A DNA stretch of 35,409 nucleotides from an uncultured Clostridiaceae bacterium. Lineage in GTDB: Bacteria > Bacillota > Clostridia > Lachnospirales > Lachnospiraceae. The notes beneath the pieces are model-generated. The model was not told where the DNA came from and ran no database searches. It worked only from the letters and a program-made list of their open reading frames with translations. The stretch lies in assembly GCA_946185495.1 (NCBI GenBank), contig CAMHJT010000010.1:1-35409 (forward strand), read 5' to 3'. Below are positions 1 to 35,409 of this stretch, piece after piece; position 1 is the first letter of the stretch; each line of letters starts with the position of its first letter. The translations under genes and the position numbers were made by a program.

Positions 1-90
1 TCACCGTTCCGCCCGGCTCGCTCGTTGCCGGCTGCTCCACTCCCGGATTCGCCGTTCCGCCCGGCTCGCTTGTTGCCGCCTGCTCCGTCG
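1..90 (-). repeat. 48-bp in-frame tandem repeat in the DUF6273 protein tail
   Basis: The block beginning at position 4 recurs at 52, a period of 48 bp or 16 codons, with few mismatches. It encodes ATSEPGGT plus a short spacer. More copies probably lie beyond the window edge. Confidence 0.7.
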
Positions 91-1249
91 TCGTCTGCGT
101 CTGGCTGCCTGTTCCGCCTTCCTGCTCTGTAGCTGATGTAAGCTCCGTAGCCGGCTCAGTTGTTGCTTCCTCTATCTGGCTCTCCGTATCCGCCTGCTCC
201 TGTGTCGTCTGCTCCTGTGTTGTCTCTTCCTGTGTTGTCTCCCCGGCCACAGGCGGAGCGGTTTCCTCTACACTTCCGTCACTTCCAACCGTTCCCGCAT
301 AGGCTGTCTGTTTCGCCTTTGAACAATCCAGAACAATTGCCGGCCTTACCGCATTTGTACGGGAAGCTACCGTATATCCCTTGGAATATAGTCCTCCCTC
401 CTCTGTCACAAACAACGCGCTAAGCTCTGTCTTACCCTGTGTCCTGGACCAGTAGGAAGCCTGCTGCTGCCCTGCTCCCATCGCCTGCGCAAATACCGTC
501 CCCTGCGCCTTTCTGGACTCGTCATCCGAAAATCCAAATCCGCCCTTTTTCAGTTCTTCTTCTGAAAGGATAAACACATAATCACTCGTCTCATCCGCTG
601 CCGAAGTCCCATATACCGATGAGGCAGGATTGCTCACGCTTTTTCTGACCATTTTCTTCTGGTCCTCCTCACTGAAAGCGGTATTGAAAAAACCTTTCCC
701 CTCATAATCGGCCTCCGCCTCGTTTTCAGTCCCTTTATAACCATTCAGCCAACTTCTCAGTGTACTTGTACCCCATGACACCCGTCTAGCAGTCTGATGG
801 TATTTCTGCACGTCAAGGGCGGAATCCGCAACCAGAAACAGCTCACTGTCATCCGATTGTAGTACACGCCATTTAATCGGCGCATAAGCAAAATAGTGAT
901 AGGAAGACCCCGCCCCCCAAACATACGCGCCTGCATTGCTTGTGGCGTCCTCACTCCGTATCCTGCGGTACCGGATTCCCTGCAGGGTGCATTCATCCTG
1001 TATCCACCCCTTCACAGTGTCAAGCTGCGTATAGAGCTTCTCATCCTGATCCTTTGTGATCTCCTTTTGCGGATAGCTGCCAAAATATACACAGTCCCAC
1101 TTTACCACTTCACCCGTACGCGGATTTTCCGGCGTATATTCCTCTCCGGCGGCCACGCTCTGTCCGACCGCCGGAACACCGGCCAGCAATCCGGAAAGCA
1201 GCGCAGCAGCACAGATTCTGGTCATAAAATTATGTATTTTACGATTCAT
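1..1249 (-). CDS. Secreted DUF6273-domain surface protein, C-terminus cut by window edge
   Basis: Open from an ATG at 1249 to the window edge, giving 416 residues with no stop. The ATG follows AAGGGGAGG at 8-10 bases. It begins with a signal peptide (MNRKIHNFMTRICAAALLSG, then an AxA-like site). The next ~300 residues carry the marks of DUF6273: VKWDCVYFGSYPQ, IKWRVLQ, VSWGTSTLRSWLNGY, FNTAFSEEDQ and an NAVRPAIVLD ending. Proteins with this fold are common on the surface of gut Clostridia; their function is not established. From about residue 325 the chain becomes a Thr/Glu/Gln-rich linker (TTQEETTQEQTTQEQ) and then 16-residue repeats containing ATSEPGGT. The gene starts 17 bases after the phosphoesterase stop, so the two form an operon. 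The low-complexity tail resembles the linkers of the VYGPP-repeat protein at 3656. Whether the missing C-terminus carries an anchor or a VYGPP motif cannot be seen. Confidence 0.85.
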   Translation of the reverse strand, partial: MNRKIHNFMTRICAAALLSGLLAGVPAVGQSVAAGEEYTPENPRTGEVVKWDCVYFGSYPQKEITKDQDEKLYTQLDTVKGWIQDECTLQGIRYRRIRSEDATSNAGAYVWGAGSSYHYFAYAPIKWRVLQSDDSELFLVADSALDVQKYHQTARRVSWGTSTLRSWLNGYKGTENEAEADYEGKGFFNTAFSEEDQKKMVRKSVSNPASSVYGTSAADETSDYVFILSEEELKKGGFGFSDDESRKAQGTVFAQAMGAGQQQASYWSRTQGKTELSALFVTEEGGLYSKGYTVASRTNAVRPAIVLDCSKAKQTAYAGTVGSDGSVEETAPPVAGETTQEETTQEQTTQEQADTESQIEEATTEPATELTSATEQEGGTGSQTQTTTEQAATSEPGGTANPGVEQPATSEPGGTV

Positions 1250-1266
1250 ATTCTCTCACCCTCCCC

Positions 1267-3363
1267 TTATTTGCTGTAAGAACAATTCCCGACGCCATAG
1301 ACTTTATTATTATTTTTCTTTGTCACATCAGATGTATCCAAATAAAAGCAATTATCGGTATACCCGCTCAATTCAATATTGATGGTCTGGCTGCCGTTCC
1401 CTCCATTATTGAATATCACCTTCGCGTAATCTCCGTTTTCATACCGATAGATATCTTTTCCACTGCTGCTCGTTCCGGCAACCTCAGTCAGCTTGACGCC
1501 CGGCCATTTCGCGTTGCAGTCTGACGAGCTGTTGTAGGCATACACATATACCTCGTCCCAGAGATCATTTTGAAAATACCAGATTCCACCCGTTTCTGTC
1601 TGAGATGAAGTGGAAGACGCTTTCTCCACACCGATCTTCAGCATAAATCCATAAAGCGTATCACAGGCATTCTTGAGCTGAAACTCCTGAATTCCCGGAA
1701 TGGAATACCTAAGCCTTTTAACAGCCTGATACTGGTCAAATGAAGCAAACTCTCCATACTGGTCCAGCATTTTTTCCGCAACTGTATTTAGCTCGTCCAT
1801 GCCCGCATTCTCAGCCACCAGCTCCTTGTCAGCCTTGTAGGTCTCATATTCCGGCTGGATCGTGTTCGAGCGCACCGGTGCAATCTCCTCCGAACCGCGA
1901 GAGCCCTCCATGATATAGCAATATTCCGGATAAATCGCCTCTCCCTTTAAATCCGCCCCGCAGAATACAACCTCGTTTTCATATACCTCAGTGAAATATC
2001 CCTGACTGTTAAGTCCTTTTCCATCGCTGCCCGATGATCCCTTCTGATGGTATAATTCCGGACTGTCATATTCCTGCCCGGAATCCACATTGTTGCCATA
2101 AGTGGTACCGGCAACCGAAGGGTTGTGTATCATATTGCAGGATGCGCCATTCCGGTTGGAATAATTCCTGTCCAGATAAAAATCCTGATGCGTATGTCCG
2201 TTCATCCAGATCAGATCCTTGTACTTCTCAAATATCTTCTTAAGCCCGGAAGCCTTCGACTCCACCACATGTCCGCCATACATCGTATTGTCCCAGTTAT
2301 CCCCTGTGCTGAAGTTTTTGATCGTCGCGTGCTCGATCACATAGATATTGATACCTGTCCCGTAATAGGTATCCAGAAGATCCTGCAGCCATTCCATCTG
2401 TTTGTCGGTAAAGCGGAAGTCAGGGTCGGTCTTATTGCCGCTGCTGTCCTTCTGTGTCCACTCCTCCAGCGCCAGAAAAATAAACAAATCTCCTGTATTT
2501 TGCTCAATCACGTAATAATATGGCTTCTTAGCCTTATAGTTTGCCGCCGTGCTGTCCGTTCCCGTCACCCTCGCAAATGTCAGATTGCCATAATAGGTTC
2601 CCGTAGAATCCTTGCCTCCGCTTCTCATGTCATGATTGCCGTTGCTCTCCCATACATTGCCTGTATAAGGAGATTCCTTGAGAATCTTCGCGTAAGTCTC
2701 GTACTCTGATTTATAAATATCGCTCTTCGCGTTGGTGATCGAGTCTCCGGAAGAGATGATAAAATCCGAATTCATATTCGCGGCATACTTCAGCGCCTGC
2801 GCCCAGTTCTTCTCAGCATTTTTATAATATCCATTCTTGTCAATATGTATATCTGAATAAGAATTAAACGTATATAGCAGCTTGCCGCTTCCTGAATATA
2901 ATTGCTTTTTCTCCGGAAGATCATACACTGCGGCTGCATTTGCCACAGTGGATTCAGAACCTTCCTTCACCGCAATCAGCTTTGTTGCCCCGGCCGGAAT
3001 TGCGATATGATTCCCGAATGTGAACTGCGCAGTCTTGCCTGCCTCCACAGAAAAGCCCTTTCCTCCGAATGACTTCTCCTTCAGCCTGCAGTTCTTCTGT
3101 TCCTCCAGCTTGCTGTCGATCTCATAGTAGCCCTGCAGGGCGCCCTGGTCGTCTGACCAGAACAAATGATAAACCGCCTTTTCATCTGAGCTGATGGTCA
3201 CCGTTCCCTCCGCGTATCCGGCTTTATCCTTTCCATCTCCCTTGAATTCATAGGAAATGGCCGCATCCGCAAGAACCTTTGCCGCCTTCCCCGGCATAGC
3301 AAAGCCAAATGCCAAAAACAGCATTCCTGCCAATAAACATACGCGCCTGTTTTTTTGTTTCAT
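1267..3363 (-). CDS. Secreted calcineurin-like metallophosphoesterase with C-terminal CBM26-like starch-binding module
   Basis: 698 residues from the ATG at 3363. This start gives a proper signal peptide (MKQKNRRVCLLAGMLFLAFG), has GGGGAAG upstream, and is preferred over an in-frame start 15 codons earlier. The metallophosphoesterase domain (about 165-470) shows the metal ligands in order: D171-x-H173, G-D207, GNHD at 242-245, H345, and GHTH at 389-392. Enzymes of this fold hydrolyse phosphomono- or diesters outside the cell; the substrate is not deducible. The last ~95 residues match a CBM26-type starch-binding module (IWYFQNDLWDEVYVYAY, WPGV, YRYENGDYAKVIFNNGG). It has its own promoter at 3424-3452 and is followed after 17 bases by the DUF6273 gene. 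A starch-binding tip on a phosphoesterase suggests attachment to alpha-glucan in the gut, but this is inference. Confidence 0.88.
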   Translation of the reverse strand: MKQKNRRVCLLAGMLFLAFGFAMPGKAAKVLADAAISYEFKGDGKDKAGYAEGTVTISSDEKAVYHLFWSDDQGALQGYYEIDSKLEEQKNCRLKEKSFGGKGFSVEAGKTAQFTFGNHIAIPAGATKLIAVKEGSESTVANAAAVYDLPEKKQLYSGSGKLLYTFNSYSDIHIDKNGYYKNAEKNWAQALKYAANMNSDFIISSGDSITNAKSDIYKSEYETYAKILKESPYTGNVWESNGNHDMRSGGKDSTGTYYGNLTFARVTGTDSTAANYKAKKPYYYVIEQNTGDLFIFLALEEWTQKDSSGNKTDPDFRFTDKQMEWLQDLLDTYYGTGINIYVIEHATIKNFSTGDNWDNTMYGGHVVESKASGLKKIFEKYKDLIWMNGHTHQDFYLDRNYSNRNGASCNMIHNPSVAGTTYGNNVDSGQEYDSPELYHQKGSSGSDGKGLNSQGYFTEVYENEVVFCGADLKGEAIYPEYCYIMEGSRGSEEIAPVRSNTIQPEYETYKADKELVAENAGMDELNTVAEKMLDQYGEFASFDQYQAVKRLRYSIPGIQEFQLKNACDTLYGFMLKIGVEKASSTSSQTETGGIWYFQNDLWDEVYVYAYNSSSDCNAKWPGVKLTEVAGTSSSGKDIYRYENGDYAKVIFNNGGNGSQTINIELSGYTDNCFYLDTSDVTKKNNNKVYGVGNCSYSK

Positions 3364-3423
3364 TCCACATCTTCCCCTTTCCTTTTCAATAGTTTCAAGC
3401 CATTCCAATGTACTGATAGCTCA

Positions 3424-3452
3424 ACTATATCAAAAATCACCAGCAATTACAA
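3424..3452 (-). promoter_or_regulatory. Sigma-A promoter of the phosphoesterase-DUF6273 operon
   Basis: On the minus strand TTGTAA (3447-3452), a 17-bp spacer, then TATAGT (3424-3429). The predicted start lies about 55 bases before the ATG at 3363. Confidence 0.7.
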
Positions 3453-3530
3453 CAACAGATAAAACAAATAATGGTGTATTTCGCATTACCCGTACCTATC
3501 TTTTCTGCAGTATTATTTCCAAACTACCAC

Positions 3531-3559
3531 TTGACAAAATATATATTCAAATCTACAAT
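3531..3559 (+). promoter_or_regulatory. Sigma-A promoter of the VYGPP protein-radical SAM operon
   Basis: TTGACA (3531-3536), a 17-bp spacer, then TACAAT (3554-3559). This is one of the best matches to consensus in the window. It leaves a leader of about 90 bases. It diverges from the promoter at 3424-3452 with about 78 bp between the two -35 boxes. The 292-bp gap between the two genes holds nothing else recognisable. Confidence 0.8.
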
Positions 3560-3655
3560 AAACACATGAGCAAACACATTTTATCCGCAAACCTGCAGAT
3601 CATTCCAACCGATTTCCAGCTTTGCGTATTTTACTATTGTAAGGAGGAATCAGAC

Positions 3656-5161
3656 ATGAAAAAACCGGGCAGAATCCGTAAACCGATTTATAACCTGGCA
3701 CTGGGTTCCCTGTTAGTAACCGGTATGTCCACTTCGCTGTCCCAGCCTGTGGAAGCAGCCAGGGCTGTTTCCCTAAGCAACAGCCGTATCACGCTTAAGG
3801 TCGGTGATACCAGGAAGATCAAGCTAAAGGGGCTTCCGGCCAAAAAGCTCTCCAAGCTCAAATGGAAAAGCACCAGAAAAAAATGCGCATCCGTTTCATC
3901 CAAGGGCGTTATCACTGCCAAGAAGGCTGGAACCTGTACCGTTTATGTGAAGTACAAGGGCAAAACCTACAAATGCAAGATAATTGTAAAGAAGGTACCT
4001 GCCGCAACGACAGAAGCGGTAACGGAATACTATCCCACAGATACTATAACCACGGAAATGCCGGTCATTTCGCCGGTCACAACGGAACAGCCGGTGTATC
4101 AGCAGCCCGCAACCGAACAGGCTGCCACTACTGAATATGATCCCGGCATCAATATACTCCCTACCGTTTACGGTCCGCCGGAGTATTTCAGCAGCGAGGA
4201 GAATAAAACTGAACAGGCAGCCACCGGGCAGAACAAAACCGAACAGCTCACCAGTGAGCAGGGCAACACCACGCAACCTGTTACCGAACAGAACAAAACC
4301 GAACAGCTTACCGCCGAGCAGTACAAAACCGAACAGCTCACCAGTGAGCAGTACAAAACCGAACAGCTCACCAGTGAGCAGGACAAAACCAAACAGCTCA
4401 CCAGTGAGCAGGACAAAACCGAACAGCTCACCAGTGAGCAGGACAAGACCGAACAGGTTACCGAGCAGGCCACCACCGAGTTTGATCCGGAACATAACAT
4501 GATGCCTACCGTTTACGGTCCGCCGGAGTATTTCAACACCGAACAGGCTACTTCAGAACAAGGCAGAACCGAGCAGGCCACCGGCGAGCAGGAAAAAACC
4601 GAACAGGCTACCACTGAACAGGCCACCACTGAGTTTGATCCGGAACATAACATGATGCCTACCGTTTACGGTCCGCCGGAATATTTCAACACCGAACAGG
4701 CTACTTCAGAACAAGGCAGAACCGAGCAGGCCACCGGCGAACAGAAAAAAACCGAACAGGCTACCACTGAACAGGCCACCACTGAGTTTGATCCGGAATA
4801 TAACATAATGCCTGCTGTTTACGGTCCGCCGGAGTTTTTCAACACCGAGCAGGTCACCAGCGAACAGGAAAAAACCGAACAGGCCACCTTTGAACAGACC
4901 ACTACCACCGAATATGATCCGTGGCAGAATATGGTCGCTCCTGTTTACGGTCCACCGGAGATGCCTACGGACCAACCGGGTCTGGATATAGAGCCGCCAA
5001 AAGAGGATCCCGCAGAGGAATCCACTACACAGGTGAATCCTTATGATCCCGCCCTGAACGAAAACCCAGATGTATACGGGCCTCCGATCTATGACTATGA
5101 CCCTTCACAAAATGAAAACGTGACCGTATACGGTCCACCGGAGGGATTCTATGACGCGTGA
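3656..5161 (+). CDS. Secreted BIG2-like protein with seven VYGPP core motifs; candidate RiPP-type substrate
   Basis: 501 residues. The ATG at 3656 is preceded by AAGGAGG at 3641-3647; an in-frame extension upstream overlaps the promoter and the divergent gene and is rejected. Order: signal peptide (residues 1 to about 35, ending VEAA); a Lys-rich Ig-like domain of BIG2 type (about 38-115: ITLKVGD, LKWKST, VSSKGVITAKKAGTCTVYV); Thr/Glu/Gln-rich linker; about seven 10-residue repeats of KTEQLTSEQD type (192-267); then cores separated by TEQ linkers. Seven cores share [YF]DPxxNxxxxVYGPP[EI] with no gaps. Their Val residues are 171, 286, 337, 388, 430, 473 and 491; the last core ends five residues before the C-terminus. 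I see no LPxTG or membrane anchor. The overlapping radical SAM gene implies that the cores are enzymatically modified. Function is otherwise unknown; a simple adhesin or scaffold is the alternative. Confidence 0.88.
   Translation: MKKPGRIRKPIYNLALGSLLVTGMSTSLSQPVEAARAVSLSNSRITLKVGDTRKIKLKGLPAKKLSKLKWKSTRKKCASVSSKGVITAKKAGTCTVYVKYKGKTYKCKIIVKKVPAATTEAVTEYYPTDTITTEMPVISPVTTEQPVYQQPATEQAATTEYDPGINILPTVYGPPEYFSSEENKTEQAATGQNKTEQLTSEQGNTTQPVTEQNKTEQLTAEQYKTEQLTSEQYKTEQLTSEQDKTKQLTSEQDKTEQLTSEQDKTEQVTEQATTEFDPEHNMMPTVYGPPEYFNTEQATSEQGRTEQATGEQEKTEQATTEQATTEFDPEHNMMPTVYGPPEYFNTEQATSEQGRTEQATGEQKKTEQATTEQATTEFDPEYNIMPAVYGPPEFFNTEQVTSEQEKTEQATFEQTTTTEYDPWQNMVAPVYGPPEMPTDQPGLDIEPPKEDPAEESTTQVNPYDPALNENPDVYGPPIYDYDPSQNENVTVYGPPEGFYDA
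4231..4455 (+). repeat. 30-bp in-frame tandem repeat, about 7.5 units
   Basis: Units begin at 4231, 4261 (diverged), 4291, 4321, 4351, 4381, 4411 and 4441. Each encodes ten residues of KTEQLTSEQ type followed by a variable N, Y or D. Several neighbours are nearly identical, so unit number may vary between strains or be miscounted in assemblies. Confidence 0.85.
4472..4900 (+). repeat. 153-bp in-frame tandem repeat, two near-identical units and a diverged third
   Basis: Units 4472-4624 and 4625-4777 are almost identical, and a third begins at 4778 and diverges. Each is 51 codons: one VYGPPE core plus a TEQ-rich linker. The near identity points to recent duplication of whole core-plus-linker units. 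Confidence 0.85.
5140..5145 (+). promoter_or_regulatory. Ribosome binding site inside the last core codons, decides the radical SAM start
   Basis: GGAGGG at 5140-5145 lies five bases before the ATG at 5151. These bases are also the codons for Pro-Glu-Gly of the seventh core, so the last motif doubles as the Shine-Dalgarno site for the enzyme gene and ties the two translation rates together. Confidence 0.75.
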
Positions 5162-6236
5162 AGAAGCAATCCGCCAGGCAAAGACGATCCAGCTTGACCA
5201 GCTGGCGGATTACCACAAAAACCTATACAAGCACCCGGAGCTTCGGCAATTATTTTTCGAGGTGACCCTTCGCTGCAATGAGCGCTGTTTCCACTGTGGA
5301 AGCCGCTGTGAAAGCGACTCGGAAAACGGCCTCCCTCTCTACAAATTTAAGGAGATCCTCGATGAGGTAAAGGAGAACTTCGACCTCTCCAACCTGCAGC
5401 TTTGCATCACCGGCGGCGAGCCGCTGCTCTATCCTGACTTTTTTGAGCTGATGAGCTACGCCCATGAGCTCGGCTACCAATGGGGCATGACTTCCAACGG
5501 CACCATGATCACAAAGGATGTTGCAAGGAAGCTTCGGGAATGCGGCATGGGCACCATCTCCATCAGCATAGACGGCCTGGAGGAAACCCATGACAGGCAG
5601 AGACGGTATCCGGGCGGGTACCGGAAGGCCATGGACGGCATCCAGAACCTCATCGACGAGGGCGGTTTTGATGCCATCATGGCGACCACCGTCTTTAACC
5701 ATGGGAACATCAACGAGCTGGAGTCCCTTTATGAGATCTTTGATAAGATGGACATCGACATCTGGCGCATCGTCGGCCTGGAGCCGATCGGACGCGCATT
5801 GGATTACCCGGAGCTGATGCTTACGCCGGATGACCACCGGAAGATTTTCTCCTTCATCAAGGCACGGAGGGCGGAAGAGCTTCCTGTCAGCTACGGCTGC
5901 AGCCATTTTGTCGGCCTCGACTACGAGGCGGATGTGCGTGACTGGTATTTCCTTTGCAATGCCGGCGTATATGTGGCCAGCATCATGGCCAACGGCGATA
6001 TCGGCGCCTGCCTCGACATCGAGCGCAATCCGCGGACCATTCAGGGCAATGTCTGGAAGGAACGCTTCACCGATGTCTGGAACAACCGGTTTGAGATCTT
6101 CCGCAGCCCGATCTCCCAGTTAAATAAGGACTGCCGGGAATGTGAATATGAGAAATGGTGCGCGGGAGGCGCACACCACAGCTGGGATTATCAGAATGAC
6201 CGGCAGATGATATGCTTCCGGGATATCCTGTTTTGA
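5151..6236 (+). CDS. Radical SAM/SPASM enzyme, putative maturase of the VYGPP-repeat protein
   Basis: 361 residues. The radical SAM motif CNERCFHC places the [4Fe-4S] ligands at C42, C46 and C49, with C53 just after. GGEP lies at 88-91 and the TSNG strand at 115-118. The C-terminal third has SPASM-type cysteines for auxiliary clusters: C250, C269, C287 (NGDIGAC), C328, C331, C337 and C355. The usual C-x-G-G-C is CAGGA here, so one expected ligand (position 341) is missing. The ~35 residues before the radical SAM core are too short for a RiPP recognition element. It overlaps the substrate gene by 11 bases and ends its operon. SPASM proteins next to repeat-bearing genes usually modify those peptides, for example by thioether, C-C or ether cross-links. 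The substrate assignment is inference; an anaerobic sulfatase-maturase-like role is less likely because no sulfatase is nearby. Confidence 0.85.
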   Translation: MTREEAIRQAKTIQLDQLADYHKNLYKHPELRQLFFEVTLRCNERCFHCGSRCESDSENGLPLYKFKEILDEVKENFDLSNLQLCITGGEPLLYPDFFELMSYAHELGYQWGMTSNGTMITKDVARKLRECGMGTISISIDGLEETHDRQRRYPGGYRKAMDGIQNLIDEGGFDAIMATTVFNHGNINELESLYEIFDKMDIDIWRIVGLEPIGRALDYPELMLTPDDHRKIFSFIKARRAEELPVSYGCSHFVGLDYEADVRDWYFLCNAGVYVASIMANGDIGACLDIERNPRTIQGNVWKERFTDVWNNRFEIFRSPISQLNKDCRECEYEKWCAGGAHHSWDYQNDRQMICFRDILF

Positions 6237-6251
6237 ATGCTTTGGAATTCA

Positions 6252-6292
6252 AAAGAGCTTCAGTACCTTTCAGGTACGAAGCTCTTTTTTTA
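6252..6292 (+). terminator. Rho-independent terminator after the radical SAM gene
   Basis: AAGAGCTTC plus GTACC pairs with GGTAC plus GAAGCTCTT, with one bulged A and a TTTCA loop, followed by seven Ts. It begins 15 bases after the stop codon. Confidence 0.85.
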
Positions 6293-6328
6293 TCTATAGA
6301 TACACTGATCACATCCATGCTTTAATAA

Positions 6329-6466
6329 TCAGCATCTGCAAAACAGCAGATAAGCGCATGCAAACGCAAGGATGACCACCAGAAAGCTCCAGAAGCCCTC
6401 TAGAAAATAACCGGCAACCATCCCGATCCCAAACCAAAAAAAAGCAAAGCCCCATACCCGTTTCAT
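6329..6466 (-). CDS. 45-residue hydrophobic membrane protein
   Basis: ATG at 6466 preceded by AAAGGGGGAG; 45 codons and TGA. The product begins MKRVWGFAFFWFGIGMVAGY and continues to a Cys-Arg-Cys end. Two hydrophobic stretches (about 5-20 and 25-43) are split by LEG, so it is probably a two-pass or hairpin membrane protein. It lies 129 bases after gerW on the same strand and may be the end of that operon. I recognise no named family. The strong ribosome site and clean membrane profile are the case for it being real. Confidence 0.65.
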   Translation of the reverse strand: MKRVWGFAFFWFGIGMVAGYFLEGFWSFLVVILAFACAYLLFCRC

Positions 6467-6562
6467 ACGCTCCCCCTTTGTCCTTCAGGTGCTATAAAAC
6501 AGTATATGCAGGCTTTGCCGTTTTGTTCCGGTTTCTGTGTCATGAAACAGTGTTTTTACAGC

Positions 6563-6594
6563 GTATCTGCATTCATACCTTACGAAGCAGATAC
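6563..6594. repeat. Inverted repeat directly after gerW
   Basis: GTATCTGC (6563-6570) and GCAGATAC (6587-6594) form a perfect 8-bp stem with a 16-base loop, one base past the gerW stop. No T-run follows on the minus strand, so it may be an mRNA end stabiliser or a weak terminator. The rest of 6467-6595 holds nothing recognisable. Confidence 0.4.
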
Positions 6595-6595
6595 T

Positions 6596-6985
6596 TTACT
6601 GCTCCAGCATGTCATTGACAGCCGCTTCTACCTCTTCCGAAGTCTCCGTCTCATCCTTCTTCTTGAAACGATCCACCAGATCCGGTACCATATCCAGCAC
6701 CTTCGTCACCGTATCCTGATTCTTGACATTCACAAGGCGGATCTGTCCGTTCTGGATCACAAGCACCGCGCTGGCGGTCATCTTGCCGCCCATTGCGCCT
6801 GCGCCATTATTCTTCTCAGCACCCGCGAATGCGCCCGCTCCCACTCCAAAGGTGACATCCACCAGCGGCAGGATGATCGTATCACCCACTGTCTTGGGAT
6901 CTCCCACTACCGTTTTGGTTGTCAGGAATTTGTCCATTCCTTCAAACAGGGAACTAACTGTTGAACCGAAATTATTATTTGTCAT
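6596..6985 (-). CDS. gerW: Spore protein GerW/YtfJ family
   Basis: 129 residues with the typical sequence of the YtfJ family: VGDPKTVGDTIILPLVDVTF followed by a Gly/Ala-rich segment (GVGAGAFAG, NNGAGAMGGKMTASAVLVI) and a C-terminal helix. In Bacillus subtilis GerW is made during sporulation and is needed for normal germination with some germinants. The ATG has GGAGG eight bases upstream. It starts 12 bases after the DUF2953 gene stop; the ytfI-ytfJ pairing is conserved across spore formers and supports the call. It marks the organism as a likely spore former. Confidence 0.9.
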   Translation of the reverse strand: MTNNNFGSTVSSLFEGMDKFLTTKTVVGDPKTVGDTIILPLVDVTFGVGAGAFAGAEKNNGAGAMGGKMTASAVLVIQNGQIRLVNVKNQDTVTKVLDMVPDLVDRFKKKDETETSEEVEAAVNDMLEQ

Positions 6986-6997
6986 CTTTCTATCCTC

Positions 6998-8113
6998 CTA
7001 TGCCTCCATAATATTTTTTGCTTTCTTTGCTGTTTTTATAAGATTTTTATTGCAAATGATCCTGATTGCCAGAATGACAATGGAGATCACAAAAATCCTT
7101 CCTTTTCCCTTTCCCTCTGCCTCCAGGCATTTTTCTGTAAACTCCGGAATCACCGTAATCCGGTCTCCATAAACCGGGTACAGCATAGCCAGTATGCCAA
7201 AGACCTGTCCTGTCACTGACGGATCCTCCGCGCCAAAACGCAGCCTGCCCCGAAAGCGGTAGGGAAGAATGATCTTTAACAGCCTCCGGACATAAACCAG
7301 CACATCCTTCTTAGCCTTCCGGAACTGCCTGGTTCCCATCAGTTTCTCAAAGGAATCCTTTTTCTTTTTGAGCTGCTTTGCCTTGTCTGTGAGTTTACCA
7401 AGCTTTGCGCGAAATCCCGACGTCTCCTCAGAAGCTTTCTCCTCCGCGCTACCATCCTGTGCCGGATCCTGTCCTGCTTCGACACTATTTTCAGGCTCTG
7501 CCTGGCCTTCTTTCGGCGCCGGCTCCAGCACAGGGATCACGCCGGCACTCTGATCTGCTTCCTGCCGGATCTCTTCACCGTTCTCCTCAAGCAGCTCCCG
7601 GAGAATCTCCTCGCTCTCATCCACTTCCGCCTCCCGTGGTCCGTCCCTGCCAGATTCCGTCTCTAAGTGATCTCCGCTTTCACCGCCTGCTTCCTCCTGC
7701 TGCCGCTCATGCGTCGTTTTCTCTTCTCCGTCTCCCTGTCCTGCTGTGGACTGTGCTTCATCCACCGTGCCGCCGGACGGTTCAAACTCCTCCTCCCAGT
7801 CCTCCTCCGGCTCCTCGCCGGCCCCGGAGAAAAGTTTCCGTCCGATCCAGGAGAGCTTTTGATCCGTATTGGTCATGACAACGCCGCCAAAAAGTTTTAC
7901 CACATATTGCGGACGGTTATCCACAAGCTTTACCACAGCCTTCATCAACACCGGAACCCACCGCACCTCAAAGGTGCCGTCAGCCTTGTCCAGATAGGAA
8001 CCCTCAAATCTGTAGCAGACCGGAACAAACAAAACCACCGCGACCAGCAGAAGAAGAACGCCGAGAACGACCAGCAGGGCAATCCCTATTCCCTTGACTA
8101 TTCCTAATATCAT
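6998..8113 (-). CDS. DUF2953 membrane protein (YtfI-like)
   Basis: 371 residues. One N-terminal membrane helix (about 5-30, ILGIVKGIGIALLVVLGVLL) is followed by a beta-rich segment (YRFEGSYLDKADGTFEVRWV). A long Glu/Ala-rich acidic linker (about 85-245) is much larger than usual for the family. The DUF2953 C-terminal block follows (VYVRRLLKIILPYRFRGRLRFGAEDPSVTGQVFGILAMLYPVYG), and then a second hydrophobic segment. It starts 16 bases after the gene at 8130-8528 and is followed by gerW. In B. subtilis the homologue sits beside gerW; no biochemical function is established. The ATG follows GGGGAG. Confidence 0.85.
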   Translation of the reverse strand: MILGIVKGIGIALLVVLGVLLLLVAVVLFVPVCYRFEGSYLDKADGTFEVRWVPVLMKAVVKLVDNRPQYVVKLFGGVVMTNTDQKLSWIGRKLFSGAGEEPEEDWEEEFEPSGGTVDEAQSTAGQGDGEEKTTHERQQEEAGGESGDHLETESGRDGPREAEVDESEEILRELLEENGEEIRQEADQSAGVIPVLEPAPKEGQAEPENSVEAGQDPAQDGSAEEKASEETSGFRAKLGKLTDKAKQLKKKKDSFEKLMGTRQFRKAKKDVLVYVRRLLKIILPYRFRGRLRFGAEDPSVTGQVFGILAMLYPVYGDRITVIPEFTEKCLEAEGKGKGRIFVISIVILAIRIICNKNLIKTAKKAKNIMEA

Positions 8114-8129
8114 GCCTACTTCTCCCCTA

Positions 8130-8528
8130 TCAACGAATGTCCGTATCCGGCCCGCTTTCTGAAACCGGATCTAAAGCCTGAGCGATTCCACCCGCCGGCA
8201 CAGCTTCCCTCACATGAAAATAGTCCGAAACCGGAATCCCTCCGTCATGTACACCCACATCCTCGATGATGTCCACAACCAGGTCATACGCAGCCTCCCG
8301 GCTGTCCGCTACCCCGACCACCATGACCTCCCGGTTCATGTTCTGATAATGGGGTTCCAGAAGCTCCGGATACCAGTAGATCTCCAGAAGTCCCTGTGCA
8401 CCAAGAGGAAGCGTCACCAGGAACAGGTTTAGCTTCGGAGAACGCTTCCGGACCTTTCTCTTCACCCTGGCGAGCCTCCTGCGGGACCACTGTTCATGAT
8501 AGAGTTTTTTATGAAACCGGATCTCCAT
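8130..8528 (-). CDS. Conserved hypothetical protein
   Basis: 132 residues, family not recognised. The N-terminal ~35 residues are strongly basic (RRRLARVKRKVRKRSPK). A compact alpha/beta-looking part follows (LNLFLVTLPLGAQGLLEIYWYPEL, VMVVGVADSREAAYDLVVDIIEDV), then an acidic tail. No signal peptide or membrane helix. It sits 52 bases after the 469-residue gene and 16 bases before the DUF2953 gene, so it belongs to the same transcript. The basic head suggests RNA or membrane-surface contact, but nothing firm can be said. Confidence 0.75.
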   Translation of the reverse strand: MEIRFHKKLYHEQWSRRRLARVKRKVRKRSPKLNLFLVTLPLGAQGLLEIYWYPELLEPHYQNMNREVMVVGVADSREAAYDLVVDIIEDVGVHDGGIPVSDYFHVREAVPAGGIAQALDPVSESGPDTDIR

Positions 8529-8580
8529 GCTTCCACCTTTCCTCCCTGTCCTGCTCTTCCATCCAATGAATCAACTTATC

Positions 8581-9990
8581 CTACTCTTCTTCCATCATCT
8601 GCCGCAGCAGCTTTTCACAAGCCGTCAGCTCGCTGTCGTTTCCACATTGGTTAAGACTGTAGGAAATGTAATCCTGAATCTCCTGCTGGGAGTTAAACAG
8701 CACAGGCATGCTGGAAAACATTGCCGCCATTACAGCGCGGTTTACTTCTTTGGGGTGGTTTTCAAAAAAGCTGCCGGTAAGCTCCTTTAATTCATCCCTC
8801 TTTTTCAGAATATAGACCTGGTCAGCCTTCTCCTCCTCTTCCTGTTCCTTCTCGATATCGATAAACAGGCTGTTGGAGAGCAACCTTGAAATACGGGAAA
8901 GCTTCCCGGCCTGCTCTGTAAGCCCCATCTCCGTCAGCCTGTCCGCATACTCCGTCCGCACATCCTGAAGATGACCCTCAAACTGAAGCAGATCCTCCCC
9001 CAATTGCTCCTGAATACCCTCGATCTGTTCAAAGCCTTCATTGACATGCTCCGGAATCTCTCCCTCAGACAGGTACGCGGCATGCAGCCCCTTCAGCATG
9101 GAGAGGCACGTTGCCGTTCCCTCGGCCTGGCTGTCCTGATGAGGAAGCGCAAGCAGCGCCGCATACAGGTCGTTGATCATTCCCATCACCAGAAGATAAT
9201 CACTGACAAGATCTGTCAATTGGTCTGTGGTAGCCGCCAAAAGCTCCGAAAGCTCCCGGTACTCCTGTTCCGAAAGCGCCTTATAATCCGTCTCCTCGAA
9301 CCGGCGGATAACCTGACGGATTTCCGGACAGGCATCCTCATAATTTTCCGGCAATTCCAGCAGTGCAGTGGATTTGAGCATGGATACAAAATCATCCACT
9401 GCGGACCGGTCAGAACCGTTGTAGATCATCAGCGTGCTGGTCAGGTAATCATAGAAACGGTTTTTTGTCATCCGCACAGGAAGCTGCCCTGTCACCATCT
9501 GAATCTTGCTGTTGATGACCATTTTATCATTTTCCCTGAACAGATAGCGGAATACCCTTGCCGCGAGCTCATCCGCGTCAACCGGAGCCGTCTCCCCTTT
9601 AATTCCGTATTCCACCCGGTTTTGCACATACTCATAGATCTGAAGGGCGTCGGTATACGCAGTGATCGCCGTCATACGGGCAGTCACCTGTTCCCGCAAA
9701 AGCTTAAGCTTCCCTGTCACCTCCTCCACCTTCGCGGCGCCTTCCTCCATCAGCAGTGTCTCAAAGATCATCGTATGCAGCCCGGACATCACCTCCGGCA
9801 GATACGGATCCCTCCTCACCGCACCGGACTCATCCTGTACCTCCTTCATGGTGTAATAATTAAGGACAAGATGGATCAGGCTGTACTCAAACGCCGTATC
9901 CATATAAGCCCGGACATAGGCCGGAAGCGTGGTTTGCAGATTCTTATGGCGCTCAATATCCCTGAGCAGCTTTTTATCATTTTGCTTCAT
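8581..9990 (-). CDS. Conserved hypothetical all-helical protein, 469 residues
   Basis: Family not recognised. Sequence is almost wholly helical and acidic, with no signal peptide or membrane segment, so it should be cytoplasmic. A coiled-coil-like part lies near 325-400 (GFEQIEGIQEQLGEDLLQFEGHL and later EKEQEEEEKADQVYILKKRDELKEL). The ATG has AGGAGG seven bases upstream. It is 28 bases after the rhomboid-like gene, pointing to co-expression. Two Cys residues lie near the C-terminus with no metal-site spacing. Confidence 0.75.
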   Translation of the reverse strand: MKQNDKKLLRDIERHKNLQTTLPAYVRAYMDTAFEYSLIHLVLNYYTMKEVQDESGAVRRDPYLPEVMSGLHTMIFETLLMEEGAAKVEEVTGKLKLLREQVTARMTAITAYTDALQIYEYVQNRVEYGIKGETAPVDADELAARVFRYLFRENDKMVINSKIQMVTGQLPVRMTKNRFYDYLTSTLMIYNGSDRSAVDDFVSMLKSTALLELPENYEDACPEIRQVIRRFEETDYKALSEQEYRELSELLAATTDQLTDLVSDYLLVMGMINDLYAALLALPHQDSQAEGTATCLSMLKGLHAAYLSEGEIPEHVNEGFEQIEGIQEQLGEDLLQFEGHLQDVRTEYADRLTEMGLTEQAGKLSRISRLLSNSLFIDIEKEQEEEEKADQVYILKKRDELKELTGSFFENHPKEVNRAVMAAMFSSMPVLFNSQQEIQDYISYSLNQCGNDSELTACEKLLRQMMEEE

Positions 9991-10018
9991 CTTTTCCTCC
10001 TGTATTCAGCTGTCCGCC

Positions 10019-10879
10019 TTACTTTTTATGTTCATGCGTAAACAGATGATTCTGGCAGTATTCGTAATTCCCCTTGCAGCGGGAGCAGTACCGGAATTCC
10101 AGGTCAGGATTGTCCTCCTCCGTCTGCCCGCAGATTGCGCATTTATGCCGGGTGAGCATCTGCGTCTGACGCACCTGCTGTCTGTAGCTCCTGCCCCTCT
10201 TCGCATGTTTGCGGGTTGCCCTTCCCTTGCCCTTGGACAGCACATAGAAAAGCACAAAATTAAACACTGACATAAACACCGTCACCATGCCCGCATAGTA
10301 ATGCAGGATGCCAAATTGCAGGATCGAATATAACAGATACGCGATATCCAGATATCCCAGCCATTTCACCTTTACCGGAATGATAAAGTATAAGAGCACC
10401 TGCTCATCCGGAAACAGAAACGCGTAAGCGAGAAAAAGGCTCATGCACAGGTAATAGGTGGTTGCCCCGTACATCCCGTAATCATAAAATACCTCCATCA
10501 CATCAGCCTGTCCTGCCAGCTTCATCACCAGATAAGCAAGCATTGTGCCAAGATCCGTAAACAGAATGCCTGACAGGATATACAGTGTATACCTGAAATC
10601 CCCCCATACATGCTCCAACGTCCTCCCAATGGAAAAATAAAACATCAGTGTTATAATCAGCAGAATGCTGACGCCACCGGGCGGCAGGATGACCCAGGTG
10701 ATCAGCCTGTACACCTGTCCCCTCATGACCTTGCCCGGATTCAAGCTGATCAGTGTCAGCGCTTCCGGCGCCATGATCTCTATCACATACCCCAGAATAA
10801 ACCCCGCGATCAAAATCAGCGTGAGATTGGGAATATAATACTTTCCGTATTTTCGTTCCAGCTTTGATATAAAGTCCAT
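10019..10879 (-). CDS. Rhomboid-like membrane protein without catalytic serine, C-terminal zinc-ribbon
   Basis: 286 residues with about six hydrophobic helices between 18 and 215. The segment YRLITWVILPP...MFYFSIGRTLEHVWGDFRYTLY resembles the first loop and second helix of rhomboids. The site where the GxSG catalytic motif would lie reads GMYGATTYY, with no serine, so a protease function is unlikely; it is better seen as a rhomboid pseudoprotease (derlin-like). The cytoplasmic tail is basic and then shows CAICGQ, YCSRC and YCQNH, a likely zinc-binding pair. It opens a six-gene leftward run ending with gerW and the 45-residue protein. The ATG follows GAGGTAGGAAG. Confidence 0.75.
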   Translation of the reverse strand: MDFISKLERKYGKYYIPNLTLILIAGFILGYVIEIMAPEALTLISLNPGKVMRGQVYRLITWVILPPGGVSILLIITLMFYFSIGRTLEHVWGDFRYTLYILSGILFTDLGTMLAYLVMKLAGQADVMEVFYDYGMYGATTYYLCMSLFLAYAFLFPDEQVLLYFIIPVKVKWLGYLDIAYLLYSILQFGILHYYAGMVTVFMSVFNFVLFYVLSKGKGRATRKHAKRGRSYRQQVRQTQMLTRHKCAICGQTEEDNPDLEFRYCSRCKGNYEYCQNHLFTHEHKK

Positions 10880-10895
10880 CTTCCTACCTCTTCCA

Positions 10896-10935
10896 TAAAA
10901 ATCATGCCGGGGAACGGAAGCTGCCCCGTCCCCCG
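10896..10935 (-). terminator. Terminator or attenuator between the LysM gene and the rhomboid-like gene
   Basis: On the minus strand a 10-bp stem (arms 10926-10935 and 10908-10917, one G-T pair, eight-base loop) is followed by GCATGATTTTT. It ends only ~17 bases before the rhomboid-like ATG, with no room for a promoter after it, so the downstream operon must start within or before the hairpin or depend on read-through. Confidence 0.6.
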
Positions 10936-10981
10936 CATCGGATATTCCTGCCAGTATGGCGTCCCTGGCATCCTTAACTGG

Positions 10982-11473
10982 TTAGGATGGCATCCCGCTT
11001 TCCACCGGTACTGACGACATCTGTGAACAGCTTTCCATCTGGCCTTTCGGCATCTGCATGCAACTTCCCATCTTGCCGTGCGGCATCCGAAGGATCAGGC
11101 CTTCCGGAAGCTCAGTCTCCAGCAGAGTTGGATTCCATTTCGCGAGCGTGGAGAAATCTGTGCCAAATGCTTTTAACACCCTTCCGATATCATCCCCTTC
11201 GTTGACCACATAGGTTTTATCCGGCCTGGCAGTCATAGTTGGAATACAGATCTCATCTCCTATCTGAAGATTATAGACATTTACATAGGGATTTAACCGC
11301 ATGATATCAAAAAGTCTCACATCATATTTTTTTGCAAGCTTGTAAAGGGTGTCCCCTTTCTCAATCACATGGATATATCCCCTGCATTGCACGCTTCCAT
11401 CCTTCACAGCATGTTTTTCCTGAATGCTTTCACTTTGCATATCCATAGCTTCATTCCCGGTAATCTTGTTCAT
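10982..11473 (-). CDS. Protein with two LysM repeats
   Basis: 163 residues. First LysM at about 34-77 (YIHVIEKGDTLYKLAKKYDV, IMRLNP, LQIGDEICIP); second, more diverged, at about 87-130 (TYVVNEGDDIGRVLKAFGTD, LAKWNP, LPEGLILRMP). LysM binds N-acetylglucosamine polymers such as peptidoglycan. There is no signal peptide or catalytic domain, which is usual for spore-coat or morphogenetic LysM proteins but leaves its location open. The last ~30 residues are a Met/Gln/Ser-rich tail with near repeats. The start is uncertain: ATG at 11473 has only a weak ribosome site and internal ATGs near 11446 are possible. It follows the lipoprotein gene by 57 bases. Confidence 0.8.
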   Translation of the reverse strand: MNKITGNEAMDMQSESIQEKHAVKDGSVQCRGYIHVIEKGDTLYKLAKKYDVRLFDIMRLNPYVNVYNLQIGDEICIPTMTARPDKTYVVNEGDDIGRVLKAFGTDFSTLAKWNPTLLETELPEGLILRMPHGKMGSCMQMPKGQMESCSQMSSVPVESGMPS

Positions 11474-11530
11474 ACCATACTATGCCCTGCCGTCACAAAA
11501 GGTTCCGCATTCCCTGTTCGCCACGCCGTT

Positions 11531-12292
11531 CTATTCCTGTGCTCCGGCGTCTTCCCCGGCCTCCTGCGCGCCGTCTCCTGCTCCGGCGTCTTCCCCGGCC
11601 TCCTGTGCGCCGTCTCCTGCTCCGGCGTCTTCCCCGGCCTCCTGTGTGCCGTCTCCTGCTCCGGTGTCTTTCCCGGCTTCCTGCGCACCGGCTGCATTCC
11701 CATTACCGCTTTTTGTCTCTGAAACCTCCCTGACTTCAGGTATAAAGCCGATCTCCATGGTATCCCCGTGGAACCCGTCTTCATAGTACTCCTGATAACA
11801 GAGCTTATAGGAATCCTTCTTATCTACATTAAAAAGAATGGTTCCCGTCACACTCTCCCCCTGTTTGAGCGTGAATACATTTTCCATATAATAATCCAGA
11901 AGAAGCTCGGAACGTCCATATCCTGTCACCGGCTCCTCCGACCCATTGCCATCATAATCCAGATAAAAATCTGTTATGCTCATAGGAAGATCCTTCTCAT
12001 AGGTATTCGTGATCGTCAGCTCCACAGTCAGATAGGTTTTCCCTGAATCTGCCTTATACAGGCCGTCTTGAAATGAGAACAGCTCATTCTGCTCTGCCTT
12101 ATTCACTGTAACATCAAAAAACGCAGTTTTTACTGCTTCCTGCACGCTTCCCTCAATCTTTCCACCATAGCTCCGTCCATCATCTGACTTTTTTGAGCCG
12201 TTCTGATTGCCGCAGCCCGCCAGAAAAACTGTACAGGCCAACGCGCCTGCCAGCAGCCTGCGCTGAATTCGTCTGTTTCGAATTATATCCAT
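11531..12292 (-). CDS. DUF4352-like lipoprotein with Ala/Gly/Glu/Asp repeat tail
   Basis: 253 residues. The lipobox VFLAGC places the lipidated Cys at about 27, after a positively charged hydrophobic signal. The middle (60-195) is an Ig-like beta domain of DUF4352 type: AFFDVTVNKAEQ, GKTYLTVELTITNTYEKDLPMS, FTLKQGESVTGTILFNV. The last ~60 residues are 13-residue tandem repeats (AQEAGEDAGAGDG). It would sit on the outer face of the membrane. Function unknown; DUF4352 proteins are common surface lipoproteins in Bacillota. It probably shares a transcript with the LysM gene downstream. A stem-loop separates it from the GNAT gene upstream. Confidence 0.82.
   Translation of the reverse strand: MDIIRNRRIQRRLLAGALACTVFLAGCGNQNGSKKSDDGRSYGGKIEGSVQEAVKTAFFDVTVNKAEQNELFSFQDGLYKADSGKTYLTVELTITNTYEKDLPMSITDFYLDYDGNGSEEPVTGYGRSELLLDYYMENVFTLKQGESVTGTILFNVDKKDSYKLCYQEYYEDGFHGDTMEIGFIPEVREVSETKSGNGNAAGAQEAGKDTGAGDGTQEAGEDAGAGDGAQEAGEDAGAGDGAQEAGEDAGAQE
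11542..11697 (-). repeat. 39-bp in-frame tandem repeat, four units
   Basis: Units start at 11542, 11581, 11620 and 11659 (plus-strand coordinates) at exactly 39 bp, with only a few mismatches; each encodes 13 residues of the lipoprotein tail. Confidence 0.85.
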
Positions 12293-12314
12293 ATCCTTTT
12301 CTTACTCCTCCATC

Positions 12315-12370
12315 AAAACGGTTTTGGTCCGCGTTTTATGATTGGCTTGCAAATAGCAATCAACCGTTTT
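12315..12370 (-). terminator. Stem-loop between the GNAT and lipoprotein genes
   Basis: AAAACGGTT (12315-12323) pairs perfectly with AACCGTTTT (12362-12370), and a smaller GATTG/CAATC hairpin is nested inside. On the minus strand it follows the GNAT stop and ends in four Ts, so it probably ends the his transcript. Confidence 0.5.
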
Positions 12371-12406
12371 CACCACAAATACCATTTTCGCCATCTTTTA
12401 CGTCCA

Positions 12407-12844
12407 TTATGAGTTCTCGTCCGGCTCATCCGCCAGATACTGGATCATGCCCGGACCAAGCTGGTCGGTAGGCCTGGCGATAAATCCATGTTTTTCATAA
12501 AATGGTTCCCGTCCCTTCGCGCACATCAGACAGAACATCATTACAGAACCAGGCGAGCGCAGGCTCTCCACATATTCCTTCAAGTGGGAAAGTACCAGGG
12601 AACCCACTCCCTTCTTCTGATAATCCGGAATGACGATCAGATCCTGCACATAGCAGATGACCGCGCCGTCTCCCACGATCCTTCCCATACCCACCAACTC
12701 TCCGCCATCATACGCCCCTCCGACATACAGGCTGCGGGCAAGCGCTTTTTCCGCCTGTTCCTCCAGAATCGGCCTCCAGCCAACCTTACCGCGGATCTTA
12801 AGATACTCGGAAACCGTTATATCATTTTCTCTATATGTAATCAT
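12407..12844 (-). CDS. GNAT family N-acetyltransferase
   Basis: 145 residues. The acetyl-CoA binding signature is [21 protein letters not shown] (beta4, then the Q/RxxGxG/A loop), followed by [18 protein letters not shown], the usual end of the GNAT fold. Substrate not deducible. Its ATG overlaps the end of hisF by 14 bases, with CAGGTTGCAGG as ribosome site, so it is probably translated by coupling to hisF. A link to histidine synthesis is not known for this family; it may simply share the transcript. Confidence 0.88.
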
Positions 12845-13607
12845 CCTGCAACCTGACCGGCACAGCCCTGTCCCGAAGATACCTCTTCAGATCCCTGATC
12901 TCCAGCTCCTTATAATGAAATAAGGAAGCTGCCAGAGCCGCGTCAGCCTTTCCCTCCGTCAAAGCATCATAAAAGTGTTCCATCGTTCCGGCTCCGCCCG
13001 ATGCGATCACCGGAATGGATGCCTGCTCGCTGATCCTGCGCGTCAGCTCCAGATCATATCCGGCCTTGGTTCCGTCACAGTCCATGCTGGTAAGCAGGAT
13101 CTCACCCGCGCCAAGCTCCTCCGCGCGTCTGGCCCATTCCAGCGCATCAAGCCCGGTATCAATCCGTCCTCCGTTCTGAAAGACATTCCAGCCTGTACCG
13201 TCTTCCCTCCTTCTCGCGTCAATCGCGACCACAACGCACTGGCTTCCAAATTTCTCGGCAGCCTCGCGGATCAGCTCCGGATTACGGATTGCCGCGGAAT
13301 TCACTGAAATCTTGTCTGCGCCCTCTCTGAGGATCATCTTAAAATCCTCCACTGTGCGGATTCCTCCGCCAACCGTAAATGGAATAAATACCGTTTCCGC
13401 AACCCTGCGGACCATATCCAGCACGATATTTCTCGCGTCTGAGGATGCTGTGATATCGAGAAATACAAGCTCATCAGCTCCCGCCTCGTCATAGGCTTTC
13501 GCGATCTCGACCGGATCTCCCGCATCCCTCAGGTTTACAAAATTAACCCCTTTTACCACGCGTCCCCCTGTCACATCCAGACAGGGAATAATCCTTTTTG
13601 TATGCAT
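12831..13607 (-). CDS. hisF: Imidazole glycerol phosphate synthase, cyclase subunit HisF
   Basis: 258 residues, full length. It takes ammonia from HisH to convert PRFAR to imidazole glycerol phosphate and AICAR, in histidine synthesis. Catalytic Asp residues lie in [18 protein letters not shown] (D11) and AIDARR (about D130). The phosphate-binding loops [12 protein letters not shown] and [12 protein letters not shown] are both present. Start ATG has GAGGAG at seven bases. It follows hisH by 45 bases and overlaps the GNAT gene. The other his genes are not in this window. Confidence 0.97.
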
Positions 13608-13652
13608 GTCTTCACTCCTCTAAAAAGCCAGATTTATCCGGTAACACCCGGT

Positions 13653-14273
13653 CTATTTCCTGCACGTCTCCGTACATAAAAAATTCTGGAGAATCTTAAG
13701 TCCGACCCTCCCGCTTTTCTCCGGGTGGAACTGGCACGCGAAAACATTTCCCCGTTCCACGCTCGCATGGATCTGAACAGCGTATTCCGTCGTCGCCGCT
13801 ACCTCTTCCTCCCGCTCTGCCTTCAGATAGTAGGAATGCACAAAATAGACATACGGCTGCTGCGGAAGGCCCTGAAACAGCCTCGCACCATCGCGCACCT
13901 TCAGGGAATTCCATCCCATATGCGGAATCTTCAATCCCTCCCTGTCAGGGATACGGCAGATCCTGCCCTTCAGTACGCCCAGTCCCGCAACGCCCGGCGA
14001 TTCCTCGCTGCTCTCATACAGAAGCTGCAGCCCTAGGCAGATTCCCAGAAACGGGATATCCGCCTCGATCACATCCATAATCACCTGCTCCAGGCCATAT
14101 TCCCTAAGCTTGCCCATCGCGTCCCCGAAGCTTCCCACGCCGGGCAGGATCACCCTGTCACTGGCCAGGATCTCATCCCGGTCCCGTGTGACCACTGCCT
14201 GTTCCCCAAGATACGCGATGGCTTTCTCCACGCTCTTCATATTGCCGGCATCATAATCAAGTATTGCTATCAT
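13653..14273 (-). CDS. hisH: Imidazole glycerol phosphate synthase, glutamine amidotransferase subunit HisH
   Basis: 206 residues from ATG at 14273 (MIAILDYDAGNMKSVEKAI), which has AAGGAAGG six bases upstream; a 30-codon in-frame extension is rejected. The nucleophile Cys lies in FLGICLGLQLLYESSEE, and the His-Glu pair in CQFHPEKSGRVG. It hydrolyses glutamine and channels ammonia to HisF, its partner encoded next. The last codons read ILQNFLCTE, as usual. It is preceded by the acidic unknown gene after 52 bases, so all may be read from the promoter at 16164-16192. Confidence 0.96.
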   Translation of the reverse strand: MIAILDYDAGNMKSVEKAIAYLGEQAVVTRDRDEILASDRVILPGVGSFGDAMGKLREYGLEQVIMDVIEADIPFLGICLGLQLLYESSEESPGVAGLGVLKGRICRIPDREGLKIPHMGWNSLKVRDGARLFQGLPQQPYVYFVHSYYLKAEREEEVAATTEYAVQIHASVERGNVFACQFHPEKSGRVGLKILQNFLCTETCRK

Positions 14274-14325
14274 CTCTATCCTTCCTTGTTCGATCCATAT
14301 CGACAGTCCTGCTTCAGCAGCGCCG

Positions 14326-16116
14326 TCATTCCTCCTGCCCCTCATCCGTCTTCGCCTGGGCAATATACCGGTTCACCATCTCCACATATTCGAGATTTTC
14401 CAGCCGGTTCATCTCCAGCGCTTCCTCCACGCTGATCCCATATCGTTCCTGCAGCGCAAGCTTCACCTGCTCAAAGGAATAATCCAGGTCACTCGTGATC
14501 CCCAGTTCTTCCGCTTCCGCATAATGCTCATAGTATTTATCCACGCCGCGCAGAAGGGAATCCAGGGCTTTCTCTTCCCTGTTCAGTTCCAGATTGTTCT
14601 GATAAGCTTCATACAGGCGTTCCACATACATCACGGTATAAATCCTGTCCTTCAGCTCTTCATCCTTTTCCTTTACCTCCACGCCGACAATCTCATCATA
14701 CGCGTTGCGGTATCTCTGGTTGGCAAAATATTTTGTCGCCTTCTCTATGGCCTGCACATAATTAAAATTATTACTTGCCAGGTAGAACAGCGCTGTTCCC
14801 CCAAGAAACAGTGAGAAAATAAACGCGACCACAGGTTTGTTCAGCTCCTTCTCCGGCTCCGCATTCGCTTTCTCCTCAGCCTTCCTTTTCGCCTTCTTCT
14901 CTGCCTTGATCCGTTTTTTCGCCTCAGCGGCTTCCTTCTTCGCTCCCTTGATCGCATCCTTCTGCTGCTTGGCAGCCTCAGCTTTTTCCGCCTTCTCTGC
15001 CTTTGCAGCTTCCTTCTTCGCTTTCTTCGCCGCCTTTTTGGCCTCTGCCGCCGCAAGCTCCTCCTCGCTGACGATATCATCCTCATCCGGTTCTCCGAAC
15101 AGGATCTCCATAAAGGATCTTTTCTTTTTCTTTCCCGACGGCTCATCCAGGGATCCCAGCGGCGTCATCTCTTCAAGGGCATCCTCTCCCTGCATCGCCA
15201 TGCCACTCTCGACCCCGGGCGGCGCTGCAGCCGATCCCTCAGCTCCACCGCCAGCCTCATCCATATCCAGCATGGCAAACATATCCTCCAGGTCATCCAT
15301 CCCGTCGCCGGACAAACCGTCAGATTGGGAAGAACCAGAATCGTCCTCCTGTATCTGTCCAAAATCCGCGAATCCGTCGAGCTCCTGCAGCCCACCGTTT
15401 TCCGCTTCCTGCTCCAGCGGATCAAAGCGGTCAGGCTCATCCTGCTTCTCCTTCTCCGAAGCCTTCTGAAGCTCCACCACAGGCTGCGTCCCTGCTTCTG
15501 CCCTGTCCGCCTCATCCAGCAGGCCATCCAGAAAGGAATCCGCGTCAAAATCAGATGCGTCAAGACTGCCCTCCTCTGTTGGCTCCTGCTGTTCCGGTTC
15601 AGGACGCTCCCAGCCCTTGTCCGGCTCTGTCGGCTGCGGATCTGTCACCGGCTGGTTCTGTTCCTTCTCCGGCTGCGCCATCTGCGGCATAGAACCCGGG
15701 CCGTCCTCTCCCGGCTCCTCATCATATAAGCGATCGATGTTCAGGTCCTTCTCGAAATCCATCAGCAGGTCATCCAGGTTGGCATCCCCCAGATCGTCCA
15801 GCTTTGTCATATCCAGATCATCAAAATCAATATCAGAAAAATCCAAATCGCCCATATCCAGATCCGCAATCTGGTCCAGATGATCGAGCTCCTCGATCTG
15901 ATCCTCCGAAAAATCAAGCTCAGCCTCATCCTCCAGAGAACCGGCATCCATCTCCAGATCCAGATTGAACGCGTCTGCCCTCGACTGGGCTACGGATTTC
16001 CTGCGTTTCTGTTTCTCACCCATGATCTGATGATCCAGTTCATCTTCAATTTTATGGTCGATCTCCTTGTCCAGCGAGATCTCATTCAACAGACTGTCAA
16101 GATAACTTTCATCCAT
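14326..16116 (-). CDS. Large acidic membrane-anchored protein of unknown function
   Basis: 596 residues from the ATG at 16116 (MDESYLDSLLNEISLDKEID; GAGGTG seven bases upstream); an upstream in-frame ATG is rejected. The first ~130 residues are dominated by Leu-Asp steps (DLDMGDLDFSDIDFDDLDM). A Gln/Glu/Asp/Pro-rich disordered part follows (140-330), then GEPDEDDIVSEEEL and a long Ala/Lys/Glu helix (about 340-430). One membrane helix (VVAFIFSLFLGGTALFYLA) follows, then a TPR-like helical C-terminus of ~150 residues ending near TDEGQEE. With no signal peptide, the acidic part should be cytoplasmic and the helical C-terminus outside. I recognise no family. It has its own good promoter. Confidence 0.8.
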   Translation of the reverse strand: MDESYLDSLLNEISLDKEIDHKIEDELDHQIMGEKQKRRKSVAQSRADAFNLDLEMDAGSLEDEAELDFSEDQIEELDHLDQIADLDMGDLDFSDIDFDDLDMTKLDDLGDANLDDLLMDFEKDLNIDRLYDEEPGEDGPGSMPQMAQPEKEQNQPVTDPQPTEPDKGWERPEPEQQEPTEEGSLDASDFDADSFLDGLLDEADRAEAGTQPVVELQKASEKEKQDEPDRFDPLEQEAENGGLQELDGFADFGQIQEDDSGSSQSDGLSGDGMDDLEDMFAMLDMDEAGGGAEGSAAAPPGVESGMAMQGEDALEEMTPLGSLDEPSGKKKKRSFMEILFGEPDEDDIVSEEELAAAEAKKAAKKAKKEAAKAEKAEKAEAAKQQKDAIKGAKKEAAEAKKRIKAEKKAKRKAEEKANAEPEKELNKPVVAFIFSLFLGGTALFYLASNNFNYVQAIEKATKYFANQRYRNAYDEIVGVEVKEKDEELKDRIYTVMYVERLYEAYQNNLELNREEKALDSLLRGVDKYYEHYAEAEELGITSDLDYSFEQVKLALQERYGISVEEALEMNRLENLEYVEMVNRYIAQAKTDEGQEE

Positions 16117-16163
16117 CCTAGCACCTCGTAAGCTACTTACATCAAATAATTGCAAACAAAGCT

Positions 16164-16192
16164 ATTGTACCATACCTTTCGAATTTTAACAA
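16164..16192 (-). promoter_or_regulatory. Sigma-A promoter for the acidic protein-hisH-hisF-GNAT operon
   Basis: On the minus strand TTGTTA (16187-16192), a 17-bp spacer, then TACAAT (16164-16169). Start expected about 40 bases before the ATG at 16116. Confidence 0.7.
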
Positions 16193-16209
16193 GAAGATAT
16201 AAAAGGGAC

Positions 16210-16238
16210 TTGCTTTTTGCTGATTTTTATTATATAGT
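16210..16238 (+). promoter_or_regulatory. Probable promoter of the DUF6465 gene
   Basis: TTGCTT (16210-16215), a 17-bp spacer, then TATAGT (16233-16238). AAAAGGAGG follows at about 16255-16263. The -10 match is moderate. Confidence 0.5.
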
Positions 16239-16271
16239 AGTGTTTAATAAATCAAAAGGAGGATTTTAACA

Positions 16272-16472
16272 GTGAAGTCTACTTTATATGTTGAATATCA
16301 GGAAAAGCAACTCGACGAGAAGGATATTATCGCCAAGGCGAAGAAGCTGTGGACCGACAGCGGCAAAAAGGCTGCTGATCTTGTTTCCCTTCAGGTATAT
16401 ATCAAGCCGGAAGAGAATATGGTATACTGTGTATATAATGATGACATCAAGGATGAGTTTGCATTGGATTGA
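16272..16472 (+). CDS. Small DUF6465 family protein
   Basis: 66 residues, starting with GTG at 16272, about nine bases after AAAAGGAGG. The sequence STLYVEYQEKQLDEKDIIA...VSLQVYIKPEENMVYCVYND matches DUF6465, a short cytoplasmic protein common in Lachnospiraceae with no known role. It is a single-gene unit running against its neighbours, between its own promoter and a strong terminator, which suggests independent and possibly high expression. Confidence 0.8.
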   Translation: MKSTLYVEYQEKQLDEKDIIAKAKKLWTDSGKKAADLVSLQVYIKPEENMVYCVYNDDIKDEFALD

Positions 16473-16501
16473 TCCATATGATCTGCAATCATTATTATAC
16501 A

Positions 16502-16531
16502 AAAAAGGACTGCTTTTCGCAGTCCTTTTTG
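16502..16531. terminator. Bidirectional terminator between the DUF6465 gene and cheV
   Basis: AAAAAGGACTGC and GCAGTCCTTTTT form a perfect 12-bp stem with a TTTTC loop. T-rich arms on both strands let it serve both converging genes. Confidence 0.9.
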
Positions 16532-16594
16532 CATTATGTATGAAATCCGGATGATAAACTGATCCGCCTGTCAACTGATATATCTTATCGGTAT

Positions 16595-17506
16595 TCACAC
16601 GCCGTTTTCCTGTATAAGCTTATCAATGCAGGACACCAGCTTGAAGATCTCAGGCTTGGAAACCTGGGCGTCAGCTCCTAACCGCTCACCCTTCCTCCTC
16701 ATATCCTCATTGATCAGCGATGAAAATACAATAATCGGCAGATGCTTCAGCGCCTCGTCAGACCGAATCAGACGAACAAGCCTGTGTCCATCCATCTGCG
16801 GCATCTCAATATCCGTGATCACGCACTTTACGCCGTAATCCACACCGTTATTCTTCTTCAGCTCCTGCAGCTTATCCCATGCCTCCTGTCCGTTCGCGTA
16901 TACCTTCAGATTCGTATAACCCGCCTTCGTGAGCGCATCGCTTACCAGCTTCTGCAGCATCGGCGAATCCTCAGCGATGATGATCGGAACCTCATTCCTC
17001 TCACGTTCACCAAGCTCCTTCAGTTCCGACATACGAAGGCTTGTATCCGGACAGATTTCCTCCACGATCCGCTCAAAATCAAGCACGATGATCAGAGAAT
17101 CGGTCTTCTTGATGATACCGGTCGCCACGCCTGCTCCGGGGGCATTCACAGTTGCATCCGGCTTCACGATATCCGACCATGAAACCCTGTGGATTCCAAG
17201 CACCTGCTCCACATCAAACGCAATATTCAGGTTATTAAAATTCGTCACAATGAGCATGTTGTTCCTGACATCCGCTTTCGAGGTAAACCCAAGCGCCTTC
17301 ACAAGATTGATCACCGTAATGATCGTCTCCCTCGGCATAAAAATGCCTTCAATACATTGATGTGAATTAGGAATGGGAGTAATCGTAGTCATGGGCAGGA
17401 TCTCGCGAACCTTGGCAACGTTGATGCCATAATGGTTGTCCGCAATCGTAAATTCCAGCACCTCCAGCTCATTCGTACCGCTCTCCAATAAAATATTTGT
17501 ATCCAT
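16595..17506 (-). CDS. cheV: Chemotaxis adaptor CheV (CheW domain plus receiver)
   Basis: 303 residues. The N-terminal CheW-like domain (about 12-160: VLEFTIADNHYGINVAKVREIL, GIFMPRETIITVINL, VEQVLGIHRVSW) couples chemoreceptors to CheA. The C-terminal receiver (about 175-300) has acidic residues in IIAEDSPMLQKL, the phospho-acceptor Asp in CVITDIEMPQMDG, and a Lys in VSKPEIF. CheV adapts receptor signalling through phosphorylation. It lies 15 bases after the lipoprotein gene, whose stop overlaps the AAGGGGG ribosome site, so the two share a transcript. No other chemotaxis genes are here. Confidence 0.95.
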   Translation of the reverse strand: MDTNILLESGTNELEVLEFTIADNHYGINVAKVREILPMTTITPIPNSHQCIEGIFMPRETIITVINLVKALGFTSKADVRNNMLIVTNFNNLNIAFDVEQVLGIHRVSWSDIVKPDATVNAPGAGVATGIIKKTDSLIIVLDFERIVEEICPDTSLRMSELKELGERERNEVPIIIAEDSPMLQKLVSDALTKAGYTNLKVYANGQEAWDKLQELKKNNGVDYGVKCVITDIEMPQMDGHRLVRLIRSDEALKHLPIIVFSSLINEDMRRKGERLGADAQVSKPEIFKLVSCIDKLIQENGV

Positions 17507-17521
17507 ATAACAATAACCCCC

Positions 17522-18244
17522 TTATATAATATTGATCAAATAACTCTCATCGTTATACTGCACCCGAAGCGCCATATTGCCGGATGCCTCCTCACCCACC
17601 TGAAAGACCAGGACTGCCTCCTCCGATGCCCCGCCCTCCAGGGTTGTATCCAGAGTTCCCAGGTCATCCGGAAGGATCGTCAGCATTGACGAAGCCATGC
17701 CTCCGTCATAGGACAGGCTGTAGCGTACATCCTGATTCATCAGAGAAACAGAAACTGTATCCTTCCCTGTATTTTTTATCCGGAAACGAAGCACCAAAAG
17801 CTTCCTGCCTTCATCCGCCTCCACAACAGCCATGCTCTGCTCCGGATACCTGTCAGCCAGCAGATAATCCTTCACCGTAATTGAAACTCCATCAAGTCCC
17901 AGCGCGCCGGCAAGATCCCCATCTCCAGCCGCCTCATGATCTGTAACCTTCTCCGCCCGGTCTTCCTTTCCGCCCTTTTTCTTTGCCTCAGTCGTCAGCT
18001 TTTCCGTGGCAGGCTGCGGGGAATCCTCTTTCTCTGACGCCTCCTTCTCCGCCTGCTCAGCCGCCTGCTTGTCGCCATCTATAATGCGGTCTGTATAATT
18101 CTGGTCATATTTTAACAGCAGATCCGCGGCATATTCCGCAATCAGCGCAGACTCCTCTTCTGTCAGATCCATCACCTCACCGCATCCTGTCACGCCGGCT
18201 GCGCATAGACATAGCAATGCAATGGTCAAAAATCTCTTCGACAT
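17522..18244 (-). CDS. Lipoprotein of unknown function
   Basis: 240 residues from ATG at 18244; GAGGAG sits five bases upstream, which fits this start better than the GTG two codons earlier. The lipobox is GVTGC after a hydrophobic signal (RFLTIALLCLCAA). A charged, disordered linker (about 60-110) leads to an Ig-like beta domain (VSITVKDYLLADRYPEQSMAVVEADE, LLVLRFRIKNTGKDTVSVSL) like DUF4352-type lipoproteins. It would sit on the outside of the membrane. Sharing a transcript with cheV may hint at a sensory role, but no receptor domain is present. Confidence 0.78.
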   Translation of the reverse strand: MSKRFLTIALLCLCAAGVTGCGEVMDLTEEESALIAEYAADLLLKYDQNYTDRIIDGDKQAAEQAEKEASEKEDSPQPATEKLTTEAKKKGGKEDRAEKVTDHEAAGDGDLAGALGLDGVSITVKDYLLADRYPEQSMAVVEADEGRKLLVLRFRIKNTGKDTVSVSLMNQDVRYSLSYDGGMASSMLTILPDDLGTLDTTLEGGASEEAVLVFQVGEEASGNMALRVQYNDESYLINII

Positions 18245-18281
18245 ACGCACTCCTCAATTCCAAATCAAATATGCTGTTTCT

Positions 18282-18310
18282 ATTCTACCATGAAATCCGT
18301 GATTCTTCAA
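18282..18310 (-). promoter_or_regulatory. Sigma-A promoter for the lipoprotein-cheV operon
   Basis: On the minus strand TTGAAG (18305-18310), a 17-bp spacer, then TAGAAT (18282-18287), about 38 bases before the ATG at 18244. Confidence 0.65.
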
Positions 18311-18336
18311 CAGTTTTCGTATCTGTTCAGCAGGTG

Positions 18337-18388
18337 CAAAAACAGACCCGCAGCGGGTGAAGCGTAACTATCTCAGCTCACCCGCTGC
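18337..18388 (-). terminator. Terminator of the two-component operon
   Basis: TCACCCGCTG (18378-18387) and CAGCGGGTGA (18351-18360) form a 10-bp GC-rich stem. On the minus strand it is followed by CGGGTCTGTTTTTGC. It lies 60 bases past the kinase stop. Confidence 0.7.
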
Positions 18389-18448
18389 ACGGCTTAATAT
18401 ACTGGTCCGGCACGGTCTGCTAAACATGCTCACCTGCTTAAACAGTTA

Positions 18449-19759
18449 CTAATATTCATCACTGTTATTATGGTTTGCCAGTTCCAGCTCGAAATAGAAT
18501 GCCACGCCGTTTTCACGATTTTCCGCTCCATATTTCTGGCCATGCAGCTTCATGGTCGCGGCCACAATGGACAGGCCGATCCCGCTTCCCCCATACTCCC
18601 TGGTTCTGGCCTTGTCGACCTTATAGAATTTAATCCAGATTTTAGAAAGCTCATCCTCCGGAATCGGATTGCCCTCGTTAAATACATAGATCCGCAGCAG
18701 TTTTCCCATCTCCTGCATGGAAATGACAACATTTCCCCCTTCCGGCGCATAATGAATGGCGTTTGTCAGATAGTTGGTATAGACCTCCTCCAGCATAAAC
18801 TCATCACCCCATACATACACAGGCTCCTTATAATTAAAATGCAGCCGGATATGATTCTGCTGGAGCAGAATATCGGATGACGCGTTGATATTGCGCATCA
18901 GCTCCACGATATCAAAGCGCTCAAAGTTCAGCCTGTTGGTTCCAAACTCCAGTTCATTGAGCGCAAGCAGCTTCTTTACCATCGTGTTCATGCGGTCCGC
19001 CTCATCCATGATCACCTCACAGTAGAAATCCTTGCTCTCCGGATCCTCCGAGACATTTTCCTTAAGGCCCTCCGCATACCCTTGAATCAGGGCAATCGGC
19101 GTCTTTAGCTCATGGGACACATGGGAGAGGAATTCCTTCCTCATCTCGTCAATCTGTGTCTTCTCCTCAATATCCTTTTTAAGCTCCGCGTTGGCCGCCT
19201 TCAGCTCTGAGATCGTGGTCTCCAGCTCCTCTGACATGGAATTGATGCTGCTGCCCAACTCACCGATCTCATCTCTTCTCCTGACCGACACCTTGGCGTC
19301 AAAATCAAGCTGCGACATCCGCCTCGCAACCACCGCCATCTCCCGGATCGGCTTCACATATGTGCTGCTGGCAAAAAACATGGCTACACACCCGATGAGA
19401 ATCGCCAGCGCTCCCACATAGGAATACAGCATAATGGTGGCGTTGATGCTCTCATTGAATCTGGACACTGAAGACCGCAGCGTGATCAGGCTTCCGTCAT
19501 CCAGCATGCCCACAAGGTCATAAAAGCTGGAATCCATCTGTACATCATAATTCTGCCTAAAATAGTAAAACCCTTTCCCGTCCCCGTCCGTGGTTGTACG
19601 CCTGCCATCCTCTGATTTCCCGTCCAGCAGGCTGGCAATGGCCTGCATGCTCTCCCACATTTTCGTCTGTTCATTGGTGGTGCTGTAAACCATATTCCCG
19701 GTTGTATAGACAAATATATTGATCTCGCTCTTGGCCGCAAGACCGGACAGCTGCATCAT
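18449..19759 (-). CDS. Sensor histidine kinase, body missing its first membrane helix in this frame
   Basis: 436 residues: remainder of an extracellular sensor part (1-120), membrane helix (about 121-145, YVGALAILIGCVAMFF), HAMP (145-200), coiled coil, dimerisation box with the phospho-acceptor His in FLSHVSHELKTPIALIQGY, and an ATPase domain with N-box (YTNYLTNAIHYAPEGG), F-box and GGSGIGLSIV. It should phosphorylate the OmpR-type regulator encoded just upstream. The first membrane helix is in a separate frame at 19756-19944, joined by an ATGA overlap. Without it the extracellular part would have no export signal. Either a frameshift/deletion has broken the gene or two coupled polypeptides are made. 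Confidence 0.85.
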   Translation of the reverse strand: MMQLSGLAAKSEINIFVYTTGNMVYSTTNEQTKMWESMQAIASLLDGKSEDGRRTTTDGDGKGFYYFRQNYDVQMDSSFYDLVGMLDDGSLITLRSSVSRFNESINATIMLYSYVGALAILIGCVAMFFASSTYVKPIREMAVVARRMSQLDFDAKVSVRRRDEIGELGSSINSMSEELETTISELKAANAELKKDIEEKTQIDEMRKEFLSHVSHELKTPIALIQGYAEGLKENVSEDPESKDFYCEVIMDEADRMNTMVKKLLALNELEFGTNRLNFERFDIVELMRNINASSDILLQQNHIRLHFNYKEPVYVWGDEFMLEEVYTNYLTNAIHYAPEGGNVVISMQEMGKLLRIYVFNEGNPIPEDELSKIWIKFYKVDKARTREYGGSGIGLSIVAATMKLHGQKYGAENRENGVAFYFELELANHNNSDEY

Positions 19760-19944
19760 GACGCAGAGAAAATGGAATTAATGGACGTATACATATTCTC
19801 CATCCGCCGCTCCAGCCTGCCCCGGAAATATTTCTTTACGCTTAAACGGGTAATGGCCAGAGACCCGAAAACTGTCAGCGTCATCAGAATCATCAGCATC
19901 ATCGTCATCTTCAATTGTAATGAGCGTTTGAATCGTCGAGCCAT
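19756..19944 (-). CDS. N-terminal membrane-helix fragment of the histidine kinase
   Basis: 62 residues: basic start (MARRFKRSLQLK), one membrane helix (MTMMLMILMTLTVFGSLAI), then RLSVKKYFRGRLERRMENMYTSINSIFSAS and TGA. This is the normal start of a two-helix sensor kinase. It begins one base after the response regulator stop. Its stop overlaps the ATG of the kinase body as ATGA. It is most simply the front end of the same gene, cut off by a change of frame near 19756-19760. Confidence 0.75.
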   Translation of the reverse strand: MARRFKRSLQLKMTMMLMILMTLTVFGSLAITRLSVKKYFRGRLERRMENMYTSINSIFSAS

Positions 19945-19945
19945 G

Positions 19946-20629
19946 CTATTCCTCTTCTATATTAAACTTATATCCCATGCCCCATATGGTCTTAATATAG
20001 TTGCCGCAATCTCCCAGCTTGCTCCTCAGCTTCTTCACATGGGTATCGATCGTCCTTGCATCCCCGAAATAATCATAATTCCATACATTGTTGAGAATCT
20101 TCTCCCTGGACAGCGCCACGCCCTGATTCACAACAAAATAATTCAACAGCTCAAATTCCTTAAAGCTCAGCTCCACATTCTTCCCCTTCACCTTCACGGT
20201 ATGGGCAGAGATATCCAGCTCGATCTCGCCGGCCCTAAGAACCTCCTCCTGCAACGCCCCTGAGGTTCTTCGAAGGATCGCCTCTACCCTTGCCACCAGG
20301 ATCTTGGGACTGAAGGGCTTGGAAATATACTCATCCACGCCAAGCTCAAACCCGAGCAGCTCATCCCGTTCATCCGATTTTGCCGTCAGCATGATGATCG
20401 GCACCTGTGAAAACTGGCGGATCTCCTTACAAGCCTGCCACCCGTCCATCTTCGGCATCATGATATCCAGAATAATCAGCGCAATATCCTTGTGCTCGAG
20501 AAATGTATCCACAGCTTCCTCGCCATTCGAGGCTTCCAGAACAGTATAATCCTTCTTGATCAAAAAATCCTTTACCAGCTTTCTCATGCGGCTTTCATCG
20601 TCTACAACCAATATCTTAATCTGACTCAT
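19946..20629 (-). CDS. OmpR/PhoB-family response regulator
   Basis: 227 residues. Receiver domain (1-120): acidic pair in ILVVDDESRMRKL, phospho-acceptor Asp in LIILDIMMPKMDGW, Thr in PIIMLTAKSD, Lys in YISKPFSPK. Winged-helix DNA-binding domain (130-227): LSFKEFELLNYFVVNQGVALSR and the recognition helix DARTIDTHVKKLRSKLG. Start ATG has GAGG nine bases upstream. It is the first gene of the two-component operon, followed one base later by the kinase start. The signal it answers is unknown. Confidence 0.95.
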   Translation of the reverse strand: MSQIKILVVDDESRMRKLVKDFLIKKDYTVLEASNGEEAVDTFLEHKDIALIILDIMMPKMDGWQACKEIRQFSQVPIIMLTAKSDERDELLGFELGVDEYISKPFSPKILVARVEAILRRTSGALQEEVLRAGEIELDISAHTVKVKGKNVELSFKEFELLNYFVVNQGVALSREKILNNVWNYDYFGDARTIDTHVKKLRSKLGDCGNYIKTIWGMGYKFNIEEE

Positions 20630-20672
20630 CCTTCGACCTCCTGTATCGCCTGACTCTGCTCATAAATTAATA

Positions 20673-20700
20673 AAGAGACAGTCACCTGCCTCTTATTATA
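20673..20700 (-). promoter_or_regulatory. -10 box plus 5' stem-loop before the response regulator
   Basis: TATAAT on the minus strand (20695-20700) is followed at once by a hairpin (20673-20694; 9-bp stem with one G-T pair, loop of four). No good -35 is seen, which fits an activator-dependent promoter, possibly autoregulated. The hairpin could also be a weak terminator of the gene upstream. Confidence 0.45.
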
Positions 20701-20726
20701 TCCGCAAATTATGATGGAACTGTGAC

Positions 20727-21272
20727 CTAATGGAGATTTAATTGGTCCTCCTTTTCCTTCACGGCCTTCTCCCTCTGCTCCAGCTCCTCCTGCCAGGCCG
20801 CGTATTTGTTCAGCACCTTATTCTCTGTATTGATATATCCCACATTCGGATTCACCGCCGCGAGCACAAACATGGCAAGCACCATAAAGGCCAGTGCCGC
20901 GACCACGATGGACATTCGCTTTTTCGTGAGCATCATCTCCTCAAGCTTTGTCTCCATTGCGCCCCTGTTCAGTTCATTTACCCTGTCGTAATCCATCCTT
21001 CTCGGCAGCAGGATCGTCAAAAGCTGCTCCTCCTCGTACCCGAATTCATCGATTAACCTGCGCCGCATCTCATGCAGAAAGCTGTATCCTACCATAGTCT
21101 GAAACATCTTCCTCTCTATCATCTTCGTATACAGCTCGTATAGCGCCCTGCCATCTCCCTGCGGCAGCTTCTGCCGGATCACCTCTATGCTGGCTTTCTC
21201 CTTCTGCGCGATCTGCGCCTCCTTTTCGCTCGGAAACACAAACCCATCTACCATCAATGCTTTCGTATTCAT
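20727..21272 (-). CDS. Hypothetical membrane-anchored protein with C-terminal coiled coil
   Basis: 181 residues from ATG at 21272, which has GGACGAGG upstream; the longer reading frame would need a TTG start. Residues 1-115 are helical and charged (EKEAQIAQKEKASIEVIRQKL, LHEMRRRLIDEFGYEEEQL). One membrane helix follows (about 120-140, MSIVVAALAFMVLAMFVLAAV), then a short heptad-like end (YAAWQEELEQREKAVKEKEDQL). No family recognised. It starts 48 bases after acylphosphatase on the same strand. Confidence 0.72.
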   Translation of the reverse strand: MNTKALMVDGFVFPSEKEAQIAQKEKASIEVIRQKLPQGDGRALYELYTKMIERKMFQTMVGYSFLHEMRRRLIDEFGYEEEQLLTILLPRRMDYDRVNELNRGAMETKLEEMMLTKKRMSIVVAALAFMVLAMFVLAAVNPNVGYINTENKVLNKYAAWQEELEQREKAVKEKEDQLNLH

Positions 21273-21320
21273 CTGCCCATACCTCGTCCCATACTCCTGC
21301 AATGTCTGTCTTCCTGCACG

Positions 21321-21590
21321 TCACTCTATCGTAAACTCCCGTTCATCCAGCTGAACCTCCATGTCATATCGATCAATTCCATGAATCTCAATAAACGAGC
21401 CAGATTCCACCTTTCCCAGAAACTCATGCACCGCATCCGCATCCCCCTGAAGCTCCAGCTCAACTCTTCCATCCCACAGGTTTTTCACATAGCCTGTGAC
21501 GCCGAGCGCCTGCGCCGTATAATAAGAGCGGTACCGGAATCCGACGCCCTGAACCCTGCCGCTGATATAATAATGCTCTCTGATCATCAT
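21321..21590 (-). CDS. acyP: Acylphosphatase
   Basis: About 89 residues. The phosphate-binding loop SGRVQGVGFR with catalytic Arg, and the catalytic Asn in GYVKNLWDGRVELELQGD, are the signature of the family, which hydrolyses carboxyl-phosphate bonds in small molecules such as acetyl phosphate. The ATG at 21590 or 21587 is preferred over a TTG four codons earlier. The next gene starts 48 bases downstream. No clear promoter was found in 21591-21830, which otherwise holds nothing recognisable. Confidence 0.92.
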   Translation of the reverse strand: MMIREHYYISGRVQGVGFRYRSYYTAQALGVTGYVKNLWDGRVELELQGDADAVHEFLGKVESGSFIEIHGIDRYDMEVQLDEREFTIE

Positions 21591-21830
21591 ATTCCAACAC
21601 AATCTTCCAATTCTATACTATCCATCAACAAGCAACTCTTTCTTCTGTATTCTCCCAGCAACTATACTTTCCCAGTGTATCACAAAGCCTGCGGTTTTTC
21701 AAGCAGAATACGCTCACTATCATGCCTGAAGCAAACGTCATTTCTGAATAATAAACCATTAACAAGCAATGCAGCTTTGGATATACTTTCAACTGCAGGA
21801 GCATGGATAATAAATTGAGGGATTCTGAAA

Positions 21831-22395
21831 ATGAAAAAAAGATTTATATTAGGTATGGCAGCGATTTTGATAACGGGCTGGTTGATTTGGGACAATTGCC
21901 GAATCTGTGTGACGCATTATTCTGTACAAAATCACACATTACCAAACTCATTTGATGGATTTACAATTGTATAGGTTTCCGATTTGCATAATGCAGAATT
22001 TGGCAAAAATCAAAACCGCTTAATAGCGAAAACACAAGATGAAAAACCAGATATGATTGCAATCACTGGCGATTTAATTGATAGGAATCATACAAATATT
22101 GATGCAGCCATACAGTTTGTGAAGGAAGCTAAAAGTATTGCGCCAATTTATTACGTGATGTGTATTAAGCGGCCATGCGCATGGCGGACAAATCCGAATA
22201 CCATTGATCGGAGGAGTATATGCACCTGATCAAGGATTATTATCAAAGTATACGGCGGGAATATTTCAAATGAAGAATACACAGATGATCGTCAGCCGGG
22301 GTCTTGGTGAAAGTGTCATTCCCATTCGTGTAAATAACTGTCCGGAATTGGTCGTTGTGAAGTGTCATGCCGGTAAAAACAAGGTGCGAAAATGA
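21831..22395 (+). pseudogene. Decayed metallophosphoesterase (YkuE-like) gene
   Basis: ATG at 21831 follows TTGAGGGA and reads a membrane anchor (RFILGMAAILITGWLIW). Codon 48 (21972-21974) is TAG. In the same frame the family's VSDLHNAEFG and AITGDLIDR motifs follow. After IYYV (ending 22157) the match stops. It resumes at about 22177 in another frame with [20 protein letters not shown] and runs to [26 protein letters not shown]. So the gene has a nonsense codon (CAG to TAG is the likely change) and a frame-shifting internal deletion that removed the GNHE part. Base composition is more AT-rich than the neighbours, which may mean it was acquired. The product would have been a membrane-anchored phosphoesterase. 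Confidence 0.85.
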
Positions 22396-22442
22396 ATGAA
22401 GCTGTATCAACAATTTCTGTATTACCATTTCCGCACCTTTTT
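22381..22442. terminator. Bidirectional terminator between the pseudogene and the HAD gene
   Basis: AAGGTGCGAAAATG (22381-22394) pairs with CATTTCCGCACCTT (22426-22439) with one mismatch. T-runs lie outside both arms. It ends eight bases before the HAD stop codon. Confidence 0.65.
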
Positions 22443-22449
22443 GACACTT

Positions 22450-23253
22450 TTAAAAGTATTCCTGAATCACTTCCAGCAGCCCGTCCTCGTCATTGGTTCT
22501 GTCCGTAACCACGTCAGCCGCCTCCCTGACCTCCTTCTGGGCGTTTGCCATCGCCACGCCCACGCCCGCATAGCGGATCATGGAGATATCATTATAGCCA
22601 TCCCCGCAGGCAATGGCCTGTTTCCTGTCCACGCCGAGCAGCGCAAACAGATGCTCCAGAGAAGCCGCCTTGTCAACGCCAGGCGGCATCGCCTCAATAA
22701 AATAAGGCTCCGACCGGTAGATGCTGAGAAGGTCCCCATAGCTTTGCTGCAGCTCTGCCTCCAGGGCCGGAGCGATATCCACCGGAGCTGTCATCAGGCA
22801 TTTATTGACTGGAAAATCCACATGGGAAACAAAGTCATTTACACGCATTAATTCCATATGGTTCAGGCGCGCCTCAAACTCCATATAAGCGTCAAACCTT
22901 GTCCCGGCAATGACGCAGTCCCCTTCATACGTGACAAAGCCCATATCATGCTCCTGCGCGTAATGATAAAGCGGTTCAATGCATTCCGGAGGAAATACCT
23001 GCTGGAATACCACCTCTCCGGTTGACACGCTCGTGATCCTGGCTCCGTTAAAGCAGAGCACATAGCCGCCATACGCCTTTAACTGCAGCTCCTCCGCCAC
23101 CCATTTCACGCCATGCGTCGGCCGGCCGGACGCAATCACAATCCGGTTTCCCTGCTTTTGAATGTCGATCAGCGCGTTCCGCACAGCGGGCGTAATTTCC
23201 TTGGCGCTGTTCGTCAGCGTTCCGTCGATATCCAATATCAAAACCCTGCTCAT
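22450..23253 (-). CDS. Cof-type HAD-IIB phosphatase
   Basis: 267 residues. Motif I DIDGTLTNS has the nucleophile Asp; motif II is IVIASGRPTHG; motif III is the Lys near VDKAASLEHL; motif IV is ACGDGYNDISMI. The cap between about 85 and 190 is of C2B type. Such enzymes dephosphorylate sugar phosphates, flavin or cofactor intermediates; specificity cannot be read from sequence. Its ATG overlaps the coaBC stop as ATGA, so it is made together with CoaBC. A role as a repair or control phosphatase for CoA intermediates is possible but is only inference from position. Confidence 0.9.
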   Translation of the reverse strand: MSRVLILDIDGTLTNSAKEITPAVRNALIDIQKQGNRIVIASGRPTHGVKWVAEELQLKAYGGYVLCFNGARITSVSTGEVVFQQVFPPECIEPLYHYAQEHDMGFVTYEGDCVIAGTRFDAYMEFEARLNHMELMRVNDFVSHVDFPVNKCLMTAPVDIAPALEAELQQSYGDLLSIYRSEPYFIEAMPPGVDKAASLEHLFALLGVDRKQAIACGDGYNDISMIRYAGVGVAMANAQKEVREAADVVTDRTNDEDGLLEVIQEYF

Positions 23254-24452
23254 ACTGTCACCTCGCTTATGGCGCGCATTTCTTTCAGAATCTCCACCGC
23301 CACCTCGTCCTTCGTCATGATCGGCAGCTCCCTCATGCCGTTTTTCCGGATCAGCGTCACCACATTCGTATCCGTTCCAAAGCCGGCGCCCTCTACCTTC
23401 AGGTTATTTGCCGCGATCAGGTCCACATGCTTTTGTTCCAGCTTCTTTACCGCATTGCCGATCAGATCCTGTGTCTCCATCGCAAATCCACAGATTACCT
23501 GTCCGGCTCTCCGGTGTTCACCCAGATACCGGAGAATGTCCACCGTCCGTTTCAGCATGATGTTTAGCTCCCCATCCTGCTTTTTGAGTTTCTCATCCGC
23601 CGTCTCAAGCGGCGTATAGTCCGCCACAGCCGCCGATTTGATAATAAAATCCATCTGTTCATAGCGTTCCCTGACCGCCTCAAACATATCCTGCGCGCTT
23701 ACCACAGGCACCACCTCCACAAACGGCGGCGGCGCGATCTGCACAGGTCCCGTCACCAGCGTGACATCCGCCCCGCGTTCCATGGCGCAGCGCGCGATCG
23801 CGTATCCCATTTTTCCGGTGGAATGGTTGGAGATAAATCTTACAGGATCGATTGCCTCTCTGGTCGGTCCGGCCGTGACCAGAACCTTCTTTCCGATCAG
23901 ATCCTTCTCATAGTGAAGCTCCCTCAGGATATAGGACATCAGCACATCCTCTGGCGGCAGCTTTCCTTTTCCCGTATCCCCGCAGGCCAGGCGCCCGCTG
24001 TCCGGCGAAATCACCTTGTAACCGTATTGCCCAAGCTTATTCAGGTTGTCCTGCACGATCGGATTCTCATACATATTGGTGTTCATGGCAGGCGCGATGT
24101 ATTTCGGCGCCCTGCAGGCCATGATCGTCGTGGTCAGCATATCATCCGCGATGCCGCCCGCAATCTTCCCGATCACATTGGCTGAAGCAGGGGCAACCAG
24201 AAACAGGTCCGCCCGTTTCGCCAGCGCGATATGCTCCACCTGAAATTCAAAATCGCGGTCAAAGGTATCCACGAGACACTTATGCCCTGTCAGTGTCTCA
24301 AAAGTAATCGGATTGATGAAATTCACCGCGTTTTTCGTCATAATGACATTGACATCTGCCCCCTGCTTCACCAGCATGCTGGCCAGATTGGCAATCTTGT
24401 AAGCCGCAATCGAGCCGGTTACTCCCAGCACAATCGTTTTTCCCTGCAGCAT
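23250..24452 (-). CDS. coaBC: Bifunctional phosphopantothenoylcysteine decarboxylase/phosphopantothenate-cysteine ligase
   Basis: 400 residues from ATG at 24452 with GGAGG eight bases upstream; a 15-codon extension is rejected. CoaC half (1-185): flavin-binding GVTGSIAAYKIANL, active-site His in VEHIALAKRADLFLVAPASA, substrate-binding PAMNTNMYENP, and the Cys lid in GRLACGDTGKGKL. CoaB half (190-400): VLVTAGPTREAIDPVRFISN, HSTGKMGYAIA and AAVADYTP. It joins 4'-phosphopantothenate to cysteine and decarboxylates the product to 4'-phosphopantetheine. It is separated from panD by a repeat element and overlaps the HAD gene. Confidence 0.97.
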   Translation of the reverse strand: MLQGKTIVLGVTGSIAAYKIANLASMLVKQGADVNVIMTKNAVNFINPITFETLTGHKCLVDTFDRDFEFQVEHIALAKRADLFLVAPASANVIGKIAGGIADDMLTTTIMACRAPKYIAPAMNTNMYENPIVQDNLNKLGQYGYKVISPDSGRLACGDTGKGKLPPEDVLMSYILRELHYEKDLIGKKVLVTAGPTREAIDPVRFISNHSTGKMGYAIARCAMERGADVTLVTGPVQIAPPPFVEVVPVVSAQDMFEAVRERYEQMDFIIKSAAVADYTPLETADEKLKKQDGELNIMLKRTVDILRYLGEHRRAGQVICGFAMETQDLIGNAVKKLEQKHVDLIAANNLKVEGAGFGTDTNVVTLIRKNGMRELPIMTKDEVAVEILKEMRAISEVTV

Positions 24453-24485
24453 GTTCCTACCTCCGTTATTATAAATTGACAGACA

Positions 24486-24633
24486 TTTGCGAAACAATAC
24501 GCTTTTTCTGCCGGCTTTGTACCGGATATCTATTCTTTCCCGGCTAACGTTCCTGATGCCGGCGAAAAAACATATATCCTGCCAGAAGCCTCAATCTGCA
24601 TTTTGAGTTTCGCAATTTTTTGAGTTTCGCAAT
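24486..24633. repeat. Intergenic repeat copy A (MITE-like) between panD and coaBC
   Basis: The body 24486-24616 aligns along its length with 25104-25233 (same order of blocks, about three quarters identical by eye). It starts TTTGCGAAAC and ends GTTTCGCAAT, giving a 9-bp perfect terminal inverted repeat (TTGCGAAAC). The right end is duplicated (GAGTTTCGCAATT again up to about 24633). No open reading frame inside. Internal GCCGGC-containing arms could fold. Confidence 0.75.
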
Positions 24634-24678
24634 TACCTGAATAGAATGCTTTAGATAATTTTGGTCACTCTCTGAACA

Positions 24679-25068
24679 TCATACCGGTCCGAGCTCTCCA
24701 TGTTTTTCATAGCTGGATACCTGCACGACCGCATTTTCCTCATCCACAAATACAACCCTGGGCCTGTGCGTCTTCGCCTCCTCCGGCGTCATCTGCGCAT
24801 AGCACATGATGATGACATGGTCTCCCACAGCCACCTGCCTGGCCGCGGCGCCGTTTAAGCAGATCATGCCGCTGCCTGGCTCCCCGGCTATGGTATAGGT
24901 TTCAAACCGGTTGCCGTTTTCCACGTCCACGATCTGCACATATTCATATTCTAAAATGCCGGCCGCCTCCATCAGCTCCGGATCCACCGTAATGCTTCCC
25001 ACGTAGTGAAGCTCCGCCTGGCGAACCACGGCGCGGTGGATTTTTCCCTTTAACATCGTAACTAACAT
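24679..25068 (-). CDS. panD: Aspartate 1-decarboxylase proenzyme
   Basis: 129 residues, typical length. The self-cleavage site Gly24-Ser25 lies in [10 protein letters not shown]; Ser25 becomes the pyruvoyl group. Also seen: [11 protein letters not shown] at the start, the NGAAAR block, and VIIMCYAQM. It makes beta-alanine for PanC. The ATG has GGAGGAGG upstream. Unusually, the gene is bracketed by two copies of a ~130-bp intergenic repeat within the operon, so these could also have moved or copied the gene. Confidence 0.97.
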
Positions 25069-25103
25069 CTGTATCCTCCTCCAAATATGTTAGTTTTAAG
25101 GTG

Positions 25104-25233
25104 TTTGCGAAACAAAATACTTCTTCGACCGGCTCCTGACAGAATTTATATTTTTCTTGGCTGACGTTCCTAATGCCGGCAAAAAAATATATATCCCGCC
25201 AGAAGCCGCAATCTACATTCTGAATTTCGCAAT
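25104..25233. repeat. Intergenic repeat copy B (MITE-like) between panC and panD
   Basis: 130 bp matching copy A at 24486-24616 in the same orientation. It begins TTTGCGAAAC and ends ATTTCGCAAT, with a shared core GACGTTCCTAATGCCGGC (CTAACGTTCCTGATGCCGGC in copy A). No coding capacity. Confidence 0.75.
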
Positions 25234-25253
25234 GTTAGTTCTTATCTGGATTC

Positions 25254-26096
25254 CTACATCAGAATCCGGTTGTCGATCAGCCTCGTGGTTCCGATATACA
25301 CTGCAATCGCGATGAGCACGGGATGCTCTATTTTGTCAATCGGCTGGATGGTGTCGAAGCTAACCACCTCCACATAATCTATTTTCGCAATAGGGCAGGC
25401 AGAGATTTTGTCCGTGATCAGCTGGCGGATCTTCGCCGCGTCCTTCTCCCCGGCTTCAATTGCCTTCATAGCCTCCTCCAGGGACTGATTCAGGATAACG
25501 GCCTGTGCCCGCTCCTCCGGCGACAGATAGGTATTGCGGGAACTCTTGGCCAGTCCGTCCTCCTCCCGGATGATCGGACATCCGATGATCTCAATATCAA
25601 AATTCAGATCCATCACCATCCTGCGGATGATAGCAAGCTGCTGGGCGTCCTTCTGTCCAAAATAAGCACGGTCAGCCGGAATGATGTGAAACAGCTTTGA
25701 CACAACCGTCTGCACGCCTCTGAAATGCACCGGGCGGCTGGCGCCGCACAGCTTCTCCGGCAGGGTATGCATATCCACATAAGCGGAGAAATCCGGCCCG
25801 TACATCTCCTCCACCTCCGGGTGAAAGATCAGGTCCACGCCCGCCTTCTCGCAGATCGCCGCATCATGCTCCAGATCCCTCGGATACGCCTCATAATCCT
25901 CATTTGGTCCAAACTGCATGGGATTCACAAAAACACTCACTGCCACCCTGTCATTCTCTCTGCGGGCACGCTCCATCAGGCTCTGATGCCCCTCATGCAG
26001 ATATCCCATAGTCGGCACCAGCCCCACGGAAAGTCCCTGCGCCTTCCACTCTTTCACCTGTTTTCTTGTCTCCTCTATCGATCCTGATATCTTCAT
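25254..26096 (-). CDS. panC: Pantothenate synthetase (pantoate-beta-alanine ligase)
   Basis: 280 residues from ATG at 26096 (MKISGSIEETRKQ) with GAGGAGG six bases upstream; an upstream 41-codon extension overlaps panB and is rejected. The nucleotidyltransferase motif is PTMGYLHEGHQSLM (HEGH as the HxGH). The Gln-rich loop GQKDAQQLAIIRRM and the KSSRN site in LAKSSRNTYLSPEER bind pantoate and ATP. It joins pantoate and beta-alanine. It follows panB by 28 bases. Confidence 0.97.
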   Translation of the reverse strand: MKISGSIEETRKQVKEWKAQGLSVGLVPTMGYLHEGHQSLMERARRENDRVAVSVFVNPMQFGPNEDYEAYPRDLEHDAAICEKAGVDLIFHPEVEEMYGPDFSAYVDMHTLPEKLCGASRPVHFRGVQTVVSKLFHIIPADRAYFGQKDAQQLAIIRRMVMDLNFDIEIIGCPIIREEDGLAKSSRNTYLSPEERAQAVILNQSLEEAMKAIEAGEKDAAKIRQLITDKISACPIAKIDYVEVVSFDTIQPIDKIEHPVLIAIAVYIGTTRLIDNRILM

Positions 26097-26124
26097 TTTT
26101 TCCTCCTCAGATTTCATCCATCTC

Positions 26125-26952
26125 CTAATACAGTTTCTCAAGCACCTCATCGCTGATCCCGTACTCATGCTCCTTCGACGGGAATGTCCCTGCCTTGACC
26201 TCAGCGTCATAGGCGGCAAACGCCTCCTTCATCACAGATCCGATATCCGCGAAGCGCTTTACAAACTTAGGCGTAAAGTCTGAGAACATGCCGAGCATAT
26301 CCTGATATACCAGCACCTGTCCGTCGCAGACATTGCCCGCCCCGATTCCGATCGTCGGGATCGATACCGTCTCTGTCACAATCTCAGCCAGCTTTGCCGG
26401 AACACATTCCAGCACAACCGCAAACGCGCCCGCCTCCTCCACGGCCCTGGCGTCCTCGATCAGCTTCTTAGCGGCTGCCTCCGTCTTGCCCTGCACCTTA
26501 AATCCGCCAAACGCGTTGATGGACTGCGGCGTCAGGCCGAGATGCGCGCACACCGGAATTCCCGCAGCCACAATGGCCTTGATCTGCGGGCAGACCTCCA
26601 CGCCGCCCTCCAGCTTGACAGCTCCCGCGCGTCCCTCCTTCATCAGGCGGCCGGCATTGACCACCGCGTCATACACCGAGGTCTGATAGCTCATAAACGG
26701 CATGTCACAGACAACCAGCGCGTTTTTAGCTCCGCGCGCCACTGCAGCGCTGTGATGGATCATATCCTCCATGGTGACAGAGATCGTGTCCTCATAGCCT
26801 AAGATCACATTTCCAAGGGAATCCCCGATCAGGATCGAATTCACTCCCGCCTCATCGATCAGCTTGGCGGTGGAGTAATCATAGGCTGTCAGCATGGACA
26901 GCTTTTCCCCTTTTTCCTTTGCCGCCTTGAAGGTCATCACTGTATTTTTCAT
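26125..26952 (-). CDS. panB: 3-methyl-2-oxobutanoate hydroxymethyltransferase
   Basis: 275 residues, full length. Metal-binding and substrate residues lie in [46 protein letters not shown] and [23 protein letters not shown] is the usual late block. It adds a hydroxymethyl group from methylene-tetrahydrofolate to alpha-ketoisovalerate, giving ketopantoate. ATG follows AAAGGAG. It lies 64 bases after the DUF2520 reductase and 28 before panC. Confidence 0.97.
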
Positions 26953-27016
26953 AGCAAACTCCTTTCCAGAGGCAGAACTGCCTCCCTGATTTCAAGATAA
27001 GCAATTCGCGTCATTC

Positions 27017-27877
27017 TCAGACATCATGGCGCAGGATCGCCATCATACTCTCATAATCCCTTTCCGGGTTCTTCTGCTCCGCAAGCCGGAGCAATTCCTT
27101 TCCACAGGTAAGATAGATCTCTTTTTCACTTTCCTCCAGAACCGCAAGATGCTTCTGCACCGTTTCAAGATCCCCTCTCTCTATGGGGCCGGTCAGCGCC
27201 TGTACACATCCGTTTTCTATCACCCGCTCCACATTTTCACGCACCAGCGTCGCGGTAAAGCGCCTTGCCGCCTCCTCAGAAAAACCGCAGCGTTCCAAAA
27301 GCTGATAGCCCATGGACAGGACGCCCACTACATGATTGCTCAAAATGCTCGCGGCTGCGTGGTACGCAGGCTTGCACTCCTTCCGGATCACCTCTGCCGG
27401 ATTGCCCGTCAATTCAAATATCCTCTGCCATACAGTAACAGCCTGCGGCGCTCCCTCCAGGGTAAAGCATACCTCCTGCAATTGTTCATAAACGGATTCT
27501 CTGCTGCTGAACGCAAACATGGGATGGATCGACAATGGATACGCGCCATGCGCTTCGATCCCTGAAAACACATCAGATGACAAGGAGCCACTTAAATGGC
27601 AGATGATTCTGCCCTCCAGATTCTCTTTGCTGATGGATTCCCATACACCTTTTACCGCTCCGTCCGGAGTCGATATGATCAGGGTATCCACTGCCGCCAG
27701 CACCTCCTCCGGCGTATGAAAATATGCCGAACCGGTATAGGCGGCTGCCCATTTGGCTTCTTCTTCCATTATACTATAATATCCGGCCACCTGCATTCCT
27801 GCCTGCCCCGCCTTGTCCGCAAAATATCTGCCAAGGCTGCAGCCTGCCCTGCCGGCGCCAATAAAACCTACCTTCAT
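27017..27877 (-). CDS. panG: Rossmann/DUF2520 protein, probable ketopantoate reductase PanG
   Basis: 286 residues from ATG at 27877 (MKVGFIGAGRAGCSLGRYF), after GGGGTGAT. The N-terminal Rossmann domain has the nucleotide loop GAGRAG, then TLIISTPDGAV and CHLSGSLSSDVF. The C-terminal DUF2520 helical domain (about 135-286) has KPAYHAAASILSNHVVGVL with the conserved Lys and His. PanG of this family was shown to reduce ketopantoate in Francisella. Here the gene opens an operon with panB, panC and panD and no panE or ilvC is seen nearby, which fits. The reaction is assigned from family plus context. Confidence 0.82.
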   Translation of the reverse strand: MKVGFIGAGRAGCSLGRYFADKAGQAGMQVAGYYSIMEEEAKWAAAYTGSAYFHTPEEVLAAVDTLIISTPDGAVKGVWESISKENLEGRIICHLSGSLSSDVFSGIEAHGAYPLSIHPMFAFSSRESVYEQLQEVCFTLEGAPQAVTVWQRIFELTGNPAEVIRKECKPAYHAAASILSNHVVGVLSMGYQLLERCGFSEEAARRFTATLVRENVERVIENGCVQALTGPIERGDLETVQKHLAVLEESEKEIYLTCGKELLRLAEQKNPERDYESMMAILRHDV

Positions 27878-27945
27878 GTCATCACCCCGTTTCTGTGACA
27901 ACACTCATCATCCGATGCAGTTTCTTTCGAATACCGCTCATCAGT

Positions 27946-27974
27946 AATGTAGCATGTTTGAACAGGATTTGCAA
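27946..27974 (-). promoter_or_regulatory. Sigma-A promoter of the pantothenate/CoA operon
   Basis: On the minus strand TTGCAA (27969-27974), a 17-bp spacer, then TACATT (27946-27951), about 70 bases before panG. Confidence 0.65.
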
Positions 27975-27997
27975 GAATTTTTATTCATACAATCCGA

Positions 27998-28759
27998 CTA
28001 CGAAATATCATCAAATCCATACCTGATCGCCTTCAATATCACCGCCCCTGTGACAGCGGCAGCGGTCAGGAATACATAGATCAGAAAAAGGCCGACTTTA
28101 TGGTCATAGACCTCCAGATATTGCACCGTCGAAAATGCCATAAAGAATCCCGGAAGAAATGCAACCAGCGTTTCAACCCCTAAAAAAGCGGCGCAGGCCC
28201 TCATCCGGAAGCCTCTGCGGAGCATCCAGGCCAGCCCGGCAAACACGGCCGTATGGATCAGAAAGAATAGTATCCTCTCATAGGAAGACAGAAAAAGCTG
28301 CACATTTGTGACAACCAGATCCCCGACGTCTTTTTTCACCAGCTCGATTCCGGATTTCACACTCTGATAACCGACAAGCAATACGGCCTCCGCCATGCCG
28401 TAGGAAAGCCCGAAAACCGCCGCCTGCGCGAAAGACAGTCTCTTATCCCTGAAACGGGTCAGAACCGCATACGCGGGCAGCAGCATTAGCAACGCCTCCA
28501 CAAACGACAACAGAAAAAGGCTTGGCAGATAATGCTCCTGCACAGACTGCGCAAGTCCCGCCTTCGTGATGGCCCAGGCAAGCCCTCTCTCTCTGAGTCC
28601 CCATTGAAATATGACATACATCAGGATTCCTGCAAGTGAAAATAACAGGATTCCCTTTCTCTCCTGCTTTCTCTTGACTGCGGAAACCACAATCAGCAAA
28701 AGCGGAAGCAGAAGGCTCACCAGCGCAGTCAGCCCGAGCGCCGTTATCGTTACCGCCAT
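27998..28759 (-). CDS. YhfC-like intramembrane metalloprotease family protein
   Basis: 253 residues with about seven membrane helices. Family marks are FGLSYGMAEAVLLVG (a Glu in a helix), YERILFFLIHTAVFAGLAW (Glu-Arg and a following His), and YDHKVGLFLIYV (Asp-His). The conserved Glu/His/Asp in membrane helices suggest a zinc-dependent intramembrane protease; activity is not established for this family. The gene follows the zinc-binding lipoprotein by 100 bases, with a terminator-like hairpin just upstream of its GAGGAGGGG ribosome site, so partial read-through is possible. Confidence 0.8.
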   Translation of the reverse strand: MAVTITALGLTALVSLLLPLLLIVVSAVKRKQERKGILLFSLAGILMYVIFQWGLRERGLAWAITKAGLAQSVQEHYLPSLFLLSFVEALLMLLPAYAVLTRFRDKRLSFAQAAVFGLSYGMAEAVLLVGYQSVKSGIELVKKDVGDLVVTNVQLFLSSYERILFFLIHTAVFAGLAWMLRRGFRMRACAAFLGVETLVAFLPGFFMAFSTVQYLEVYDHKVGLFLIYVFLTAAAVTGAVILKAIRYGFDDIS

Positions 28760-28776
28760 TTTTTCCCCTCCTCTAT

Positions 28777-28800
28777 AAAAGCGGTTTATGACCGCCTTTT
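28777..28800 (-). terminator. Terminator or attenuator after the zinc-binding lipoprotein gene
   Basis: On the minus strand AAAAGGCGGT, a CATAA loop, then ACCGCTTTT with one bulge. It lies directly before the ribosome site of the YhfC-like gene. A second stem, CCGGCTT/AAGCCGG, lies between it and the lipoprotein stop. Confidence 0.5.
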
Positions 28801-28859
28801 CTTCCCGGCTTCCAGGCTCCAGGCTATAAAGCTCCCATGTAAGCCGGTATTATCACAGC

Positions 28860-29759
28860 CTATTTTAAGGCTCTTTCAAGCGCCTCCAGATTCTGCTCCA
28901 TCAGCCCGATATAGTCAAGACCCTCTGCCTCCTGTTCGGCTGTCAGCCCCTCCACAGGATTCAGCACATCAGTGTCAGCTCCCACCTCATCGGCAATGGT
29001 CTGCGCTACCTTGGGACTTACAAGCTCCTCAAAGAAGATGACCTTGATCTCATGCTCCCTGCAAAAATCGATGATCTCCTTAAGCCTTGCGGAATCCGGC
29101 TCGGAATCAGCCGTCAGTCCCTCCACCGCCTCCTGCTTCAGTCCATACTCATCACAGAGATAGCCAAAGGCCTCATGAGCCACTACGATAGTGTCGCCTG
29201 AACACTCTGAGATCGTTTTTTTATACTGTTCATCCAAAGCCCGGAGCTGTCTGCTGTACTCCTCAAAATTCTGCTCATAATACTCCGCGTTCGCCTGATC
29301 CAGACCGATCAACGCCTCCATGATCGTCTGGCATTCCAGGATCGCGTTCTCCACGCTCAGCCAGGTATGCGGATCCATTCTGTGGTGTGCCTCAAACTTG
29401 TCCACCTTCACCGCAGCCTCCACCACAACAAGATTCCGGTTGGACAGGGCAGCCAGCGTCTTGTCGACAAAGCTCTCCATGCCCGCGCCGTTATAGAAAA
29501 ACAGGTCCGCCTTCTCCAAAAGCTGCATATCTCCCGTGGACAGTTCAAAATCATGAGGCTCCACGCCTGCCGGAACCAGATTAACGATCTCCGCCTTATC
29601 TCCTGCAATATGCTTCGCGAAGTCATAGACCGGATAAATGCTGGTCACAATGGAAATCTTACCCTTTCCCTGAAAGCCCGTTCCACCTCCTGCTGCTTCA
29701 CATCCGGTCATGCAGACCGCCAGAACCACAAGCAGAACGCCTGTAATCATTTTTTTCAT
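28860..29759 (-). CDS. Zinc/manganese ABC transporter substrate-binding lipoprotein (ZnuA/AdcA type)
   Basis: 299 residues from ATG at 29759, with GAGGTG about nine bases upstream; a GTG three codons earlier is possible. Lipobox VCMTGC. Cluster A-1 metal ligands: His in PAGVEPHDFELSTGD, His in RMDPHTWLSVENA (after a short His-rich EAHHR), His in VVAHEAFGYLCDEYGL, and an acidic ligand near the C-terminus. The family captures zinc or manganese outside the membrane. No permease or ATPase gene is adjacent, so it is an orphan that must use a transporter coded elsewhere. It follows a 73-residue helical protein gene. Confidence 0.92.
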   Translation of the reverse strand: MKKMITGVLLVVLAVCMTGCEAAGGGTGFQGKGKISIVTSIYPVYDFAKHIAGDKAEIVNLVPAGVEPHDFELSTGDMQLLEKADLFFYNGAGMESFVDKTLAALSNRNLVVVEAAVKVDKFEAHHRMDPHTWLSVENAILECQTIMEALIGLDQANAEYYEQNFEEYSRQLRALDEQYKKTISECSGDTIVVAHEAFGYLCDEYGLKQEAVEGLTADSEPDSARLKEIIDFCREHEIKVIFFEELVSPKVAQTIADEVGADTDVLNPVEGLTAEQEAEGLDYIGLMEQNLEALERALK

Positions 29760-29773
29760 GTCCTTCACCTCTT

Positions 29774-29995
29774 CTAATGATGATAATCCGCCAGCCTGAC
29801 CGTATAGTCATCCGCGATCTTCCTGTATTTCAGATAATCCTTTTCCTTAAGGCTTCCCTCCTGGCGGCAGGTCTCAAGCCGCGCGTGCAGCCGCTTTAAC
29901 GCGTCGTGCGCCAGATCCTTGTAATTATTTGCCAGATTCATCTGTAAATCATTGAGAATGGAATCCAGCTCCTGCTTCGTCTTGTTTCTGAACAT
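29774..29995 (-). CDS. Small helical protein of unknown function before the zinc-binding lipoprotein gene
   Basis: 73 residues from ATG at 29995 (MFRNKTKQELDSILNDLQMN), five bases after GGAGG; a 15-codon extension is rejected. Wholly helical and charged, one Cys, ending ADYHH. No signal peptide or membrane helix. It ends 14 bases before the lipoprotein ATG and shares its transcript. No family recognised; the His-His end could bind metal, but that is weak. Confidence 0.68.
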   Translation of the reverse strand: MFRNKTKQELDSILNDLQMNLANNYKDLAHDALKRLHARLETCRQEGSLKEKDYLKYRKIADDYTVRLADYHH

Positions 29996-30204
29996 CATTT
30001 CCTCCATTTCCCCGATCTCAGGCAGCCCCGACCGCATCATCTCCTGTTCAGGCTCTGCCCAATTTCCAGCTTCACATGCCGCGAATTCCTGTCAGGGCTC
30101 CGCCCGCGCCCCGGCTTCATCTGCCCGCATACCCGCATTTCACCGGTTGTTCCTGCGTATTGTCTCCGGCAATAACGCTCACGGCGCTTCTTCATATACT
30201 AGAT

Positions 30205-30233
30205 AATATAATCGTTTCCCAACAATTTGTAAA
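30205..30233 (-). promoter_or_regulatory. Promoter of the zinc-binding lipoprotein operon, overlapping a divergent -10
   Basis: On the minus strand TTTACA (30228-30233), a 17-bp spacer, TATATT (30205-30210). A plus-strand TATAAT (30207-30212) with a weak -35 could drive the protease gene, so the two -10 boxes share bases. The minus-strand leader is about 200 bases long; the 245-bp gap holds no clear gene and I see no convincing Zur palindrome. Confidence 0.55.
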
Positions 30234-30241
30234 GAGCAGAG

Positions 30242-31102
30242 GTGACACACTTGTCTTCAGCCAAACTACCCGCCACCATCTCAGGAGCCTACCGTTTGCA
30301 CAGAAGAGGAATTACCGGAAAAAATATCACCGTTGCCGTCATGGATTCCGGTCTCGCCGCGCACCCGGACCTTAAACTGGAGCGCGTTCCGGCATTTGTC
30401 GATTTCATTGCCGGAGCCGGTTCCCTGTATGATGACTATGGGCACGGAACCCATGTCACCGGCATCCTTTCCTCCTCTGTGATCGGCATTGCGCCTGAGA
30501 GCCGGATCGTAAGCCTGAAGGTTCTGGACCGCTACGGCAACGGAAGCTCGGAAGGTTTTATCCGCGCCATTCAATGGCTTCTGGAGAAGCAGCAGGCCTA
30601 TAATATCCGGATCTGCAATATCTCGATCGGCGGCAACACGCCGGAGCTTGGCAGGGAAGACAATCCCCTGAACCACTGGGTCGAAAAGCTATGGGCATCC
30701 GGCGTGATCGTCTGCTGCTCGGCGGGCAACAACGGTCCGCGCCCCGGATCCATCACCGCGCCGGGCAACTGCCGGAAGGTCATCACCGTAGGCTCGTATG
30801 ACGGAAAGCATTTTTCCTCCGCCGGCCCCCTGCTTCCCTACATCACAAAACCGGAGCTGGTCGCTCCCGGCTACCACATTCTTGGAACAAAGCCGGGCGG
30901 CGGCTACAGCATCAAGAACGGCACCTCCATGTCCGTCCCCTTTATCAGCGGAGCCTGCGCCCTGCTCCTCCAGAAAATGCCGCAGCTCACGAACGATCAG
31001 GTGAAAATCCGCCTGATGGAAGCCTCTCATACCGTTCCCTGGCTTCCCTACAACATGCAGGGAGCAGGCATCCTAAACCTGGAGCGCCTGTTATCTCTTT
31101 AG
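30242..31102 (+). CDS. Subtilisin-like serine protease (S8), intracellular type
   Basis: 286 residues from GTG at 30242. A TTG at 30251, with AGAGGTGA at better spacing, is an equally good start (283 residues). The catalytic triad is clear: Asp in VAVMDSGLAAHPDL, His in DDYGHGTHVTGILSS, Ser in NGTSMSVPFISGACAL; the oxyanion Asn lies in CCSAGNNGPRPGS. There is no signal peptide and almost no propeptide, so it resembles intracellular subtilisins. Its stop touches the helicase stop at 31103 with no bases between, in converging orientation. Confidence 0.93.
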   Translation: MTHLSSAKLPATISGAYRLHRRGITGKNITVAVMDSGLAAHPDLKLERVPAFVDFIAGAGSLYDDYGHGTHVTGILSSSVIGIAPESRIVSLKVLDRYGNGSSEGFIRAIQWLLEKQQAYNIRICNISIGGNTPELGREDNPLNHWVEKLWASGVIVCCSAGNNGPRPGSITAPGNCRKVITVGSYDGKHFSSAGPLLPYITKPELVAPGYHILGTKPGGGYSIKNGTSMSVPFISGACALLLQKMPQLTNDQVKIRLMEASHTVPWLPYNMQGAGILNLERLLSL

Positions 31103-32941
31103 TCATTCCTGCCGGGCCAGCTCGCCCAAAAATCTGGATGGCTCCTGCTCCCGGTTGAAATACTCCTTCGTCTCATAAATATGCAGGTATGTCCTCGCCC
31201 TGGTCATCGCCACATAAAACATCCGGCGTTCCTCCTCCAGCTCGTCCTCCCTGACAGCCCGACGGTAGGGGGTCATTCCCTCATTCGCGTCCAGAATAAA
31301 TACGACGTCAAATTCCAGTCCCTTTGCGCTGTGCATGGTGGTGATCACGACTCCATTCCTGTTCTCCTTCGTTCCCGCTCTGACGTGCTGCTCAAATTTC
31401 TCCCGGTACGCCCGGATTCCCTCTGTCCACTCCTCAAGGGAGGCGTATGCCTTCGCCATCTCCTGCACCTCATCCAGGACGGCAAAAAGCTCATCCGCGT
31501 TGATATGCCGGTAATCCGCATATTCCCGAAGATAAGCGTCATATCCGATGGCTTTCCGTATGAAATTCACAGCCGGAAAAGGTTTGAGCTTTGACAGGGT
31601 TTTCAGCTCATACTCAAACTGAAGCACATTTTCCTCCGCCCAGTCCTTGCCCCTGCAGGCCGCGAGCAGCTTTCTGAAATCAACGACGGGCTCCGTCAGA
31701 AGCTCCCTGGACAGATACCGCTTCGGCTTATTCATTATGCGCAGGAAGAGCGCCCTGTCCCGTTGCCCCGCCGCTGCATTCATATAATCAAACAGAGTCT
31801 TCACCGTAAAATGATCGTAAATGCAGGGAATGGAATCCCGAAGCTGAAACGGGATATTGAATCCCATCAGAGTGTTCGCGATCGGCCTCGACTGCACATT
31901 CGTCCGCACAATGACTGCCATCTGCGCATACGGAATCCCTCTGCCATGGTATTCCTGCAGCATCCTTGCCACATGCGCGTTCTCATCCTGCAGCGTCTTC
32001 ATATGATGCACCCTGACCGGCTCCTCATATCCCCTGGCGCTTTCCAGCTCTTTCCTGTAACGCTGCCTGTTACAGGAGATCAGCCTTGCGGCACCCTCCA
32101 CAATATTTCTGCTGCACCTGTAGTTAACACCGAGCAGTGTCATGGCAGCATCCGGATAATCCTCCCTGAACCGCAGCATGATCTCCGGCCTTGCGCCCCG
32201 GAAGCCATAAATGCTCTGGTCATCATCACCCACGATAAACAGATTGTTTTCCGGCGCCGCCAGCATTTTCGTGATCTCATACTGCAGCCTGTTGATATCC
32301 TGAAACTCGTCCACCAGAATATAGGCGTACCGTTTCTGCAGGAGGGCAAGGATATCCGGTCTCTCCTTCAAAAGCTCATAGCAGTACACCATCATATCAT
32401 CAAAATCCAGCTTTCCAAGCGCCTCCACCCGCTCCTCGTACTCCCTGTAGACCTCGCGGAAAAGTTCGTCCGAGAGGCAGGAGGAATAAAAATTCCTGAG
32501 GCTGATCATGTCACCCTTCATCATCCCGATTTCCCGAATGATATTAGAAATCAGCTCCTCCTCATCGTCACAGTCAATCTGCCTGTTTCTGATGATCTCT
32601 TTGAGCAGCGCGTATTTCTCATTCTCCGTCAGCACCTGCTCCGGCCGGTATCCATATGCCATTTTCAAAATATAAAAAAACACAGAATGAAATGTGCCAA
32701 AGGTACATACATATCTGCGATCTTCTGTCAGCTCAAGAAACCGCTGTTCCATTTCCTTCGCGCTAGCCCTTGTAAATGTGACCACAAGAATATTGGCAGG
32801 ACTGACGCCCGCCTCCTCGATCAGATACCGGATCCTGTGCACCATGGAGGTGGTCTTGCCGGAACCAGGTCCCGCCAGCGCGATCATCGGCCCCTTCACA
32901 TGACGGATGGCTGCCATTTGTCCTTCATTAAAATGCGGCAT
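31103..32941 (-). CDS. UvrD/Rep-family superfamily 1 DNA helicase
   Basis: 612 residues, somewhat short for PcrA/UvrD (about 700-750). Motifs in order: Q-motif FNEGQMAAIRH; Walker A LAGPGSGKTTSMVHRI; Ia VVTFTRASAKEMEQR; Walker B YILVDEFQDINRLQYEI; III VGDDDQSIYGFRGA; IV VNYRCSRNI; V TTMHSAKGLEFDVVFI; VI RRMFYVAMTRARTYL. An ATP-dependent 3'-5' helicase for repair or replication. It lacks the long C-terminal tail of PcrA. It lies 177 bases after gltX and converges exactly with the protease gene. Confidence 0.93.
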   Translation of the reverse strand: MPHFNEGQMAAIRHVKGPMIALAGPGSGKTTSMVHRIRYLIEEAGVSPANILVVTFTRASAKEMEQRFLELTEDRRYVCTFGTFHSVFFYILKMAYGYRPEQVLTENEKYALLKEIIRNRQIDCDDEEELISNIIREIGMMKGDMISLRNFYSSCLSDELFREVYREYEERVEALGKLDFDDMMVYCYELLKERPDILALLQKRYAYILVDEFQDINRLQYEITKMLAAPENNLFIVGDDDQSIYGFRGARPEIMLRFREDYPDAAMTLLGVNYRCSRNIVEGAARLISCNRQRYRKELESARGYEEPVRVHHMKTLQDENAHVARMLQEYHGRGIPYAQMAVIVRTNVQSRPIANTLMGFNIPFQLRDSIPCIYDHFTVKTLFDYMNAAAGQRDRALFLRIMNKPKRYLSRELLTEPVVDFRKLLAACRGKDWAEENVLQFEYELKTLSKLKPFPAVNFIRKAIGYDAYLREYADYRHINADELFAVLDEVQEMAKAYASLEEWTEGIRAYREKFEQHVRAGTKENRNGVVITTMHSAKGLEFDVVFILDANEGMTPYRRAVREDELEEERRMFYVAMTRARTYLHIYETKEYFNREQEPSRFLGELARQE

Positions 32942-33021
32942 TCGTTCATCCTTTCCCTAAATCCTATCGACGGCTCTGCATTCATCAGGCAGAGAAGGGC
33001 TTACCCGCGTCTGCCCGCCGC

Positions 33022-33065
33022 GAGCCGCCGGTCAGTCATTGCTGACATCTTCCTCCCGGCGGCTC
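33022..33065. repeat. Nested GC-rich hairpin between gltX and the helicase gene
   Basis: GAGCCGCCGG (33022-33031) and CCGGCGGCTC (33056-33065) pair perfectly over 10 bp; GTCAG/CTGAC (33031-33046) forms an inner stem. No T-run follows on either strand, so it may stabilise an mRNA end or act in processing. Confidence 0.6.
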
Positions 33066-33118
33066 TGCGATACAAACAGAGAGGACCAATTGTCGATCAA
33101 TCAGCCCTCCCGTATCCG

Positions 33119-34579
<1,461 letters not shown>

Positions 34580-34663
34580 ATCCTCTACCTCAAAATAATC
34601 TGTATATAAGCGCATCCGGATCTTCATGGACGGGCATCGGCGCGCAGCCTATCCCGTCCCTTC

Positions 34664-35164
34664 TTATCTGCCGCAGCACTGCTTGTATTTTTTGCCACTG
34701 CCGCAAGGGCATGGATCATTTCTTCCAATCTTTTTCGGCTTCACTATCGTCTTGGACTTCTTCTGCAGCTTATAAAGCTCGCTTCTTCTCTCATCGGACA
34801 AAAGCGGCTTCCATTCGTCTAAGGTGTAAAGCCATTCCGCCTCACAGTCCACCATGTTCATATAAAGCTTCTCCAGATCCATGTCTATGGAAACCTGGGT
34901 ATTTTCATCCATCTCTTCTATATCATTCGGCGTCTTCAGGCTGTCATTGATTCCATCCAGAAAGCCTGTGATCAATTGGATCGTTGTATCATATTTTTCA
35001 GCAAGCTCCTTCACGGTACCGGTTACGATCTCGTTCGGGTTCGCCAGCAGCTTCTTATAGATTCCCTGCTCCACTCCAAAATAATTCAGCCAGAACTGCT
35101 TTCCCTCCGGCGTTCTGTCATCCAGTCCATAGGCATAATTGCGCCAATCTGTCAATAAACTCAT
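34664..35164 (-). CDS. SEC-C metal-binding domain protein
   Basis: 166 residues from ATG at 35164 ([16 protein letters not shown]); an ATG four codons earlier is possible. The C-terminus is a SEC-C motif, [18 protein letters not shown], which binds zinc as in the SecA tail. The rest is helical and acidic ([34 protein letters not shown]). Related stand-alone SEC-C proteins are common in Clostridia; their function is uncertain. It has one of the strongest promoters in the window and probably shares a transcript with gltX. Confidence 0.85.
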
Positions 35165-35243
35165 TTGTCTTACCATCCTTCTTCACTATACTGTCATTCT
35201 GTCAGACCTGTACATCCATTTGAAAAAACGTACAACAGATTAG

Positions 35244-35272
35244 ATTATACCAAACTGCCTTTTTTTTTTCAA
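35244..35272 (-). promoter_or_regulatory. Strong sigma-A promoter for the SEC-C-gltX unit
   Basis: On the minus strand TTGAAA (35267-35272), a 17-bp spacer beginning with an A-run, then TATAAT (35244-35249). Leader of about 70 bases. Confidence 0.8.
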
Positions 35273-35290
35273 GTCTATCATGCAATCGAT

Positions 35291-35409
35291 TCAAGATTCT
35301 GATTCCTTCTCTTCCTCCTGACAGCGGACACCCTCAATAATCTCGTCGCGCATCCGCGTCAGTTCCGCCTCGTCCCTATCCGGCATGGACACCTTAAACT
35401 GTGCTAGAA
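35291..35409 (-). CDS. C-terminal end of a gene of unknown function
   Basis: The last 38 codons before TGA at 35291-35293 read LAQFKVSMPDRDEAELTRMR and then an acidic end (QEEEKESES). Open to the window edge. Charged and helical; the family cannot be told from this fragment. Confidence 0.5.
   Translation of the reverse strand, partial: LAQFKVSMPDRDEAELTRMRDEIIEGVRCQEEEKESES

Follow-up and report, generated by a model that had tools for sequence, protein, structure and literature searches.

An exported multi-site VYGPP protein paired with a radical SAM/SPASM enzyme, a candidate splicease, in gut and rumen Clostridia

Spliceases of the PlpX/PlpY type (TIGR04103; spliceotides) excise tyramine at X-Tyr-Gly (XYG) motifs. 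The excerpted text of one study reports that PlpXY removes C8H9NO at XYG without the need for a leader, with MYG and LYG as natural sites (PMC10533398), and an excerpt of another that one precursor can undergo several splicing events (PMC10373908). Most of the XYG tags in FtsZ that are listed in the excerpted Table 1 of the first study stayed unmodified, and the presence of XYG is thus not sufficient for splicing (PMC10533398). PlpX-like precursors carry Nif11 or nitrile-hydratase-like leaders. A second XYG system, and the nearest relative of the pair described here, is that of TIGR04133 and TIGR04134, two uncharacterised NCBIfam hypothetical equivalogs of Bacteroidota and Treponema, in which the enzyme adjoins a lipoprotein with an XYGxP motif (EYGSP, EYGTP or CYGMP) at or soon after the lipobox cysteine (Parabacteroides, Phocaeicola, Treponema). 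The GDL-motif system (TIGR03913 with DUF1843 peptides) belongs to the same larger clade, and two of its loci encode one DUF1843 peptide each with PYGP or PYGA near the N-terminus; its peptides, however, are small and lack a signal peptide, and its enzymes are longer (474-540 aa). The mycofactocin maturase MftC is also a SPASM enzyme and, in the excerpted text of PMC8326336, acts on Val-Tyr, but it has its own small precursor (MftA) and chaperone (MftB) and falls outside the XYG clade.

An exported VYGPP protein and its overlapping enzyme gene

The window analysed here, 35,409 nucleotides from an uncultured Clostridiaceae bacterium, contains a two-gene operon in which a substrate gene (3656-5161) overlaps by 11 nt the gene of a radical SAM/SPASM enzyme (5151-6236). 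Its features are as follows.

3531..3559, plus strand: sigma-70-type promoter, TTGACA-17-TACAAT, 11 of 12 consensus matches
3641..3647, plus strand: ribosome-binding site AAGGAGG upstream of ATG 3656, read from the sequence
3656..5161, plus strand: substrate gene for an exported protein of 501 aa with seven VYGPP sites (ATG 3656, stop 5161)
3656..3757, plus strand: signal peptide, SPase I type, VEA/A, judged by eye
3761..3949, plus strand: Big_2 Ig-like domain, residues 36-98 (PF02368, E 4.1e-7, above gathering)
4166..4180, plus strand: VYGPP site 1
4228..4456, plus strand: Thr/Glu/Gln-rich linker with 30-bp tandem repeats
4511..4525, plus strand: VYGPP site 2, in a 153-bp repeat unit
4664..4678, plus strand: VYGPP site 3, in a 153-bp repeat unit
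4817..4831, plus strand: VYGPP site 4, in a 153-bp repeat unit
4943..4957, plus strand: VYGPP site 5
5072..5086, plus strand: VYGPP site 6
5126..5140, plus strand: VYGPP site 7, followed by the final six residues of the protein
5151..6236, plus strand: radical SAM/SPASM enzyme of 361 aa, candidate splicease
5274..5303, plus strand: CxxxCxHCGS, residues 42-51, with the SAM-cluster cysteines and the clade signature Gly-Ser
5955..6215, plus strand: SPASM auxiliary-cluster region, Cys 269, 287, 328, 331, 337 and 355
6251..6288, plus strand: intrinsic terminator, hairpin and T run, z -6.4

Open reading frames and Pfam searches bear out the initial annotation of a seven-site, Sec-type Big_2 protein overlapping a 361-aa enzyme, which scores above gathering for both the Radical_SAM and SPASM models. 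Big_2 is the only domain above gathering in the substrate, which has no Nif11 or nitrile-hydratase-like leader and no lipobox detectable by regular expression. The promoter and terminator that the same annotation drew around the pair also stand. Because the scan found five promoter-like sites against 2.9 +/- 1.9 in shuffles, the promoter is supported by its quality and not by the count. The terminator hairpin is missing from the consensus list of the signal scan; the 57-nt stretch that holds it has a folding energy of -23.4 kcal/mol, which none of 200 shuffles equalled.

All seven sites fit the pattern [YF]DPxxNxxxxVYGPP[EI]. Sites 2-4 lie within a 153-bp tandem DNA repeat and are therefore recent duplicates and not independent; VYGPP is kept in sites 1, 5, 6 and 7 despite their differing DNA. 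A degenerate VYGPP DNA pattern gave 37 exact matches in 60 related genomes, with tight clusters only in the window genome (G000) and in G032, in each case directly upstream of the enzyme, so the pattern is not due to chance. Cysteine is absent from all seven sites, and a sactipeptide or ranthipeptide is rejected on this ground.

Family, coupling and distribution

The pair, first described as a candidate new system, is not unique to this window but a member of a rumen and gut family, mostly of Lachnospiraceae. The window genome also encodes a lipoprotein of 64 aa as a short substrate, and one carrier of the family, [Eubacterium] cellulosolvens (L002), is in culture. A genome scan confirmed 117 relatives, of which the best 80, not the whole family, serve as the denominator below; near-copies among them reduce to 64 clusters at 90% identity. 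Two spurious ORFs (L037_4703 and L067_8520) were removed ahead of the motif and coupling counts. At 67 of these 80 loci and in 54 of the 64 clusters the enzyme has an XYG-bearing neighbour no more than 0.9 kb upstream or 1.6 kb downstream, and at 62 of the 80 the substrate ORF ends within 200 nt upstream of the enzyme. Among 28 other radical SAM loci that served as a control, none has xYGPP. Relatives also occur outside the best 80 of 117 (G032, G012 and G003), and in an order-wide draw of 295 genomes all six other enzyme carriers had an adjacent substrate; four of these are new, since two have enzymes identical to those of L023 and L050. The coupling predicted by the initial annotation is thus found in other genomes, and it supports a dedicated enzyme for a multi-site exported substrate.

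At 13 of the 80 loci no XYG gene is adjacent, and to this extent the enzyme does occur without a nearby VYGPP gene, an arrangement that had been named as evidence against the pairing. For two of the 13 the sequence available upstream is short (75 and 437 nt); of the remaining 11 genomes, nine carry a clear VYGPP lipoprotein elsewhere, one has a fragment where a contig ends, and one (L063) has none by exact pattern. These results bear on the suggestion that the VYGPP segments serve, unmodified, for binding or anchoring at the surface while the enzyme acts on something else. The segments are acidic and proline-rich, as is often the case in surface tethers, and the 13 loci without an adjacent repeat gene fit such a suggestion, but we consider it highly improbable given the coupling, the substrates encoded in trans in nine (perhaps ten) of the 11 genomes, and the lack of any in-frame tight VYGPP cluster, with spacing read from the listing, in 288 sampled genomes without the enzyme.

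Across the family the substrates are mostly small lipoproteins (a lipobox was found by regular expression in 69 of 82), those of Bacillota are mostly multi-site, and the Big_2 version in the window is an unusual member. Sites also occur on Lgt (L064) and on M15 carboxypeptidase lipoproteins (L067, L071). Among ORFs of at least 60 aa within 4 kb of the 80 loci, no peptidase or exporter recurs beside the pair, in agreement with what had been noted at the window, and no PlpY-like partner recurs, although a very divergent one would be missed. Other neighbours at these loci, named by eye, include a mixed cluster without fixed place (12), glycoside-hydrolase-like (8) and ABC-transporter-like (5) genes, none of which looked tied to the pair. 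Carriage by phages or viruses was rejected: phage records gave no megablast match to positions 1-24000 of the window, and none of 15 viral-contig stretches was confirmed as a relative.

Enzyme relationships and predicted chemistry

The best family match of the enzyme is TIGR04133 (278.2 bits, E 8.3e-83), below the cut-off of 425, and neither the window protein nor ten relatives scanned matched TIGR04134. In contrast to the TIGR04134 lipoproteins, Bacillota substrates mostly carry several sites, and that of the window has Big_2 and no lipobox. For TIGR04103 the enzyme scores only 118.8 bits, far below the cut-off of 725, and because the AhbD, NirJ2 and MftC models score slightly higher, ranking by HMM score alone was judged uninformative. 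In phylogenetic trees VYGPP and TIGR04133 enzymes are sister clades (100/99), and both join the PlpX-type spliceases, with XYG-bearing enzymes on one side of a branch at 95/84 in a 57-row tree, which left out L133 (no usable frame), and at 99/97 once long branches were removed. HCGS, W205 and E259 are shared by the VYGPP, TIGR04133 and PlpX-like enzymes but seldom found in other rows; the signature glycine occurs in 36 of 36 rows of the XYG clade and 0 of 21 outside. The rows that supplied this signature are also those by which the clade is defined. The relationship to TIGR04133 is plain, and that to PlpX-type enzymes is indicated less firmly: the 57-row tree does not reject a grouping with AhbD/NirJ in its place (p-AU 0.203).

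Tyr-Gly is constant across the family, and tyrosine precedes GPP in 240 of 240 cases, among ORFs that had been chosen for YG motifs, supporting the earlier view of this residue as the most likely target. The X position varies (V, L, I, A, E, M, D), with valine at 213 of 267 sites outside the window. Asn-6, Asp-2 and the aromatic residue 1 of the core, initially described as invariant, are not constant across the family (asparagine reaches 53% at its column), and no second residue at a fixed distance from the tyrosine is conserved family-wide. The placement of the enzyme in the trees, together with the X-Tyr-Gly motif, suggests splicease chemistry in place of the 2-Da knots first envisaged, with a predicted loss of about 135 Da per site.

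Several observations complicate this assignment. First, the window enzyme is 25% identical to the Nostoc PlpX-type enzyme, and its low TIGR04103 score and the unrejected AhbD/NirJ grouping both count against a splicease. Second, unlike PlpX/PlpY, the window operon lacks PlpY, and its enzyme begins with an N-terminal helix that is peculiar to it (residues 3-27); the VYGPP substrates have signal peptides where PlpX-like precursors have leaders. Finally, XYG is present in substrates at six of seven PlpX-like loci (for example ALYGLPPELF with a Nif11 leader in Nostoc), but none was seen near L124, and of three Aureibacter peptides two have YA instead. Sequence and fold searches of the PDB returned SPASM enzymes, with no solved splicease recognisable by name.

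The main alternative is a different modification of the VYGPP tyrosine, such as a C-C or C-O cross-link centred on this residue, its desaturation or epimerisation, or a mycofactocin-like Val-Tyr bond, with a mass change of 0 or -2 Da. The SPASM family is chemically diverse, and the predicted fold of the enzyme is nearest SkfB and SuiB, then BlsE and anSME. BlsE is not a peptide enzyme. Val-Tyr also figures in mycofactocin chemistry, as the excerpted text of PMC8326336 describes, and an AhbD/NirJ grouping, which the 57-row tree does not reject, would fit such a modification. We nevertheless regard this alternative as possible but unlikely, as the XYG motif and the signature common with PlpX-type enzymes would then be coincidence. 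A -2 Da cross-link through the asparagine, aspartate or aromatic residue is rejected as the main reading for want of family-wide constancy, and a Val-Tyr bond is rejected as a general one because X varies, so that a bond to the valine side chain cannot be general, and because the enzyme falls outside MftC; no MftA or MftB gene is present in the two-gene operon.

Less probable still is that the excised fragment is the product and the repeat protein a sacrificial carrier for a Tyr-derived small molecule. PQQ and mycofactocin derive from precursor peptides of this kind, and several near-identical sites per chain would give a high yield. We judge this very improbable, as no downstream biosynthetic gene recurs beside the pair at the 80 loci and the sites also occur on the Lgt and M15 domain proteins.

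A predicted ketoamide array on the cell surface

The pairing of an exported VYGPP protein with a radical enzyme is well supported, and its chemistry, as predicted from motif and phylogeny, is probably an excision of most of each tyrosine by which the cell surface would come to carry reactive keto groups. We favour, with reasonable though far from full confidence, an operon encoding a leader-independent splicease and its exported substrate. The enzyme would cut most of each VYGPP tyrosine out of the backbone (tyramine excision, C8H9NO), leaving an alpha-keto-beta-valine at each site. The spliced protein would then be exported and would display alpha-ketoamides in an array, borne on long and flexible tethers rich in Thr, Glu and Gln. 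Such an array would most likely act as an electrophilic trap or inhibitor of cell-surface proteases, a function that is the weakest step of the proposal and that we put forward tentatively. It is about an even chance that TIGR04133/TIGR04134 of Bacteroidota form the other main branch of this system, and that Lgt, M15 peptidase, zinc-ribbon and perhaps lipocalin-like proteins have acquired edited sites by their spread.

If correct, the proposal would assign a function to TIGR04133 and TIGR04134, which NCBI has named but which are uncharacterised, and a leader-free, one-enzyme splicease would become available for labelling proteins at several sites. Tyramine splicing would no longer count mainly as a reaction of small-peptide natural products; it would be a way in which Clostridia and Bacteroidota of the gut and rumen edit their surface proteins after translation. 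This would raise the question of what role reactive alpha-ketoamide arrays may play on gut bacteria, for which protease trapping is the obvious candidate.

Architecture of the VYGPP operon

The initial annotation described an exported protein with repeated VYGPP sites encoded beside a radical SAM/SPASM enzyme in a unit with its own promoter and terminator, and each of these elements was recovered. The substrate ORF, read from an ATG at 3656 with AAGGAGG in front, encodes 501 residues and overlaps by 11 nt the gene for the 361-residue enzyme (5151–6236), and the two genes are bounded by a promoter (11/12 consensus matches) and a terminator hairpin (z −6.4). Judged by eye, the substrate has a signal peptide and no lipobox; it also has a Big_2 domain (residues 36–98), Thr/Glu/Gln-rich linkers built from 30-bp tandem repeats, and seven [YF]DPxxNxxxxVYGPP[EI] sites, as originally counted. 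Sites 2–4 are recent copies within a 153-bp tandem DNA repeat; the other sites differ in codons and flanks. Two apparently exported proteins are encoded before the operon:

2–1249 (−): DUF6273 protein with a Thr/Glu/Gln-rich tail extending past the contig end
1267–3408 (−): calcineurin-like phosphoesterase with a CBM26 starch-binding module

The tail of the DUF6273 protein indicates that such tails are not peculiar to the VYGPP protein.

Both Radical_SAM and SPASM domains were detected in the enzyme. Its AlphaFold model (pLDDT 93.4) contains an N-terminal helix at residues 3–27, and the closest solved folds are SkfB and SuiB, followed by BlsE (an enzyme that does not act on peptides) and anSME. 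The top NCBIfam match is TIGR04133 (rSAM_w_lipo), at 278 bits, below the cut-off of 425. Members above the cut-off (451–618 bits) occur in Parabacteroides, Phocaeicola and Treponema saccharophilum plasmid records; these plasmid-borne enzymes show 35–36% identity, and each is adjoined by a TIGR04134 lipoprotein. The TIGR04134 lipoproteins carry CEYGSP, CEYGTP or CYGMP at the lipid cysteine or shortly after it, and the VYGPP lipoproteins likewise bear X-Tyr-Gly (XYG) sites.

Coupling of the enzyme family to XYG substrates

A pattern-based scan of a species-genome collection confirmed 117 enzyme relatives, of which the best 80 (52–68% identity) were analyzed. Most of the 80 hosts belong to Lachnospiraceae, and other Clostridia and one Coriobacteriaceae MAG are also represented; many of the hosts are of rumen or gut origin, going by their titles. 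An XYG substrate ORF lies at most 0.9 kb upstream of the enzyme or 1.6 kb downstream of it in 67/80 loci, ending less than 200 nt upstream in 62/80, and the coupling persists in 54 of 64 clusters after clustering at 90% enzyme identity. The xYGPP motif occurs on the enzyme's strand at a distance of up to 1.5 kb in 66/80 family loci versus 0/28 other radical SAM loci (2.2–4.1 kb each, six frames). The substrate is by far the commonest neighbor, its largest cluster covering 56 loci; the next covers 12, with strand and place mixed. No recurrent peptidase, exporter or small partner is tied to the pair across the 80 loci (ORFs of at least 60 aa, BLAST matches to 1e-10); an ABC-transporter-like gene lies nearby in five.

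An order-wide draw of 295 genomes, screened for the enzyme and the exact VYGPP DNA pattern, contained seven enzyme carriers, including the window genome. All six others encode an adjacent xYGPP lipoprotein; two have enzymes identical to those of loci L023 and L050, and four are new. The DNA pattern itself is present in 85/295 genomes, chiefly as lone scattered matches. Among the matches listed, in-frame matches lie close together only in the window genome and one other carrier (G280); among non-carriers, G395 alone has a close pair (74 bp apart), and it is out of frame. The enzymes of three additional carriers (G032, G012 and G003) are 61–67% identical to the closest of the 80; all three genomes have adjacent substrates, with IYGPP in two.

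An adjacent substrate is missing in 13/80 loci, two of which have merely 75 and 437 nt of upstream sequence. A VYGPP pattern search of the other 11 genomes gave matches in ten, which on translation comprise a clear VYGPP lipoprotein in nine and an edge-cut fragment in one (L013); no substrate was found by this search in the L063 genome. Orphan enzymes thus have trans-encoded substrates, clearly so in 9/11 genomes. The window genome also encodes a second substrate distant from the enzyme:

L165, contig C94, 1272–1466 (−): lipoprotein of 64 aa ending FDPSDNQNEDVYGPPEYFQ, its one VYGPP close to the C-terminus

The remaining off-operon match, on contig C52, falls in a 14-residue frame and is not a gene. 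By eye, the L165 gene adjoins one resembling a cation-diffusion-facilitator transporter, and the enzymes of L009, L012 and L021 adjoin similar-looking genes. Genome G032 encodes, ~4.4 kb downstream from an enzyme operon, a 47-aa peptide (L166, 7818–7961, +) that carries YDPSTNMNVEVYGPPEWF, has no signal peptide and looks like a classical RiPP precursor.

Properties of the substrates

The substrate set comprised 82 ORFs selected for YG motifs, including the window protein, after two spurious ORFs were dropped. A lipobox regular expression matched 69/82; of the 13 others, ten show a Cys where one is expected, together with an unusual lipobox, a mis-called start or a cut end, and the L017 and L036 substrates read as that of L016 does. 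Three proteins clearly depart from the lipoprotein type: the window protein, an Lgt (L064) and the zinc-ribbon membrane protein of L073. The substrates range from 50 aa (a fragment at a contig edge) to the 501 aa of the window protein, with one to seven sites per protein and the first site 2–14 residues past the Cys in 60/75 proteins measured. Outside the window, XYG occurs 267 times, with Val as X in 213; the two positions following Tyr-Gly are Pro in 91% and 89%, and Asn stands five before X in 53%. The residue before GPP is Tyr in 240/240 cases, a count biased by the YG-based choice of ORFs and most telling for the additional copies in each protein. Several substrates have recognizable domains:

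L064 4500–5549 (+): prolipoprotein diacylglyceryl transferase (LGT, E 6e-77) whose C-terminal extension contains VYGPPEMMN; a VYGPP lipoprotein and the enzyme are encoded downstream
L067 5067–5978: lipoprotein fused to an M15 D-Ala-D-Ala carboxypeptidase (Pfam match), with VYGV, VYGI and EYGV instead of VYGPP
L071 5089–5961: the same fusion (Pfam match)
L076 250–1158: lipoprotein with an M15 carboxypeptidase domain, judged by similarity
L073 3846–4142 and L150 1228–1641: small proteins with zinc-ribbon-like segments (sub-threshold Pfam), no evident signal peptide and a single CVYGSP or CVYGPP site each

The L160 substrate has a weak, sub-threshold lipocalin-like match.

Probable relation to spliceases and proposed function

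Support is 95/84 for a branch of a 57-row tree that separates 26 VYGPP, 3 TIGR04133 and 7 PlpX-like enzymes from 21 others (AhbD, NirJ, NirJ2-like, MftC, PqqE and more), and VYGPP groups with TIGR04133 at 100/99. Removing the long-branch rows and thinning VYGPP (27 rows) gives 99/97 for the three-group branch; an alternative grouping with AhbD/NirJ is 6.3 log units worse and is not rejected (p-AU 0.203). The Gly and Ser of CxxxCxHCGS are present in 36/36 clade members (outside, 0/21 and 1/21), Trp205 in 36/36 versus 2/21, and Glu259 in 35/36 versus 4/21; because these residues were read from the same rows, they support the grouping and are not an independent test of it.

A Nostoc plasmid enzyme scores 853 bits, above the cut-off of TIGR04103, which we take to be the PlpX group, and its Nif11-leader precursor ends ALYGLPPELF. 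An XYG peptide is found at 6/7 PlpX-like loci, a count that includes two of three loci of the GDL system (TIGR03913 enzymes with DUF1843 peptides), where it reads PYGP or PYGA:

L120 3698–3910 (Agathobacter): unannotated small ORF with C-terminal VMYGTG, just upstream of a PlpX-like enzyme
L142 1094–1480 and L143 1148–1483 (two Bacillota): small ORFs with TAYG and LAYG, just upstream of PlpX-like enzymes; the LAYG peptide leader has a sub-threshold nitrile-hydratase-alpha match
L122 1787–1999 and L123 2196–2366: DUF1843 peptides with PYGP/PYGA near the N-terminus, adjoining TIGR03913-like enzymes of the clade

No XYG peptide was found at the Tropicibacter locus (L124), and in Aureibacter YA occurs in two of three peptides. 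The PYGP and PYGA motifs suggest that GDL peptides may be tyramine-spliced as well.

Most simply, the window enzyme would perform the splicease reaction, excision of tyramine (C8H9NO) to leave an α-ketoamide, at each VYGPP. Since radical SAM enzymes are cytosolic, the enzyme should act before Sec export, and the overlapping genes and unfolded Sec substrate fit this order. Unlike the PlpX system, the VYGPP pair has no adjacent PlpY, a real difference; we speculate that the N-terminal helix of the modeled enzyme might stand in for it. A review gives IPR026482 for PlpX (PMC11002830), and PlpY is reported to lack the size for an RRE fold (PMC12710340). PMC10533398 gives MYG and LYG as natural splicease sites, states that the leader is not needed, and reports ten-residue splicing tags, the majority of those listed for FtsZ being unmodified. 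More than one splicing event per precursor is possible according to PMC10373908.

No paper naming VYGPP, TIGR04133, TIGR04134 or the pair's other names was found among the open-licence papers searched. The predicted reaction is that of known spliceases; the substrate class, architecture and location are different and may be new in part, as may the predicted link of two uncharacterized NCBI families, TIGR04133 and TIGR04134, to spliceases. Splicing products are described as protease inhibitors in two sources (PMC10373908; PMC11117315), and a function in which surface-displayed ketoamides trap proteases is weakly suggested. The sites on Lgt and carboxypeptidase suggest a possible further role for the edit as a general reactive tether.
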